Position numbers and translations under genes: made by a program. Below are positions 1 through 64,000 of a stretch of 64,000 bases of DNA, one piece after another. Each line of letters starts with the position of its first letter. Position 1 is the first letter of the stretch. The DNA comes from Pseudomonas sp. BCA17 (lineage in GTDB: Bacteria > Pseudomonadota > Gammaproteobacteria > Pseudomonadales > Pseudomonadaceae): NCBI RefSeq assembly GCF_004519405.1, contig NZ_SGWI01000002.1, positions 1 through 64,000 on the forward strand, written 5' to 3'. The notes under the pieces were generated by a model. The model did not search any database. It saw only the letters and a program-made list of their open reading frames with translations, and was not told where the DNA came from.

Positions 1-2
1 TG

Positions 3-44
3 GGACTGCTGCGCAGTCCAACGGGAGCAAGCTCCCTCGCCACA
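3..44. repeat. REP-like palindromes downstream of pcaG
   Basis: Two short palindromes lie next to each other: ggactgc/gcagtcc around a 3-base loop (3-19), and gggagc/gctccc around aa (23-36) followed by tcgccaca. The second has the core of the REP elements spread through P. fluorescens-group genomes. It lies beyond the 3' end of the minus-strand pca operon and may help end transcription or protect the mRNA, but there is no T-run. The remaining bases up to 130 show no gene. Confidence 0.55.
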
Positions 45-130
45 AATACAGCGTTCACCCTTAACTGGCATTAGCCACAATCACCGCTTTTCCTTGAAGC
101 TTGCAGCTTGTAACTCCCCACTGCTCCTGA

Positions 131-697
131 TCAATAATCGAAGAACACTGTTTCCTTGTCTGTGCCCTGCAAAATCACGTTCCACTGATGAACACCGTCT
201 GCATCCTGCCGGGCAATCAAGGTACTGCGCCGTTCTTGCGGCACGCATGCCAGCAGCGGGTCATCGCCATTCATGACCTCGCCGTCAAAGTAAATCCGCG
301 TCAGCAGGTGCTTCACCAACCCACGGGCAAACACCAGCACCACCAAGTGCGGCGCCTGGGTCGTGCCCTTCAGCCCGGGCACCGCGCCCGGCTTGATGGT
401 GGTAAAGCGAAAGCGCCCTTCGGCGTCCACCGGTACCCGGCCGAAGCCTTCGAAGTTCGGGTCGACGGCTTTGTCCTGCTCGTCTTCCGGGTGGTCATAT
501 TTGCCCGCGGCATTGGCTTGCCATACTTCAAGCATGGCGTCGTTGACGGCATCACCGTTGCCGTCCACTACCTGCCCGCTGATCGCCACACGTTCGCCGA
601 GGGTTGCCGGCACGGTCAGGTCTTCGCGGTTCAGCCAGGTCAGGCCGATGTGGTAATACGGCCCGACGGTGTGGGACGTGGTCGCGTTGAGTGTCAT
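131..697 (-). CDS. pcaG: Protocatechuate 3,4-dioxygenase alpha subunit
   Basis: Alpha chain of the intradiol ring-cleaving enzyme that turns protocatechuate into 3-carboxy-cis,cis-muconate in the cytoplasm. The protein is 188 residues, normal for PcaG, with the beta-sandwich dioxygenase fold recognisable from VGPYYHIGL near the start and LEVWQANAAGKYDHP in the middle. It lacks the His-x-His iron ligands that its partner PcaH carries, as expected for the non-catalytic chain. The ATG at 697 is chosen over an upstream in-frame ATG at 790 because it follows the pcaH stop by one base, giving a tightly coupled pcaH-pcaG pair, and because homologues begin near this point. It is the last gene of the catI-catJ-pcaF-pcaH-pcaG run. 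Confidence 0.95.
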   Translation of the reverse strand: MTLNATTSHTVGPYYHIGLTWLNREDLTVPATLGERVAISGQVVDGNGDAVNDAMLEVWQANAAGKYDHPEDEQDKAVDPNFEGFGRVPVDAEGRFRFTTIKPGAVPGLKGTTQAPHLVVLVFARGLVKHLLTRIYFDGEVMNGDDPLLACVPQERRSTLIARQDADGVHQWNVILQGTDKETVFFDY

Positions 698-698
698 C

Positions 699-1403
699 TC
701 ATTTCTCCATCGGCGTAGCGTCGCGGCCGCGCAGGACGATGTCCCAGCGGTAGCCGAGGGCATAGGAAGGAATGGTTTTTTCCAGGTCAAAACGGGCGAT
801 CAGGCGCTGCTTGGCCGAGGTGTCCGGTACGCAGTTGTAGATCGGGTCGTATTCCAGCAACGGGTCACCCGGGAAATACATCTGCGTGACCAGCCGCGTC
901 AGCACACTCGGGCCGAACAGCGAAAAGTGGATGTGCGCCGGTCGCCACGCGTTGTGGTGGTTGCCCCACGGGTAGGCACCAGGCTTGATGGTCTGGAACT
1001 GATACCAGCCATCGGCGTCGGTGACGGTGCGACCGGTTCCGGTGAAATTCGGGTCCAGCGGCGCGTCGTGCAGGTCGCGCTTGTGGTTGTAGCGCCCGGC
1101 GGCGTTGGCCTGCCAGATCTCCACAAGGATGCCCGGCACCGGCTGGCCGTTTTCGTCCAGCACACGGCCATGAATGATGATGCGTTCGCCCTGGGGTTCG
1201 CCTTCATGCTGGGCGGTGAGGTCGTTGTCCTTCGGGTTGATCCGCTCGGCGCCGATGGTAGGGCCGGTGATTTCCGACAAGGAATGGGGCAGGAACACCA
1301 ACGGCTTGGACGGCGAACGCAGGTTCGTCGACTGGTAGGCCGGGTGCAGGTAATCAGGTTGAGTACCCGCTTGCGGGCGCCGGTAGCCGGGCTTGTCACT
1401 CAT
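699..1403 (-). CDS. pcaH: Protocatechuate 3,4-dioxygenase beta subunit
   Basis: Catalytic beta chain of protocatechuate 3,4-dioxygenase, 234 residues. The four non-heme Fe(III) ligands of the family are all visible: Tyr105 (in GRYNH), Tyr144 (in GAYPW), His157 and His159 (in RPAHIHF), with the conserved Arg154 just before. The N-terminal arm (residues 1-70) is typical of the beta chain. The gene starts 24 bases after pcaF and ends one base before pcaG, so all three are probably on one transcript. Having pcaHG directly behind the thiolase gene differs from P. putida and P. aeruginosa, where pcaHG is a separate locus. Confidence 0.96.
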   Translation of the reverse strand: MSDKPGYRRPQAGTQPDYLHPAYQSTNLRSPSKPLVFLPHSLSEITGPTIGAERINPKDNDLTAQHEGEPQGERIIIHGRVLDENGQPVPGILVEIWQANAAGRYNHKRDLHDAPLDPNFTGTGRTVTDADGWYQFQTIKPGAYPWGNHHNAWRPAHIHFSLFGPSVLTRLVTQMYFPGDPLLEYDPIYNCVPDTSAKQRLIARFDLEKTIPSYALGYRWDIVLRGRDATPMEK

Positions 1404-1427
1404 GGTGCAATCCTCTCTTATCAGATT

Positions 1428-2630
1428 TCAGATGCGTTCAATCGCCAGGGCCAAGCCTTGGCCGACGCCCACACACATGGTCGCCAGGCCTTTGCGCCCC
1501 CCGGTTTTCTCAAGTTGATGCAGTGCGGTCAGCACCAATCGCGCACCGCTCATGCCCAGTGGGTGGCCAAGGGCGATGGCGCCGCCGTTCGGGTTGACCT
1601 GGGGCGCGTCGTCGGCAATCCCCAACTCGCGCAACACCGCCAAGCCTTGGCTGGCGAAAGCTTCGTTGAGTTCGATCACGTCAAAGTCGGTGACCGCCAA
1701 CCCCAGGCGCTCCACCAGCTTGCGCACCGCCGGCACCGGCCCGATCCCCATCACACGCGGCGCGACGCCGGCGCTGGCCATGCCCAACACACGGGCGCGC
1801 GCGGTGAGGCCGTGTTTTTTCACGGCTTCGGCGCTAGCCAGGATCAGCGCCGCGGCCCCGTCATTCACACCCGAGGCGTTGCCGGCGGTGACGGTCTTGT
1901 CGGGGCCGTTGACCGGCTTGAGTCTGGCCAGAGCTTCCAGGGTAGTGTCAGCTCGCGGGTGTTCATCCTGCTCGACGACGGTCTCGCCTTTTTTATGGGC
2001 GACGCGCACCGGCACGATTTCCTCGGCGAAGAACCCGGCGGCTTTTGCGACGGCGGTACGCTGCTGGCTGCGCAGGGCGAAGGCGTCCTGGTCGGCCCGG
2101 GACACCTGGTAGTCGTCGGCGACGTTATCGGCCGTCTGGGGCATGGCATCCACACCGTACTGCGCCTTCATCAACGGGTTGATAAAACGCCAGCCGATGG
2201 TGGTGTCTTCCAGTTTCATGTTGCGCGAAAACGCCGCATCGGCCTTCCCCATCACGAACGGCGCGCGAGACATCGACTCGACGCCACCGGCAATCGCCAA
2301 CTCCATTTCGCCGCTGGCAATGGCGCGAAAGGCAGTGCCAATTGCATCCATGCCCGAGGCACACAAGCGATTGAGCGTTACCCCAGGGATACTCTCCGGC
2401 AGGCCCGCCAGCAACAGCGCCATACGCGCGACGTTGCGGTTGTCTTCACCGGCCTGGTTGGCGCAGCCAAGGAACACTTCATCCACTGCGGCCCAGTCCA
2501 CCGACGGGTTGCGCTCGATCAAGGCCTTGATCGGCAGCGCCGCCAAGTCATCCGCGCGCACGGTGGACAGCCCACCGCCGAAACGGCCGATGGGGGTACG
2601 AATCGCGTCACAGATAAATACATCGCGCAT
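1428..2630 (-). CDS. pcaF: Beta-ketoadipyl-CoA thiolase
   Basis: Thiolase that splits beta-ketoadipyl-CoA with CoA into succinyl-CoA and acetyl-CoA, the final step of the protocatechuate/catechol pathway. At 400 residues it is the usual length. Catalytic residues are in place: nucleophile Cys90 (NRLCASGMDA), the His of GGAIALGHPLG, and the second Cys in TMCVGVGQG near the C-terminus. The start codon overlaps the catJ stop (TGATG), so translation is probably coupled. A phenylacetate-pathway thiolase (PaaJ) is a close paralogue, but the neighbours here fit PcaF. Confidence 0.93.
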   Translation of the reverse strand: MRDVFICDAIRTPIGRFGGGLSTVRADDLAALPIKALIERNPSVDWAAVDEVFLGCANQAGEDNRNVARMALLLAGLPESIPGVTLNRLCASGMDAIGTAFRAIASGEMELAIAGGVESMSRAPFVMGKADAAFSRNMKLEDTTIGWRFINPLMKAQYGVDAMPQTADNVADDYQVSRADQDAFALRSQQRTAVAKAAGFFAEEIVPVRVAHKKGETVVEQDEHPRADTTLEALARLKPVNGPDKTVTAGNASGVNDGAAALILASAEAVKKHGLTARARVLGMASAGVAPRVMGIGPVPAVRKLVERLGLAVTDFDVIELNEAFASQGLAVLRELGIADDAPQVNPNGGAIALGHPLGMSGARLVLTALHQLEKTGGRKGLATMCVGVGQGLALAIERI

Positions 2631-3409
2631 CAGGCTTCTCCGGGTGCTTGGCCATGGGCGGCCGCCGTGCGTGCCTCAAGGTCACGCAGGGCGGTCAGCT
2701 CTGTATCAGTCGGTTCGGCAGTGGTGTCGACCTGGTCGGCAAAACGAACGGCCCAACCGGTCGCAGCCACTACTTGCTCACGGGTCACACCAGGGTGCAG
2801 CGCGGTGACCACGAATTCATGGGTGCCCTCTTCCGGTTCCATGATGCATAGGTCAGTAATAATTCCGACAGGCCCCGCACCCGGCAGGCCCAGGCGTTTA
2901 CGCGAGTCGCCGCCTTCGCCATGGCCGACCGAGGTGATGAAATCCAGCTTGTCGACAAACGAACGCGCCGACTGCTTGAGGATGATCAACACGCTCTTGG
3001 CGGAACCGGCAATCTCCGGCGCACCGCCGGCACCTGGCAAGCGCACTTTGGGCTGGTGGTAGTCACCGACCACGGTGGTGTTGATATTGCCGAAACGGTC
3101 GACTTGGGCTGCGCCGAGAAAGCCTACGTCAATGCGCCCGCCTTGCAGCCAGTAGCGAAAGATCTCACCGGTCGGCACCACAGTGTCAGCGGTTTCCGCC
3201 AGCTCACCGTCACCAATCGACAGCGGCAATACCGAGGGCTTGGCGCCAATCGGGCCGGACTCGTAGATCAACACCACATCCGGCGACGAGGTCAGGCGCG
3301 CCAGGTTGGCGGCCTTGGACGGCAGACCGATGCCCACAAAGCAGACGGAGCCGTTCTTGAGACGGCGCGCGGCGGCGACGGTCATCATTTCATTGGTCGA
3401 GTAAGCCAT
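2630..3409 (-). CDS. catJ: 3-oxoadipate CoA-transferase subunit B (CatJ type)
   Basis: Second subunit of the enzyme that moves CoA from succinyl-CoA to 3-oxoadipate. The 259-residue chain and its sequence belong to the longer CatI/CatJ (glutaconate CoA-transferase-like) branch rather than the ~213-residue PcaJ of P. putida. Glu50 in the stretch YESGPIG is the likely residue forming the CoA thioester in this class of transferase (inference from family position). The start codon overlaps the catI stop (TAATG) and the stop overlaps the pcaF start, so the three genes are translationally coupled. Database entries may call it pcaJ. Confidence 0.88.
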   Translation of the reverse strand: MAYSTNEMMTVAAARRLKNGSVCFVGIGLPSKAANLARLTSSPDVVLIYESGPIGAKPSVLPLSIGDGELAETADTVVPTGEIFRYWLQGGRIDVGFLGAAQVDRFGNINTTVVGDYHQPKVRLPGAGGAPEIAGSAKSVLIILKQSARSFVDKLDFITSVGHGEGGDSRKRLGLPGAGPVGIITDLCIMEPEEGTHEFVVTALHPGVTREQVVAATGWAVRFADQVDTTAEPTDTELTALRDLEARTAAAHGQAPGEA

Positions 3410-4266
3410 TACTTGGCCTCCTGCGCGGTGGCCAGCTTGGCCTGGAATTCAGTGAAGTCGGCGGTACCGCGAATGTATTCATCGATCCACGCGGTAAAGG
3501 TCCCACGGTCGCGGGCGATTGGATCCCACGCTTGGTAGAAGCGGTTATCACGCTCGTTGTAGCCATGGGCGTAGGACGGGTGCGCACCACCGGGTACATG
3601 GCACACCGCAGTCAGGGCCCAGGTCGGCAAGACGCAGCTGTTCATCGGCGCGTTCAGGTCATCGACGATTTCTTCCACAGTGACGATGCAACGCTTGGCT
3701 GCCAGTGCCGCCTCCTTCTGCACCCCCAGAATGCCCCACAGCAACACGTTGCCCTTGCGGTCGGCCTTTTGTGCGTGGATCACGGTGACGTCCGGACGCA
3801 CCGATGGCACCGCCGCCAGCACTTCCGCGGTGAATGGGCAGGTCACGGTCTTGATCAGCGGGTTGACCTTGGGCAGGTCGGAACCGGCGTAGGCACGCAG
3901 CACGGCGAACGGCAGGCCCGATGCGCCGGCGACGTAGGCATTGGCCAGGTCGGCATGACTGTGTTCTTCAATTTCCAGCGGTTGCGGCCATTGCTTTTCG
4001 ACCGCATCGCGCAGCCGATGCAGGGAGCCCACGCCCGGGTTGCCGCCCCAGGAGAAAATCAACTTGCGGGCGCAGCCGGCACCGATCAACTGGTCGTAGA
4101 TCAGGTCAGGCGTCATACGCACCAGCGTCAGGTCTTTCTTGCCCTGACGAATGATTTCATGACCCGCTGCCGTAGGGATCAGATGGGTAAAGCCTTCCAG
4201 AGCGACGGTGTCACCGTCGTTCACAAATTGCTTCACCGCGTCACGCAGCGCGAGAATTTCAGCCAT
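3409..4266 (-). CDS. catI: 3-oxoadipate CoA-transferase subunit A (CatI type)
   Basis: First subunit of 3-oxoadipate CoA-transferase, 285 residues, again of the long CatI/glutaconate CoA-transferase type. It begins MAEILALRDAVKQFVNDG and carries the family stretch GGNPGVGSLHRLRDAVE in the first third. It is the first gene of the catI-catJ-pcaF-pcaH-pcaG run, and the two PcaR-type boxes end about 88 to 107 bp upstream of its ATG, so it is probably the promoter-proximal gene. No domain is missing. The gene would often be labelled pcaI. Confidence 0.88.
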   Translation of the reverse strand: MAEILALRDAVKQFVNDGDTVALEGFTHLIPTAAGHEIIRQGKKDLTLVRMTPDLIYDQLIGAGCARKLIFSWGGNPGVGSLHRLRDAVEKQWPQPLEIEEHSHADLANAYVAGASGLPFAVLRAYAGSDLPKVNPLIKTVTCPFTAEVLAAVPSVRPDVTVIHAQKADRKGNVLLWGILGVQKEAALAAKRCIVTVEEIVDDLNAPMNSCVLPTWALTAVCHVPGGAHPSYAHGYNERDNRFYQAWDPIARDRGTFTAWIDEYIRGTADFTEFQAKLATAQEAK

Positions 4267-4353
4267 GGGGTTAGGGCTCCCGATATGGATCGAAAAAGGC
4301 GCTGAGGTGGCGCCGAAGTGCTTGAAGATTAAGCCGGGAAAATACCCCGAACA

Positions 4354-4387
4354 ATCCGATAATCGACTCAGCGTTCGATTATCGAAC
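4354..4387. promoter_or_regulatory. Tandem PcaR-type operators upstream of catI
   Basis: A perfect 15-bp palindrome, GTTCGATTATCGAAC, lies at 4373-4387. A degenerate copy with the same core CGATAATCG is centred at 4361, exactly 19 bp away. The known PcaR target in P. putida is of the GTTCGATAATCGCAC type, so these are strong candidates for the operator and promoter of the catIJ-pcaFHG operon. The same core pair with the same spacing occurs in front of pcaR. The rest of the 4267-4470 gap holds a gggaggg/ccctccc hairpin (4431-4450) and no gene. Confidence 0.8.
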
Positions 4388-4470
4388 CAATTGTTACCTA
4401 GCTAATCTTTTCTGGCGCATCAACGAATGCGGGAGGGATCCACCCCTCCCCCATTTGGCCGGACCCGGAC

Positions 4471-5811
4471 TCAGGTCGCGTCGGCGTGGCTGACCATGCC
4501 CTTGATCACTACAGCGGTGGTGGCCAATGCCGCCGGAATCACCAGGGCGGTCAGCACCTGCTCGAAGTTCCAGCCCAGGCCGAGCAAGGTCGCGCCCATC
4601 CACGCGCCGAGGATGGCACCGAAGCGGCCAATACCGAGCATCCATGACACGCCTGTGGCGCGCCCCTGGGTCGGGTAGAAACGCGCGGCCAGGGACGGCA
4701 TCGCCGATTGCGCGCCGTTGACGCACATCCCGGCGATCAACACCAAGGTCGCCAGCAGCGTGATATTGCCCAGACTCTGCCCCACCGCGTAGGCAAACAC
4801 CCCGGCCAACAGATAGAAAGTACCGATGACCTTGTGCGGGTTGAACCGGTCCATCGCCCAGCCCACACCGACAGCGCTCAGCACGCCACCGAACTGGAAC
4901 AAAGCACCGATAAACGCCGCTTGCTCCATGCTGGCACCGCTGTCACGCATCAGGGTCGGCAGCCAACTGGTCAGCAGGTAAACAATCACCAGGCCCATGA
5001 AATAAGTCAGCCACAGCAATAATGTGCCGGCGCTGTAGGTGCCGGAGAAAATCACCGCGAACACGTTGCGCGCCTTGACGGTTTTCTGCTCGGGCACGCT
5101 AAAGCTGGTGGCCTGGGCGACCAGATGGGGCGCGATGGGAGACAAGGTTTTACGCACCTTGTCGCTGCCGCGATTGCGCACCACCAAGTAGCGCGCCGAC
5201 TCGGGCAGCCATCTCCACAGCACGACCACCAGGATCAGCGGCAGGATGCCCCCCATCAGCAGCAGGCTATGCCAACCGAACGCCGGAATCAGCTTGGCCG
5301 AGATAAACCCGCCACCCGCCATACCCAGGTTGAAGCCGCAGAACATACTGGTCACCAACAGCGACTTGTGGCGTTCCGGGGTGTACTCGGACAGCAGCGT
5401 GGTGGCATTCGGCATGCCGGCACCCAGGCCCAGTCCGGTGAGGAAGCGCAATACCAGCAACTGGTCGACGTTGGTGCTGTAGGCCGATGCCAGGCTGAAT
5501 GCGCCAAACACCAATACTGCGCCCACCAGCACCACCTTGCGCCCAAAGCGGTCGGCCAACGGACCGGAGCCCAACGCACCGAACACCATGCCGATCAACG
5601 CGGCACTCATCACCGGGCCGAGGCTGGCGCGGTCGATGCCCCAGTCCTGGGACAGCGCAGGTGCAATAAAGCCCATGGCCGCAGTGTCGAGGCCATCGAG
5701 GAAGACAATCAGGAAACACAGGATTACCACGCGCCACTGATAGCGTGACAACGGCTGGGCATTGATAAAGGACTGTACGTCCAGGTTAGTGCCGACAGAA
5801 GGCTGATTCAT
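4471..5811 (-). CDS. pcaK: Aromatic acid/H+ symporter, PcaK type
   Basis: Inner-membrane transporter of the major facilitator superfamily, AAHS family, expected to import 4-hydroxybenzoate or protocatechuate and linked to chemotaxis toward them. The 446-residue protein has about 12 membrane segments. The first helix holds FLDGLDTAAMGF, matching the DGxD motif needed for substrate in PcaK. The loop between helices 2 and 3 has GPLADRFGRK (MFS signature A), and WLPESARYL follows helix 6. The ATG at 5811 is preferred to one five codons upstream. It lies between pcaR and catI, but no PcaR box sits in its own 144-bp upstream gap, so it may be read with pcaR. Confidence 0.9.
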   Translation of the reverse strand: MNQPSVGTNLDVQSFINAQPLSRYQWRVVILCFLIVFLDGLDTAAMGFIAPALSQDWGIDRASLGPVMSAALIGMVFGALGSGPLADRFGRKVVLVGAVLVFGAFSLASAYSTNVDQLLVLRFLTGLGLGAGMPNATTLLSEYTPERHKSLLVTSMFCGFNLGMAGGGFISAKLIPAFGWHSLLLMGGILPLILVVVLWRWLPESARYLVVRNRGSDKVRKTLSPIAPHLVAQATSFSVPEQKTVKARNVFAVIFSGTYSAGTLLLWLTYFMGLVIVYLLTSWLPTLMRDSGASMEQAAFIGALFQFGGVLSAVGVGWAMDRFNPHKVIGTFYLLAGVFAYAVGQSLGNITLLATLVLIAGMCVNGAQSAMPSLAARFYPTQGRATGVSWMLGIGRFGAILGAWMGATLLGLGWNFEQVLTALVIPAALATTAVVIKGMVSHADAT

Positions 5812-5955
5812 TATTGTTATTTCCACACCGATGGGCGGGTCAACGACCTGAGGCCGTCATTATTATTGGGGGCAGCGATAGCGCTGCCGCACATTAATAA
5901 GCCAAGGGAAATACCGTCAATTGATCAAGCCGGGATCTGTGCGGTCACCGAACAC

Positions 5956-6798
5956 TTAGGCAAACAGCTGGGTGCTCAATTCGCGGCTGGCGCTGAGCAT
6001 GCTCGGCAAGAAGCGCTGCTCCAACTCGTTGCGGCTGACCCGGCCGGCGTGGGTACTCACATTCAGCGCGGCCAGCACTTGGCCCGACGCGTCATACACC
6101 GGTACGGCAATGGAGCGCAGGCCCTGTTCCAGTTCCTGGTCGACAATGCACCAGCCCTGCTGACGCACTTGTTGCAGGCATTCCAACAAGGCTTGCGGTG
6201 TGGTCAGGGTACGGCTGGTCTTGGTTTGCAGGTCGGCGTGGTCGAGGTAGTCCTTGAGCGAGGAATCATCCAGCGCCGCCAGCAGGATGCGGCCCATCGA
6301 GGTGCAATAGGCCGGCAAGCGTCCTCCCACCGACAGGTCTACTGAGATCAAGCGCTGGGTGGTGGCCGAACGGGCGATATAGAGGATGTCGTCGCCCTCC
6401 AAGGTCGCCATGTTGCAGGCTTCGTGGAGTTGCTCGCTCATGCGGTCCAGATAGGGCTGGGCCGACACCGCCAAAGGCGTGGAGGATAAATAGGCATGGC
6501 CCAGGGTCAGCACTTTGGGCAACAGCGAGTAGGTGCGTCCATCCGTGGTGGCGTAGCCGAGTTTGATCAAGGTATGCAGGCAACGGCGCACGGCGGCGCG
6601 AGGGATTTCGGTGCGGTGACTGATCTGGGCGATAGTCAGGTGGCGTTTGCGCTCCTGGAACGCCTGGACCACGGCCAAGCCTCGGGCCAGGGACGTCATG
6701 AAATCCGGATCCCCCGTGAACGCCTGGATGCGCTTGGCCGGTGAGGCCACGATCGGCGGCGCCACTGATGCGAAGGAATTGCGCAATTGATCGTTCAT
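5956..6798 (-). CDS. pcaR: IclR-family regulator of the beta-ketoadipate pathway
   Basis: Transcription factor that activates pca genes in response to beta-ketoadipate and represses its own gene in P. putida. The 280-residue protein has the IclR winged helix-turn-helix at about residues 35-95 (SLARGLAVVQAFQ, then TIAQISHRTEIPRAAVRRCLHTL) and an effector-binding IclR domain after it (GGRLPAYCTSMGRILLA). The N-terminal extension of about 30 residues before the HTH is normal for PcaR. Two PcaR-type boxes lie 100-133 bp upstream of its ATG, consistent with autoregulation. The 3' gap to pcaK contains a ggcagcg/cgctgcc hairpin (5871-5888) without a T-run. Confidence 0.93.
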   Translation of the reverse strand: MNDQLRNSFASVAPPIVASPAKRIQAFTGDPDFMTSLARGLAVVQAFQERKRHLTIAQISHRTEIPRAAVRRCLHTLIKLGYATTDGRTYSLLPKVLTLGHAYLSSTPLAVSAQPYLDRMSEQLHEACNMATLEGDDILYIARSATTQRLISVDLSVGGRLPAYCTSMGRILLAALDDSSLKDYLDHADLQTKTSRTLTTPQALLECLQQVRQQGWCIVDQELEQGLRSIAVPVYDASGQVLAALNVSTHAGRVSRNELEQRFLPSMLSASRELSTQLFA

Positions 6799-6897
6799 TT
6801 CGAGGGCCCTTTATCTTTTTTAATCGCTGGGAGGGTTGGCTGCAATGAGCTATTACCAGCCGCGTGGCCCGATGCACAAGGTGGCCATGGCAACATT

Positions 6898-6931
6898 GGG
6901 CGATTATCGGACAACCAAGCGATTATCGCAA
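6898..6931. promoter_or_regulatory. Tandem PcaR-type operators upstream of pcaR
   Basis: The nonamer CGATTATCG occurs twice, centred at 6905 and 6924, again 19 bp apart. The first site reads GGGCGATTATCGGAC and the second AAGCGATTATCGCAA. The core and spacing equal those in front of catI, which argues for the same dimeric regulator bound to the same face of the helix. This fits known autoregulation of pcaR. Confidence 0.75.
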
Positions 6932-7119
6932 TTTACCGGGTACATCAGTTCTTAACAGTGCGGGATGAATATGAAAGCCGCGCACTCGACAGGTATCTAG
7001 ATGGCTGCAGATTTATAAAGCTATGTTTCGAAAAATCAGACGCAGACATGTAACAAAACTCTCACACGGCATAGCGTTTTTTTTAACTTCACAGTGATAG
7101 TGTTATTCGTACGCGTCGC

Positions 7120-7125
7120 TATAAT
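7120..7125 (+). promoter_or_regulatory. Candidate sigma70 -10 box
   Basis: A perfect TATAAT stands 240 bases upstream of the small gene at 7365. A matching -35 is not clear. If it is used, transcription would begin near 7131, giving an untranslated leader of about 230 nt or a separate small RNA. Confidence 0.4.
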
Positions 7126-7130
7126 GCAGC

Positions 7131-7364
7131 ATGTACGGAGGTCAGCCCGGTAATGATGTCGGGATGGGAGCTCGTCAGGCGCTGCGGGTTGTATGCAGCG
7201 TCGGTAACCACAAGGTCACAACAAAAACAAATAGTCGCCAACAGATTCCGTCCTTTGGCCCTTCAAACTTGAACCGTCCTACTGTTCAAATTGACGTAGC
7301 CCGGGAACGACTTTCAGGTGCGACGTTGCACAACACATAAACTCAACTCAAATTAGGTAACACT
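7131..7364 (+). other. Long leader or possible small RNA; no convincing gene
   Basis: This stretch follows a TATAAT box and precedes the GTG start at 7365. An open frame of 69 codons starts at 7131, but its ATG would lie right at the predicted transcription start with no ribosome binding site. Its protein, MYGGQPGNDVGMGARQALRV and onward, matches nothing I know. More likely it is the 5' leader of the downstream gene or an independent small RNA. The part between 6932 and 7119 is AT-rich and shows nothing else. Confidence 0.3.
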
Positions 7365-7565
7365 GTGACGAAAGACGAACTGCGCGCGGAACTTGAGCGC
7401 CAGGAACAACGTTACAAGGACGTTTACGGCGGGGAAGTCACCACCTACGCCGCCCAACCTGAGCCGGAACGCAAGCCATGGCGCAAACGAGCCAGCCTGC
7501 TGGATCAGGCATTTGCCCAGGAAATTCAAAAGATTGAACAGGAGCTCAAAGCCGAAGAGCCATAA
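7365..7565 (+). CDS. Small conserved hydrophilic protein
   Basis: A 66-residue protein beginning with GTG, very rich in charged residues ([20 protein letters not shown] at the N-terminus, then an [18 protein letters not shown] tail) and probably largely helical or coiled-coil. There is no signal peptide or membrane segment. The start is preceded by AGGT about 10 bases upstream. It lies upstream of pitA on the same strand, separated by 330 bp. I do not recognise the family and assign no function. Codon use and composition resemble the real genes around it. Confidence 0.6.
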
Positions 7566-7895
7566 GCACTTCGACACGAGCTCTCAGGGTTTTGCTGTCT
7601 CCGCCGTTCTACCCGCGGCGGAGGGCACCCTCCTTCCTCCAATTGGTCAGGGTCCTGCTGCTGCCAACGAAATTTCATACAAATGTTTCAAACATGATAT
7701 TTGCCTGAAAAAACCCGCCCTCGCCGACCTGTACTTTATAAATCAAAGACTTGCCAAGCCCCCGAAAACCCTGGGATGAACGCCCTTCTCGCGGTTTTTT
7801 TCAGTGAAGATTGTTACCGATGAGCAGCTAATGCATCGATTACCGAGGTTTTCTGGCATAATCGCGCCCCCTTACGACCGGGTCAGAAAACCTTC
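7566..7895 (+). other. Intergenic region upstream of pitA
   Basis: No gene is seen in these 330 bases. A hairpin ctccgccg/cggcggag lies at 7599-7623, about 35 bases after the small gene, without a T-run. A CATAAT at 7857-7862, 33 bases before the pitA ATG, could be a -10 box. No PHO box repeats were recognised. Confidence 0.45.
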
Positions 7896-9371
7896 ATGAT
7901 CGATTTATTCAGCGGACTGGATGCTTGGGTTCTAGTGAGCCTGTTGCTCGCCCTGGCCTTTGTCCTCGCCTTCGAGTTCATCAATGGCTTTCATGACACC
8001 GCTAACGCGGTGGCCACAGTCATCTATACCAAAGCCATGCCGCCGCACCTGGCCGTGTTCTTCTCCGGGGTGTTCAACTTCCTCGGCGTATTGCTCGGTG
8101 GTGTCGGCGTCGCCTACGCCATCGTGCATTTGCTGCCGGTGGAATTGCTGATCAATGTGAACACCGGCCATGGCCTGGCAATGGTCTTCTCTTTATTGGC
8201 CGCGGCGATCACCTGGAACCTGGGCACCTGGTACTTCGGTATCCCGGCCTCCAGCTCCCACACCTTGATCGGCTCGATCCTCGGTGTCGGCCTGGCCAAT
8301 GCCCTGATCAACGACATCCCCCTGGCCGATGGCGTGAACTGGCAGAAAGCGGTGGATATCGGCGCGTCCCTGGTGTTCTCGCCGATGGCCGGTTTCCTGG
8401 TCGCAGCCCTGGTGCTGATCGGCCTGAAGTGGTGGCGCCCGCTGTCCAAGATGCACAAGACCCCGGACCAGCGCCGCAAGCTGGATGACAAGAAGCACCC
8501 ACCGTTCTGGAACCGCCTGGTGCTGGTGATTTCCGCCATGGCCGTGAGCTTCGTGCATGGCTCCAACGACGGTCAGAAAGGTATCGGCCTGATCATGCTG
8601 GTGCTGATCGGTATCGTGCCGGCACAGTTCGTACTCGACCTGGGCAGCACCACTTACCAGATCGAACGTACTCGCGACGCTACCGTGCACCTGAGCCAGT
8701 TCTACCAGCGCAACAACGCCACTCTCGGCGAGTTCCTGGCCCTGGGCAAAGGCGTGAAGGACGATCTGCCGGGCAAGTTCCAATGCAACCCGCAACAGAC
8801 CGAGCCGACCATCAATGCCCTGATGGAAACCTTGAAAGGCGTCGCTGACTACCATTCGCTGACCGCCGAGCATCGTATTGAGGTACGCCGTTACCTGCTG
8901 TGCCTGGACGACACCGCGAAGAAAGTCGGCAAGCTGCCGGGCCTGGATGCGCGCGAGAAGTCCGACCTGGACAAACTGCGCAAAGACCTGACCGCCACCA
9001 CCGAATACGCACCGTTCTGGGTGATCCTGGCCGTTGCCCTGGCCCTGGGCCTGGGCACCATGGTCGGTTGGAAGCGTGTGGTATTGACCATCGGCGAGAA
9101 GATCGGCAAGCAGGGCATGACCTACGCCCAGGGCATGTCGGCTCAGATCACCACGGCGAGCATGATTGGCCTGGCCAACATCTTCAGCCTGCCGGTTTCG
9201 ACGACCCACGTATTGTCGTCGGGCGTGGCCGGGACCATGGTGGCCAACAAGAGTGGGCTGCAAGGCGGCACGGTGAAGACGATTCTGATGGCTTGGGTGT
9301 TGACCCTGCCGGCGACTGTGGCCTTGTCGGCCGGGTTGTTCTGGTTGGCGTCCAAGGCGCTGGGTAGCTGA
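7896..9371 (+). CDS. pitA: Low-affinity inorganic phosphate transporter
   Basis: Inner-membrane Pit-family transporter that takes up phosphate, probably as metal-phosphate, with protons. The 491-residue protein shows the two inverted signature repeats of the PiT family: GFHDTANAVATVIYT at about residues 32-46 and HGSNDGQKGIGL near 220. Hydrophobic helices flank both, and a hydrophilic loop of about 125 residues lies between the N- and C-terminal bundles, as in E. coli PitA. It stands alone and ends in a strong hairpin terminator. Confidence 0.93.
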   Translation: MIDLFSGLDAWVLVSLLLALAFVLAFEFINGFHDTANAVATVIYTKAMPPHLAVFFSGVFNFLGVLLGGVGVAYAIVHLLPVELLINVNTGHGLAMVFSLLAAAITWNLGTWYFGIPASSSHTLIGSILGVGLANALINDIPLADGVNWQKAVDIGASLVFSPMAGFLVAALVLIGLKWWRPLSKMHKTPDQRRKLDDKKHPPFWNRLVLVISAMAVSFVHGSNDGQKGIGLIMLVLIGIVPAQFVLDLGSTTYQIERTRDATVHLSQFYQRNNATLGEFLALGKGVKDDLPGKFQCNPQQTEPTINALMETLKGVADYHSLTAEHRIEVRRYLLCLDDTAKKVGKLPGLDAREKSDLDKLRKDLTATTEYAPFWVILAVALALGLGTMVGWKRVVLTIGEKIGKQGMTYAQGMSAQITTASMIGLANIFSLPVSTTHVLSSGVAGTMVANKSGLQGGTVKTILMAWVLTLPATVALSAGLFWLASKALGS

Positions 9372-9391
9372 TCACCCGACGGTTGAAAAAG

Positions 9392-9426
9392 AAGGTGCGA
9401 CCTCGATGAGGATCGCACCTTTTTTT
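9392..9426 (+). terminator. Rho-independent terminator of pitA
   Basis: Stem ggtgcga (9394-9400) pairs with tcgcacc (9413-9419) and is followed by seven T. Confidence 0.9.
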
Positions 9427-9488
9427 ATGGCCGTTCGATTGCGGGTATATCCGTCTTTGATAACGGACATGTACACAAACTAAAAAGC

Positions 9489-9514
9489 AAAAAAAAGGGC
9501 GACCGAAGTCGCCC
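9489..9514 (-). terminator. Rho-independent terminator of ccoM
   Basis: On the minus strand GGGCGAC-ttcg-GTCGCCC is followed by a run of eight T (plus-strand A-run at 9489-9496). It lies 36 bases after the ccoM stop codon. Confidence 0.9.
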
Positions 9515-9549
9515 AAAATGCCTTGCGTGCCCATGTAATCCAGAAAGAC

Positions 9550-9666
9550 TTACGGTTCTTTACGCTTGTTAGCGTCTTTCCAGATAAAAATTCCAAACCC
9601 TACAAAGAACAACACCATGAGGCTTACAGTCAGCACTCCGGCAAACACCACATTATCGAAAAACAT
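9550..9666 (-). CDS. ccoM: cbb3-type cytochrome oxidase small subunit CcoM
   Basis: A 38-residue protein, shorter than most gene finders accept. It begins MFFDNVVFAGVLTVSLMVLF, has one transmembrane helix (about residues 7-28) and ends in a basic tail WKDANKRKEP. Size, single helix, MFxDNVV start and charged KD-x-xK tail fit CcoM, the extra small subunit seen in the Pseudomonas stutzeri cbb3 oxidase, which helps assembly or stability. The start follows a strong AGGAGG. A perfect ANR-type box lies 66 bp upstream and a terminator follows, so it is a complete single-gene unit. It is far from any ccoNOPQ operon in this window. Confidence 0.82.
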   Translation of the reverse strand: MFFDNVVFAGVLTVSLMVLFFVGFGIFIWKDANKRKEP

Positions 9667-9731
9667 GACCGGCCTCCTGCTCGTGCCCTGTTGCGATAGG
9701 GCTAAGTTAAAGGAGAAGGCGAAGTGGAAAA

Positions 9732-9745
9732 TTGACGGGGATCAA
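9732..9745 (-). promoter_or_regulatory. ANR/FNR-type box upstream of ccoM
   Basis: TTGACGGGGATCAA matches the ANR/FNR pattern TTGAY-N4-ATCAA. It lies 66 bp from the ccoM start, a distance suitable for a class II promoter with the site near -41. This implies induction under low oxygen. Confidence 0.8.
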
Positions 9746-9809
9746 TGTCGTACGCAACTGGGCGTAAAGGAGGGCAATAACTGACCTGCATCAACGGATG
9801 CCGGCCGTT

Positions 9810-9983
9810 TCAACGTTTTTTCGGATTATTCTTCGGCTTTTTCTTAACTTTTGGCTTTTTCAAGAGCAACGGCATCGCCTGTTCGAACGCCTGGCGAACT
9901 TCATTGAGGCGTTTATCATTCAGGTCATGTACACGTTTGGCACGTTCGGCATTCAGGTCGATCAGCTTGGCGTCTTCACTCAT
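9810..9983 (-). CDS. Small basic hypothetical protein
   Basis: A 57-residue protein from the ATG at 9983, beginning MSEDAKLIDLNAERAKRVHD, followed by a helical stretch and a very basic C-terminus (KKPKVKKKPKNNPKKR). The lysine-rich tail suggests nucleic-acid or membrane-surface contact, but this is inference. An upstream in-frame ATG at 10049 would add 22 residues of low-complexity sequence and is less likely. I do not recognise a named family. Confidence 0.6.
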   Translation of the reverse strand: MSEDAKLIDLNAERAKRVHDLNDKRLNEVRQAFEQAMPLLLKKPKVKKKPKNNPKKR

Positions 9984-10115
9984 GGCTTGGCTTACGTCGT
10001 GGCGGGAATAGCTCAATAATGCGGCCTCCCCCGCTCCACGGCAAATCAACGGGCGACAAATGGCAGGTCATCGCCCAAAATCGACCCTTCCCCCAAGCCC
10101 CGGAGGCGTACCCAA

Positions 10116-10988
10116 GTGGCACTGCACAAGGACCTTCCGCCATTGCTGGCCCTGCGCGCGTTCGAGGCAGTGGCGCGACACTTGAGCTTTATCAAGGCGG
10201 CCAACGAGTTGTCGGTGACCCAAAGTGCCTTGAGCCACCAGGTACAGAAACTCGAACAGCACTTGGGCAAGCCTTTGTTTATCCGACGTACCCGTGCGAT
10301 TGATCTGACTACCGACGGCGAGCATTACTACAACGAAATACGCCCCGCCCTGGACGCCATCGCCGCGGCGACCCGCACGCTACGGGTCGCCCCCAGCCAC
10401 ACCGTGTTACGCATCGGCCTGCTGGCCTCCTTCGCCACCCTGTGGCTGGCTCCACGCCTGGCCGATTTTCTCAACCGCCACCCGCACATTCAGGTGGAAT
10501 TACTGCCCGCGATCCAACTGGCAAACGTCGCCGCCGCCGAGGTCGACCTGGCCATCCGCTATGGCAAGGGCGACTGGCCCGATGTGCACGCCGTGCGCCT
10601 GATGGATGAGGCGATCTCACCCGTGTGCAGCCCCGTATTCAAGGCCGGCCAACTGCGTAAAGGCCCGTTATTGATGGCCACTTCCCATCGACCGTTCGAA
10701 TGGACCGATTGGTCCGCGCACTATCAGATCGAGCTCGCCGATCACCCCCGTGTCGTGCTGCATGACTACAACATCGTGGTCGAAGCCGCCGTGGCCGGCC
10801 AGGGGATCGCCATGGGCCGCCACCGTTTGATCGAGCGCAGGCTCCAGGACGGCAGCTTGGTGGAGGCGTTCGACTGGCCGCCTTATCGCAGCGACATCGG
10901 CTACTGGCTGATCACTCCCCACGGGCCCACCAGCGAAGCGGCCACGTGTTTCAGCCAATGGTTGAAGGAAGCCTGCGCACACGCATGA
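10116..10988 (+). CDS. LysR-family regulator, GcvA-like
   Basis: Transcription factor of 290 residues with an N-terminal winged HTH (about residues 8-66: LLALRAFEAVARHLSFIKAA, then LSVTQSALSHQVQKLEQHLG) and a C-terminal substrate-binding domain. LRAFEAVARHLSFxxAAxEL and LFxRRxRxIxLT are typical of the GcvA/AmpR-like subgroup. The GTG at 10116 is supported by CGGAGG eight bases upstream. It lies 90 bp before a ridA-PLP enzyme pair on the same strand, which it may control. The effector cannot be read from the sequence. Confidence 0.85.
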   Translation: MALHKDLPPLLALRAFEAVARHLSFIKAANELSVTQSALSHQVQKLEQHLGKPLFIRRTRAIDLTTDGEHYYNEIRPALDAIAAATRTLRVAPSHTVLRIGLLASFATLWLAPRLADFLNRHPHIQVELLPAIQLANVAAAEVDLAIRYGKGDWPDVHAVRLMDEAISPVCSPVFKAGQLRKGPLLMATSHRPFEWTDWSAHYQIELADHPRVVLHDYNIVVEAAVAGQGIAMGRHRLIERRLQDGSLVEAFDWPPYRSDIGYWLITPHGPTSEAATCFSQWLKEACAHA

Positions 10989-11078
10989 GCTTTTTCGATA
11001 CGTCGAGTGAGATCTATCCGTTTGTCGCCCCTCGCCACGCCCCACATGCTGAAACCTCCCAATTCAAGAGGATTCACC

Positions 11079-11549
11079 ATGAGCGACTCGATCCGCCAAC
11101 GCGTGCACGCCCTCGGCCTGACGCTGCCAACGGCCAGCCAGCCGGCGGCCAACTACATCAGCCACGTCATCAGTGGGAATCAGCTGTTTGTCTCCGGACA
11201 AATTCCACTGATCGACGGCAAGCCCGCCTATGTGGGTCGACTCGGCGAATCCCTCAGCGACGAAGAAGGCACCCAGGCGGCGCAATTGGCGGCCCTGGGT
11301 CTGCTGGGGCAACTGAGCGACGCCCTCGATGATGACCTGTCGCGCCTGGCGCGCACTCTGCGCGTCGGCGTCTTTATCGCCGGCAGCGGCCACTTCAATC
11401 AGCAGAGTGCGGTAGCCAATGGCGCCTCGAACCTGTTGGTCAACGCCCTCGGCGACAAGGGTCGGCACGTGCGCACCGCGGTGGGTGTATCAAGCTTGCC
11501 GGCTGGCGTTGCCGTGGAGGTGGACGCCATTTTCGAGTTGCAGCCATGA
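11079..11549 (+). CDS. RidA-family deaminase-like protein
   Basis: RidA/YjgF/UK114-family protein of 156 residues, a trimeric cytoplasmic fold that hydrolyses reactive enamine/imine intermediates released by PLP enzymes. The family motif GNQLFVSGQIPLIDGKPAYVG is near residues 30-50, and RTAVGVSSLPAGVAVEVDAIFE forms the C-terminal signature. It belongs to the longer subgroup (~150 residues) rather than the 128-residue RidA proper. The ATG at 11079 follows AAGAGG. Its stop overlaps the start of the PLP-enzyme gene (ATGA), so RidA probably serves the product of that enzyme. Confidence 0.88.
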   Translation: MSDSIRQRVHALGLTLPTASQPAANYISHVISGNQLFVSGQIPLIDGKPAYVGRLGESLSDEEGTQAAQLAALGLLGQLSDALDDDLSRLARTLRVGVFIAGSGHFNQQSAVANGASNLLVNALGDKGRHVRTAVGVSSLPAGVAVEVDAIFELQP

Positions 11550-12727
11550 GCCCGCTGGAAGTCCAGCACCTGCGGGACGAAACGCCGGGCTGCCAGTCGG
11601 GCATCGTGCACTTCAATCATGCCGGTGCCTCTTTGCCGAGCCGGGCGACCTTGGACGCGATCATCGACCAGTTACAACGCGAAGCCCGCGACGGCCCGAT
11701 GGAAGCCGGCGAGCACGGCACAGTGCTGGTGGAAAAAGCCCGCCGCGCCGCCGCGCAATTGCTCAATGCACCGGCCTCCTCAATAGCGTTTGCCAGCAGC
11801 GGTTCGACCGCGTGGAGCATGGCGTTTCAAGCCTTGGGCGCCTGGCAACCGGGCGATCGCATTCTGGTAGGCCGACAAGAATGGGGTGGCAACCTCGCCA
11901 GCATGGATCTGGCCGTGCAAGCGGGTGCACGGGTGGAGGTCATCCCCTGCGATGAAAGCGGCGCGGTCTGCCCCGTAGCACTGGAGTCGATGATCGATTC
12001 AAACGTGAAGTTGATCGACCTGATCTGGCTTCCCGCCAACGGCGGTCTTATCAATCCCGCCCAGGCGATAGGAGTGGTGGCCAGGCGCCATGGCGTTCCT
12101 TACTTCATTGACGCAGGCCAGGCTGTCGGCCAGTTGCCGGTGGACGTGCAGGCGCTGCACTGCGATGTGCTCAAGTCGGCAGGTCGCAAACACCTGCGTG
12201 GGCCACGCGGTACCGCGCTGCTGTATGTACGACCGGACTTCCTGCAACGCTTGAACCCGGCTCAACGCGATGTGTTTTCGGCACCCTGGACCGCCAAAGG
12301 CTTCGACTTGCGCAACGACGCCCGCCGCTTTGAAACCAGTGAAGCGTCCTATGCCTTATTGGCGGGATTGGGCAATGCGCTGCAAGAAGCCAACCGTTTG
12401 GGTGTGGAGCGAACCTGGGAAAGGGTCTTACTACTCAGCAAGCAAATTCGTGAGGAACTGCGTGAGATCCCGCGCCTTTCCCTGCATGACTCAGGCACGG
12501 CTCATTCGGGTCTGATCGCCTTCAACCTCGCCGGCTGGGACGCCTTCGAGCTCAAGCGCCGCCTGGGTCTCAAGCGCATCAACATCGGCGCCAACGACGT
12601 GGCTTATACCCCTTTGGACATGCAGGCGCGCGGTCTGAGCAGCATTGCGCGAGTCTCGGTCAGCCCCCTCAACAACGAGCGCGACATCGAGTTGCTGATA
12701 GCGGCACTGCGAGAATTAAGCGACTAG
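11546..12727 (+). CDS. Class V aminotransferase-fold PLP enzyme
   Basis: A 393-residue PLP enzyme of the class V (NifS/IscS-EgtE-isopenicillin N epimerase-like) fold. Lys215 in SAGRKHLRGPRG is the expected Schiff-base lysine, and Asp189 (FIDAGQAVGQLP) should contact the PLP ring nitrogen. ASSGSTAWSMAFQAL near residue 84 is the phosphate-binding turn. No active-site Cys loop of cysteine desulfurases is seen. The N-terminal FNHAGASLP motif occurs in lyase/epimerase members. Substrate unknown. It is translationally coupled to RidA, which suggests a C-S or C-N lyase or transaminase giving an unstable imine (inference). Confidence 0.82.
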   Translation: MSPLEVQHLRDETPGCQSGIVHFNHAGASLPSRATLDAIIDQLQREARDGPMEAGEHGTVLVEKARRAAAQLLNAPASSIAFASSGSTAWSMAFQALGAWQPGDRILVGRQEWGGNLASMDLAVQAGARVEVIPCDESGAVCPVALESMIDSNVKLIDLIWLPANGGLINPAQAIGVVARRHGVPYFIDAGQAVGQLPVDVQALHCDVLKSAGRKHLRGPRGTALLYVRPDFLQRLNPAQRDVFSAPWTAKGFDLRNDARRFETSEASYALLAGLGNALQEANRLGVERTWERVLLLSKQIREELREIPRLSLHDSGTAHSGLIAFNLAGWDAFELKRRLGLKRINIGANDVAYTPLDMQARGLSSIARVSVSPLNNERDIELLIAALRELSD

Positions 12728-13065
12728 ACCTCGACGTCCACCCATAACCCCTGGCGCGGCGCATCTTCGATCAACGGGACGACCGGCACAGTGTTGTCGG
12801 CATTCAGTACATCGCCTGGAATCGCCAAGTGCTGTTCAGGATCTTCCTCGGCTTCGCGCCGACGCTTTTGTTGTTCTTGCTGGCGACGCTGTTCTTCGCG
12901 CAGCAGAAAGGTCGATTGCTCGGCATCGCCCTTTTTCAGGTCGATCGTGCTCTCGTTGGAGCCCGCTTGTACGGGCACCACCGGCGGGATATCCGGCTTC
13001 TGGCGCGCCGGATCGAGTTGTGACGTGACCGGCACAACACTGACGGGCAGCATGGGTGGCAACAT
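12724..13065 (-). CDS. Proline-rich and charged hypothetical protein
   Basis: A 112-residue protein from the ATG at 13065, which has AGGAG about 10 bases upstream. The first half is rich in Pro and Val (MLPPMLPVSVVPVTSQLDP). The second half has a strongly charged coiled-coil-like run with many Gln, Arg and Glu (EEQRRQQEQQKRRREAEED), then a Val/Pro tail. There is no signal peptide or membrane segment. Its stop codon overlaps that of the convergent PLP-enzyme gene. Function unknown. Confidence 0.6.
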   Translation of the reverse strand: MLPPMLPVSVVPVTSQLDPARQKPDIPPVVPVQAGSNESTIDLKKGDAEQSTFLLREEQRRQQEQQKRRREAEEDPEQHLAIPGDVLNADNTVPVVPLIEDAPRQGLWVDVEV

Positions 13066-13284
13066 AGGCTTTATTCTCCTGATCAACAGGCTGTCGGCGG
13101 GCTGCCGGGTGACTTGAGCACCCAGTCGCCAAGCTGTGACCCAGTCCACACTCGTGAGTGCCCGCCATCTGTCGATTCAACTTTCGAACCGCCGCTCAAA
13201 CAGCGTAGTTTTTGTCAGAGTCCTTTGGCTGAGGGCTGTGTTCCGTTAAGATAGTCGGCTTTTTCACGGCGGGAGTCAGGCAGC

Positions 13285-16131
13285 ATGGCGCAGCAGTATC
13301 AACCGGGGCAACGCTGGATTAGTGACAGCGAAGCAGAGCTGGGGTTAGGCACCGTTCTGGCACAGGACGGGCGCTTGTTGACCGTGCTCTATCCGGCCAC
13401 TGGCGACACTCGTCAGTATGCGCTACGGAATGCGCCCCTCACTCGCGTGAGGTTTTCGCCGGGTGACACCATCACCCATTTCGAAGGCTGGAAAATGACC
13501 GTACAGGAAGTCGACGATGTCGACGGCCTGTTGGTGTACCACGGCCTCAATGGGCAGAACGAGCAGGTCACCCTCCCGGAAACCCAACTCTCCAACTTTA
13601 TCCAGTTCCGCCTGGCCAGCGACCGTCTGTTCGCCGGGCAGATCGACCCGCTGGCCTGGTTCTCGCTGCGTTACCACACCCTGGAGCACACCAGCCGCCA
13701 ATTGCAGTCCTCGCTGTGGGGCCTGGGTGGCGTACGTGCGCAACCTATTGCTCACCAACTGCACATCGCCCGTGAAGTCGCTGACCGTATCGCGCCACGG
13801 GTATTGCTCGCCGACGAAGTGGGCCTGGGCAAGACTATCGAAGCCGGCCTGGTGATCCACCGCCAACTGCTGTCCGGCCGCGCCAGCCGCGTGCTGATCC
13901 TGGTGCCGGAAAACCTGCAGCACCAGTGGCTGGTGGAGATGCGCCGCCGCTTCAACCTGCAAGTGGCGTTGTTCGACGAAGAACGCTTTATCGAAAGCGA
14001 TGCGGCCAACCCGTTCGAAGACACCCAGCTTGCACTGGTCGCACTGGAGTGGCTGGTGGACGACGAGAAGGCGCAGAACGCGCTGTTCGCCGCCGGCTGG
14101 GACCTGCTGGTGGTCGATGAAGCTCACCACCTGGTGTGGCATGAAGACAAGGTCAGCCCGGAGTACGCGCTGGTAGAACAGTTGGCCGAGGTCATCCCTG
14201 GCGTGCTGCTGCTCACCGCCACCCCGGAACAACTGGGCCAGGACAGCCACTTCGCGCGCCTGCGCCTGCTGGACCCGAACCGCTTCCACGACTTGCAAGC
14301 CTTCCGCGCAGAAAGCGAGAACTATCGCCCGGTGGCCGAGGCGGTGCAGGAACTGCTGGACAAGGGCCGCCTCTCCCCGGCCGCGCACAAGACCATCCAG
14401 GGTTTCCTCGGCAACGAAGGTGAAGCCCTGCTCACCGCCGTCAACGATGGCGACACCGAAGCCAGTGCGCGCCTGGTGCGTGAACTGCTCGACCGCCACG
14501 GCACCGGCCGCGTGCTGTTCCGCAATACCCGCGCTGCGGTGCAGGGTTTCCCGGAGCGCAAGCTGCATGCCTACCCGCTGCCGAACCCGGACGAATACCT
14601 CGAGTTGCCGCTGGGCGAACACGCCGACTTGTACCCGGAAGTCAGCTTCCAGTCGCAGCCGGATGTCGAGGAAGACAATCGCTGGTGGCGCTTCGACCCA
14701 CGGGTCGAGTGGCTGATCGATCAACTGAAAATGCTCAAGCGCACCAAAGTCCTGGTGATCTGCGCCCACGCCGAAACCGCCATGGACCTGGAAGACGCCC
14801 TGCGCGTGCGCTCCGGTATCCCGGCCACGGTGTTCCACGAGGGCATGAACATTCTCGAACGTGACCGCGCCGCGGCCTACTTCGCCGATGAAGAGTTCGG
14901 CGCCCAGGTGCTGATCTGCTCGGAAATCGGCAGTGAAGGCCGCAACTTCCAGTTCTCCCATCACCTGGTGCTGTTCGATCTGCCGTCCCACCCCGACCTG
15001 CTGGAACAGCGGATCGGCCGTCTGGACCGGATCGGCCAGAAACACGTGATCGAATTGCACGTGCCGTACCTGGAAACCAGCCCGCAAGAGCGCCTGTTCC
15101 AGTGGTACCACGAAGCGCTGAACGCCTTCCTCAACACCTGCCCGACCGGCAACGCCTTGCAGCATCAGTTCGGCCCGCGCCTGCTGCCGCTGCTGGAAAA
15201 CGCTGACGACGCCGAGTGGCAGGCCCTGATCGACGAGGCCCGTGCCGAGCGCGAGCGCCTGGAAGAAGAGTTGCACACCGGTCGCGACCGCCTGCTGGAG
15301 CTCAACTCCGGCGGTGCGGGTGAAGGCGATGCGTTGGTGGAAGATATCCTTGAGCAAGACGACCAGTTCGCCCTGCCGATCTACATGGAAACCCTGTTCG
15401 ACGCGTTCGGCATCGACAGCGAAGACCACTCTGAAAACGCGCTGATCCTCAAACCCAGCGAAAAAATGCTCGACGCCAGCTTCCCCCTGGGCGACGACGA
15501 AGGTGTGACCATCACCTACGACCGTAACCAGGCCCTGTCGCGCGAAGATATGCAGTTCATCACCTGGGAACACCCGATGGTGCAAGGCGGCATGGACCTG
15601 GTGTTATCCGGTTCCATGGGCAACACCGCCGTGGCGCTGATCAAGAACAAGGCGCTCAAGCCAGGCACCGTGTTGCTCGAACTGCTGTATGTCAGTGAAG
15701 TGGTAGCACCACGTGCGCTGCAACTGGGCCGTTACCTGCCACCGGCGGCCTTGCGCTGCCTGCTGGACGCCAACGGCAACGACCTGTCGGGCCGTGTGTC
15801 GTTCGAGACCCTGAATGACCAATTGGAAAGCGTGCCACGGGCCAGCGCCAACAAGTTCGTCCAGGCTCAGCGCGACCAGTTGACGCCACGGATCAACGCC
15901 GGCGAAGAGAAGATCGCCCCGCGCCACATCGAGCGCGTGGCCGAGGCCAAGCGTCGCCTGGCAGCGGACACCGAGGAAGAACTGGCACGCCTGACTGCGT
16001 TGCAAGCCGTCAACCCGACTGTACGTGACAGCGAACTGGTTGCCCTGCGTAACCAACGCGAGCAGGGCTTGGCCATGCTCGACAAGGCGGCGCTGCGACT
16101 GGAAGCGATCCGGGTACTGGTAGCGGGTTGA
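13285..16131 (+). CDS. rapA: RNA polymerase-associated ATPase RapA
   Basis: SWI2/SNF2-family ATPase that binds RNA polymerase and recycles it after transcription. The 948-residue length matches E. coli RapA (968). N-terminal Tudor-like domains come first (residues 1-110), then the helicase core: Walker A in [14 protein letters not shown] (~175), DEAH box in [12 protein letters not shown] (~278), [11 protein letters not shown] motif III, and the C-terminal lobe with [12 protein letters not shown] and [11 protein letters not shown] (motifs V and VI). The C-terminal RapA-specific region is complete. It is a single-gene unit with a strong terminator. Confidence 0.96.
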
Positions 16132-16149
16132 TAGCCGTTTGAAGCAAAA

Positions 16150-16178
16150 AGAAGGCCCGCGCAATGCGGGCCTTCTTT
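16150..16178 (+). terminator. Rho-independent terminator of rapA
   Basis: Stem gaaggcccgc (16151-16160) and gcgggccttc (16166-16175) with a 5-base loop, an A-run before and T-rich bases after. It may serve both strands because the next gene converges on it. Confidence 0.9.
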
Positions 16179-16278
16179 CATTCGTCTTGAGGGGCTTATC
16201 GGGTGCAGGCCTCCTCCCACACATTGGAACCCATCCAATTGTGGTAGGCCGCGTACTCCCGATGGCGTTACCGCAGTA

Positions 16279-17625
16279 TCAAACCGTGGCCGCCGAAGCC
16301 GGCACCTCAACCGCACTCAAGCCCTCTTTCATCCTCTTGGCATCCCGCACAAAGCTGCGCGAGGCCTGGAACAGAAACAGCATGGTCAGCAACAGCGCCA
16401 CCGGGATCAGGTACATGGCGTCGTGCAGCCCCACCGCTTTATAAGCTTCGGTCATCTGCTGCGCCCCCGCAGCGTACATGGCCGAGTGGGCAAAATGGTC
16501 CGACAGGCCACCCACCACGATCGGCCCCATGCCACCGCCCAGCAAGTACAACCCGGCAAAGAACAGCGCCGTCGCCGTCGCCCGCAAACGTGGCTCGACC
16601 ACGTCCTGGATCGCCGTGTACACGCACGTGTAGAAGTTATAGGCGAACAACCAGCCGACACTGAACAAGGCCACAAACACACCGATCTCGATGCGCCCGG
16701 CATGCAAGGCCCACGCGGTGGTCACGGTGGAAATGATCAGGCTGCACGCGGCAAACAACAGCCGACCGTTGGCGACTCGCTGATGGATCTTGTCGGCAAT
16801 CCAGCCGCCCAGGGTCAGGCCCACCAGGCCGGTGAGACCGACAATCACCCCAGTGGCCACGGCCGCATCCTGCAATGGCATAAGGAAGTAGCGCTGCAAC
16901 ATCGGCACCAGGAACGAATTGCACGCATAGGTGGCGAAGTTGAAACACAGCCCGGCCAGCACCAGCCACAGGAAGGTCGGTACCGCCAGCACGCGACGGA
17001 TAGGGCGATCAACACGCTCCTGGGAGACTTGTACGGTTTCCGCCGCGCCGCGCTTAGGCTCTTTGATATAGAACATAAACATCGCCAGGATCAGCCCCGG
17101 CACGGCTGCGATAAAGAACGGTGCGCGCCAGCTGTCGAAAGCCTTGACCATCGCGCCAATGGTGAAAAAGGCCAGCAGCAGGCCCAATGGCAGGCCCAAC
17201 ATGAAAATGCCCATGGCCCGCGCCCGACGGTGTGCCGGAAACAGATCGCCGATCAGCGAGTTGGCCGCGGGCGCATAGCTGGCTTCGCCGATGCCAATAC
17301 CCATGCGCACCAGCAGGAAGGTCCAGAAACTACCGACCATGCCATTGATCGCGGTCAGCCCGCTCCAGGCGAACAGGCCCCAGCCCATCAGCTTGCTGCG
17401 TGAACCGGTATCGGCCATGCGCCCCAGCGGCAAGCCGGCGATGGCGTAGACAATGGTGAAGGCGGTGCCGATGATACCGAGCTGGAAGTCGCTGAGATGC
17501 CATTCCATGCGGATGGGTTCGATGATAATTGCGGGAATGGTACGGTCGAAGAAGTTGAACAGGTTGGCCAGGAACAGCAGGAACAGAATGCGCCAGGCAT
17601 TCGCCGCTTGGGTCGAGTTCTGCAT
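16279..17625 (-). CDS. MFS transporter, spinster/glucarate-like
   Basis: A 448-residue major facilitator with 12 predicted membrane helices. Helix 1 carries FNFFDRTIPAIIIEPIR, the loop after helix 2 LPLGRMADTGSRSKLMGWGL (MFS motif A), and helix 4 RMGIGIGEASYAPAANSLIGDLFP, which is typical of the spinster-like branch of bacterial MFS proteins. Substrate is not evident; organic anions or sugars acids are possible. It is alone on its strand, with rapA converging and 244 bp of gene-free DNA upstream. Confidence 0.85.
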   Translation of the reverse strand: MQNSTQAANAWRILFLLFLANLFNFFDRTIPAIIIEPIRMEWHLSDFQLGIIGTAFTIVYAIAGLPLGRMADTGSRSKLMGWGLFAWSGLTAINGMVGSFWTFLLVRMGIGIGEASYAPAANSLIGDLFPAHRRARAMGIFMLGLPLGLLLAFFTIGAMVKAFDSWRAPFFIAAVPGLILAMFMFYIKEPKRGAAETVQVSQERVDRPIRRVLAVPTFLWLVLAGLCFNFATYACNSFLVPMLQRYFLMPLQDAAVATGVIVGLTGLVGLTLGGWIADKIHQRVANGRLLFAACSLIISTVTTAWALHAGRIEIGVFVALFSVGWLFAYNFYTCVYTAIQDVVEPRLRATATALFFAGLYLLGGGMGPIVVGGLSDHFAHSAMYAAGAQQMTEAYKAVGLHDAMYLIPVALLLTMLFLFQASRSFVRDAKRMKEGLSAVEVPASAATV

Positions 17626-17869
17626 GGGTCCGTCTCTTTATTGTTATAGGAGCTGCGATGTCCGATGCATCCTGCTCAGGTACCTGCAACATAGTCAGGC
17701 TGGCCCTGGTTGTCTGTAATGATTCGTAAAGCTGATAGGGCATGATTTCGCCCGTGGCCATGGGACTTTGCCTACACAAAATATAAATGCGCCCCCTCTT
17801 CCCAACGGCTACGGCACGGATAGAATGGCGAGCCTTCCCCGAAACACCCTACTTCTACTTTTCTAATCG

Positions 17870-18244
17870 ATGACGCCCATGTCCGAAGCCAGTCCGTGTC
17901 TGAATTGCGGTGCCTGCTGTTCATACTTTCGTGTGTCTTTCTTCTGGGGTGAGTGCGCCTCATCGGGGGGTACGGTCCCCGACGATTTGGTCGTACAGAT
18001 CAACCCCACCCGCGTGGCGATGATCGGCACAGACCAGAAACCCGCACGCTGCTGCAGCCTCGAGGGTGAAGTGGGTAAAGAGACCCGTTGTACGATTTAT
18101 GAACAACGGTCGAGCCCGTGCCGCGAGTTCGACGCATCGTGGAGCCAGGGTGAACACAATGTCGATTGCGACGCTGCCCGTGCGGCGTTCGGCCTGGCCC
18201 CACTGGAAGCACCTGTCGAGCAGGCGCTGCCCCTCAGCGCTTAG
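17870..18244 (+). CDS. YkgJ-family cysteine-cluster protein
   Basis: A 124-residue cytoplasmic protein with the CxxCxxCC cluster CLNCGACCSYF near residue 10 and further cysteines at CCSLEGE, RCTIYEQRSSPCREF and DCDAARAAF. This matches the YkgJ-type zinc/iron-chelating family (formerly UPF0153), whose function is unknown. Start could be the ATG at 17870 or the one three codons later. The 244-bp gap upstream shows nothing notable, and the next gene is separated by 123 bp. Confidence 0.85.
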   Translation: MTPMSEASPCLNCGACCSYFRVSFFWGECASSGGTVPDDLVVQINPTRVAMIGTDQKPARCCSLEGEVGKETRCTIYEQRSSPCREFDASWSQGEHNVDCDAARAAFGLAPLEAPVEQALPLSA

Positions 18245-18367
18245 CATCAAACGCTATGGGTCAGATGCCAAAAAAATCAGAATCAAAGTGCCATTATCCA
18301 TGGTGAATCCCTCGAAGCTTCTATACTCGCTTTCATAGGTCATCGCCTCAGGCTGTGACGTGACTCT

Positions 18368-20647
18368 ATGACGGGACATGCTATGGAATGGCTTGGGTTG
18401 CATTTCTTTACCGACCTTCCGGAAAAAGGGCATTTATTACTCAATTGCAGTCATAACCCCTTTCTGGTGCTGTTGGCTTACCTGGTCGCTTGCGCGGCCG
18501 GGTTCGGCACGCTGGATATGGCCGAGCGGGTCGGGCATGTGGAAGACCCCACCGCCCGGCGGCATTGGCGCTGGCTGGGTGCCGGGTGCCTGGCGGGCGG
18601 AATCTGGTCGACCCACTTCATCAGCATGCTGGCTTTCCAGGCCCCAATCACTATTCATTACGATCTGATTCTGACGTTCGCCTCGTTGGCGATCGCCTTG
18701 ATCGCTTCGCTATTCGCCATGCAAACCCTCAGTCACCCGCACCTGCGGTTCCATCAATACTTGCTGGCGTCGGCCTGGATGGGGCTCGGCATCGCCCTGA
18801 TGCATTATGTCGGTATGTCAGCCATGCGCTCCCAAGCCCTGGTGTACTTCGAATCGGGGTTGTTCATAGCGTCGGTGGCTATCGCCATTGGCGCCAGCCT
18901 GGCCGCGTTGTTGTTGTCCAACTACCTGCGCAACGGCGCCGGCATGTTTCATCAATTGCTCAAGTACGCCGCCAGCCTGACGCTGGGCGCCGGCATTATC
19001 AGCATGCACTTCACCGGCATGGCCGCCATGCAGATGGTGATTCCCACTGGCGCTGATCTGTCGTCTCCGCTGGACAACAACCCCATTCAACTTGGCCTGT
19101 CGGTGGCGGTGATCACGCTGCTGGTCATCGGCAGCAGCATCAGCGCCGCCTTGGCGGACAAAAAACTGCAGCACAAGGAGCGCGACCTGCGCCGGGTCAA
19201 CGCACTGCTCAGTGAACTCGACCAGGCGCGTGCGTCGCTGCAACAAGTCGCCCATTTCGACGCGCTGACCAGCCTGCTCAACCGCCGGGGGTTCAACCAG
19301 CTCTTCGCGGAGAAAGTCGCGGAAAAAACCGCAACCAAAGGCATGATGGCGGTGATCTTTCTGGATATCGACCACTTCAAGCGGATCAACGATAGCCTGG
19401 GGCACGATGCCGGCGACCAGCTGCTCAGCGTGTTGGCCGGGCATATCAAGGGCTCGGTGCGCAGTCATGAAGATGTGGTGGCGCGCTTTGGTGGCGATGA
19501 GTTCTGCATCCTGATCAACATCCACCACCGCGATGAAGCGCGCCACATGGCCCAGCGCATCATGCAAAAGATGAAAGACCCGATCGAACTGGCCGGGCGA
19601 CGCATGGTAATGACCACCAGCATCGGCATCAGCGTGTTCCCCGATGATGGCCTGACCTGCGAAGAGCTGTTGAAAACCGCCGACCTGGCGCTGTACCAAT
19701 CCAAGGATAGCGGGCGCAATAACCTGAGTTTCTTCAGTTCCAACCTGAAAACCCGCGCTTTCCTTGAGTTGCAATTGGAAGAGGAACTACGCACGGCCTT
19801 GCGTGCGCGCAACCAATTGGTGCTGTTCTACCAGCCGATCTTCGACATGAAGCTCGGCAAGGTCACTCGCCTGGAAGCCTTGGTGCGCTGGCAGCATCCG
19901 CAACACGGGCTGCTGGCGCCGGACCGTTTTATCGGCATCGCCGAAAGCAATGGGCTGATTGCCGAACTGGATCACTGGGTGCTGCGCCAGGCATGTCACG
20001 ACCTGAGTTTGTTGTCCGACCGTGGCTACACCGGGCTGACCATGGCCGTGAACTGCTCAGCCTTGAATCTGGCCCGTGATGAATTGGCGGATGAGATCGA
20101 AGACGCCCTGCGCTTTGCCGGGATTGCCGCCAACCGCCTGGAGCTGGAGGTTACTGAAAATGCGTTGATGGGCAATATCAGCAGCACCCTGGCGCTGTTG
20201 CGGCAGATTCGAGCACTGGGTGTCTCCCTGTCCATCGATGACTTCGGCACGGGCTACTCATCCCTGGCCTACCTCAAGCGCCTGCCGTTGAACACCTTGA
20301 AGATCGACCGTTCGTTCATCCAGGACATTCCCAAATCCACCGCCGATATCGAGATCGTCCAGGTGATTATCGGCATGGCCCACACCTTGCACCTGCAGGT
20401 GGTTACCGAAGGCGTGGAAACCCAGGCGCAATTCGAACTGCTGCTCAAGCATGGCTGTGATTTCGTGCAAGGCTACCTGCTCAGCCCGGCGGTGCCTGCC
20501 AGTGACATCATCGGTGTGATGCAGGGCATCCAGATGCGCAACCCGCTCCACTCGCTTAGCGCGGAAGGTAACAAGGAGGCCCCCCCATCGAAAGAGCCCG
20601 CCCCGGGACGTACCGGCTCGACCTCTATCGTGAGGCCAATTCGCTGA
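18368..20647 (+). CDS. mucR: MHYT-GGDEF-EAL c-di-GMP enzyme, MucR-like
   Basis: Inner-membrane protein of 759 residues. An MHYT sensor domain of about seven helices spans residues 30-265, with the three motif copies THFISML (~82), MHYVGM (145) and MHFTGM (213), proposed to bind a metal such as copper. A GGDEF domain follows, with an intact RFGGDEF at 373-379, then an EAL domain with RLEALVRW at 501-508. The usual RxxD inhibitory site before GGDEF reads SHED, so product inhibition is probably lost. Domain order and size match MucR, which supplies c-di-GMP for alginate synthesis in P. aeruginosa. The start could also be the ATG at 18383. Confidence 0.88.
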   Translation: MTGHAMEWLGLHFFTDLPEKGHLLLNCSHNPFLVLLAYLVACAAGFGTLDMAERVGHVEDPTARRHWRWLGAGCLAGGIWSTHFISMLAFQAPITIHYDLILTFASLAIALIASLFAMQTLSHPHLRFHQYLLASAWMGLGIALMHYVGMSAMRSQALVYFESGLFIASVAIAIGASLAALLLSNYLRNGAGMFHQLLKYAASLTLGAGIISMHFTGMAAMQMVIPTGADLSSPLDNNPIQLGLSVAVITLLVIGSSISAALADKKLQHKERDLRRVNALLSELDQARASLQQVAHFDALTSLLNRRGFNQLFAEKVAEKTATKGMMAVIFLDIDHFKRINDSLGHDAGDQLLSVLAGHIKGSVRSHEDVVARFGGDEFCILINIHHRDEARHMAQRIMQKMKDPIELAGRRMVMTTSIGISVFPDDGLTCEELLKTADLALYQSKDSGRNNLSFFSSNLKTRAFLELQLEEELRTALRARNQLVLFYQPIFDMKLGKVTRLEALVRWQHPQHGLLAPDRFIGIAESNGLIAELDHWVLRQACHDLSLLSDRGYTGLTMAVNCSALNLARDELADEIEDALRFAGIAANRLELEVTENALMGNISSTLALLRQIRALGVSLSIDDFGTGYSSLAYLKRLPLNTLKIDRSFIQDIPKSTADIEIVQVIIGMAHTLHLQVVTEGVETQAQFELLLKHGCDFVQGYLLSPAVPASDIIGVMQGIQMRNPLHSLSAEGNKEAPPSKEPAPGRTGSTSIVRPIR

Positions 20648-20850
20648 CGCCGACTATTTGGCATTTCGCCATCATTTGGTTAAAGAACGCCGACGAACGG
20701 CCGATTCATCAGAGTCCGGCCGGAATTCCCCTGTAAACACTTGGGCTCAACCTAGCCGCCCCGGACTCAGACGCACTGTAAAGTCGCGAACTCTCATTCC
20801 GTGATGGCTCCTCGATTTTTGCGGCCATCCGTCCAGGTACATGGCGCCCA

Positions 20851-23046
20851 ATGACTTCCAAAAACAGCTCCGCCACCGTAATCCCCGACGTGTTGCCTAC
20901 AGAGCCTGCGGAAAAGCCCGCCGGTTCCAAACCTGTGAACAGCGCCCGCCCGCTGGCCACCCAACAGTACTTGTACTTCACCGAGACCAATACCGATCGC
21001 ATCCTCGACAACCTCGACGGCCTGCGCGACATGGTGTTCCCACGCCCGCCCCAGCAGGAAGGTGACGGTGCCCCGGGCCATGAGCAGGAATTCCCGTCGG
21101 CGTGCCTGATCGGCCTGGGCCGCTGCGGCTCGAACATTGCCTTGGACGTGGCGGAGTTGGTGTACAACGCGCGCAAGTTTTACTTGAACGAATTCAGTGC
21201 CGAGGATAAGCCTCAATTCAAAAAGAGCCCTGTAGACAAGGGTTACAGCCCAACCCAATGGATTCGCAACAACCTGCGCCTGGGCGGCGGCAAGACCACC
21301 AAGCCGGTCTTCCTGGTGGAACCCTTGGTGATGCTGGGCGACCTGGACAAAGACATTGCCGGGCGCATCCGTTTCTCGCGCAAAGGTGAGAAAAGCGGCT
21401 TTTTGCGCGACTACAGCAAGATGAAAATCATGGACCTGTCGGAAGTCCATGCCGGTGGCGCCGGTAACGCGCCGATCCTGGGCCAGTACCTGGCCAAGAT
21501 CATCCTCAACAAAGACACCCAGCGTTTCTCCAGCCCCGACTGGAAGATGATTCACTCGTACCTGATCGACTCCTGCGGCATCAAGGCCAACCAGTCGCGC
21601 CTGTACTTCTCGATCTTCAGTGCCGGCGGTGGCACCGGCTCGGGCATGGCTTCAGAGTTCGGCCTGGCCCAGCAACACTCGTACATGAACAAGACGTTCG
21701 ACACCAAGCCCGCCGACGAACACGACAGCAAGAGCGGCCATGCGTTTGTGTTCGAGCCGATCTTCACCAGTGGCATCTGTGTGCTGCCGAATATCTCCGA
21801 CCACCGCAGCGAAATGTCCGAAGCCCTGCACATCAACGCCGGCCGGCTGCTGTGCAAGTATCTGTCAGAAGAGTGGGATTTCTCGTACAACTTCGCCAAT
21901 GAAGACAGCAGCGAAGCCAGTGTGAAAGGTCGCATCCGCCCATGGAACGCAATGATGCTGATCTCCAACGACATCATGCGTTACGCCGAAGAGAGCGATG
22001 ACGGCAATATCCAGAACATTGATGTCAATGCCATGGAAAAACATGCCAACCAGTACATTTCCCAACAGATCTTCAACATTCTCACCGCCCAGGCGGTGAC
22101 CACCGACTACGACCAGAACTACTTCCGGCGCGCCGGGATCGACATCGGCGAGACCATTCGCCTGGATGCCAACGACCTGTTCATGAGCCTGGCCGGCCCG
22201 GTGGCGATTGCCTACGCCGAATCCGTGGTGCCGGAAACCCCGGTACCATCGAACGACAAGTTCAAGGTGTTCGACAAAGAGCCGCAGCGCCTGAACATCG
22301 ATGACCTGTTTTTCCGCTCCATCGACCTGCCGCACTTCAACAAGGTCACCCAGGCCATCGAAGGCATCAGCCTGCTGCCGATTGAGTCCAAGCGTTATCG
22401 GGCGTCGCTTGAGCAATACAAGAATTCCGGCTATGACGCGGCGGCGCTACATGACCTGCACTTCTTCAAGAACTGCTCGTCGGTAGTCTCCATCGTATCG
22501 CTGCCCAAGGATTACAAGCTGTCCTACATGGACCTGAACCGGCTCAAGACCCATCTCAACAGCCTGTTTCCCAACACCACGCTCAAGCGCTATGCGTTGG
22601 TGATCGGCGCATCGGCCAACCTGTCGCTGACCACACTGATCGCCAAGAGCCCGTGCCTTTCGGATGACTTCCTGACGCTGATCGTCGCCTTTATCAAGCG
22701 CTGCTTTGCGCGTAATCCTTACCGCTTCGATGACACGCTGGACAATTCGATCCTGGACTTCATCATCCACGAGGACTTCGACGAAGACCGCATCGATGAG
22801 TTGCTCAATGAGTTCGAGAACCCAGCGAAAATCCTCGATACCAACTGGTATGCGATCAAGCCGATGTATGAGAAGAAATACCGCGAGTTGATCAACGACA
22901 AGGAAAAGTTCGTGTCGATCAACGACATTCGCCTGTCACGGGATTGCGTGAAAAAGGCAATCAAATATCTGCGTGAGATTTATCGTCACCGGATTGGCAA
23001 GACCAAGGTTATTTCGTTGAATAATCATACCGGCAAGACGGCTTAG
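20851..23046 (+). CDS. Divergent tubulin/FtsZ-like GTPase, standalone
   Basis: A 731-residue cytoplasmic protein that carries the tubulin/FtsZ fingerprints in order: T1 loop GLGRCGSN (88-95), T3-like GGAGNAP (202-208), the tubulin signature GGGTGSG in FSAGGGTGSGMASEFG (T4, 259-265), T6-like WNAMMLISNDIM (SND at 372-374), and a T7-like LDANDLF (438-444), which keeps the two aspartates used in FtsZ (NxDxxD) to drive GTP hydrolysis in the next subunit. A further 290 residues with no known domain follow, rich in Asp, Lys and aromatic residues. There is no signal peptide, membrane segment or FtsA/ZipA-binding tail. It is much longer than FtsZ (~390). It probably belongs with the Tubulin_2/FtsZ-like proteins. 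Role unknown. It lies 203 bp behind mucR on the same strand. Confidence 0.8.
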   Translation: MTSKNSSATVIPDVLPTEPAEKPAGSKPVNSARPLATQQYLYFTETNTDRILDNLDGLRDMVFPRPPQQEGDGAPGHEQEFPSACLIGLGRCGSNIALDVAELVYNARKFYLNEFSAEDKPQFKKSPVDKGYSPTQWIRNNLRLGGGKTTKPVFLVEPLVMLGDLDKDIAGRIRFSRKGEKSGFLRDYSKMKIMDLSEVHAGGAGNAPILGQYLAKIILNKDTQRFSSPDWKMIHSYLIDSCGIKANQSRLYFSIFSAGGGTGSGMASEFGLAQQHSYMNKTFDTKPADEHDSKSGHAFVFEPIFTSGICVLPNISDHRSEMSEALHINAGRLLCKYLSEEWDFSYNFANEDSSEASVKGRIRPWNAMMLISNDIMRYAEESDDGNIQNIDVNAMEKHANQYISQQIFNILTAQAVTTDYDQNYFRRAGIDIGETIRLDANDLFMSLAGPVAIAYAESVVPETPVPSNDKFKVFDKEPQRLNIDDLFFRSIDLPHFNKVTQAIEGISLLPIESKRYRASLEQYKNSGYDAAALHDLHFFKNCSSVVSIVSLPKDYKLSYMDLNRLKTHLNSLFPNTTLKRYALVIGASANLSLTTLIAKSPCLSDDFLTLIVAFIKRCFARNPYRFDDTLDNSILDFIIHEDFDEDRIDELLNEFENPAKILDTNWYAIKPMYEKKYRELINDKEKFVSINDIRLSRDCVKKAIKYLREIYRHRIGKTKVISLNNHTGKTA

Positions 23047-23052
23047 GCTTTT

Positions 23053-23080
23053 GTGGTGAGGGAGATTGCTCCCTCACCAC
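23053..23080. terminator. Hairpin after the tubulin-like gene
   Basis: A perfect 12-bp stem, gtggtgagggag/ctccctcaccac, with loop attg, begins six bases after the stop codon. There is no clear T-run, so it may be a REP-type mRNA-stabilising hairpin as much as a terminator. The rest of the gap to 23267 shows nothing else. Confidence 0.6.
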
Positions 23081-23267
23081 GATGATTTGCTCATCTTCTG
23101 AAACAATTCGCCCGGCACTCAGCCAGCGTCAAAACTGTTCCCGTGACGTTTACGTCACCCTCACCTGTGACCTTTCTCCACGGCAAGATGCCATCACCGT
23201 GTCAGCGGTTACTCGGCTACACACTTCACCCATGAAAAAACGCGCACCTTTTTCGTGCAGACTTTTC

Positions 23268-23570
23268 TTACGCCGCCCTTTCCTGGATCAGAATCCACGG
23301 CGAAACCACCACTGCCCACAAGCCCGGATCACGCGCGACCAGGTCCAATGCCCGCGTCGCAGACACTTCGCCCAGGCTCCCCGCAGCCAGCCAATCAGCG
23401 ACTTTCTCGCGGTTATCCTCGGCCATTGCCTCGGCTGCCTCGATCAAATCCAGGCCTGCATCGACCCACAATAGGGCACCCTTGGCAAAGAACGGCTCAA
23501 GCTCCTTCCAGGAAATTTCGGCGGTTTCACCGAGCAGCTTGGCATAGAGGGTGCTAGGTTCTTGCGTCAT
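23268..23570 (-). CDS. DUF2288-family protein
   Basis: A 100-residue cytoplasmic protein of the uncharacterised DUF2288 family, recognised from its length and the sequence LYAKLLGETAEISWKELEPF near the N-terminus and DPGLWAVVVSPWILIQER at the C-terminus. The ATG at 23570 is chosen since the 31 codons upstream of it are not family sequence. It is convergent with the tubulin-like gene and divergent from braC. Function unknown. Confidence 0.75.
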   Translation of the reverse strand: MTQEPSTLYAKLLGETAEISWKELEPFFAKGALLWVDAGLDLIEAAEAMAEDNREKVADWLAAGSLGEVSATRALDLVARDPGLWAVVVSPWILIQERAA

Positions 23571-23924
23571 GGGAATCCACCTGAAGAAAAAATCGGCGCA
23601 ATCATAACGTCGTGCCTTTCGTATAAAAAGCCAGGTAGAAAAACCCAGTTGCAAATGAGGCATCGATAGAAAATGTCAGGAAAGCCAAGGATTGCCCGGA
23701 ACTCTGGCATCACCGCGCCGCAATTCTGTCTTTTTCTTTCATTTAAGCGACACGCTCGAGCTTTGCCCCCAGCAGCCAGCTTTTCAAGCGATCAACCGGC
23801 GCTCTACACTGTACCGGTACAGTTGCCAGGGCACTGCCGGGGGATATTCGAGATATCCGATCCGGTTCTGCAGCTCACAAGGCCGCTAGAACTATAAAAA
23901 ATACAACAGTAAGAGTGGAGCACT
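23571..23924 (+). other. Intergenic region upstream of braC
   Basis: No gene is supported here. The main feature is a perfect 16-bp palindrome at 23808-23823 (listed separately). The last 40 bases are AT-rich before the braC ribosome site GAGTGGAG. One open frame of about 74 codons (23673-23897) has no family resemblance. Confidence 0.5.
23808..23823. promoter_or_regulatory. 16-bp perfect palindrome in braC upstream region
   Basis: ACTGTACCGGTACAGT is a perfect inverted repeat, 101 bp before the braC ATG. It has the size and symmetry of a dimer-binding operator. The spacing CTGT-N6-ACAG is two bases too short for LexA (CTGT-N8-ACAG). The regulator is unknown. Confidence 0.6.
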
Positions 23925-25052
23925 ATGAATAAGGCTACTAAGCAGATTTCCAAACTGTTTGCCGCTATGGTCCTGGCTGGGGTTGCCGGCCATTCGTTCG
24001 CAGCCGACACCATCAAGATCGGCATCGCAGGGCCCAAGACCGGTCCGGTGACGCAATACGGCGACATGCAATTCATGGGTGCCAAGCAAGCCATCGCCGA
24101 CATCAACGCCAAGGGCGGCGTAGACGGCAAAATGCTTGAAGCCAAGGAATACGACGACGCTTGCGATCCTAAACAAGCTGTTGCCGTCGCCAACAAAGTG
24201 GTCAACGACGGCGTCAAGTTCGTGGTCGGCCACCTCTGCTCCAGCTCCACTCAACCAGCCTCCGACATCTATGAAGACGAAGGCGTGATCATGATTACCC
24301 CGGCTGCCACCAGCCCGGAAATCACCGCCCGTGGCTACAAGCTGATCTTCCGCACCATCGGCCTGGACAGCGCCCAAGGCCCGGCAGCCGGCAACTACAT
24401 CGCCGATCACGTGAAGCCGAAAATCGTCGCTGTACTGCACGACAAACAGCAGTACGGTGAAGGCATCGCCACCGCCGTTAAACAGACCCTCGAGAAAAAA
24501 GGCACCAAGGTTGCCGTCTTCGAAGGCCTGAACGCCGGCGACAAAGACTTCTCCTCGATCATCCAGAAGCTCAAGCAAGCCAACGTCGACTTCGTCTACT
24601 ACGGCGGCTACCACCCTGAGCTGGGCCTGATCCTGCGCCAAGCCAAGGAAAAAGGCCTGAACGCCAAGTTCATGGGCCCAGAGGGCGTCGGCAACGACTC
24701 CATCTCGCAAATCGCCCAGGACGCTTCCGAAGGCCTGCTGGTGACCCTGCCTAAATCCTTCGACACCGACCCGGCCAACAAAGCCATCGTTGAAGAGTTC
24801 GCCAAGAACAAGCAGGACCCAACCGGTCCGTTCGTGTTCCCAGCCTACTCGGCCATTGAAGTGATCGCCGGCGGTATTACCGCTGCGAAGAGCGAAGACA
24901 CCGCCAAAGTGGCAGCCGCCATCCACGCGGGCACCTTCAAGACCCCTACCGGCGACCTGAGCTTCGACGCCAAGGGCGACCTGAAGGACTTCAAATTCGT
25001 GGTCTACGAATGGCACTTCGGTAAACCAAAAACCGAAGTTTCCCCTCAGTAA
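23925..25052 (+). CDS. braC: Branched-chain amino acid binding protein
   Basis: Periplasmic substrate-binding protein for Leu/Ile/Val (and Ala/Thr in P. aeruginosa) that feeds the BraDEFG importer. The 375-residue precursor has a signal peptide ending GHSFAAD at about residue 26, and the mature part opens DTIKIGIAGPKTGPVTQYGD as in LivJ/BraC. Two Cys (CDPKQAV and VVGHLCSSS) form the conserved disulfide. Ribosome site GAGTGGAG. It is the first gene of the bra operon and is followed by a strong internal terminator. Confidence 0.95.
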   Translation: MNKATKQISKLFAAMVLAGVAGHSFAADTIKIGIAGPKTGPVTQYGDMQFMGAKQAIADINAKGGVDGKMLEAKEYDDACDPKQAVAVANKVVNDGVKFVVGHLCSSSTQPASDIYEDEGVIMITPAATSPEITARGYKLIFRTIGLDSAQGPAAGNYIADHVKPKIVAVLHDKQQYGEGIATAVKQTLEKKGTKVAVFEGLNAGDKDFSSIIQKLKQANVDFVYYGGYHPELGLILRQAKEKGLNAKFMGPEGVGNDSISQIAQDASEGLLVTLPKSFDTDPANKAIVEEFAKNKQDPTGPFVFPAYSAIEVIAGGITAAKSEDTAKVAAAIHAGTFKTPTGDLSFDAKGDLKDFKFVVYEWHFGKPKTEVSPQ

Positions 25053-25074
25053 GCCAGGCGTTACTGGTCCACAA

Positions 25075-25105
25075 GCCCACTGTGCAAGCAGTGGGCTTTG
25101 TTTTA
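25075..25105 (+). terminator. Terminator/attenuator between braC and braD
   Basis: Perfect 8-bp stem gcccactg/cagtgggc (25075-25096) followed by ctttgtttt. It lies 22 bases after the braC stop and before braDEFG. Partial read-through would give high BraC and lower permease levels. Confidence 0.85.
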
Positions 25106-25280
25106 CGAGGTTTATGGGCCTGACACCCGCGATCCGGGCGCTGGCTCACCTGAAAATCTTAAAACCGTCACCAGCGGTTCGCTGGCAAACGCTCTGTGCA
25201 AATGTGCTCAAAGAACACAGCACGGGGCCGGAACATGACTCCACCAGTGAAATGCGTATCGGGTTTTTAGGAGCGCTGTA

Positions 25281-26204
25281 ATGCCTGAGATCTATCATTT
25301 TTTCCAACAGCTGGTTAATGGCCTGACCATTGGCAGCACCTATGCCTTGATAGCCATTGGCTACACAATGGTTTACGGCATCATTGGAATGATCAACTTC
25401 GCCCATGGCGAGGTGTACATGATTGGTTCCTACGTGGCCTTTATCGCCCTTGCCGGGTTGGCCATGATGGGTATCCACTCCCTGCCGCTGTTGATGACCG
25501 CCGCGTTTATCGCGTCAATCGTTGTAACCAGTGCCTATGGCTACAGTATCGAGCGTGTTGCCTACCGTCCCTTGCGTGGCAGCAACCGCTTGATCCCACT
25601 GATTTCCGCCATCGGCATGTCGATTTTCCTGCAGAACACCGTATTGCTGTCCCAGGATTCCAAGGACAAATCCATCCCCAACCTGATCCCGGGGAGCATC
25701 TCCTTCGGCCCAGGTGGTGCGGAAGAAGTCTTGATTTCCTACATGCAGATCCTGGTCTTCATTGTCACCCTGGTGGCCATGCTGGGCCTGACCCTGTTCA
25801 TCTCCCGCTCCCGTCTGGGCCGCGCCTGCCGGGCCTGCGCCGAAGACATCAAGATGGCCAACCTGCTGGGCATCAACACCAACAACATCATCGCCCTGAC
25901 CTTCGTGATCGGCGCCGCATTGGCGGCTGTCGCGGCGGTACTGCTAAGCATGCAGTACGGCGTGATCAACCCCAACGCCGGCTTCCTGGTGGGGCTCAAA
26001 GCCTTTACCGCGGCGGTCTTGGGCGGCATCGGCAGTATCCCGGGCGCCATGCTCGGCGGGCTGGTGCTGGGTGTGGCCGAAGCCTTTGGCGCCGATATCT
26101 TCGGCGACCAGTACAAGGACGTCGTGGCGTTCGGCCTGTTGGTTCTGGTGCTGTTGTTCCGTCCGACCGGCATCCTGGGCCGTCCGGAGGTTGAGAAAGT
26201 ATGA
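25281..26204 (+). CDS. braD: Branched-chain amino acid permease BraD (LivH)
   Basis: Inner-membrane permease of the hydrophobic amino acid ABC importer, 307 residues with about eight helices. It opens with a [23 protein letters not shown]-type segment (residues 7-29) and contains [13 protein letters not shown] and the ABC-contact loop [20 protein letters not shown] (EAA-like). A 228-bp gap with the braC terminator precedes it. The stop overlaps the braE start (ATGA). Confidence 0.95.
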
Positions 26205-27454
26205 GCAGATATCTTAAATCGGCGTTTTTCAGCGCCTTGCTGGTATGGGCCGTGGCCTTTCCGGTACTCGGCCTCAAGCTGAGCATTGTCGGCATCAACC
26301 TGGAAGTGCATGGCACCGGTCCCGTGACGCTGAGCATCATCGCCCTGTGCTCGGTACTGATGTTCCTGCGCGTGCTGTTCACCCAGCAGGTCGGCGCCCT
26401 GTTCAAGGGCAACCGTGGGCCGTTGGTGTCGCCCAAGGTCAGCCAATTCCTGACCCTGCCGCGCACCCAACGCTACATCATCATCGGCCTGATCATCGCC
26501 GCCCTGATCTGGCCGTTCTTCGGCTCGCGCGGCGCGGTCGACATCGCCACCCTGATCCTGATCTACGTGCTGCTGGGCCTGGGCCTGAACATCGTGGTCG
26601 GCCTGGCCGGCCTGCTCGACCTGGGTTATGTGGGCTTCTACGCCGTGGGTGCCTACACCTACGCGCTGCTCTCGCATTACCTGGGCTGGAGCTTCTGGAT
26701 CTGCCTGCCACTGGCGGGGATGGCGGCGGCGACATTCGGCTTCCTGCTGGGCTTCCCGGTGCTGCGTTTGCGCGGTGACTACCTGGCCATCGTGACCCTC
26801 GGTTTCGGTGAAATCATCCGGTTGTTCCTGCGTAACCTCACCGATATCACGGGCGGCCCCAACGGCATCAGCAGCATTCCCAAGCCGACGTTCTTCGGGC
26901 TGTCGTTCGACCGCACCGCGGCCGAAGGCATGCAGACCTTCCACGAGTACTTCGGGATCGACTACAACCCGGTGAGCAAAGTGGTGTTCCTGTACCTGGT
27001 CGCGCTGTTGCTGGCACTGGCGGCCCTGTTCGTGATCAACCGCCTGCTGCGCATGCCGATCGGCCGCGCCTGGGAAGCTTTGCGCGAAGACGAAATCGCC
27101 TGCCGGGCTTTGGGCCTGAACCCTACCGTCATCAAGCTTTCCGCCTTCACCCTGGGCGCCGCATTCGCCGGTTTTGCCGGCAGCTTCTTTGCGGCACGCC
27201 AAGGGCTGGTGACGCCCGAGTCGTTCACCTTCATCGAGTCGGCGATCATCCTCGCCATCGTGGTGCTGGGTGGCATGGGCTCGCAGCTGGGCGTGATCCT
27301 GGCCGCAATCGTGATGATCCTGCTGCCAGAAATGATGCGTGAGTTCAGTGAATACCGCATGTTGATGTTCGGCGCCCTGATGGTGCTGATGATGATCTGG
27401 CGACCTCAAGGCCTGCTGCCCATGCAACGTCCACACATGGAGCTGCGCAAATGA
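26201..27454 (+). CDS. braE: Branched-chain amino acid permease BraE (LivM)
   Basis: Second permease, 417 residues, with a long N-terminal part (two extra helices before about residue 85) as in other Pseudomonas BraE/LivM proteins. The core has [20 protein letters not shown] and the ATPase-contact loop [20 protein letters not shown]. It partners BraD and receives ATPases BraF and BraG. Its start and stop overlap braD and braF by ATGA, so translation is coupled. Confidence 0.95.
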
Positions 27455-28218
27455 GCCGCGAGATCCTGAAAGTCGAAAATCTGAGCATGCGCTTTGGTGG
27501 CCTGCTCGCGGTCAATGGCGTGGCCCTGACTGTTAAAGAGAAACAAGTGGTAGCCCTGATCGGCCCGAACGGCGCCGGCAAGACGACGGTGTTCAACTGC
27601 CTCACCGGTTTCTACAAGCCCAGCGGCGGCAGCATCCTGCTGGATGGTCAGCCGATCCAGGGGCTGGCCGGCCACGAAATCGCCCGCAAGGGCGTGGTGC
27701 GCACCTTCCAGAACGTGCGGTTGTTCAAGGACATGACGGCGGTCGAGAACCTGCTGATCGCCCAGCATCGCCACCTGAACACCAACTTCCTGGCGGGTCT
27801 GTTCAAGACCCCGGCGTTCCGCAAGAGCGAGCGTGAGGCCATGGAATACGCGGCGTATTGGCTGGACAAGGTCAACCTCACCGAGTTCGCCAACCGCCCT
27901 GCCGGCACGCTGGCCTATGGTCAGCAACGTCGCCTGGAGATCGCCCGCTGCATGATGACCCGCCCGCGGATTCTCATGCTCGACGAACCGGCCGCCGGCC
28001 TGAACCCCAAGGAAACCGAAGACCTCAAGGCGTTGATCAGCGTGTTGCGTGAGGAAAACAACGCCACGGTGTTGTTGATCGAGCACGACATGAAACTGGT
28101 CATGAGCATTTCTGACCATATCGTGGTGATCAACCAGGGCACGCCGCTGGCCAACGGGACGCCGGAACAGATCCGCGATAATCCGCAAGTGATCAAAGCC
28201 TATCTGGGGGAAGCGTAA
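27451..28218 (+). CDS. braF: Branched-chain amino acid ABC ATPase BraF (LivG)
   Basis: ATP-binding subunit of 255 residues. Walker A is GPNGAGKTT (residues 37-45), the signature is [12 protein letters not shown] rather than the LSGGQ of most ABC proteins, as is common in LivG, and Walker B is [13 protein letters not shown], with the H-loop in [11 protein letters not shown]. It pairs with BraG to drive the BraDE permease. The gene overlaps braE and lies one base from braG. Confidence 0.95.
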
Positions 28219-28219
28219 A

Positions 28220-28921
28220 ATGCTGCAATTCGAAAACGTTTCCACTTTCTACGGAAAGATCCAGGCCCTGCACAGCGTCAACGTGGAAGTGCGCCAGGGT
28301 GAAATCGTCACGCTGATCGGCGCCAACGGGGCCGGCAAGTCGACCCTGCTGATGACCTTGTGCGGTTCGCCCCAGGCTCATAGCGGCAGCGTCCGCTACA
28401 TGGGTGAGGAACTGGTGGGCCAGTCGTCGTCACAGATCATGCGCAAGAGCATTGCCGTGGTACCGGAAGGTCGCCGCGTGTTCTCGCGCCTGACCGTGGA
28501 AGAGAACCTGGCCATGGGCGGGTTCTTCACCGACAAGGGCGACTATCAGGAGCAGATGGATAAAGTGCTGCACCTGTTTCCCCGGCTCAAGGAACGCTTC
28601 AGCCAGCGCGGCGGCACCATGTCCGGCGGCGAGCAGCAAATGCTCGCCATCGGCCGGGCGCTGATGAGCAAACCCAAGCTGTTGCTGCTGGACGAACCCT
28701 CCCTGGGCCTGGCGCCGATCATCATCCAGCAGATTTTCGACATCATCGAACAACTGCGTAAGGACGGTGTGACGGTGTTCCTGGTGGAACAGAACGCCAA
28801 CCAGGCGCTGAAGATCGCCGACCGTGCCTATGTGCTGGAAAACGGCCGGGTGGTGATGCAGGGTACTGGCGAGCAGTTGTTGACCGACCCGAAAGTGCGT
28901 GAGGCGTACCTGGGGGGTTAA
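28220..28921 (+). CDS. braG: Branched-chain amino acid ABC ATPase BraG (LivF)
   Basis: Second ATP-binding subunit, 233 residues. Walker A is GANGAGKST (residues 33-41), signature TMSGGEQQMLAIGRAL, Walker B KLLLLDEPSLGLAP, H-loop in VFLVEQNANQAL (a Glu-Gln form typical of LivF). It is the last gene of the bra operon and is followed 15 bases later by a long REP-type hairpin with a T-run. Confidence 0.95.
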   Translation: MLQFENVSTFYGKIQALHSVNVEVRQGEIVTLIGANGAGKSTLLMTLCGSPQAHSGSVRYMGEELVGQSSSQIMRKSIAVVPEGRRVFSRLTVEENLAMGGFFTDKGDYQEQMDKVLHLFPRLKERFSQRGGTMSGGEQQMLAIGRALMSKPKLLLLDEPSLGLAPIIIQQIFDIIEQLRKDGVTVFLVEQNANQALKIADRAYVLENGRVVMQGTGEQLLTDPKVREAYLGG

Positions 28922-28936
28922 GAAACGGCTCTGAAT

Positions 28937-29030
28937 GTGGGAGTGGGTTTGCTCCCGATAGCGGTGTATCAGTCAATGCGCAACTGACTGAACCACAGCT
29001 ATCGGGAGCAAGCCCACTCCCACTTTTTTT
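28937..29030 (+). terminator. REP-doublet (BIME) acting as bra operon terminator
   Basis: Two REP arms of 26 bp in inverted orientation (28937-28962 and 28998-29023) pair with a single G:T mismatch. Each carries the gggagc/gctccc core. The second arm is followed directly by seven T, so the pair can work as a very stable rho-independent terminator. Confidence 0.85.
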
Positions 29031-29142
29031 GCGCTGTCTGAAATTATTTTCGGCCGGCTTGTAACAAAAATCATTGTGCTACCTCTAGTGGAGTAAGCAG
29101 GCAATCAAGCCTGCCACAACCATCCACTGCTGGAGATACACC

Positions 29143-29448
29143 ATGACCACCAAGACCCGTTCGCTGTCCGCCGCTACCCTCATTCTGGCCCTGGGCTCAG
29201 CCCTGAGCCTGTCCACCCTGGCCACCACCGCCCATGCTGCCGATGACATGCAGAAATGCTTCGGCGTCGCCGAAGCCGGCAAGAACGATTGCGCCGCGGG
29301 CGCCGGCACGACCTGCGCGGGTACCTCCAAAGTCAAGGATCAGGCCAATGCCTGGAAACTGGTCCCCGCCGGCACCTGCGCTAAAACCCCAAGCTCCACC
29401 TCGCCGACTGGTTTCGGCCAGGAAGCTGCATTCACCGCCAAGTCTTGA
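29143..29448 (+). CDS. bufA: DUF2282 bufferin-type RiPP precursor
   Basis: A 101-residue secreted peptide precursor. A clear signal peptide (residues 1-32, ending TTAHAAD) precedes a core with four Cys at 39, 50, 58 and 79 in the contexts [22 protein letters not shown] and AGTCAK. This is the DUF2282 pattern of BufA1-type bufferins, in which an MNIO enzyme converts core cysteines to 5-thiooxazoles that bind copper. The next three genes are the matching enzyme, partner and DoxX protein. Copper chelation here is inference from the family. Upstream, TTGTAAC near 29060 could be part of an ECF-type promoter (weak). Confidence 0.85.
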
Positions 29449-29474
29449 AACCCGCCACAACCTGAGTACGGACG

Positions 29475-30350
29475 ATGACGCTTTCACACCAACACAGGGT
29501 CTCTCCCGCTCAGGTGCCCGGCCTTCCCCCCAAGGCCGGGCTGGGGCTGAAGAATGAGCATTTCATCGAAGTGCTCGAGACCTCGCCCGACATCGGTTTT
29601 TTTGAAGTACACGCCGAAAACTATATGGTGGCCGGCGGCCCGTTTCATCACTACCTGGGCTTGATCCGCGAGCAGTACCCACTGTCATTGCATGGCGTGG
29701 GGCTGTCCATCGGTGGCGAAGGCCCGCTGAACCGTGAGCACCTGGCACGGTTGGCCACGCTGATCGAGCGCTATCAACCCCACTCTTTTTCCGAGCACCT
29801 GGCCTGGTCCAGCCATGGCCCGGTGTTTCTGAATGACTTGTTGCCCCTGGCCTACGACACCGCGACCCTGAACCGGGTGTGCGAACACGTCGATCAGGTA
29901 CAGAACGCTCTGAAGCGCCCCATGCTGCTGGAGACCCCGTCGACGTACGTGCAGTTCCAGCGTTCGACCCTGGACGAGGCGGACTTCATCAGTGAAATCA
30001 TCCGTCGTACGGGCTGCGGCCTGTTACTGGACGTCAACAACGTCTACGTATCGTGCATCAATCACCAACGTGACCCGCTTGCCTACATCAACGCACTGCC
30101 GTTGCATGCGGTGGGTGAGATCCATCTGGCTGGTTTCGCCGAAGACACTGACAGCCTGGGTGATCGCCTGCTGATAGATGATCACGGCGCGCCCATCGAT
30201 AACGCGGTGTGGCAATTGTATGAGCAGGTACTGACACGCACCGGCCCGATCGCCACGTTGATCGAGCGGGATAACCAGGTACCGGCCTTCCCTGTGCTGC
30301 TGGGCGAAGCGCAACAGGCCGAGTGGCATCTGTCGCAGGTCACCCCATGA
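29475..30350 (+). CDS. bufB: DUF692 multinuclear iron oxidase (MNIO), bufferin maturase
   Basis: A 291-residue TIM-barrel enzyme of the DUF692/MNIO family, which uses two or three iron ions to modify cysteines of RiPP precursors. Candidate metal ligands are in FFEVHAENY (Glu, His, Glu, Asn), [36 protein letters not shown] and EIHLAGF. It opens with [16 protein letters not shown], typical of the family. It starts 26 bases after bufA, and its stop overlaps bufC by ATGA. Confidence 0.88.
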
Positions 30351-31123
30351 GCCATCACGATGCGTTTACCCGTGCCCTGCTCTCACCGGACCTTGCCTGC
30401 CCGGATGGCCTGTTCAGCAGCAACGGCGCCGACCCGGCCAGCCGTTTTATGGTCTATCGCAACAACGTCCACAGCGCGTTGATCAACGCCCTGGTAACGG
30501 CTTACCCCGTGACGTTGCAATTGGTCGCAGAGGAATTCTTCCGTGCCATGGCCGGCCTCTTCGTGCAGGCGTGCCCTCCCACCAGTCCGCTGATCAGCGA
30601 ATACGGCGGTGCGTTTGCCGCGTTCATCCAAGACTTCGGGCCGGCCGCCAGCGTGCCTTATCTGGCCGATGTCGCACGGCTGGAACGGCTACGGGTGCGC
30701 GCCTATCACGCCGCCGATGCCACGCCAATGGATCGACAAGCCATTTTGCTCGCACTGCAAGCTGAAACCGAATTGGGGAGCCTGCGTCTGCAACTGCATC
30801 CGTCCCTTGCCACTTTGGACTCTGCCTACGCCATTGTCGGCATCTGGGCAGCGCATCAGTCCGAAGAAGCTACTACCGACTTCAACCCCTGGCATGCCCA
30901 AAGTGCCTTGGTGTTACGCCAAGGGTTGTCAGTCAACGTGTTCGCCGTCGACCCAGCCACGGTCGCGTTCATCAACCATCTGAACCAAGGCGCGGAGCTT
31001 GAAACGGCAGTGGAATACGCCCTCGACGTGTCGGCCGAATTCGACCTGCACCAAAGTCTGAACCTGCTGATCAACCACGACGTCATCACTCATCTGCACA
31101 CAAAAGAAAAGGGTTCGCCATGA
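30347..31123 (+). CDS. bufC: DUF2063 partner protein of the MNIO enzyme
   Basis: A 258-residue protein with the N-terminal DUF2063 domain (often named putative DNA-binding domain) recognised by [21 protein letters not shown] and [14 protein letters not shown]. In MNIO systems this partner holds or delivers the precursor peptide to the enzyme, rather than binding DNA. The ATG at 30347 overlaps the bufB stop, and its own stop overlaps the doxX start, so all are coupled. Confidence 0.85.
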
Positions 31124-31605
31124 ACATATCCCCCTCGTGCCTGGTTAAACAGGTCATTGCGCTGTTCGAAAAAATCCCCTACAGCCTGATCGCTTTTCTC
31201 GCACGCTTCTCCATCGCTGCGGTGTTCTGGAAATCCGGGCAGACCAAAGTCGAAGGCTTTGCCATCGACCTGATCAGCGGCACCTTCCAGCTGGGCGAAC
31301 CGCGCCTGGCCGCATCCACCCTGCCGCTGTTCCGCAGCGAATACCACGTCCCCTTGCTGTCGCCGGAGGTGGCGGCGCATATGTCTGCGTTTGCCGAACA
31401 CTTCTTCCCGGTACTGATCCTGGTGGGTTTTGCCACGCGCTTCTCGGCGTTAGCGCTGATTGGCATGACACTGGTCATTCAGCTCTTCGTCTACCCGGAA
31501 GCCTATCCGACTCACGGCACCTGGATCGCGATACTGCTGTTGTTGGTCGCCAAAGGGCCAGGTCGCCTGTCCATCGACCACCTGATCGCCCGTCGCTACC
31601 GCTGA
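31120..31605 (+). CDS. DoxX-family membrane protein of the bufferin operon
   Basis: A 161-residue membrane protein with four predicted helices and the DoxX family stretch FLARFSIAAVFWKSGQTKVEG near the N-terminus and ALIGMTLVIQLFVYPEAY later. DoxX proteins often close bufferin operons (gigD in Caulobacter), but their job is not settled. It begins within the bufC stop and its last ten bases overlap the convergent LysR gene. Confidence 0.85.
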   Translation: MNISPSCLVKQVIALFEKIPYSLIAFLARFSIAAVFWKSGQTKVEGFAIDLISGTFQLGEPRLAASTLPLFRSEYHVPLLSPEVAAHMSAFAEHFFPVLILVGFATRFSALALIGMTLVIQLFVYPEAYPTHGTWIAILLLLVAKGPGRLSIDHLIARRYR

Positions 31606-32510
31606 AGTCGATCCAGGGCCTGGCCGCTGCGCTTGAACCACTCCACCAGGTAATCGGCCAACACCTGGGTACGACGCGGCAGCCCGCCCTGGTAAGGATG
31701 AACCAGGTACATCGGCATACTGCGTGTCGAATAGTCACGCAGCAGCCAGCGTAAACGGCCGTCAGCTAATTCAGCAGGCAATACGTAGGACGGTAACCGC
31801 GCGACACCTGCCCCCACCAGGGCAGCCTTTTTCAGCAGGTTGTAGTGGTTGGAGGCGAAGGTGCCGCTGACCCGCACCCGCAACAGCTCGTGCTGCTGGT
31901 GGTACAACCATTCCTCACGCCCGCTGTAGTGGCTGTTGAGCAGGCAGGTATGTGTCGTCAGATCCGCTGGGGTCAACGGCTCACCATGCTGTTCCAGATA
32001 GGCCGGGCTGGCGCAGGTCATCTCGTGCCAGGCGAGCAAGGGCTTGGCCACCAAGCGTTCATTCTCGATGGCGCCCGAACGTACGCCCAGATCAAAACCG
32101 TCCCGGGCCAGGTCCCGATAGCTGTTGTTCAGTTCCAGCTCGATCTGCACCTGCGGGTATTGCTTGGAAAACTCCAGCAGCAATCCATCAAAGAAGGTTT
32201 CACCCAACGACACCGGAACCGTCATACGCACCGGCCCGGCAAGATCATCCTTGAGTCGCGCCAATGCCTGACGGGCGCGCTCCACTTGCACCACCAGCGC
32301 TTGAGCCTGCGGCAACAATGCCGCGCCGGCGGCGGTGAGGCTGAGCTTACGGGTGGTGCGATGCAGCAACACCACGCAAAACTGCGCTTCCAACTGGCTG
32401 ATACGCTTGGACAGTTGGCCCTTGCTGCACCCCAACTGCTCGGCTGCCACGGTAAAGCTGCCGGCTTCGATCAGAACGGCAAACGCCGCCAGGTCATCCA
32501 TCTCGCTCAT
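31596..32510 (-). CDS. LysR-family regulator
   Basis: A 304-residue regulator with an N-terminal HTH (MDDLAAFAVLIEAGSFTVAA then LGCSKGQLSKRISQLEAQ) and a LysR substrate-binding domain. The subgroup resembles those controlling neighbouring oxidoreductase genes. The ATG at 32510 is chosen over 32561 because the HTH of homologues starts here. It is divergent from the SDR gene with 105 bp between them, so the SDR gene is its likely target. Confidence 0.87.
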   Translation of the reverse strand: MSEMDDLAAFAVLIEAGSFTVAAEQLGCSKGQLSKRISQLEAQFCVVLLHRTTRKLSLTAAGAALLPQAQALVVQVERARQALARLKDDLAGPVRMTVPVSLGETFFDGLLLEFSKQYPQVQIELELNNSYRDLARDGFDLGVRSGAIENERLVAKPLLAWHEMTCASPAYLEQHGEPLTPADLTTHTCLLNSHYSGREEWLYHQQHELLRVRVSGTFASNHYNLLKKAALVGAGVARLPSYVLPAELADGRLRWLLRDYSTRSMPMYLVHPYQGGLPRRTQVLADYLVEWFKRSGQALDRLQR

Positions 32511-32615
32511 GGATTGTTTCCATTTGAAAACCAAAGGTTGCCCATTAGCGCGTTTATCCACTCAAAAAGCCACACTAGACTGAACCTTCATTTATCTCCC
32601 CGGAGGAACAGCACG

Positions 32616-33215
32616 ATGAAAATCCTATTGATTGGCGCCAACGGTACGGTCGGTTCAGCCGTCAAGGCGGAACTGGCGCAGCGTCACGAAGTGATCAGCA
32701 TCGGTCGCAGCAGCGGCGACTTCCAGGTGGACATCAGCGACAGTGCGTCCATCCGCAAGCTGTTCGAGCAGACCGGCAAATTCGATGCGCTGGTCTGCGC
32801 CGCCGGCAGTGTGAGCTTCGTACCACTGGGTGAGATGAGCGAAAGCGATTTTGAACTGGGCCTGCGGGACAAGCTGATGGGCCAGGTCAACCTGCTGCTG
32901 ATCGGTCGTGAATACGCCAACGACGGTGCCTCGTTCACCTTCACCAGCGGCATCCTCAACCGCGACCCGATCCGCACCGGAGCCTCGGCGGCGCTGGTCA
33001 ACGGCGCACTGGATGCCTTCGTCAAAGCAGCCGCGATCGAATTGCCACGCGGCCTGCGCATCAACTCCGTCAGCCCGACCGTCTTGTTGGAAGCCATGGG
33101 CAGCTACGCGCCTTACTTCCGTGGCTACAAGCCGGCGCCTGGTGCAGATGTGGCACTGGCCTACGCAAAAAGCGTCGAGGGACTGCAGACGGGGCAGACG
33201 TTTATCGTCGGCTGA
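32616..33215 (+). CDS. Short-chain dehydrogenase/reductase
   Basis: A 199-residue SDR protein. The dinucleotide motif GANGTVG is at residues 8-14, CAAGSVSF stands at the usual NAAG place, and a Ser (FTSGILNRDP) precedes the C-terminal half. The canonical YxxxK is not present in normal form: NGALDAFVKAAAIELP has Ala/Asp where the Tyr would be and keeps only a Lys further on, as in the small atypical SDRs. The strong GGAGG 10 bases before the ATG supports this start rather than the very long upstream open frame. Divergent from a LysR gene. Confidence 0.85.
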   Translation: MKILLIGANGTVGSAVKAELAQRHEVISIGRSSGDFQVDISDSASIRKLFEQTGKFDALVCAAGSVSFVPLGEMSESDFELGLRDKLMGQVNLLLIGREYANDGASFTFTSGILNRDPIRTGASAALVNGALDAFVKAAAIELPRGLRINSVSPTVLLEAMGSYAPYFRGYKPAPGADVALAYAKSVEGLQTGQTFIVG

Positions 33216-33311
33216 TTTTCAGGTCTGTAAGAATCTCCTGAAGCAGGGCGCGGGACTTGTGATGCCGCCCCAGCCTGCGTAACGTGACGGCACTTGTCTG
33301 GAGACCCGATA

Positions 33312-33983
33312 ATGCGCGCCGCCCGTACCCTCGCCCTGTTTGCCTTGCTTCCCCTGTTCGCCGCCTGCCAGATGTTCGAAAGCGAACCGGCCAAGCCGTC
33401 TACCGCCGGCCTGACCCGTATGCAGGGTGAATTGACGGCAGTAGACGGCAAGCTGTTGTTCCAGCCGTGCAACGACCAGCGCAACTATGTGGTCAATGAC
33501 ACCGGCGGTACCAGCGTGCTGCAGGAAGCCGCCTCGCTGGCCGGCCAGCAAGGTAAGCTGTTTGCCGACTTGCGCGGCAAGTTCTCCGGGGTTGCCAGCG
33601 GCACCCAGGGCTCGGTGGAACTGCAACAGCTCTATCGCGTCGAGCGCTCGACATCGGCCTGCAACGATCCGGATTTCAAACGCATGATCTTGCGCGCCAA
33701 CGGCCATAAACCAGCCTGGGCCATGAACGTCACCGCCAAGGGCATGGTGCTTGAACGCGAAGGCCAGCCGCCCTTGGCGGTGCCTTATGTCGAAGAGCAG
33801 ATCGGTGATGGCCGCTTCAACCTGATGACCGAAGCCAACAACCAGCACGTCGAACTATGGGTGGCACCGCAGCGTTGCGTGGACAGCGTCAGCGGCAGCC
33901 TGCAACACATGACCGCCGAATTGCGGGTCAACGGCCAGGTACAGCGGGGTTGTGCGGCGTTTGGTGGTTCGCGGGACGACTGA
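33312..33983 (+). CDS. Putative lipoprotein, COG3650-like
   Basis: A 223-residue protein with a lipoprotein signal (MRAARTLALFALLPLFAACQ, lipobox LFAAC, Cys19). The mature part contains LLFQPCNDQRNYVVNDTGG, as in the uncharacterised COG3650 envelope proteins with META/HslJ-like traits. Several Cys pairs (QPCNDQ, STSACNDP, PQRCVDS, RGCAAF) may form disulfides in the periplasm. Function unknown. The ATG at 33312 is preferred to 33294, since the signal peptide starts there. Confidence 0.78.
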   Translation: MRAARTLALFALLPLFAACQMFESEPAKPSTAGLTRMQGELTAVDGKLLFQPCNDQRNYVVNDTGGTSVLQEAASLAGQQGKLFADLRGKFSGVASGTQGSVELQQLYRVERSTSACNDPDFKRMILRANGHKPAWAMNVTAKGMVLEREGQPPLAVPYVEEQIGDGRFNLMTEANNQHVELWVAPQRCVDSVSGSLQHMTAELRVNGQVQRGCAAFGGSRDD

Positions 33984-34089
33984 TTCAGCCCTGCGCTGTT
34001 TTAACCTGACGGAAAACTGCCATTGGGGCTTATAATCGCCGGTTTGCAAAACAGCCGGCCTCCTTGCCCGCCGCCTACCGGACCCTGTC

Positions 34090-35703
34090 ATGTTACGAAT
34101 CACCGAACTCAAGCTGCCCATCGACCATCCCGAAGAAGACCTGCGGCTCGCCATCGTGCAGCGCCTGGGCATCGCCAGTGATGACCTGCTCGATTTCACC
34201 CTGTTCAAGCGCAGCTACGACGCGCGCAAGAAAACGTCGGAGCTGTGCTTCATCTACACCATTGACCTGAACGTAAAAGGCGAAGCCGCCCTGCTGCTCA
34301 AGTTCGCCGACGACCGCAACGTCAACCCGGCTCCGGACGTCAGCTACAAAATGGTCGGCCAGGCTCCACAAGACCTGGTCGAACGACCGATCGTGGTGGG
34401 TTTTGGTCCTTGCGGCATCTTCGCCGGCCTGCTGTTGGCGCAAATGGGCTTCAAGCCGATCATCCTCGAGCGCGGCAAGGAAGTCCGCCAGCGCACCAAG
34501 GACACCTGGGGCCTGTGGCGCAAAAGCGTGCTCAACCCTGAATCCAATGTGCAGTTCGGTGAGGGCGGCGCCGGGACCTTTTCCGACGGCAAGCTGTACA
34601 GCCAGATCAAGGACCCGAAATTCCACGGCCGCAAAGTGCTGCACGAGTTCGTCAAAGCCGGCGCACCGGAAGAAATCCTCTACGTCAGCAAGCCGCACAT
34701 CGGCACCTTCCGCCTGACCGGCGTGGTGGAAAACATGCGCGAGCAGATCATCGCCCTGGGCGGTGAAGTGCGTTTCGAGCAGCGCGTCACCGACGTGTTG
34801 ATCGAAAATGGCCAGTTGAACGGCGTGGTGATCGATGGCGGCGAGCAACTGCTCTCCAAGCATGTGGTCCTGGCCTTGGGTCACAGCGCCCGCGATACCT
34901 TCCGCATGCTCCACGAGCGTGGCGTTTACATGGAAGCCAAGCCGTTCTCCGTAGGTTTTCGCATCGAACACCCGCAGTCGCTGATCGATGCCGCGCGCCT
35001 GGGCAAATACGCCGGGCATCCGAAACTCGGCGCCGCCGACTACAAGCTGGTACACCACGCCAAGAACGGCCGTTCGGTCTACAGCTTCTGCATGTGCCCG
35101 GGCGGCACAGTAGTCGCAGCAACGTCCGAGCCAAACCGCGTGGTCACCAACGGCATGAGCCAGTACTCGCGTAACGAACGCAATGCCAACTCCGGCATCG
35201 TGGTCGGCATCACGCCTGAAGTGGACTACCCAGGTGGCCCGCTGGCCGGTATCGAGTTGCAGGAGCGCCTGGAGTCCCACGCCTACATCCTCGGCGGTAG
35301 CAACTATGAAGCGCCGGCACAGTTGGTGGGTGATTTCATCGCCGGCAAGCCCTCCACGGCCCTTGGCAGTGTGGAACCGTCCTACAAGCCCGGCGTAGCA
35401 CTGGGTGATTTGGCCCTGGCCTTGCCGGACTTCGCCATCGAGGCCATCCGCGAAGCCTTGCCGGCATTCGAAAAGCAGATCAAAGGCTACTCGTTGCACG
35501 ATGCGGTGCTGACCGGTATCGAGACCCGCACTTCGTCGCCGTTGCGGATTACCCGTAACGAGTCGTTGCAGAGCTTGAACGTAAAAGGCCTGTTCCCGGC
35601 CGGCGAGGGCGCAGGTTACGCCGGTGGGATTCTGTCGGCGGGTGTTGACGGCATTCGCATTGCCGAGGCGTTGGCCCTGGATATGTTGGCCAGCTCAGGC
35701 TGA
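34090..35703 (+). CDS. FAD-dependent oxidoreductase (COG2509-like)
   Basis: A 537-residue cytoplasmic flavoprotein. A 90-residue N-terminal ferredoxin-like region (LRITELKLPIDHPEEDLRLA) precedes the FAD Rossmann motif GFGPCGIFAGLLLAQMGFKP (near 101), and GEGGAGTFSDGKLYSQIKD follows, both typical of the uncharacterised COG2509 dehydrogenase family. A C-terminal FAD contact GLFPAGEGAGYAGGILSAGVDG is present. Substrate unknown. It stands alone, with a TATAAT-like box (34031) 60 bases upstream. Confidence 0.88.
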   Translation: MLRITELKLPIDHPEEDLRLAIVQRLGIASDDLLDFTLFKRSYDARKKTSELCFIYTIDLNVKGEAALLLKFADDRNVNPAPDVSYKMVGQAPQDLVERPIVVGFGPCGIFAGLLLAQMGFKPIILERGKEVRQRTKDTWGLWRKSVLNPESNVQFGEGGAGTFSDGKLYSQIKDPKFHGRKVLHEFVKAGAPEEILYVSKPHIGTFRLTGVVENMREQIIALGGEVRFEQRVTDVLIENGQLNGVVIDGGEQLLSKHVVLALGHSARDTFRMLHERGVYMEAKPFSVGFRIEHPQSLIDAARLGKYAGHPKLGAADYKLVHHAKNGRSVYSFCMCPGGTVVAATSEPNRVVTNGMSQYSRNERNANSGIVVGITPEVDYPGGPLAGIELQERLESHAYILGGSNYEAPAQLVGDFIAGKPSTALGSVEPSYKPGVALGDLALALPDFAIEAIREALPAFEKQIKGYSLHDAVLTGIETRTSSPLRITRNESLQSLNVKGLFPAGEGAGYAGGILSAGVDGIRIAEALALDMLASSG

Positions 35704-35781
35704 AGTTGCGAGTTTTTAGCTGAAAGCTGCAAGTCAAAGCCGGTATTGAGCCTGTTCTTTCTTGCAGCTTTGCAGCCTTTC

Positions 35782-36876
35782 TCAGATGTTTGCGCGCAGG
35801 ATGCTATCCGGCAACGGCTCGCCTCGCTCGACACTGGCCGCAACCGCGGCAATAAGCCCTTCCAATGCATATCCCTGGGCTGCCAGCCACGCTTGGTCGT
35901 AATACGTGGTGGCATAACGCTCTCCCCCATCGCACAAGATCGCCACGATCGACCCCGACTCTCCCGCCGCTTTCATCTGCTGCGCCGCCACCAGGGCGCC
36001 AACCAGGTTGGTCCCGCTGGAGCCGCCGACCCGACGCCCCAGACGCTCGGCCAGGTAATGCATGGCCGCCAGCGACAAAGCATCCGGCACCTTGACCATC
36101 GCATCAATCACCTTGGGCAAAAACGACGCCTCGACCCGTGGCCGACCAATCCCTTCGATCCGAGAGCCACAGTCCAGGCGCAAACTGGCGTCGCCACTTT
36201 GATAAAAGTCGAAAAATACCGAACGCTCGGCATCCGCGCACAGCACCCGCGTGCAATGCTGGCGGTAACGCACATAGCGTCCCAGCGTCGCGGTGGTGCC
36301 GCCGGTGCCGGGGCTTGAGATCAACCAGCTCGGTTCCGGGTGATGCTCGAAACGCATCTGCTGGAAGATCGATTCGGCAATGTTGTTATTCGCCCGCCAG
36401 TCCGTGGCCCGCTCGGCGTAGGTGAATTGGTCCATGAAGTGACCGCCGCTTTCCTTCGCCAGGCGTTCGGACTCGGCGTAGATCTGCGTCGGATCCTGTA
36501 CCAAATGGCTTTTGCCACCATAGAAGGCGATCTGGGCGATCTTTTCCTGGGACGTGGTAGCCGGCATGACCGCAATGAACGGCAGGCCAAGCAGGCGGGC
36601 AAAATAGGCTTCCGAGATGGCCGTCGAACCGCTGGAGGCCTCGATCACCGGTGCGCCCGGCTTGAGCCAACCATTACACAGCGCGTACAGAAACAGTGAC
36701 CGGGCCAGCCGATGTTTCAGGCTGCCCGTGGGGTGGCTGGACTCATCCTTGAAGTACAACTCGATACCCGGCAGCCCCGGCAATGGCAACGGGATCAGGT
36801 GCGTGTCGGCGCTGCGCTGGAAGTCCGCTTCAATGATGCGAATGGCTTCGCGGGCCCAGGTACGGTGGTCGCTCAT
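35782..36876 (-). CDS. PLP-dependent cysteine synthase-family protein
   Basis: A 364-residue fold-type II PLP enzyme of the cysteine synthase/cystathionine beta-synthase group. The PLP lysine is in [11 protein letters not shown], the substrate-binding loop is [19 protein letters not shown], and the phosphate-binding Gly loop is [15 protein letters not shown]. The pattern is closer to the cysteine desulfhydrase Cds1 of mycobacteria than to CysK/CysM, so it might release sulfide from cysteine (inference). The ATG at 36876 is preferred to the one 25 codons upstream. Confidence 0.8.
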
Positions 36877-37091
36877 AAGATGGTTCTCTAAAGATTTCAG
36901 CCGAATTCTAGGGGGTTTCCTACACTGCACACAGATACAGTGAGGACTCAATTAGACACACAATTGCTCGGCTTTGGCGCAGTACCGGTCCTGCCCCTCG
37001 CTTATAACAAATAAGAATATAACTTTTGTTTTAACAACTAACGGTACGGGTTAGGGTACCCACCTATTGACCCTTGGATTGGAGAGCAACC

Positions 37092-38267
37092 TTGCCTCTG
37101 CGTAGCACTTTCACCCGTTTCTTCCAGCTGGAAGCCGCCAGCGGCCTGTTGTTGATCGCCGCTGCCGCCTTGGCGCTGATCATTAACAACTCACCGTTGT
37201 CGCACCTGTATAACGCCTTTCTCGAGGTGCCGGTGGTGGCCCAGGTCGGCGCGCTGAAAATCGCCAAACCCGCCCTGCTGTGGATCAACGATGGCCTGAT
37301 GGCCCTGTTCTTCCTGTTGATCGGCCTGGAAGTGAAACGAGAACTCCTCGACGGTCATCTGTCCAAGCCGTCGCAAGTGGTGTTGCCCGGTGCCGCGGCC
37401 ATTGGCGGCATGGTAGTGCCGGCGCTGATCTACTGGGCGATCAACAAGGACTACCCTGCCGCCATGTCCGGCTGGGCGATCCCCATGGCCACCGATATCG
37501 CCTTTGCGCTGGGCGTCCTGGCGCTGCTGGGCAAGCGGGTGCCGGTGTCGCTGAAACTGTTCCTGATGACCTTGGCCATCATCGATGACCTCGGTGCCAT
37601 TATCGTCATCGCATTGTTCTACTCCGCCGATCTGTCCGGTGCCTCACTGGCGGGCGCGGGCGCTTGCCTGATTGCGTTGATCGCGATGAACCGCCTGGGG
37701 GTGATCAAGCTGGGGCCATACTTGATCGTTGGCCTGATCCTGTGGGTGTGCGTGCTCAAGAGTGGCGTGCACGCCACGCTGGCCGGCGTGACCCTGGCAT
37801 TCTGCATCCCGATGCGCACCAAAAATGCCGAACCCTCGCCCCTGCTGACCCTTGAACACGCCCTGCATCCCTGGGTGGCCTACGGCATCCTGCCGCTCTT
37901 CGCATTTGCCAATGCCGGTGTATCTCTCGCGGGCGTCAGCCTCGACAGCTTCACTCACCACGTACCCCTGGGTATTGCCGCAGGCTTGTTGATCGGCAAG
38001 ACCCTGGGCGTGTTCGGCCTCACCTGGCTCGCCATCAAGACCGGCCTCGCCGCCCTGCCCAGCGGCGCCAACTGGGGCCAGGTATTCGGTGTGGCGATCC
38101 TGTGCGGCATCGGCTTCACCATGAGCCTGTTCGTCGGCTCCCTGGCGTTCGTGCCGGGCGCCAGCGAGTTCGCGGGTGAAGACCGAATGGGAATCCTGAC
38201 TGGATCGATCCTGGCCGCCTGTATCGGCTATGCGGTGACGGCGATGGCCAGTCGCAAGAAAGCCTGA
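37092..38267 (+). CDS. nhaA: Na+/H+ antiporter NhaA
   Basis: Inner-membrane antiporter that expels Na+ in exchange for two H+. The 391-residue protein starts with TTG at 37092, with GGAGAG about nine bases upstream; an in-frame TTG at 37074 is less likely. The ion-binding aspartates are in place: Asp135 ([11 protein letters not shown]) and Asp165-Asp166 ([10 protein letters not shown]), the counterparts of E. coli D133, D163 and D164. The Lys of the helix X segment ([10 protein letters not shown]) is also present. Twelve helices are predicted. It ends in a GC-rich terminator. Confidence 0.94.
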
Positions 38268-38274
38268 GCCCGTT

Positions 38275-38299
38275 GCAGGAGCCGGTAGCCGGCTCCTGC
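38275..38299 (+). terminator. Hairpin terminator after nhaA
   Basis: Perfect 11-bp stem gcaggagccgg/ccggctcctgc with a 3-base loop, nine bases after the stop, followed by tctcc rather than a T-run. Confidence 0.7.
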
Positions 38300-38534
38300 T
38301 CTCCACCTCTCCCCCCCTTCCGATCACATGTCCAGATGTTCACATAGCCCCGGTCGCGTGTTGTTTCACAAGGGCGCCGCGGCAACCTCGCACGATCTGC
38401 CGATGCTTTGCCTTTAAGGCCCTAAAGACTTCCCTCCTCCCGCCGACTATCTGATGTGGCGATCTTGCTGTTCCTCCCCGGGACACCCGCCCGACCCTGC
38501 TCTCCAACGCGTTTCCAGCCCGAGCGACAATCCC

Positions 38535-40157
38535 ATGTTCCTGAGAAATATAAGAATCGCAGCCAGAGCCTTCATCAGCTTCGCTGCTATTGCGTCACTG
38601 AGTGTGTTTCTCGGCCTGTTCGCCCTCAAGCAGATCGGCGAAGTGCAGTCCCAGGCTGCCGACATACAGAACAACTGGCTGCAGCGCGTCCGACTGCTGG
38701 CCCTGGCCAATGCCTCGCTCGACCGTTTCCGCCTGGGGGAAATGGCGCACATCCTGTCCTCAAGCGATGCAGACATGCAGACCTACGAAGACAAATCCGC
38801 TGGGCGCCTGAAGGCCGTCAAGGAACAGTTGGCGCAATACGCGGGGCTCCTGAACACCGCCGAGGAGAAATCCCGCCTCGACGCTTTCAACCAGAGCCTG
38901 GAAGCGTATGCGAAGAACCACGCCGAGATGCTCAAGCGCTCACGTTCAGGCGACAAGGCCGGCGCCCGCGACTTTCTCAACAGCATCCGGGAAAGCTACG
39001 AGCACATGACCAAGAACTTCGACCAACTGATCGACCTCGCCAATAAAGGTGCGGAACAAGCGGGCTTGACCTCGGTTGACGCTTATCAACACGCCGTGAA
39101 GGGCATCGCACTCGTCATCCTGCTGGTGAGTGGCGGCACTTTACTGGTTGCCTGGCTGCTGACCCGCAGCATCACCAGCCCCATCAACGAAGCGGTGCTG
39201 GTAGCCGAAACCATCGCCAAGGGCGATCTCACCCAGCCCATCAACCCAACGGGCAATGACGAGGCCACTCGCCTGCTCAGGGCGCAGGAGACGATGCGTA
39301 ACAACCTGGTGCAGACCTTGCGGCAAATTACCGGCTCATCCAGCCAACTCGCCGCAGCCGCCGAAGAACTGAATGCCGTGACCGCCGAAGGCAGCCGCGA
39401 CTTGCGGCAGCAGCATGGCGAAATCGAACAGGCCGCTACGGCCGTCACCGAGATGACTAGCGCTATTGAGGAAGTCGCGAGGAACGCCGCATCAACTTCC
39501 GACCTGTCCCAGGAGTCGCGCAGCATTGCCTTGAAAGGCCAGCAACGCATGGTCGAAGCCCTGGATGCCATCCTGGCACTGACCCGTGGCGTTGAAGTCA
39601 GCTCCGAGCAAGTGGGTAGCCTGGCCGAACAGGCCAAGGATATCGGCAAGGTACTGGATGTTATCCGCACCATCGCCGAACAAACCAACCTGCTGGCGTT
39701 GAACGCGGCCATCGAAGCCGCCCGTGCGGGCGAGGCCGGTCGCGGTTTTGCAGTAGTCGCCGACGAAGTCCGCGCCCTGGCGCATCGCACCGCTCAGTCG
39801 ACTCAGGAAATCGAACAGATGATCGGCAGTATTCAGTCCAACACTGCCAGCACCGTCAAGACCATGCTCGACAGCAGCAGCATGACCCAGCAAACCCTGT
39901 CACTGGCCGAGCTGGCACAACAGGCACTGGCGGATATTCTGGTAGCCAACAATGAGATCAACGACCGCAACCTGGTCATCACCACCGCTGCGGCCGAGCA
40001 AGCCGACGTTGCTCGGGCGGTTGACCGCAATTTGCTGAATATCCAGCAACTGTCGATTCAGTCCGCGGAAGGTTCGACCCAAACCACCAGCGCTTCGCAA
40101 TCCCTCGCCAGCCTCGCGCATGAGCTGAATACGATGGTGAAACACTTTCAGGTTTGA
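38535..40157 (+). CDS. Methyl-accepting chemotaxis protein
   Basis: A 540-residue chemoreceptor: transmembrane helix 1 (about residues 10-31), a periplasmic four-helix-bundle ligand domain (32-190), helix 2 (about 192-212), a HAMP domain (213-265) and a cytoplasmic coiled-coil with the conserved tip [20 protein letters not shown]. There is no C-terminal NWxTF methylation-docking pentapeptide. The ligand cannot be told from sequence. The ATG at 38535 fits the membrane topology. Confidence 0.9.
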
Positions 40158-40179
40158 AAGCGCGGCCCGCAAAACCAAA

Positions 40180-40210
40180 AAACCCCAACCGGTCACCCGG
40201 CTGGGGTTTT
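40180..40210. terminator. Bidirectional terminator between chemoreceptor and slyB-like gene
   Basis: Stem aaaccccaaccgg/ccggctggggttt with loop tcac; T-run on the right and A-run on the left, so it can stop transcription from both converging genes. Confidence 0.85.
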
Positions 40211-40229
40211 GTATTTCTGCAACCGGCGC

Positions 40230-40694
40230 TTACTGAGAAACGCGGCTTTGACCGTTAACACTCATGATGCGCACGCGTTGACCGATGCGGAAGATTTCAT
40301 TCGGGTCAACGGCCTGGACGTAGGCGCGCATGCTGCCATCGTCTTCGCGAACGGTGATTTCGACGCCCTGGGTGCGGGTCAGGCCTTCTTCGGCAGCGGA
40401 ACCCAGCAGGCCACCGGCAACCGCACCGATAACACCCGTGACGATACTGCCACGGCCACCGCCGATAGCACTGCCGCCAACGCCACCGACCACTGCACCG
40501 GCAACGCTGCCGATTGGGGTCTTGGTGCCTTCGATTTTCACTGGACGCAGGGATTCGATGGTACCCATGCGAACGGTTTGTACACGTCGCGCGTCATCAC
40601 GGGAGTACGAGTCGCCGGTCAGACTCGAGGCGCAGCCACCCAACAGCAACGACAGGGTGGTAAAGCAGGCAACCAGTAAAACGGACTTACGCAT
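40230..40694 (-). CDS. SlyB-like outer membrane lipoprotein
   Basis: A 154-residue lipoprotein with signal MRKSVLLVACFTTLSLLLGG and lipobox LLGGC, Cys21. A glycine-zipper segment follows (IGSVAGAVVGGVGGSAIGGG then TGVIGAVAGGLLGSAAEEG), the hallmark of the SlyB/Pcp family that binds LPS and stabilises outer-membrane proteins. The C-terminal part, GVEITVREDDGSMRAYVQ, matches the family's beta domain. The ATG at 40694 gives the signal peptide its correct start. Confidence 0.87.
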   Translation of the reverse strand: MRKSVLLVACFTTLSLLLGGCASSLTGDSYSRDDARRVQTVRMGTIESLRPVKIEGTKTPIGSVAGAVVGGVGGSAIGGGRGSIVTGVIGAVAGGLLGSAAEEGLTRTQGVEITVREDDGSMRAYVQAVDPNEIFRIGQRVRIMSVNGQSRVSQ

Positions 40695-40950
40695 AGCATC
40701 AACTCCAAAGGACAGGGTTTCATTAAACGCTGCGACTCGACGCCTGTCACGGCAAGCCCGGCAGAAAATTGCTTTCATTCAGCCCTAGTACAGACTGCCA
40801 GCACCATAAAAACCGACAAACGGTAGCAATTATCCTGTTCCAAGGAATGTCATGAAGGCGCGTTCATCAGTGTGGCTGCGCAGTCGCAAACACCTCAAGC
40901 CTCTTTAACCGAGGCTCAGGATGAAAGGGTAAACCCTCGGAACGGAGAGC

Positions 40951-41598
40951 TCAGGGAGCCAGGCGCTCACGCACCCAGTCGGTCCCTTGCAGGCGGTAAT
41001 TCAGGCGGTCATGCAGGCGGCTGGCGCGGCCTTGCCAGAACTCGATGCGTTCCGGCAGCAAACGGTAACCACCCCAATGCTCCGGGCAATCGGGCTGGGT
41101 ATCGCTGAAGCGCTGCTCGGTGACCTTGAGCAATTCCTGCAGTTCTTCACGGTCACGAATGACCTTGCTCTGCGGGGACGCCCATGCCCCCAGGCGGCTG
41201 CCCAACGGGCGAACCTGGTAATAAGCATCGGACTCTTCAGGCGTGACCTTCACCACCCGTCCTTCGATACGCACCTGGCGCTCCAGGGTCGGCCAGAAGA
41301 ATGTCATGGCCGCGAAGGGCCGCGCCGCGAGTTGTTCACCCTTGGCGCTCTGATAGTTGGTGAAGAAGGTAAAGCCCTGTGCATCCAGGCCCTTGAGCAG
41401 CAGGATGCGACAGTGCGGGCGACCTTCCTGGTCAACCGTGGCCAAGGTCATGGCATTGGCCTCCACCGGTGGCTGCTCGGTCTTTACCGCCTCGCCGAAC
41501 CACTGGTGGAACAAGGCAAACGGCTCGCCTGGGGCCTGGGCCTCACTCAAACCGTCCCTTGTGTAGTCACGGCGCATATCGGCCAGTGCCTGGGTCAT
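40951..41598 (-). CDS. pdxH: Pyridoxamine/pyridoxine 5'-phosphate oxidase
   Basis: FMN enzyme making pyridoxal 5'-phosphate. The 215-residue protein contains the FMN- and substrate-binding motifs of Pdx[51 protein letters not shown]-type core (about residues 85-115), and the C-terminal signature [18 protein letters not shown]. Full length, normal start. It lies 27 bases after the OmpA-like gene on the same strand, so it may be read from the same transcript. Confidence 0.95.
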
Positions 41599-41625
41599 GC
41601 GGCTTTATCCTTCTGGTTCACCGAA

Positions 41626-42804
41626 TCAGTTCTTTGCCTGGTCGTTCGAAGCCGGTGCTGCGGCTTTGGCTGGGGCTGGCTTTTTAGCAGCGGGCTTGGC
41701 CGCTGCTTTCTTGGCAGCCGGTTTGGCAGCCGCTTTCTTGGCCGGAGCCTTTTTCGCCGGCGCTGCTTTTTTGGCCGCCGGCGCTACCGGTGCCGGAACG
41801 TCCTGCACAGCGATCATTTCAGCCTTCGGCGGGTTAGCCGAGTTGTACTTGCTCAACAACGCCAACATGGTGGTGCGCTGGGTGAACATGATTTCCATAC
41901 GACGGTTCAGGGCGCGGCCCTGGTTGCTGTCGTTGGCGGCACGCGGCATCAGGTCACCCATGCCACGCAGCATGAGGCGGTCCTGCTTCAAGCCGCTGAG
42001 GCTGAAAATCGAGGCGATGGATTGTGCACGTTCCTTGGTCAGCGCCTGGCTTTGCGGTTCGGCACCGTTAGCGTCGACATGGCCCAGTACCAGCACGGCA
42101 GTCTTCGGGTCACCTTCAACGGCCTTGGCAACACGGGTGAACGGCCCCAGGGTCACCGGCAGCAACATGGCCGGGCGTTTCGGGTTATAGGAACCGTCCA
42201 CCGGCGCGATGATCACCAACACGTTGTCGCGGCGCTCAAGTTGCAGGTTGCTGTCCTTGATCGCAGTGCGCAGGCGTGGCTCGTAGTCGTCGAGCCAGGC
42301 TTGGGTAATTTTCGGGTCAGGCATCGGCACGTTGGTCACATCGACCTTGGCCAGTGGTTTTGGCTTGCTTTCGAACGGCCACCACCAGTGAGCTTCGCTA
42401 TCGGTCTTGGCGACGGCAGGTGCTGCAGCCGGCGTTGCTGTCGGCGTGGCGGCCTGCAGGTCGGCTTTCAGATCGGCCTTGGCATCGGCAGCTTTTTCAT
42501 CGGCACTCTTGGAGGAGAACGGCCACCAGCTGGAACCCGTGTCGGCCTTGGCTACCGGGGCAGGCGTTGGCGCATTGGCTGCGGGGGCTGCAGGGGCTGC
42601 GGCGGCCACGGGTGCGGCAGGCTTGGCGCCAGCGGCAGGCTTGGCATCCGGTTTGGTTTCGGTTTGGGTCACTGCATCCTTGGTAGCGGCCTTGTCAGAT
42701 CCAAATGACCACCAATGCCCACCTTCGGCATCATTTTGTGGAGTTTGTGCGCAGCCAGTAATAGTGAGGCACAGCGCCAGTGCCAAGGACTTGTTCGATA
42801 ACAT
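41626..42804 (-). CDS. OmpA-family lipoprotein with WW repeats and Lys/Ala/Pro tail
   Basis: A 392-residue envelope protein. A lipoprotein signal (LCLTITGC, Cys18) leads to a low-complexity region rich in Ala, Pro and Lys (residues 25-150) carrying three spaced aromatic motifs: GHWWSFGS, SSWWPFSS and AHWWWPFES. An OmpA-like peptidoglycan-binding domain follows (GHVDANGAEPQSQALTKERA and NQGRALNRRMEIMF). After it comes a highly basic tail of about 45 residues made of KKAAAKPAA-type repeats, similar to the histone-H1-like AlgP tail, an odd ending for a periplasmic protein. It lies 27 bases upstream of pdxH. Confidence 0.85.
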   Translation of the reverse strand: MLSNKSLALALCLTITGCAQTPQNDAEGGHWWSFGSDKAATKDAVTQTETKPDAKPAAGAKPAAPVAAAAPAAPAANAPTPAPVAKADTGSSWWPFSSKSADEKAADAKADLKADLQAATPTATPAAAPAVAKTDSEAHWWWPFESKPKPLAKVDVTNVPMPDPKITQAWLDDYEPRLRTAIKDSNLQLERRDNVLVIIAPVDGSYNPKRPAMLLPVTLGPFTRVAKAVEGDPKTAVLVLGHVDANGAEPQSQALTKERAQSIASIFSLSGLKQDRLMLRGMGDLMPRAANDSNQGRALNRRMEIMFTQRTTMLALLSKYNSANPPKAEMIAVQDVPAPVAPAAKKAAPAKKAPAKKAAAKPAAKKAAAKPAAKKPAPAKAAAPASNDQAKN

Positions 42805-42946
42805 GAGATATCCACAAATGAGAAAAAACCGGAGGGTCTGGAGGACCCGTTAAACAGACACTTAAAGAACATTGAAGTTACTTCATTTCGTTCAGCGTCT
42901 TCTTATACATGCCTTTGTAACAAAAAATTGTGAAACAGCAAGCGGT

Positions 42947-44113
42947 TTACAGACAACCGGCCAATATTCCGACCAACTTCTGCGCACGCGGGTCCATAAG
43001 TACATAGGGGCCCAGCGTATTAGTCACAAAACCGAACGCTACATCATGTTCCGGGTCGGCAAAACCCACCGAGCCCCCTGCCCCAGGATGCCCAAACGCA
43101 CGCGGGCCAAGGCCGAAGGTAGCGTTGGGCAACTGCGGTTGATCCAACATGCACCCCAGGCCGAATCGGGTTTGGGTCAATAAGGTTTTATCCGGCCCGA
43201 TACTGTGTTCACGGGTCAATTGTTCGAGCATGTCGCTTTCCAGCAAACTACCGTCCAACAAACCGCTATAAAACCCTGCCAGGCTTCGTGCATTACCGTG
43301 ACCATTTGCCGCTGGCTGCTGCATGCGTCGCCATTCAGGCTTATTAGTGCTGGTAAGAATAGACGGTGGATTGGCGAATGCGCGGGTCGTCATTGCCGCG
43401 GGTTCGCGCATCATTACTTGCAACAATCTTTGTGCCGCTTCGTCGCCCATGTTGCCTTTGCTGCGCGCTATATGGGCGACACGATAAAACTCTTCGTCCG
43501 CCAAACCTATATGGAAGTCCAGCCCCAGAGGCCGTGCAACCCGCGCCACGATGGATTCCCCAGGCCCGCGCCCGTCGGCACGGCGCAGCAGTTCGCCGAC
43601 CAGCCAGCCATAGGTGATGGCTTCATAGCCATGTCCTTGGCCGGGCGTCCACCACGGGGACTCGGCCGCCAGGGTATCGACCATCAATTGCCAGTCGTAC
43701 AGGGCCTCGGCAGGCAGCATTTCGCGGATCGCCGGCAAACCGGCCTGGTGGCAGAGCAACTGGCGCAACGTCACCGCGTCTTTTCCGGCGGCCGCAAATT
43801 CAGGCCAGTAGTCGGCCACGGGGGCGTCCAGCTTCAGCTTGCCTTCGGCCACCAGTTGCAAAGCCGCGACGGCGGTGAAGGTCTTGGTGCAGGAGAACAG
43901 GTTGACGATGGTATCGCTGTGCCAGGCCTCGGCCCCGTCCTTATCGGCGGTGCCGGCCCACAGGTCGACCACGGTTTCGCCACTGATCTGGATGCACAGC
44001 CCCGCGCCTCGTTCCTGCGGGTCATCGAACAACGCGGCAAACGCTTCGCGCACCGCTTCGAACTGGAGTTCGTAATGACCCTGAATCTGCACCTGAGCGC
44101 CCTCGAAAAACAC
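42947..44113 (-). CDS. Serine hydrolase, beta-lactamase/EstB family
   Basis: A 388-residue hydrolase of the class C beta-lactamase/esterase fold. The nucleophile motif SxxK appears as SCTK (near residue 75, NLFSCTKTFTAVAAL), and the general-base Tyr region is GYEAITYGWLVGELL. HPGAGGSVGFADPEH takes the place of the KTG triad. There is no signal peptide, so it is a cytoplasmic esterase (EstB-like) more than a true beta-lactamase. The exact start is uncertain: a GTG seven codons further in, before the QIQGHYE sequence, is also possible. Confidence 0.85.
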   Translation of the reverse strand: MFFEGAQVQIQGHYELQFEAVREAFAALFDDPQERGAGLCIQISGETVVDLWAGTADKDGAEAWHSDTIVNLFSCTKTFTAVAALQLVAEGKLKLDAPVADYWPEFAAAGKDAVTLRQLLCHQAGLPAIREMLPAEALYDWQLMVDTLAAESPWWTPGQGHGYEAITYGWLVGELLRRADGRGPGESIVARVARPLGLDFHIGLADEEFYRVAHIARSKGNMGDEAAQRLLQVMMREPAAMTTRAFANPPSILTSTNKPEWRRMQQPAANGHGNARSLAGFYSGLLDGSLLESDMLEQLTREHSIGPDKTLLTQTRFGLGCMLDQPQLPNATFGLGPRAFGHPGAGGSVGFADPEHDVAFGFVTNTLGPYVLMDPRAQKLVGILAGCL

Positions 44114-44174
44114 TGTAAAAAGTGGCCGACATTGTTCCAGCCATTATGGGTTTTGTGAACCCGTCAACGCTCAA

Positions 44175-46472
44175 TCAGTGACCATTTCCAGAGTGCCCGC
44201 CGGCATGCCCGGCGCCCTGCCCTGCACCTTTGCCCTCGTGCCCGGACTTGCCGCCTTCGCTTTCACGCACCGCGCTGTCCGCCTTGGCTTTCTGCGCCTC
44301 CTTGCCCAGTTGATCGACGGCCGCCAGGTTGCTTTTACGCACACTCTCGACAAAGCCCTGGTAGGGCACGTCAGTGATACCGACCAGGCCAAAATGGCCG
44401 TTCTCGCCGTCCAGCAAACGGCCGGTCACCGGTTGGTCCAGGTACTGGAACCAGTGCACACCGACGATCGACGGTTCGGCCATGGCCTGCTTGAGGAAGT
44501 TGCCGTACGCCGCGCCGCGATCGTCTTCCTTGGCCAGTTGCGTTACACCGCCCCAGAACGGACCACGGTCCGCCGAGCCGAAATTGAACTCTGTGATCAA
44601 CACCGGCTTATCCAACGCACGCAAGGCGGCGAAGTCATAGCCGTCCTGGGGCTTGAGGGTGTACATGTTGAAACTCAGCACATCGCAATATTGCGCGCAG
44701 GACGCCACGGCTTCCGGCGTACTCACGGCGTAGCGACCGCCCAGCAGCAACTGGTTGGGGGCGTGCCATTTCAGCGAGTCGGAAATGGTCTTGAAGTAGG
44801 CGTCGGCGAAGGTCTTCTGGAAGTATTTGAAATCAGCTTCGATTTCCGGGTGTTCAGGGCTCGGCATCGGCGGTACGAAACCTGGGTCCTCCATCAGCTC
44901 CCAGCCGGTGAGGTGGATGCCCCAGGCTCTCGAAAGCCCCTCTTCGTTGCGATACTTGTCGCGCAATTGCTTGAGGAACGCGCGCTTGGCCGGCACGTCG
45001 GTGGTCAAGCGCAACGTGCCGTAGGCCAACGCGTAACGGGATTGCGGCGCATCTCCCGGGCCGGCCCAGGCCAGTTCGTTGTCGGCGAAGTAGCCGATCA
45101 ACCAGGGGTCGTCACGATGATCACGTGTAGCAATGGCTACGGCACGTTCGGTGGCCATGGCGAAACGCGGGTCGAACGGGTCGGGCATACCGCCCCACCA
45201 GTCGGTGCCGGTGCTGATGCTGGCGTAATCGCCAACGATTGACAGCGGCAAGGTGTAAGGCACGCGATCAGCGGTGGCCAGGTCTGGATCGCTCCAGTTG
45301 CCTACGGTATTGAAGCCCCAGGCCTGCAGACGATCAAGGGTATGGCTGACCCAGCGCTTCTGGTCGAAACCTTCGGTGCCATAGGCACGTTGCAGGTTGG
45401 CACCATAGAAATCGTACCAACGCCCGGCAGCGAAGCCGCGGCCCTCACCCGATCCATTGGCGGTGCGGTTATCGCCGCGGCCGTAGTATTTGTCGAAGGG
45501 CTCGCCGGCCTTGGGCAAGGCGGCGAACATCCATTCACGACCGGCCACATAGGTCTGGCTGTTATCCGGCGCGACAGTGTTGACCCCCAAGGAGTAGAAC
45601 GGGTGGCCTTCTGGCGTCACCAGATACCAGCGCCCGTCGCGTTTCTCCGTGCGGAAGAACCCACTGGCGTCGAATGTCGGGCCTTTGCTCCAGCCGCCAT
45701 ATTGGTCCAGGGAGGACTTGTCACGTTCCGCCAGCCACCCCTTGAGTTGCTGCTGCTCCCTGGCCACGGCGGCCTTGAGCTGTTCGTCGCTGCCGACCTT
45801 TTCCGGCCAGCGCGCACGGGTGGACTGGCCATAGGCATCCACCAGGTCACTGTAGGCCGCCTTGAGCACGGGCTCGCTGTCCTGCACGCCAAAACGTTCC
45901 AGCAGAATGCTCTGAGGCACATCGGGCTTGATCATCGACAGCGTCACCGATGCTACCTGGCTGCGGTCGATTTCGCCGGTACTGGCGGCCAGCAGCACAC
46001 GCTGGCCATCCACGGTGATCGGCATCGGCGGGCCGGCCTTCATGCCCTGGCTCAGCGGCGAGTTGGCTTGCAGCGGGATCAACAAGGTCTGGGCTGGACC
46101 GGCCGGCAGATCAACGCGACTGACCAGGGTCTTGCCATCTGTACTCTGTACTTTGACGTAGAGCGTCAGTGCCCAGTCCATGGCACTTTGGATGCGCAGG
46201 CTCATGGCACTGTTCTGGGACCAGTCCCATACGCCGGCCTGTGGGCTGAGCACCAAACTCGGTTCCGCGACCGGGTTGAAGGTGATGCGGCGCAACACCT
46301 CGCCTTCGGGGGTTTGTTCGGCGTTGTATTGCGGCAGGCTGGCGTCCTGGGTCGCCACCTTGACCACATCGGCAGGACGGACGAAGTTGAACAGCGTTTG
46401 TTGCCCGGCAGGCGCGGCCATCAAAGGCGCAGCAAACAGCAGGGCAAAAAGGGCAGGCAGCGTGCGAATCAT
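44175..46472 (-). CDS. Secreted GH50-like glycoside hydrolase (agarase-like)
   Basis: A 765-residue precursor. The signal peptide MIRTLPALFALLFAAPLMAA is followed by an N-terminal beta-sandwich (about 25-210) and a (beta/alpha)8 catalytic part. The probable acid/base Glu is in IGYFADNELAWAG and the nucleophile Glu in VLITEFNFGS, as in GH50/GH42-like agarases. The last 25 residues are a Gly/His/Lys-rich tail (GKGAGQGAGHAGGHSGNGH), unusual for such an enzyme. Pseudomonas rarely uses agar, so a related endogenous polysaccharide may be the target (inference). The ATG at 46472 is chosen for the signal peptide. Confidence 0.75.
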   Translation of the reverse strand: MIRTLPALFALLFAAPLMAAPAGQQTLFNFVRPADVVKVATQDASLPQYNAEQTPEGEVLRRITFNPVAEPSLVLSPQAGVWDWSQNSAMSLRIQSAMDWALTLYVKVQSTDGKTLVSRVDLPAGPAQTLLIPLQANSPLSQGMKAGPPMPITVDGQRVLLAASTGEIDRSQVASVTLSMIKPDVPQSILLERFGVQDSEPVLKAAYSDLVDAYGQSTRARWPEKVGSDEQLKAAVAREQQQLKGWLAERDKSSLDQYGGWSKGPTFDASGFFRTEKRDGRWYLVTPEGHPFYSLGVNTVAPDNSQTYVAGREWMFAALPKAGEPFDKYYGRGDNRTANGSGEGRGFAAGRWYDFYGANLQRAYGTEGFDQKRWVSHTLDRLQAWGFNTVGNWSDPDLATADRVPYTLPLSIVGDYASISTGTDWWGGMPDPFDPRFAMATERAVAIATRDHRDDPWLIGYFADNELAWAGPGDAPQSRYALAYGTLRLTTDVPAKRAFLKQLRDKYRNEEGLSRAWGIHLTGWELMEDPGFVPPMPSPEHPEIEADFKYFQKTFADAYFKTISDSLKWHAPNQLLLGGRYAVSTPEAVASCAQYCDVLSFNMYTLKPQDGYDFAALRALDKPVLITEFNFGSADRGPFWGGVTQLAKEDDRGAAYGNFLKQAMAEPSIVGVHWFQYLDQPVTGRLLDGENGHFGLVGITDVPYQGFVESVRKSNLAAVDQLGKEAQKAKADSAVRESEGGKSGHEGKGAGQGAGHAGGHSGNGH

Positions 46473-46569
46473 ACGAACAAGACTCTCCAATCGGCCGGTG
46501 AATGGCCTGATGACTTAAATCGACAGCGTTGACATAGACCACGAAATGGGCGAATCCGCCCACAGTGGC

Positions 46570-48714
46570 TTAGGAAATTTCACGTCTGAACGGCGGTAAG
46601 GCATTCAGAATAGCCTTGCCGTAGCGCTGGGTGACCAGACGACGGTCAAGCAACGTGATGGTGCCCCGGTCCTGTTCCGTGCGCAGCAAGCGCCCGCAGG
46701 CCTGCACCAGTTTGAGGGAAGCGTCCGGCACCGAAATCTCCATGAACGGGTTGCCGCCCCGGGCTTCGATCCATTCGGCCAGCGCAGCTTCAACCGGATC
46801 ATCCGGCACCGAGAACGGGATCTTGGCGATCACCACGTGTTCGCAGTAGGCGCCGGGCAAGTCCACACCTTCGGCGAAACTGGCCAGGCCGAACAGCACG
46901 CTGGAATCGCCGCCATCGACCCGTGCCTTATGTTTGTTCAGGGTTTCCTGCTTGGACAGGTTGCCCTGGATAAATACCTGCTTGCGCCAGTCGCGGTCGA
47001 GGCCGTCGAACACGTCCTGCATCTGCTTACGCGAGGAGAACAGCACCAGGGTGCCCCGTGAACCTTCTACCAGTTCCGGCAGGTCACGGATGATCGCGGC
47101 CGTATGCGCCGCCGCATCCCGTGGGTCAGCCTTGAGGTCAGGCACCCGCAGCACACCCGCGTCGGCGTGATGGAACGGGCTCGGCACCACTGCCGTGACG
47201 GCTTTTTTCGGCAGGCCGGCACGCATGCGGAAGCGGTCGAAGGTACCCAGGGCGGTCAGCGTGGCCGACGTCACCAGGCAGCCGTAGGCCACGTTCCACA
47301 GGTTGCGCCGCAGCATTTCGGCGGCCAGGATGGGGCTTGCGTTGACTTCGATATCGAACAAAGCGCCGCTCTCCGACAACGTCAGCCAACGGGCCATGGG
47401 CGGGTTGTCTTCCGGGTCTTCGACGGTAAAGGCGGTCCACAACTCCCAGTTGCCCTGGGACCGGGACAACAGGCTGCCAAACAGTGGGTACCATTCTTCG
47501 GCCTGGTTGCTGGCGATACCGATGTTGACTTCGCCGTCCATACCCTCCTTGAGCAAATCGGTCAGACGGGTGAACAGGTCTGTCAGGCGTGAGAAGCCCT
47601 TCTTCAGTTCGATGCCCATTTCGCGCATATGCTCGGGAACCAACCCGCCGACAAAACGATGGCGTGGCCGCTCACGACCTTCCACGTCTTCGCCGGGCTT
47701 GAAGTCGGCGACCTGTTCACAGGCGCTGAACATGAACTGCTGCTGGGTCTTGATCTCCCGCGCCAGCTCCGGCACCTGTTCGATCAACTTGCCCAGGTCG
47801 CCCGGCAACGGGTGCTGGGCCAGCAACTTGGTGAGGTTCTTGGCAGTGGTTTCCAGCCAATCGGCGGTGGAGCGCAGGCGCGTGTAATGGGCGAAGTGGC
47901 CGATGGCCTTGTCCGGCAGGTGGTGGCCTTCGTCAAAAACGTAGAGGGTATCCCGTGGGTCCGGCAGCACGGCGCCACCGCCCAAAGCCAGGTCGGCCAG
48001 GACCATGTCGTGGTTGGTAACGATCACATCGACCTTGCCCATGCCTTCGCGGGCCTTGTAGAAGGCGCACTGGCCGAAGTTGGGGCAATGGCGGTTGGTG
48101 CACTGGCTGTGGTCGGTGGTCAGGCGCGCCCAGTCGGAATCTTCCAGAGCGGTGGGCCAGCTGTCGCGGTCGCCGTCCCATTTATTACCGGCCAGTTTCT
48201 CGATCATGCTGGTGAACAGCTTCTGGCTGGCTTCATCGACTTCGATCTTGAAGCCTTCTTCTTCAAACAGTTGCGCGGTAGCGGTTTGTGCGTGACCTTC
48301 CTGCAATAACACGTCGAGCTTGGACAGGCACATGTAGCGGCCACGCCCCTTGGCCAAGGCGAAGGTGAAGCTCAGGCCGCTGTTGCGCATCAGGTCGGGC
48401 AGGTCTTTGTAGACGATCTGCTCCTGCAGGGCGACGGTCGCGGTGGCGATCACCAGGCGCTTGCCGGCGGCCTTGGCCGTGGGGATCGCCGCCAGGCTGT
48501 AGGCCACGGTCTTGCCGGTACCGGTGCCGGCCTCGACGGCCACGACCGCAGGCTCACCCTCGCGGCGACCTTCGTCGTCGGTGTCGATATCCCCGAGGAC
48601 CTTGGCCACTTCGGCGATCATCAGGCGCTGCCCGTACCGCGGTTTCAAGCTCTTGGCTTCGAGAAAACGCGAATAGGCGCCCTGGATCGTGGTTTTGAGT
48701 TCAGTGCTGATCAT
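46570..48714 (-). CDS. dinG: ATP-dependent DNA helicase DinG
   Basis: XPD-like 5'-3' helicase of 714 residues that unwinds DNA and R-loops. Walker A is EAGTGTGKTVAYS (~56), the iron-sulfur cluster cysteines lie in RYMCLSKLD and CTNRHCPNFGQC, and motif II reads VFDEGHHLPD (DEGH instead of DEAH). C-terminal motifs VLFSSRKQM, SFAEGVDLPG and QACGRLLRTEQDRG are intact. It is alone on its strand. The gap on the far side leads to a divergent membrane-protein gene. Confidence 0.95.
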   Translation of the reverse strand: MISTELKTTIQGAYSRFLEAKSLKPRYGQRLMIAEVAKVLGDIDTDDEGRREGEPAVVAVEAGTGTGKTVAYSLAAIPTAKAAGKRLVIATATVALQEQIVYKDLPDLMRNSGLSFTFALAKGRGRYMCLSKLDVLLQEGHAQTATAQLFEEEGFKIEVDEASQKLFTSMIEKLAGNKWDGDRDSWPTALEDSDWARLTTDHSQCTNRHCPNFGQCAFYKAREGMGKVDVIVTNHDMVLADLALGGGAVLPDPRDTLYVFDEGHHLPDKAIGHFAHYTRLRSTADWLETTAKNLTKLLAQHPLPGDLGKLIEQVPELAREIKTQQQFMFSACEQVADFKPGEDVEGRERPRHRFVGGLVPEHMREMGIELKKGFSRLTDLFTRLTDLLKEGMDGEVNIGIASNQAEEWYPLFGSLLSRSQGNWELWTAFTVEDPEDNPPMARWLTLSESGALFDIEVNASPILAAEMLRRNLWNVAYGCLVTSATLTALGTFDRFRMRAGLPKKAVTAVVPSPFHHADAGVLRVPDLKADPRDAAAHTAAIIRDLPELVEGSRGTLVLFSSRKQMQDVFDGLDRDWRKQVFIQGNLSKQETLNKHKARVDGGDSSVLFGLASFAEGVDLPGAYCEHVVIAKIPFSVPDDPVEAALAEWIEARGGNPFMEISVPDASLKLVQACGRLLRTEQDRGTITLLDRRLVTQRYGKAILNALPPFRREIS

Positions 48715-48813
48715 GAATAGTCGGGCGCAAAAAACGCTGGATAAATTTTCAGTGGTTCGGTTCGGCCGCTATCATACCCCGCTAATTAATCCCGCGCAGA
48801 ACGGAGTACCACA

Positions 48814-49281
48814 ATGACCGTATTCAGCCTCACCTATACCCTGCATGTACTGGCCGCCCTGATCTGGGTCGGCGGCATGTTTTTCGCCTGGATGATCCTG
48901 CGCCCCGCCGCCATGGCGGCACTTGAGGGCCCCGCCCGGCTCAAGCTGTGGGCAAATGTGTTTCAACGTTTTTTTGTGTGGGTGTGGGTAGCGGTGCTGA
49001 TTTTGCCGATCAGCGGTGTCGGCCTGCTGCAACTGCGCTTCAGTGGTTTTGAGACGGCGCCGCGTTATGTGCAGGTAATGATGGGGCTGTACCTGGTGAT
49101 GACGGCACTGTTCATCCGCATTCAGGCGTTGAAGTTCCCGGCATTGCGCGCGGCGGTGGGCGCTGAGGACTGGCCGGCGGGCGCAGCGGTTCTGGGGCAG
49201 ATCCGCAGGCTGGTGGGCATCAACCTGATAGTGGGGTTGGTGGTGGTGGCGATTGCTTCGGCCCGGCCGATGTTCCAGTGA
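48814..49281 (+). CDS. CopD-like membrane protein
   Basis: A 155-residue inner-membrane protein with four predicted helices. It begins LTYTLHVLAALIWVGGMFFA, with a conserved His in helix 1 and Trp-x-Gly-Gly after it, which matches the CopD/HemJ-like family. In CopD the fold is linked to copper passage, but this short form is uncharacterised. It is divergent from dinG. The downstream 49282-49410 gap holds REP-like repeats (gcgcgggg/ccgcgctc) and no gene. Confidence 0.75.
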   Translation: MTVFSLTYTLHVLAALIWVGGMFFAWMILRPAAMAALEGPARLKLWANVFQRFFVWVWVAVLILPISGVGLLQLRFSGFETAPRYVQVMMGLYLVMTALFIRIQALKFPALRAAVGAEDWPAGAAVLGQIRRLVGINLIVGLVVVAIASARPMFQ

Positions 49282-49410
49282 GCAGGCTTGCTCCACGCGG
49301 GGATGCCTGGCGGCCCCAAACCCAGGCACCTCGAGCGTACTGAAACACCGCGGCGTCTGTGTTGGAGCGACTTCGCCACCCAGCGCGGGGCAACCGCGCT
49401 CACTACACCG

Positions 49411-50169
49411 TTACAGGCGTTGGATGGTCACAGAACCGGCCGGCCCAGCCGGCCCCGGTTGGCCTTCCAAGCCTGGACGGCCCTTCTCGCCGCCTTCGGC
49501 GCGGTACACCAGGCAGCCTTTGGATTGCCCGCCTTTGCCGGGTTTGCCTGCCGTACCGGCCGCACCGCCCGCCCCGCCATCCACCCAGACCTTGATCTGT
49601 TCCGCCGGGTAGCTTTGCGGCAGCTCAACACGCACCTGCGCACCCGCCGCACCCGGCAGGCCGTCGCCACCGTTATCACCATTGGCTCCACGCCCGGCCG
49701 AACCCCAAGTGCAACCCGGATCCACGCCGTTGGCGCCATCCAGGCCGACATAGCCCTGGGCTCCGGCGCCACCACGGGCATCCACCGACAACTCGTCGGC
49801 GGTCAAGGCATTGATGCGCAAGGTCAGGTCACGCCCCGCCTTGGCAGGACGCTCATGGGTGCCGGGGGCACCACGGGACGTGATCTGGCTGCCATGCTCC
49901 AGTTGCGCATGGCGCACCTGCAATTGCAGCCCGGTGCTTCCCGGTGCGATAGCGATACGCGCGTCACGTCCCAGATGCAGCTCATCCACGGAGACCTGGC
50001 TGATAGTGGCCGGAATCAACAGCGTGCCGTAGTCCGCCACATCCAGGCGTTCCAGCTGTAAAACGCTGGTGCTGCTGGGCAAACGCATCAATGAATTGGT
50101 TTCGACGCTGACGCTCTGGGCCAGAGCAATGGGGCTGGCCAACAGGGCCAACAGAAAAACCTTACGCAT
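49411..50169 (-). CDS. Secreted protein with collagen-like Gly-rich region
   Basis: A 252-residue precursor. The signal peptide MRKVFLLALLASPIALAQ leads to a beta-rich region (about 20-120) and then a Gly-rich half with collagen-like G-x-y segments: GLDGANGV, GANGDNGGDGLPGAAG, GGAGGAAGTAGKPGKGG and GRPGLEGQPGPAGPAG, interrupted by VELPQSYPAEQIKVWVDG. The two Cys (GCTW, KGCLV) could pair. Function unknown; adhesin or extracellular matrix roles are typical for such proteins. The ATG at 50169 gives the signal peptide. Confidence 0.75.
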   Translation of the reverse strand: MRKVFLLALLASPIALAQSVSVETNSLMRLPSSTSVLQLERLDVADYGTLLIPATISQVSVDELHLGRDARIAIAPGSTGLQLQVRHAQLEHGSQITSRGAPGTHERPAKAGRDLTLRINALTADELSVDARGGAGAQGYVGLDGANGVDPGCTWGSAGRGANGDNGGDGLPGAAGAQVRVELPQSYPAEQIKVWVDGGAGGAAGTAGKPGKGGQSKGCLVYRAEGGEKGRPGLEGQPGPAGPAGSVTIQRL

Positions 50170-50310
50170 GAATGGCCTTCTTATTTTGTGCATGGACGCA
50201 CGCACAGTAACGACTTCCACAGGCGATACGCCAGTGAAGGATAAAAAAAGCCGTGATTTCGGCGAAGATCGCCAGAGAAGCCCCTGTGGTATCCACAGGG
50301 GCAAGGGCCG

Positions 50311-51006
50311 TCAGCGGTTGATCTGGATTTCCACACGACGGTTCAAAGCGCGGCCTTCAGCAGTTTTGTTATCGGCCACCGGATGGCTTTCACCGGCACC
50401 GGTCACCGACACGAAATTGCCGCGAGGCACGCCCTGGCTGATCAGGTACTCAACCACCGAGTGGGCGCGTTTATCCGAGAGTTTCTGGTTGTAGGCGTCT
50501 TTGCCGACGCTGTCGGTATGCCCACTGACGCGCAGTTGCGCACCGGGGGCTTCTTTTTTCAGGCGAGTGGCGATGAGATCGAGCTTGGTTTTGTCCGCAG
50601 CGGTCAGCTTGGCCGAATCGAACTGGAAGTGCACATCACGGATCACGATGGTTTCTTCCTTGACGACGACCACCTCTTCCACCACGGCCGGCTGCGCGAC
50701 AGGTGGGCAACCATTGGCATCGACCTTCACACCTTTAGGTGTTCCCGGGCATTTGTCGCGGCTGTCCGGCACCCCATCGCCATCTTCATCACCGTCGCCG
50801 TGTACCCAGCAATAGGCTCCCGCCATGCCGCCAACCAGCAGCGCACCGTAGCCTGCGTAGGTTGAACTTTGCGTCGCACCGATCGCCGCACCCGTCACAC
50901 CGCCGACGGCGGCACACGTGGGCCAATCGGTCTTCTGCAAGCCTGCGCACCCTGTCAATACTCCGGTTAGCAGAACCAAGGGTAGAGCTGTCCGCATGAT
51001 GCTCAT
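50311..51006 (-). CDS. OmpA-family lipoprotein with thrombospondin type 3 repeat
   Basis: A 231-residue outer-membrane lipoprotein. Lipobox LTGCAG near residue 20, then a glycine-zipper (GGVTGAAIGATQSSTYAGYG), a calcium-binding thrombospondin type 3 motif DGDEDGDGVPDSRDKCPGTP, and a C-terminal OmpA domain (HFQFDSAKLTAADKTKL, VSGHTDSVGKDAYNQKLSDK) that binds peptidoglycan. Like OprF-related proteins it joins outer membrane to cell wall, but it lacks the N-terminal beta-barrel. Normal length for the type. Confidence 0.88.
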   Translation of the reverse strand: MSIMRTALPLVLLTGVLTGCAGLQKTDWPTCAAVGGVTGAAIGATQSSTYAGYGALLVGGMAGAYCWVHGDGDEDGDGVPDSRDKCPGTPKGVKVDANGCPPVAQPAVVEEVVVVKEETIVIRDVHFQFDSAKLTAADKTKLDLIATRLKKEAPGAQLRVSGHTDSVGKDAYNQKLSDKRAHSVVEYLISQGVPRGNFVSVTGAGESHPVADNKTAEGRALNRRVEIQINR

Positions 51007-51196
51007 CTGATTTCTCCTGAGGGGATCGGCGGGGGCCGATGGGTGGAGTAAAGACGGCTCTTTTCATCTGCGCCAGTACGTCGTACCCCCGTATTCATTG
51101 AAGATCACCGCACTTTCAGGGGTTTCAGCCCCCACCCGCTCTAGGCCCGCACGCTCAGCCGCGCTAGTCTCTACAGTCCTGATGTGAGGATCTCTG

Positions 51197-51694
51197 ATGA
51201 CCGCCGGTATTTCTTCCCGTACTCCCCAGCAAGCGTTGGCCGCCCTGCTTGACCTTCATGCTCCAAAACGCCTGTTGCTATTGGGGGCCAGTCAGTTCCC
51301 GGCGCTGGACGCCTTCAAGCAGGCGCATCCTGATACGCAGGTATTCTGCGCCGCTCCAGGGCCATTGCCGGAAGAACTGGCGGCGCAACGGTTTGACCTG
51401 GCCCTGGTGGTTGACTGCCTGGAGCACCTGTCAAAACCGCAAGGCCTGACCTTGCTCGGTGGCATTCGCAACCTCAATGCCAGCCGTATTGCGGTGCTGG
51501 CGGACCTGAGCGTCTGCGGCTGGAAAGAAACCGACTTTTTCTCCCTGGCCCTGCAGGCCAGCGAACGGTTCCAGCGCGACGAGCAGGAACTGATGCTGTT
51601 CACCTATGATCTGCTTGACTATAAACAGGTGCCGGACTGGCTCAACGCCCGCTTCTGGGCCAACCCGGAAAACTTCGGAAAGTACTGGTGGTAA
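51197..51694 (+). CDS. DUF6231-like protein
   Basis: A 165-residue cytoplasmic protein with a Rossmann-like beginning ([16 protein letters not shown]) and a conserved centre [15 protein letters not shown], suggesting a degenerate methyltransferase-like fold. It ends [18 protein letters not shown]. Pseudomonas annotations give it as DUF6231. It heads a short operon with ychJ four bases downstream. Function unknown. Confidence 0.7.
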
Positions 51695-51698
51695 CGTC

Positions 51699-52169
51699 AT
51701 GAGCACATCCATCTGCCCTTGCGGCAGCGGCAACCTTCTGGATGCCTGCTGCGGCCATTATCACGCCGGCCATCCGGCGCCCTGTGCCACTGCGCTGATG
51801 CGCTCGCGCTACAGCGCCTATGTGCTGGGCCTGGTGGACTACCTGGTAGCGACCACCCTGCCTGCGCAACAGGCCGGCCTGGACCGCGCGGCCATCGCCG
51901 CCTGGAGTGCCCAGAGCACCTGGCTGGGCCTCGAAGTGGAAAACTCCGAGGTCTTTGGCGGCCAGCCGGAACACGCCTTCGTGACCTTTACCGCACGCTG
52001 GCATGACAGCAATGGCGAACACAGTCACCGTGAGCAGTCCTCTTTCGTACAGAACGAGGGGCGCTGGTACTTCATCGACCCGACGGTTGAGGTGAAGGCC
52101 GGGCGTAATGATGTATGTTTGTGCGGCAGCGGACAGAAGTTCAAGAAGTGCTGTTCCAGCTACCTCTAA
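51699..52169 (+). CDS. YchJ-family protein with two SEC-C motifs
   Basis: A 156-residue YchJ-family protein. The N-terminal SEC-C-like zinc motif [17 protein letters not shown] is followed by an NTF2-like domain ([30 protein letters not shown]) and a C-terminal SEC-C motif [13 protein letters not shown]. The SEC-C motif is the zinc finger first described at the end of SecA. The ATG at 51699 follows the upstream gene by four bases. Function not established. Confidence 0.88.
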
Positions 52170-52190
52170 TCACCTGACAGGGATAACGCC

Positions 52191-52673
52191 ATGTTTCGGA
52201 TCTGCAGCTTGTTGCTGGCGTTAACCCTGGGTCTCACCGGCTGCGCCTCCTGGTTCGAGGACGACTCACCACCGCCCCACGTAGCCCTGGTAAAAGTCGA
52301 AGTGGTGCGCGCCAAGTTGCTGGAGCAGAAATTCAAACTGTACTTTCGCGTGGATAACCGCGACGACGCCGACCTGACGGTACGCGGCCTGATCTACAAG
52401 GTCAGCCTGGGCGACTTCGTGCTGACCGAAGGCGAGTCCAACGAATGGCTGACGGTACCGCCGCGCAGCCACGGTTTTTTCCGGGTGACGGTGCGCACCA
52501 ACCTCTGGCCACAGATTCGTGATGTGGTGCAAATGTTGAAAAACCCTACCAAGCCCGTGCCCTATCGGCTTGAGGGTGAGCTGAAAACCGGATTATTCAT
52601 CGGTAATGACGTGCAGGTCGCCCACAATGGCGAGATAATCCCCGGCGATTTTATTCCGGAGCGACATCGATGA
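52191..52673 (+). CDS. LEA type 2/WHy-domain lipoprotein
   Basis: A 160-residue envelope protein. Lipobox GLTGC (Cys18) precedes a WHy-type domain of the water-stress LEA14-like family ([20 protein letters not shown] and [21 protein letters not shown]). Such proteins stay periplasmic or membrane-tethered and are thought to be protective. The ribosome site is AGGGATAA. Its stop overlaps the next gene's ATG (ATGA). Confidence 0.8.
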
Positions 52674-52864
52674 CCCAGCAACCCCATGTCCATGGTCCTG
52701 ACTGCAACCACGATCACCATGATCACGACCACGGCCATGTCCACGGTCCGAACTGCGGCCATGCCCACCAGGAGCCGGTGCGCAACGCCTTGAAGGACGT
52801 TGGTCGGAACGACCCTTGCCCGTGCGGCAGTGCGAAGAAATTCAAGAAGTGCCACGGGGCGTAA
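52670..52864 (+). CDS. Small His-rich SEC-C zinc-binding protein
   Basis: A 64-residue protein. The first 33 residues hold two copies of HVHGPxC (HVHGPDCNH and HVHGPNCGH) joined by a His/Asp run [10 protein letters not shown], a likely metal-binding region. The C-terminal half, [20 protein letters not shown], is a SEC-C zinc motif almost equal to that of SecA. It is coupled by an ATGA overlap to the LEA-like gene. It could be a metal-dependent partner to YchJ in the same operon (inference). Confidence 0.8.
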
Positions 52865-52899
52865 GCCACCTGACACCGTTTGAGCAGCACTGAAAACCC

Positions 52900-52994
52900 A
52901 ATGCAGGGGGGTGGCCTGCTCCCGGCTGCGGTACGTCAGCCACCCGATGCGGTGGCTGTCACCCGGTAATCGGGCGCAAGCGCCCTCCTGCATT
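52900..52994. repeat. Inverted repeat after the SEC-C operon
   Basis: Outer arms aatgcagggggg (52900-52912) and ccctcctgcatt (52983-52994) can pair, enclosing further palindromes (cagccaccc/gggtg-type and gggcgc/gcgccc). REP-like in form. No T-run. It separates the operon from the pseudogene scar. Confidence 0.55.
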
Positions 52995-53013
52995 TTCAAT
53001 CGCATTCCCCCAC

Positions 53014-53199
53014 TCAGTATTTGCGTTGAAACTGCAGTTGCACCTCAAGCTCCCCACCCTCGCGATGACTCAAGCTCAACCGCCCCTCATGCGCCCGGGC
53101 AATCGTGTGCGCAATACTCAAACCCAGCCCATACCCGCCAGTCTCGGCATTGCGTGAACCCTCCACGCGGTAGAACGGCTCCTGGGGAATTCCCGGCCC
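53014..53199 (-). pseudogene. C-terminal remnant of a sensor histidine kinase
   Basis: Only the last part of a two-component kinase ATPase domain remains: [17 protein letters not shown], then [19 protein letters not shown], which are the G1, F and G2 boxes of HATPase_c. The N-terminus, HisKA and N box are missing. The usual seven to nine residues between PQE and PFYR (such as ELERVFE) are absent, so there is also a small internal deletion. The stop is normal. Directly next to it, the opposite strand holds another truncated gene. Confidence 0.8.
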
Positions 53200-53203
53200 A
53201 CCG

Positions 53204-53403
53204 ATGATGGTGCTGCACGACATCAACCTCGCCGCACGCTTTGCCGACCCTATCGCCTGCTCCGCCAGGGATGGTTATAGGCCAGTGGCACAGCGGATAA
53301 CGTATGGGACCCGCTGATGTTCGCCGAGGTGTATGGCGTGCAGGCGCATATTGAAAGGTGTTCGCAGCAATCGTTACAGGGAGTGGTGGACAGAGCGGTA
53401 TGA
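53204..53403 (+). pseudogene. C-terminal remnant of an iron/heme-type ABC ATPase
   Basis: In the first frame, [13 protein letters not shown] is the H-loop region of FecE/HmuV-type iron transport ATPases. In a shifted frame about 100 bases on, PLMFAEVYGVQAHIE matches the C-terminal end of the same family (typically ..LREVYGVEA..) and runs to a TGA at 53401-53403. The Walker A, signature and Walker B parts are gone and the two segments are frameshifted, so it is broken. It abuts the truncated kinase on the other strand. Confidence 0.7.
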
Positions 53404-53508
53404 AAAGCTTCTAAGGGTATGCGCAAATGTTTCATTGAGTTTTCGTACGCCGAACATTACCTATACCTACAGGCATCCGCTCAAGCATCACCCACTTTGG
53501 AGAGCTTC

Positions 53509-54153
53509 ATGATCGACCTGTACTACTGGACTACCCCCAACGGTCACAAAGTATCGCTGTTCCTGGAAGAAGCGGGCCTGCCCTACAAGGTGCATCCGAT
53601 CAATATCGGCCAGGGCGAGCAGTTCAAGCCGGATTTCCTGAAGATCGCTCCCAACAACCGCATCCCCGCTATCGTCGATCACAACCCGACCGACGGTGGC
53701 GCGCCGATTTCGCTGTTCGAATCGGGTGCCATCCTGCTGTACCTCGCGGAAAAAACCGGTCAGTTCATTCCCAAAGACCTGCGCGGCCGTCAGGAAACGT
53801 TGCAGTGGTTGTTCTGGCAAATGGGTGGGCTGGGGCCGATGGCTGGGCAGAATCATCATTTCAGCCAGTTCGCAGCGGAGAAAATCCCCTACGCGATCAA
53901 GCGCTATGTGGATGAAACCGCCCGCCTGTATGGCGTGCTGGACCGGCGTCTGGCCGACCGTACTTTTGTGGCGGGAGAGGACTACAGCATCGCCGACATG
54001 GCGATCTACCCGTGGATCGCTTCCTACCAGCGGCAAAGCCAGCGCCTGGAAGATTTCCCCCATGTGCAGCGCTGGTTCAACAGCATCAAGGCGCGGCCCG
54101 CGACGGTCAGGGCCTATGAGCTGGTACAGAAGGTGAACCCGCCCACGGCATGA
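53509..54153 (+). CDS. Glutathione S-transferase, YfcG-like
   Basis: A 214-residue cytoplasmic GST of the Nu class (YfcG/YghU-like). The N-terminal thioredoxin-like domain begins MIDLYYWTTPNGHKVSLFLE, with Thr9/Asn11 in place of the catalytic Ser/Cys, and ESGAILLYLAEKTG binds the glutathione gamma-glutamyl end. The helical domain contains YSIADMAIYPWIASYQ. YfcG enzymes show disulfide-bond reductase activity. The ATG at 53509 is used because the preceding 30 codons are not GST sequence. Confidence 0.9.
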   Translation: MIDLYYWTTPNGHKVSLFLEEAGLPYKVHPINIGQGEQFKPDFLKIAPNNRIPAIVDHNPTDGGAPISLFESGAILLYLAEKTGQFIPKDLRGRQETLQWLFWQMGGLGPMAGQNHHFSQFAAEKIPYAIKRYVDETARLYGVLDRRLADRTFVAGEDYSIADMAIYPWIASYQRQSQRLEDFPHVQRWFNSIKARPATVRAYELVQKVNPPTA

Positions 54154-54290
54154 CTTAAAGCCATACTCGCTCAAAATGTGGGTAGGTACTTACACCCGAC
54201 TGGGGGTGAATCAGTCACAGAGTCATTGACTGAAACCCCTCTACCGCAAGCCAGCCCCCTGCCCTGATGCCAGTCAGTCAAGGCTTTTTG

Positions 54291-54388
54291 GTAGGAGCGA
54301 GCTTGCTCGCGAAAAACTCACAGGCGCCGCGTTCATTCAGACAACACGCGTTATCGTTGAGTTTTTTCGCGAGCAAGCCCGCTCCTAC
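54291..54388. repeat. BIME: two inverted REP elements
   Basis: REP arms of about 30 bases (54291-54320 and 54358-54388) with the core gcgagcaag stand inverted around a 37-base spacer. They differ by one T and one mismatch. The element lies in the 353-bp gap between the GST and quiP; nothing else is evident there. The family core differs from the gggagc-type REP at 28.9 kb. Confidence 0.88.
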
Positions 54389-54506
54389 AGACAACACTGT
54401 GCAAGTTTCAAGATCTCACGCTTTACCAAAACTCCCGCTTGCGTCGTTTCGCCGCGCTCACTAACGTAGCGCCTTTACTGACGCTACCCCCCGCAGGAGC
54501 TTTGCC

Positions 54507-56948
54507 ATGGCCTCGCCAGCCCTCTCACATTTTCTTCCCCGGTTCGGCGTTGCCGCGGCAGTGGCCAGTGCCTTGAGCCTGGCCGGTTGCCAACTCCAGA
54601 GCACCCAGGACACCCTGCCCCCGGCTGCCGGTGTGCAGCCGCTCAAGGGCCTCGCGCAGAATGTGTCGGTACGCCGCAATGCCCAAGGCATGCCGCTGAT
54701 CGAAAGCAACACCTTTCATGACGCGCTGTTCAGCCTAGGCTACGTGCACGCCGGCGACCGCATCACGCAGATGGTCACCTTGCGCCTGCTGGCCCAGGGC
54801 CGTCTGGCGGAAATGTCCGGCCCTGAAGTGCTGGATGTCGACCGTTTCATGCGTGCGGTCAACCTGAAAAAAAGCGCCGGTGAGCTATACAACGCCTCAT
54901 CGCCCCGCCTCAAGCGCTTCTTTGAGGTGTACGCCCGCGGCGTCAACGCCTACCTGTTCCGCTACCGTGACAAGCTGCCGCCGGACCTGGCGCAGACCGG
55001 TTACAAGCCCGAGTACTGGAAGCCGGAAGATTCGGCGCTGTTGTTTTGCCTGCTGAATTTCAGCGAATCGAGCAACCTGCAGGAAGAACTATCGTCCCTG
55101 GTGCTGGCGCAGAAAGTCGGCGTCGACAAGCTGGCCTGGCTCACCCCAAGCGCGCCGGATGAAGCCATTCCGACCGCAGAAGCCGAGAAACTCAAGGGGC
55201 TGAACCTGAGCCAGATCACCGGCCTCGCCGGGTTGGATGCGGTCAGCCAGCAACTGGGCAGCTTGAATGCGCTGGCCGTCACCACATCCAACAACTGGGC
55301 TATCGCCCCCCAGCGCAGCCGCAGCGGCAAAAGTCTGCTGGCAAGCGACCTGGCGGCCCAGCCACAAGCGCCATCGGCTTGGAGCTACGTGCAGATCCGT
55401 GCGCCGAAATACCAGGCCGTGGGCGCCTCGATCGCCGGCCTGCCAACGCTGCTGTCGGGCTTCAACGGCAAAGTCGCGTGGAGCATGAGCGCGGTGAAAG
55501 GCGATACCCAGGACCTGTTCCTGGAGAAGGTCAAACGCCAAGGCAACGCGTTGTACTACGAGAGCAACGGCAAATGGCTGCCCGCAGGCGTGCGCAACGA
55601 AACCTTCTTCGCCAAGGGCCAGCGGCCGATTCGCGAAGTGGTGTATGAAACTCGTCACGGCGCCCTGCTCAACAGCAGCCAGGCGCTCACCAGTGGTTTC
55701 GGGCTGGCCCTGCAGACCGCCGACCTCAAGGACGACAAGAGCCTGGATGCGTTCTTCGACCTGTCTCGTGCACAGAACGCCGGCAAGGCCTCGGATGCCA
55801 CCCGGGAGATTCGCGCCATTGCGCTGAACATGATCTTCGCCGACGCCAGCAATATTGGCTGGCAAGTCACTGGCCGCTTCCCCAACCGTCGCGAAGGCGA
55901 AGGCCTGCTGCCTTCACCGGGCTGGGATGCGCGTTTTGACTGGGACGGCTACGCCGATGCGATGCTGCACCCTTATGATCAAGATCCGCTCCAAGGCTGG
56001 ATCGGCACCGCCAACCAGCGCACCGCGCCCCGCGGCTATGGCATGCAATTGTCCAACTCGTGGGATGCGCCGGAACGCAGCGAGCGCCTGGCGCAACTGG
56101 CCAACGCCGGCAAGCATGACAGCCGCAGCATGATCGCCATGCAGTACGACCAGACCACCACCTTCGCCGCCAAGCTCAAGACCATGTTCCAGGCGCCGGG
56201 CATGGCCCAGCCACTGAAGCAGGCGATTGACGCGCTACCCGTCGCCGAGCGGGCCAAGGCGCGCGAGGCGCTGGATCGCCTGATGGCCTTCGATGGTCGC
56301 CTCACGGCCAGTTCCGCCGACGCGGCGATCTATGAATTGTTCCTGCAGGAAAGCGCCAGGCAGATCTTCCTCGACAAGCTCGGCCCGGAAAACAGTGCCA
56401 CCTGGAAAGCCTTTGTCAGCAATGCCGGCCTGTCTTACTCGGCCACGGCCGATCACTTGCTGGGCCGCGAAGACAGCCCGTTCTGGGATGACACCCGCAC
56501 GCCGCAAAAAGAAGACAAGCCGGCGATTCTCGCCCGCAGCCTCGCCGCCGCGATCAGCAGCGGTGACAGCCTGCTGGGTGGCGATCACAAAGCCTGGCAA
56601 TGGGGCAAGTTGCACAGCACCACATGGAAAAACACCCATGGGCAGGTGATTCGCGGCCCGCTTGCCAGTGGTGGCGACCACAACACCTTGAGTCCGGCGC
56701 CCTACAGCTGGGGACAGGACTTCAACACCACCCAGGTGCCGGCGCTGCGCATGATCGTCGACTTCGGCCAGGCGGAACCGATGATGGGTCAAGGCGGCAT
56801 CGGCCAGTCCGGCAACCCGGCCAGCCCGAACTATGCCAATGGCATCGACGCGTCGCTCAAGGCGCAATACCTGAGCTTCCCGATGCAACCGCAGAATTTT
56901 GACAAGGCCTACGGCAAAACCCGGTTGACCCTCACTCCCGGAAAATAA
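54507..56948 (+). CDS. quiP: N-acyl-homoserine lactone acylase QuiP
   Basis: An Ntn-hydrolase of the penicillin acylase family that cleaves long-chain N-acyl homoserine lactones, 813 residues. A signal segment with lipobox-like LAGC (Cys28) comes first, then the alpha-subunit, a spacer, and the beta-subunit starting at the autocatalytic nucleophile Ser261 in [11 protein letters not shown]. Further on, [15 protein letters not shown] and [16 protein letters not shown] are family features. Size and sequence fit QuiP rather than PvdQ. A LAGC lipobox would make it membrane-tethered, though QuiP is usually considered periplasmic. Confidence 0.88.
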
Positions 56949-56970
56949 CTGGAATAAACCGGCTCCAACC

Positions 56971-56997
56971 GTGGGAGGGTTTAGAACCCCCTCCCAC
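56971..56997. terminator. Hairpin after quiP
   Basis: Stem gtgggaggg/ccctcccac, 22 bases after the stop codon, with a 9-base loop and no T-run. It resembles single REP units. Confidence 0.5.
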
Positions 56998-57079
56998 CGT
57001 TGGGACGGTCTGCATTTAGATAGAACTTCTGTGCTGCGCCCCGCCTCCTACCTGATAAGCCCATTGCCCCGGCACGTCC

Positions 57080-58084
57080 ATGGACCTTGTCATTGCCCGC
57101 CCCGAAGGTCTCTACTGCCCAGCCGGAGACTTCTATATCGATCCCTGGCGCCCGGTAGAGCGCTCCGTCATCACTCACGCCCACGGCGACCACGCCCGCA
57201 CCGGTAACCAGCATTATCTGGCTGCCGCCCCCGGCGAAGGCATCCTGCGCTCGCGGCTGGGCCAGGACATCAATCTGCAAACCCTCGCCTACGGTGAGCA
57301 ACTGGTGCACCACGGCGTGACCTTGAGTTTCCACCCGGCCGGCCACGTGCTCGGCTCGGCCCAGGTGCGTTTGGAATACCAGGGCGAAGTCTGGGTGGCG
57401 TCCGGCGATTACAAGGTCGAACCCGATGGCACCTGTGCGCCCTTTGAGCCGGTGCGTTGCCACACCTTCATCACCGAATCCACCTTTGGCCTGCCGATCT
57501 ACCGCTGGCAGCCTCAGGCGCAGATTTTTGCCGGGATCAACGATTGGTGGCAGGCCAACATCGCAGCGGGTAAGGCCAGCGTGTTGTTCTGTTACTCCTT
57601 CGGCAAAGCGCAACGCATTCTCCATGGTATCGACGCCGGCATCGGCCCGATCCTCAGCCATGGCGCGGTCGAGCCGTTGAACCGGGTGTACCGCGAGGCC
57701 GGCATCTATATTCCCGAGACCCTGTATGCCGGCGATTTCAAAAAGACCGACCCACTCTTGCGTCAGGCGCTGATCATCGCCCCACCTTCCGCGGGTGGCA
57801 GCAGCTGGATACGCCGCTTCGGCGACTACAGCGATGCGTTCGCCAGCGGCTGGATGCGCCTGCGCGGCACCCGACGGCGGCGGGGTGTCGATCGGGGTTT
57901 TGTGTTGTCGGACCACGCCGACTGGCCCGGCCTGCTATGGGCGATCGAGCAAACCGGTGCCGAACGGGTGATGGTCACCCACGGTTCCGTAGACGTGTTG
58001 GTGCGCCACCTGAGGGAAAAAGGCCTGGACGCCCAAGGTTTCACCACGGAATACGGCGATGACGAAGAAGAGGCCACGGCATGA
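57080..58084 (+). CDS. Ligase-associated DNA exonuclease, metallo-beta-lactamase fold
   Basis: A 334-residue nuclease of the metallo-beta-lactamase/beta-CASP-like DNA-repair group. The metal motif HxHxDH appears as THAHGDHAR (His33, His35, Asp37, His38). FHPAGHVLGSAQVRLEY carries the second His, and FVLSDHADWPGL the last Asp/His. The family is normally found with an ATP-dependent ligase, an Lhr-type helicase and a phosphoesterase. Here only the ligase follows, with an ATGA overlap. Confidence 0.92.
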   Translation: MDLVIARPEGLYCPAGDFYIDPWRPVERSVITHAHGDHARTGNQHYLAAAPGEGILRSRLGQDINLQTLAYGEQLVHHGVTLSFHPAGHVLGSAQVRLEYQGEVWVASGDYKVEPDGTCAPFEPVRCHTFITESTFGLPIYRWQPQAQIFAGINDWWQANIAAGKASVLFCYSFGKAQRILHGIDAGIGPILSHGAVEPLNRVYREAGIYIPETLYAGDFKKTDPLLRQALIIAPPSAGGSSWIRRFGDYSDAFASGWMRLRGTRRRRGVDRGFVLSDHADWPGLLWAIEQTGAERVMVTHGSVDVLVRHLREKGLDAQGFTTEYGDDEEEATA

Positions 58085-59715
58085 AAGCCTTCGCCGAGCT
58101 GTACACCCAACTCGACGCCACCACTTCCAGCAACGCCAAGCTCGCGGCGCTGCAAGCCTATTTTCTGCAGGCGCCACCGGAAGATGCCGCATGGGCCGTG
58201 TACTTTTTATCCGGCGGCCGACCACGGCAACTGGTGCCGACACGCCTGCTACGGGATTTGGCCACGCAAACATCAGGGATCGAGCCCTGGTTATTCGAAG
58301 AGAGCTACCAGTCGGTGGGTGATCTGGCCGAGACGGTGTCCTTGCTGTTACCCGAATACGCTTACAGCTCGCAGGACGGCCTGGCGACATGGCTTGAAGA
58401 CAAGCTCCTGCCGCTGCGCGGCCTGCCACCCCAGGAACTGATGGAGCGCCTGCCTGCACTGTGGGCGCAACTGGATCAACCGAGCTTGATGGTGTGCATC
58501 AAGTTGATCACCGGCAGCTTTCGTGTCGGTGTGTCAAAGCTGCTGGTCACCCGTGCCCTCGCCGCCATGGCCGGCCTGGACAGCAAACGTGTGGCCCAGC
58601 GCCTGGTGGGCTATACCGACTTGTCCAACCGCCCGACGGCCGAAGGCTACCTCAAGCTGATCGCCGCCGAGTCTAGCGATGAACACGCGCAACGGGGCGG
58701 GCAGCCTTATCCGTTTTTTCTCGCCCACGGACTGACGCAACCGCTGGAGCAATTCGACGCGCTGCTCGGCTCGCCCGATGATTGGCAGGTGGAGTGGAAA
58801 TGGGATGGCATCCGCGCGCAGTTGGTCAAGCGTGAGGGCCGGTTATGGATCTGGTCCCGGGGCGAAGAGCTGGTTACCGAGCGTTTTCCCGAGCTCAACA
58901 GCCTGGCTGGCAGCCTGCCGGATGGCACGGTGATCGACGGCGAAATCGTGGTATGGAAGGACACGGTGCAACCCTTTGCCCTGCTGCAACAGCGTATCGG
59001 GCGCAAAACCCTGAGCAAAAAAGTCCTCGAGGACGCGCCGGTCGCCGTCCTCGCCTATGACTTGCTCGAATACCAGGGCCACGACTGGCGCAACCACACC
59101 CAGGCCGAGCGGCGTACCCAACTTGAGCAGGTCATCGCCCAGTGCAACCGCCCCGTACTGTTGCCTTCGCCATTGCTGACGGCCACGTGTTGGACGGAAT
59201 TGGCCAAGCAACGAGAAGACTCTCGCCGCCTCGGGGTGGAAGGCATGATGCTCAAGGCGCGTGACGGTTTGTATGGCGTGGGACGCACCAAGGACATGGG
59301 CGTGTGGTGGAAATGGAAAGTCGACCCGTTCAGCGTCGATGCGGTGTTGATCTACGCCCAGCGCGGCCACGGACGGCGTGCCAGCCTCTACAGCGACTAC
59401 ACCTTTGCGGTGTGGGACGGCCCGCCAGGCACAGAGCGCACGCTGGTGCCATTCGCCAAGGCTTATTCGGGGCTGACCGACGAAGAAATGCGCAAGGTCG
59501 ACGCCATCGTGCGCAAGACCACGGTGGAGAAATTCGGCCCGGTCAGCAGCGTGACGCCCAGCATGGTGTTTGAACTGGGGTTTGAGGGGATCGCCTTGTC
59601 CAAACGGCACAAGAGCGGGATTGCGGTGCGTTTTCCCCGGATGTTGCGGTGGCGGCAGGATAAGTCGGTGGACGAGGCGGACACGCTGGTCACCCTGCAG
59701 GACTTGCTGAGCTGA
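58081..59715 (+). CDS. ATP-dependent DNA ligase
   Basis: A 544-residue ATP-dependent ligase. The N-terminal DNA-binding domain (residues 1-205) is followed by the adenylation domain with motif I VEWKWDGIRAQL, Lys240 being the AMP-attached residue, then EIVVWKD (motif III), GMMLKARDG (motif IV) and KWKVDP (motif V), and an OB domain ending QDLLS. It probably acts in DNA repair alongside the exonuclease, to which it is translationally coupled. It is not the NAD-dependent LigA. Confidence 0.93.
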   Translation: MKAFAELYTQLDATTSSNAKLAALQAYFLQAPPEDAAWAVYFLSGGRPRQLVPTRLLRDLATQTSGIEPWLFEESYQSVGDLAETVSLLLPEYAYSSQDGLATWLEDKLLPLRGLPPQELMERLPALWAQLDQPSLMVCIKLITGSFRVGVSKLLVTRALAAMAGLDSKRVAQRLVGYTDLSNRPTAEGYLKLIAAESSDEHAQRGGQPYPFFLAHGLTQPLEQFDALLGSPDDWQVEWKWDGIRAQLVKREGRLWIWSRGEELVTERFPELNSLAGSLPDGTVIDGEIVVWKDTVQPFALLQQRIGRKTLSKKVLEDAPVAVLAYDLLEYQGHDWRNHTQAERRTQLEQVIAQCNRPVLLPSPLLTATCWTELAKQREDSRRLGVEGMMLKARDGLYGVGRTKDMGVWWKWKVDPFSVDAVLIYAQRGHGRRASLYSDYTFAVWDGPPGTERTLVPFAKAYSGLTDEEMRKVDAIVRKTTVEKFGPVSSVTPSMVFELGFEGIALSKRHKSGIAVRFPRMLRWRQDKSVDEADTLVTLQDLLS

Positions 59716-59756
59716 CAGGCAACCTCAGTTTTTATCTGCACGAGCCTCAAAATGGT

Positions 59757-59774
59757 GCACTGAAAAATCAGTGC
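59757..59774. promoter_or_regulatory. 18-bp dyad upstream of aotJ
   Basis: GCACTGA-AAAA-TCAGTGC is a perfect 7-bp inverted repeat with a 4-base loop, 177 bp before aotJ and 41 bp after the ligase stop. It could be an operator or a weak terminator of the exo-lig operon. A second small palindrome gccc/gggc follows (59772-59785). Confidence 0.5.
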
Positions 59775-59830
59775 CCATTTTCGGGCATCTCCTACACTCA
59801 CAACTCCCCTGTCCTTCCTTTTAAAACGAT

Positions 59831-59854
59831 CATTCGGAACTACATTCGGAACTA
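59831..59854 (+). repeat. Perfect tandem 12-bp repeat upstream of aotJ
   Basis: CATTCGGAACTA occurs twice head to tail with no gap, about 100 bp before the aotJ start. A site resembling half of the ArgR consensus (TGACAC-N8-AA) follows near 59885-59900. Its role is unknown. Confidence 0.6.
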
Positions 59855-59950
59855 TGGTGCAGAAATTGCTACTTGTGATCCGTCTGACACCGTTCAGTAA
59901 CAGTCCTAAACGCGCCACAAGCGCTTATCTTGGTTTCCAGGGAATACATA

Positions 59951-60730
59951 ATGAAAAAAGCATTGCTGACCCTTTCTGCACTGGCTCTGTGCATGGCTGC
60001 AGGTACCGCGCTGGCCAAGGAATACAAGGAATTGCGTTTTGGTGTCGATCCGTCCTACGCGCCATTCGAATCCAAGGCCGCCGACGGCAGCCTGGTGGGC
60101 TTCGATATCGACCTGGGCAATGCGATCTGCGCCGAGCTGAAAGTGAAGTGCAAGTGGGTTGAAAGTGACTTCGACGGCATGATTCCAGGCCTCAACGCCA
60201 ACAAGTTCGACGGCGTGATTTCCTCCATGACAGTGACTGAAGCCCGTGAAAAGGCGATCGACTTCTCCAGTGAACTGTTCTCCGGCCCGACGTCGCTGGT
60301 GTTCAAGAAAGGCGCGAACTACTCCACGCCTGAGTCCCTCAAGGGCAAATCCGTGGGCTACGAGCAAGGCACCATCCAGGAAGCCTACGCCAAGGCGGTA
60401 CTGGACAAAGCCGGTGTCACCACCAAGGCCTACGCCAACCAGGACCAGGTCTACGCTGACCTGACCTCCGGCCGTCTCGACGCGTCGGTGCAAGACATGC
60501 TGCAAGCCGAGCTGGGCTTCCTGAAGTCGCCGGCGGGCGCTGACTACGAAGTCAGCAAGGCCATTGATGACCCACTGCTGCCATCCAAAACTGCGGTCGG
60601 TATCAAAAAAGGTAACAAAGAGCTCAAGGCGCTTCTCGATAAAGGTATCAAAGCGTTACACGATGATGGCACCTACGCCACCATTCAGAAGAAACACTTC
60701 GGCGATCTGAACCTGTACAGCGGTAAATAA
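59951..60730 (+). CDS. aotJ: Arginine/ornithine periplasmic binding protein
   Basis: Binding protein of the Aot arginine/ornithine ABC importer, 259 residues. The signal peptide (MKKALLTLSALALCMAAGTA, cleaved after ALA) is followed by the basic amino-acid binding fold: LRFGVDPSYAPFESK, DIDLGNAICAELKVK (with disulfide Cys), and GVISSMTVTEAREKAIDFS. It is the first gene of aotJQMOP and is followed by a terminator that separates it from the permease genes. The ATG at 59951 is preferred since it starts the signal peptide. Confidence 0.93.
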   Translation: MKKALLTLSALALCMAAGTALAKEYKELRFGVDPSYAPFESKAADGSLVGFDIDLGNAICAELKVKCKWVESDFDGMIPGLNANKFDGVISSMTVTEAREKAIDFSSELFSGPTSLVFKKGANYSTPESLKGKSVGYEQGTIQEAYAKAVLDKAGVTTKAYANQDQVYADLTSGRLDASVQDMLQAELGFLKSPAGADYEVSKAIDDPLLPSKTAVGIKKGNKELKALLDKGIKALHDDGTYATIQKKHFGDLNLYSGK

Positions 60731-60737
60731 CACCCTG

Positions 60738-60768
60738 GCGCCCACCGTTTTCAGGTGGGCGCTTTTTT
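60738..60768 (+). terminator. Terminator/attenuator between aotJ and aotQ
   Basis: Perfect 9-bp stem gcgcccacc/ggtgggcgc (60738-60762), then six T. It lies 8 bases after the aotJ stop, the same design as between braC and braD. Confidence 0.9.
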
Positions 60769-60789
60769 ATCGCCATAGGTCCTGAATTC

Positions 60790-61518
60790 ATGTTTGAAGA
60801 TCTTTTACAAACCCTGGGGCTGAGTGCCTTCAGTTTGAAGGGGTTCGGCCCGCTGTTGCTGCAAGGTACGTGGATGACCGTAAAACTATCGGTCGCCTCC
60901 CTGGCCGTCAGCGTCCTGCTAGGCCTGCTCGGCGCCAGCGCCAAATTGTCCAGCGTGCGCCTGCTGCGCATTCCCGCCCAGCTCTACACCACCCTGATCC
61001 GTGGCGTGCCCGACCTGGTGCTGATGCTGCTGATTTTCTACAGCCTGCAAATCTGGCTGACCGGCTTTACCGACTTCATGGAGTGGGACTACATCGAGAT
61101 CGACCCATTCAGCGCCGGGGTCATCACCCTGGGCTTCATCTACGGTGCCTACTTCACCGAGACCTTTCGTGGCGCGATCCTCGCTGTGCCCCGCGGGCAA
61201 CTGGAAGCGGCGACCGCTTATGGCCTCAAGCGCGGGCAGCGGTTTCGCTACGTGACCTTCCCGCAGATGATGCGCTTTGCCCTGCCGGGCATAGGCAATA
61301 ACTGGATGGTGATGCTCAAGGCCACGGCACTGGTGTCGATCATCGGCCTGGCCGACCTGGTCAAGGCCGCACAGGATGCGGGCAAGAGTACCTATCAACT
61401 GTTCTATTTCCTGGTGCTTGCCGCGTTGATCTACCTGCTGATCACCAGCGCCTCCAACTTCGTCCTGCGTCGGCTTGAACGTCGCTACTCCGCTGGGTCC
61501 CGGGAGGCCGTGCGATGA
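60790..61518 (+). CDS. aotQ: Arginine/ornithine permease AotQ (HisQ-like)
   Basis: Inner-membrane permease of the HisMQ family, 242 residues with five predicted helices. The helix-1 stretch FGPLLLQGTWMTVKLSVASL and the EAA loop PRGQLEAATAYGLKRGQRFR are typical. It forms the channel with AotM. Its stop overlaps the aotM start (ATGA). Confidence 0.93.
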   Translation: MFEDLLQTLGLSAFSLKGFGPLLLQGTWMTVKLSVASLAVSVLLGLLGASAKLSSVRLLRIPAQLYTTLIRGVPDLVLMLLIFYSLQIWLTGFTDFMEWDYIEIDPFSAGVITLGFIYGAYFTETFRGAILAVPRGQLEAATAYGLKRGQRFRYVTFPQMMRFALPGIGNNWMVMLKATALVSIIGLADLVKAAQDAGKSTYQLFYFLVLAALIYLLITSASNFVLRRLERRYSAGSREAVR

Positions 61519-62225
61519 TCGAACTTCTGCAGCAATACTGGCGGCCCTTCCTGTATAGCGACGGCCAGCACATCACTGGGCTTGCGATGACAATGTGGCT
61601 GCTGAGCCTCTCGCTGGTGTTCGGTTTTGTGGTGTCGATCCCGCTGTCCATCGCCCGGGTGTCACGTAAGCGCTGGGTGCGCTGGCCGGTGCAGTTCTAC
61701 ACCTACTTGTTTCGCGGCACACCGCTGTATATCCAGTTGTTGATTTGCTACACCGGCATCTACAGCATCGCCGCCGTGCGGGCACAACCGGTGCTGGATG
61801 CATTCTTTCGCGATGCAATGAACTGCACCATCCTCGCCTTCGCCCTCAACACCTGCGCCTACACCACCGAGATTTTCGCCGGGGCGATCCGCAGCATGGC
61901 GCATGGCGAAGTCGAAGCAGCCAAAGCCTACGGTCTTACCGGCTGGAAGCTTTATACCTACGTGATCATGCCATCGGCCCTGCGTCGCTCGTTGCCGTAT
62001 TACAGCAATGAAGTGATCCTGATGTTGCACTCGACCACGGTGGCCTTCACCGCCACGGTGCCCGATATTCTCAAAGTGGCCCGGGATGCCAACTCGGCCA
62101 CCTACATGACCTTTCAATCGTTTGGTATCGCTGCGCTGATCTACTTGACGGTGACGTTTGCCCTGGTGGGCCTGTTTCGTCTCGCGGAGCGCCGTTGGCT
62201 GGCCTTCCTGGGGCCAAGCCATTAA
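61515..62225 (+). CDS. aotM: Arginine/ornithine permease AotM (HisM-like)
   Basis: Second HisMQ-type permease, 236 residues. Helix regions MTMWLLSLSLVFGFVVSIP and YLFRGTPLYIQLLICYTG, and the EAA loop MAHGEVEAAKAYGLTGWKLY are present. Overlaps aotQ by four bases. The aotO start follows 23 bases after its stop. Confidence 0.93.
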   Translation: MIELLQQYWRPFLYSDGQHITGLAMTMWLLSLSLVFGFVVSIPLSIARVSRKRWVRWPVQFYTYLFRGTPLYIQLLICYTGIYSIAAVRAQPVLDAFFRDAMNCTILAFALNTCAYTTEIFAGAIRSMAHGEVEAAKAYGLTGWKLYTYVIMPSALRRSLPYYSNEVILMLHSTTVAFTATVPDILKVARDANSATYMTFQSFGIAALIYLTVTFALVGLFRLAERRWLAFLGPSH

Positions 62226-62248
62226 GCCGTTTTCATGTAGGAGCAGTC

Positions 62249-63367
62249 ATGCGACATCAGGTACATGATCTGATCGCACCGGTGCCAGGCACGGCGCGAC
62301 AGATTCACAGCTTTCACTTCGGCCCGGATCAGGCTGAAGGCAAGATCTACATCCAGTCATCGCTGCATGCCGATGAACTGCCGGGCATGCTGGTGGCCTG
62401 GCACCTGAAAGCGCGCCTGGCACAGTTGGAGGCGGCCGGCCGCCTGCGCAGCGAGATCGTGCTGGTGCCCATTGCCAACCCGGCAGGCCTGGAACAAGTG
62501 TTGATGGACACTCCGCTGGGCCGCTACGAACTGGAAAGCGGGCAGAACTTCAATCGCCGGTTTGTCGACCTCAGTGAAGAGGTGGGTGACCGGGTCGAGG
62601 ATCTGCTCGGGGACGAGGCGCAGCACAACGTCGACCTGATCCGCACCGCGCTGTTCAACGCGCTCGCCGCGCAGACGGCCGACACACAGCTGCACTCCCA
62701 ACGCCTGGTGCTGCAACGCCTGGCCTGCGATGCCGACATGGTGCTCGACCTGCATTGCGACTTCGAGGCCGTGGCGCACCTGTACACCACACCCGAAGCG
62801 TGGCCGCAGGTGGAGCCGTTGGCGCGCTATCTCGGCTCGGAAGCCAACCTGCTCGCCACCGATTCCGGCGGGCAATCCTTCGATGAATGTTTCACCCTGG
62901 TGTGGTGGCAGTTGCAGCAACGTTTTAGCGAGCGCTTTCCAATTCCCATGGGCAGCTTCTCGGTGACCGTCGAGCTGCGTGGGCAGGGCGACGTCAACCA
63001 CGGCCTGGCGGCCCTCGACTGCCAGGCAATGATTGATTATTTGATTCACTTCGGTGCGATTGAAGGCGACATCGCGCCATTGCCCGAGCTGCCTTACCCG
63101 GCCACCCCGCTGGCGGGCGTGGAGCCTGTGGCCACTCCAGTCGGCGGCTTGCTGGTGTTCACCGCCCTGCCCGGTGAGTACCTGGAAGCCGGGCAGCTGA
63201 TCGCCGAAATCATCGACCCCATTACTGACCGCGTAACACCCGTGCATTGTAAAAGCGCCGGCCTGCTTTACGCCCGTTCGCTACGGCGCATGGCCACTGC
63301 CGGGATGGTAATCAGCCATGTCGCTGGCACAGAGGCCTACCGCAGTGGCTACCTACTTTCGCCTTGA
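62249..63367 (+). CDS. aotO: Succinylglutamate desuccinylase/aspartoacylase-family protein
   Basis: A 372-residue zinc carboxypeptidase-fold enzyme (M14-like AstE/ASPA family). Zinc ligands are likely the His/Glu of [11 protein letters not shown] and His of [13 protein letters not shown], with Asn-Arg substrate contacts in [10 protein letters not shown]. It sits between the permease and ATPase genes, matching aotO in P. aeruginosa, where it is not needed for arginine uptake. Its substrate may be an acylated arginine or related amide (inference). The ATG at 62249 has TAGGAG nine bases upstream. Confidence 0.87.
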
Positions 63368-63380
63368 GGATGCACGCTCC

Positions 63381-64000
63381 ATGTACAAATTGACTGTTGA
63401 AGGCCTGCATAAAAGCTATGGCGACAATGAAGTGCTCAAAGGTGTTTCGCTCAAGGCCAGGACCGGCGACGTGATCAGCCTGATCGGCGCCAGCGGCTCT
63501 GGCAAGAGCACCTTTTTACGCTGCATCAATTTCCTTGAAACACCCAATGACGGGGCCATGACCCTGGACGGTCAACAGATCCGTATGGTCAGCGACCGCC
63601 ACGGCATGCGCGTGGCCGACGACGCCGAACTGCAGCGCTTGCGCACGCGTTTGGCGATGGTGTTCCAACACTTCAACCTGTGGAGCCACATGAGCGTGCT
63701 GGAAAACATCACCATGGCCCCGCGCCGGGTGTTGGGCTGCAGCAAGAAGGACGCCGAAGACCGCGCCCGTCGCTACCTGGATAAAGTGGGGTTGCCGGCA
63801 CGTGTGGCCGATCAGTACCCGGCGTTCCTGTCCGGCGGCCAACAGCAACGGGTGGCCATTGCTCGTGCCCTGGCCATGGAGCCCGAGGTGATGTTGTTCG
63901 ACGAACCCACCTCGGCCCTCGACCCGGAGCTGGTCGGCGAGGTGTTGAAGGTGATTCAGGGCTTGGCCGAAGAAGGCCGCACCATGATCATGGTGACCCA
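63381..64000 (+). CDS. aotP: Arginine/ornithine ABC ATPase AotP, cut by window end
   Basis: The first 206 codons of the ATPase subunit of the Aot importer. Walker [10 protein letters not shown] (36-44), Q-loop VFQHFNLW, signature [15 protein letters not shown] and Walker [15 protein letters not shown] are all present. The last part with the H-loop and C-terminus (about 50 residues expected from HisP-like homologues) lies beyond the window. It starts 13 bases after the aotO stop. Confidence 0.95.

Follow-up and report, generated by a model that had tools for sequence, protein, structure and literature searches.

A predicted FliA-type promoter and c-di-GMP gene neighbours suggest a possible motility role for the tubulin-like protein FtsZl2 of fluorescent pseudomonads

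The PhuZ and TubZ types are the well-known extra tubulins of bacteria. Another family of the tubulin/FtsZ superfamily, FtsZl2 (FtsZ-like 2), was named by Makarova and Koonin in 2010 after PFL_1302 of P. fluorescens Pf-5 and is placed, in the consulted part of that paper, with those families of the superfamily that have diverged most (PMC2875224). There it is described by its T1, T4, T6, T7 and H7 elements and by a C-terminal region of about 300 amino acids that belongs to no known family; the same part of the paper gives it no associated genes and no function, and considers a direct role in division unlikely. The sister family FtsZl1, for which an envelope-type role was inferred, is characterized in those pages by a coiled coil, no recognizable T6-H7 and operons with VWA proteins, kinases or OmpA-like proteins. 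A superfamily study from 2023 covers FtsZ-like proteins of the Tubulin_2 type, and the name FtsZl is absent from the portion consulted. In the open-licence literature we found no later work on FtsZl2 or PFL_1302 beyond PMC2875224 (FtsZL272E is a false match) and no study of the protein under FtsZ-like or tubulin-like combined with Pseudomonas, FliA or flagella; the literature searched contained no expression or phenotype report for it. No tubulin or FtsZ is named in the consulted parts of a P. fluorescens Pf0-1 swarming screen or of studies of fliA and FleQ (PMC11237744, PMC6843279, PMC6120874).

The window analyzed here, a 64-kb stretch of Pseudomonas DNA, encodes a protein that almost certainly belongs to FtsZl2. 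The assignment derives from the genus, the motif set and the lack of any other such match in the genome, with PFL_1302 compared by description. T1, T4, T6 and T7 occur in one protein together with a GGGTG(S/T)G signature, T6 and T7 being recognized by motif only. The protein shares with the published family its genus, the GGGTG(S/T)G-type core and, apparently, a C-terminal region of some 300 residues in which no Pfam family passes its cut-off; in both cases there is no conserved operon and an ordinary FtsZ coexists (PMC2875224, parts consulted). The original prediction had suggested that the gene would be a new system, with a role apparently undescribed. We found no described role, but the family is not new because it was published in 2010 with a P. 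fluorescens type protein. What appear to be new leads on FtsZl2 are a promoter of the FliA type and a bias towards c-di-GMP genes as neighbours, which we add to an account that, as far as consulted, lists no associated genes.

The gene and the elements of its product are listed below, with conservation referring to a 31-member alignment of the window protein and 30 relatives at 55-95% identity.

20851-23046, + strand: FtsZl2 gene, 731 amino acids, tubulin/FtsZ superfamily (open reading frame and translation, ATG start)
21112-21135, + strand: T1 loop GLGRCGSN, residues 88-95, invariant with L89 nearly so
21454-21474, + strand: T3 loop GGAGNAP, residues 202-208, invariant with A204 nearly so
21625-21645, + strand: T4 signature GGGTGSG, residues 259-265, invariant
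21964-21972, + strand: T6-like SND, residues 372-374, invariant, without support from profile comparison
22162-22179, + strand: T7-like LDANDL, residues 438-443, invariant; equivalence with FtsZ by motif and the consulted part of PMC2875224, not by profile
22939-23016, + strand: basic amphipathic C-terminal helix, residues 697-722, a candidate for membrane or partner binding (helix in both low-confidence models)

The open reading frame and the five motifs, in tubulin/FtsZ order, are exactly as first predicted. Judged from sequence, the conservation of these motifs across the 31 members is not due to chance, and Asp439 and Asp442 of LDANDL are spaced like the DxxD of the genome's own FtsZ. The gene has a median dN/dS of 0.065 against 80 named relatives, which puts it mid-range among eight genes of the window that were compared (0.034 to 0.20); by this measure it is under purifying selection, not exceptionally so. 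The protein carries no strongly hydrophobic segment (maximum 19-residue hydropathy of 1.4), and its top amphipathic/charge score falls on an 18-residue window at residues 700-717 with a charge of +6.

By its nucleotide loops and the profile similarity of its GTPase domain the protein is a member of the tubulin/FtsZ superfamily. Its leading Pfam matches are Tubulin_2 (PF13809; 18.6 bits against a cut-off of 27, residues 240-386) and Tubulin (PF00091; 17.1 bits against 33), both under the gathering cut-offs; the protein therefore passes neither PF00091, the mark of canonical FtsZ membership, nor PF13809, for which the genome holds no match at E <= 0.001. At E <= 0.1 Tubulin matches 28 of the 31 alignment members and Tubulin_2 27, and any other family at most 8. 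Likeness to FtsZl1/Tubulin_2 is confined to the weak match over residues 240-386, and no Tubulin_2 members for comparison were found in 120 genomes of the phylum. The one NCBIfam match was weak and fell far under its cut-off, and the solved structures in the PDB gave none by sequence or profile. In hhalign alignments T3 and T4 fell, in order, opposite their FtsZ counterparts, GGAGNAP on GAGANP and GGGTGSG on GGGTGTG, at low probability (2% against one FtsZ; 5%, E 0.0076, against 31).

Additionally, we compared the FtsZl2-versus-FtsZ profile score with column shuffles, using 100 shuffles per segment. None scored as high for the GTPase segment (residues 78-386) and one did for the T3-T4 segment, whereas 99 did for the T6-T7 segment (360-460) and 52 for the C-terminal segment (478-605), whose equivalence with FtsZ fails this test. 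Therefore, the profile evidence backs the GTPase core only, and the assignment of T6, T7 and the C-terminal domain rests on motifs and on the consulted part of PMC2875224. FtsZl2 differs from FtsZ in its much greater length, as had been remarked (731 amino acids against 398 in the genome's own FtsZ), in its long extra C-terminal region, and in being missing from many genomes of the genus.

The last 290 or so residues had been said to match nothing that could be named, and indeed no Pfam cut-off is passed anywhere in the protein; the consulted part of PMC2875224 likewise describes a region of about 300 amino acids without known relatives. Structure predictions for the full length (22 sequences, mean pLDDT 39.9) and for residues 420-731 (31 sequences, mean pLDDT 58.9) were too poor to use. 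With the latter model Foldseek returned 49 matches at E <= 10, of which none reached E <= 0.001. The 49 include a few microtubule chains, all with E values of at least 6, and we treated these as meaningless. The order of secondary structure in the low-confidence models is loosely similar to that of the FtsZ C-terminal domain, but with 52 of 100 shuffles scoring as high we do not claim this likeness.

We examined the genomic neighborhood of the gene in the window and in other loci. Immediately upstream lies a gene that may be a functional partner:

18368-20647, + strand (the same strand as FtsZl2): MHYT-GGDEF-EAL c-di-GMP gene (Pfam MHYT, GGDEF, EAL)

Downstream are, by eye, liv amino-acid transporter genes. 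Between 11.5 and 34 kb of the window no cell-division, phage or plasmid gene was seen by eye, and ftsZ is about 455 kb away, in line with what had been stated for this gene. Comparison across Pseudomonas found the same syntenic block in many loci, and 75 of 80 named loci have a GGDEF/EAL gene within 2.5 kb of FtsZl2. These 80, the nearest of 575 relatives found, are syntenic and not independent. The gene had been called standalone: this is right for a stand-alone chromosomal protein, but it misses the conserved FliA-type promoter and the c-di-GMP neighbourhood.

In a set of 47 regions, which includes four with broken copies, FtsZl2 has no neighbouring gene family that recurs from family to family, the GGDEF/EAL class excepted; within one family the same neighbours can recur (e.g. 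in family f194). GGDEF/EAL proteins account for 4 of 44 gene families at the adjacent positions (+-1) against 2 of 161 at positions +-2 to +-6 (one-sided Fisher p = 0.02, in a post hoc test chosen once the pattern had been seen), and all 11 GGDEF/EAL neighbours are on the strand of FtsZl2, against 40 of 80 others. They are of several kinds: MHYT-GGDEF-EAL in the window, ammonium-transporter (Amt)-GGDEF-EAL in family f174, NMT1-GGDEF and TPR-GGDEF. The adjacency survives rearrangement, as two kinds have switched side and stayed adjacent: Amt-GGDEF-EAL is downstream in loci L151, L152, L155 and L157 and upstream in L248, and NMT1-GGDEF is upstream in L167 and downstream in L240. Most FtsZl2 contexts are without a GGDEF/EAL neighbour, including two of the seven f174 loci (L154, L156).

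Several features of these loci are recorded for their own sake. In L168 (genome G359) the MHYT-GGDEF-EAL frame runs into the N-terminus of FtsZl2 in one open reading frame of 1189 amino acids, and FtsZl2 is split near residues 356-360, which may be decay or a sequencing error. Long antisense open reading frames (747 and 867 amino acids) lie opposite FtsZl2 in some Pseudomonas, namely in L166 and L039, probably as an effect of codon composition. The window also holds a bufferin-type copper RiPP cluster at 29143-31605 (+ strand), with a BufB MNIO maturase above cut-off, a precursor-like protein of 101 amino acids with a weak BufA2 match under cut-off, and HvfC-like and HvfX-like proteins, also under cut-off.

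The same neighbourhood could be read in another way, with FtsZl2 acting in c-di-GMP signalling as a GTPase switch or scaffold that does not polymerise: its core would bind GTP without forming filaments. Such a role would suit the same-strand GGDEF/EAL neighbours kept through rearrangements, and also a T7 and C-terminal region whose equivalence with FtsZ lacks profile support. However, the T7-like DxxD is invariant in all 31 members, as expected if the loop completes the active site of a neighbouring subunit, and the neighbour statistic is post hoc. We consider this switch unlikely.

The reading we favour, that FtsZl2 belongs to the late flagellar programme, draws on the DNA in front of the gene:

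20681-20707, + strand: sigma-28/FliA-type promoter TAAAGAAC-N11-GCCGATTC, box beginning 170 bp before the ATG
20659-20671, no strand assigned: inverted repeat TGGCATTTCGCCA, a possible regulator site, 22 nt upstream of the -35 box

The FliA consensus TAAAGTTT-N11-GCCGATAA has served to locate FliA promoters in P. fluorescens MFE01 (PMC7286023, part consulted), and a predicted promoter fitting it lies 5' of the FtsZl2 gene; sigma-28 consensus sequences may differ between Pseudomonas species (PMC5300878, likewise in part). The conserved block was first seen by aligning the upstream regions of 12 loci. Exact TAAAG-N14-GCCGAT has one site in the window, 5' of FtsZl2, and six matches with up to one mismatch against 0.69 expected. 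The pattern T[AC]AAG-N14-GCCGAT is present within 300 bp upstream of FtsZl2 in all 80 named loci and at no other site in their 2.75 Mb of strand-bases; a looser TAAA-N15-GCCGAT is found upstream in 79 of the 80 and in one other place. In these loci the distance from the start of the box to the ATG is 169-183 bp, and both boxes reach 2.0 bits (one column 1.9) with a spacer that is mostly lower. In a control scan of 632,954 bases from the genome of the window, the window itself among them, the strict pattern occurs five times: at FtsZl2, 38 bp before an open reading frame with MCPsignal and HAMP domains, and in three other places. A sigma-70 scan gave one site against 1.1 expected, and Rfam gave no match around the gene.

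FtsZl2 would share its promoter class with the class IV genes flaA, fliS, flgM and motA of P. fluorescens MFE01 (PMC7286023, part consulted); unlike those flagellar genes, it has non-flagellar neighbours in the window, as judged by eye. The inverted repeat TGGC-N5-GCCA stands 22-23 nt before the -35 box in 28 of the 80 named loci and is absent from 52. AmrZ was weighed as its owner and, with the repeat missing from those 52 loci, not adopted.

Beyond the 80 loci the box persists for some distance. It is present in all 30 of the best further loci of the genus (L081-L110; 28 with TAAA, L083 and L103 with TCAAG) and is in place in L111 despite a diverged spacer. In L112 and L113 the box has one mismatch (shuffle P of 0.07 and 0.00, respectively). 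The exact box is absent from all 13 more distant genus loci (L114-L126), where the best relaxed matches have P >= 0.05. Outside the genus, three of the five f194 genomes with an intact gene (L197, L198, L200) carry TAAA-N15-GC[CT]GATAT at -184, and L132 (genome G433) has a weaker FliA-type form (shuffle P 0.02); a one-mismatch, off-spacing form at -393 in L248 (P 0.03) was discounted. No convincing box was found in the members scanned of families f174, f172, f297, f183, f190 and f259, and the remaining loci scanned gave P >= 0.09. Among the loci scanned, the FliA link is therefore clade-specific, since the exact box is missing from L114-L126 and from most other families. Within the fluorescent-pseudomonad clade, the conservation of the box makes it likely that transcription of FtsZl2 depends on FliA.

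It is conceivable that the FliA-type box is real and FtsZl2 has a housekeeping or surface-adaptation role that is merely co-regulated with flagella, and a role other than motility outside the fluorescent pseudomonads. The absence of the box from the 13 distant loci and most other families scanned would be expected then, as would neighbours that vary from family to family. Nevertheless, a FliA-type site recurs in f194 and c-di-GMP neighbours recur in several families, which makes simple co-regulation rather improbable to us.

Of 398 genomes of the genus, counting that of the window, 261 carry an FtsZl2 match, nearly always a single one, and 137 have none. Some copies are partial: the match covers only the C-terminal part in G068 and G387 and only the middle in G255, and G359 has a split reading frame. 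Wider draws, which overlap, gave matches in 3 of 274 genomes of the class (that of the window, G433 and one with a marginal match of 85 residues), 3 of 350 in a second class draw at E <= 0.1 (one marginal), 9 of 398 in the phylum (six from the own genus), 13 of 244 in the order (three from the own genus), 14 of 119 in the order of G1033, which itself has a broken copy, and 1 of 3 in the order of G433. FtsZl2 is found in scattered gammaproteobacterial families. The protein looks dispensable, since part of the genus lacks it or has only a broken copy. The broken copy of G1033 (L161) shows frame changes, and its residues 346 and 358 are separated by roughly 1 kb of additional DNA; four relatives with the same genus label have full-length matches.

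This distribution bears on whether FtsZl2 might be an accessory filament of cell division or membrane remodelling, another polymer of the FtsZ type that would work on the envelope independently of motility, much as was inferred for FtsZl1. The tubulin/FtsZ core motifs, purifying selection (median dN/dS 0.065) and the basic C-terminal helix are all compatible with such a filament. Since FtsZl2 is missing or partial in many genomes of the genus, though, it is not needed for division. The only PF00091 match of the genome is FtsZ, on the same contig at 477,744. The late-flagellar-type promoter also argues against an envelope filament, as does the view in the consulted part of PMC2875224, which reports no gene association and thinks a direct division role unlikely. 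We regard it as improbable.

A phage- or plasmid-derived tubulin of the PhuZ or TubZ type, types well known in bacteria, or an anti-phage defence protein is very improbable and was rejected, as PADLOC and PHROGs gave no match to the protein, no relative was found at E <= 0.001 in 50,697 phage records (best E 0.4) or 72,556 plasmid records (best E 8), none was confirmed in viral contigs (pattern-filtered tblastn), and the same syntenic block recurs in many Pseudomonas loci. The chromosomal character first assigned to the gene is borne out by these searches and by its copies across the genus.

We return to FtsZl2 as a GTP-binding, probably self-assembling protein of the late flagellar or motility programme, which is the best explanation overall, although we hold it tentatively. 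Our observations concern sequence, conservation, the promoter box and the neighbourhood, and from these we infer the biochemical and cellular steps. FtsZl2 would be a soluble cytoplasmic protein with a tubulin/FtsZ-type core, which very probably binds GTP. It would self-assemble through a T7-type contact, and a GTP-dependent polymer seems to us somewhat favoured. In fluorescent pseudomonads FliA (sigma-28) would transcribe the gene in the last flagellar tier, when the hook-basal body is already finished, and the protein would accordingly act in motile cells rather than in division. The conserved FliA-type promoter and the c-di-GMP neighbourhood point to motility, so that a role in motility or in its c-di-GMP control is quite possible, if a little short of an even chance. 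A scaffold or filament of FtsZl2 might then position or tune a late motility component, such as the flagellar pole, a chemosensory array or a c-di-GMP-controlled step, with the basic C-terminal helix as its likely docking element. A specific positioning role is doubtful, and its target is a guess.

The most far-reaching form of this proposal, which we offer as speculation that is unlikely to hold in full, makes FtsZl2 a dedicated cytomotive tubulin: a GTP-driven filament switched on by FliA after the hook-basal body, tuned by the neighbouring c-di-GMP enzymes, and placing or controlling polar flagella or chemosensory arrays. To our knowledge, it would then be the first tubulin relative to be placed in the flagellar regulon. 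The sigma-28-type promoter makes the function of FtsZl2 testable in ordinary laboratory strains (P. fluorescens, P. protegens), and it opens the question of whether a tubulin relative is part of bacterial motility. If this were true, FtsZl2 would be added to the small number of cytoskeletal systems linked to the organisation of flagella or chemosensory structures, as a GTPase of the tubulin class.
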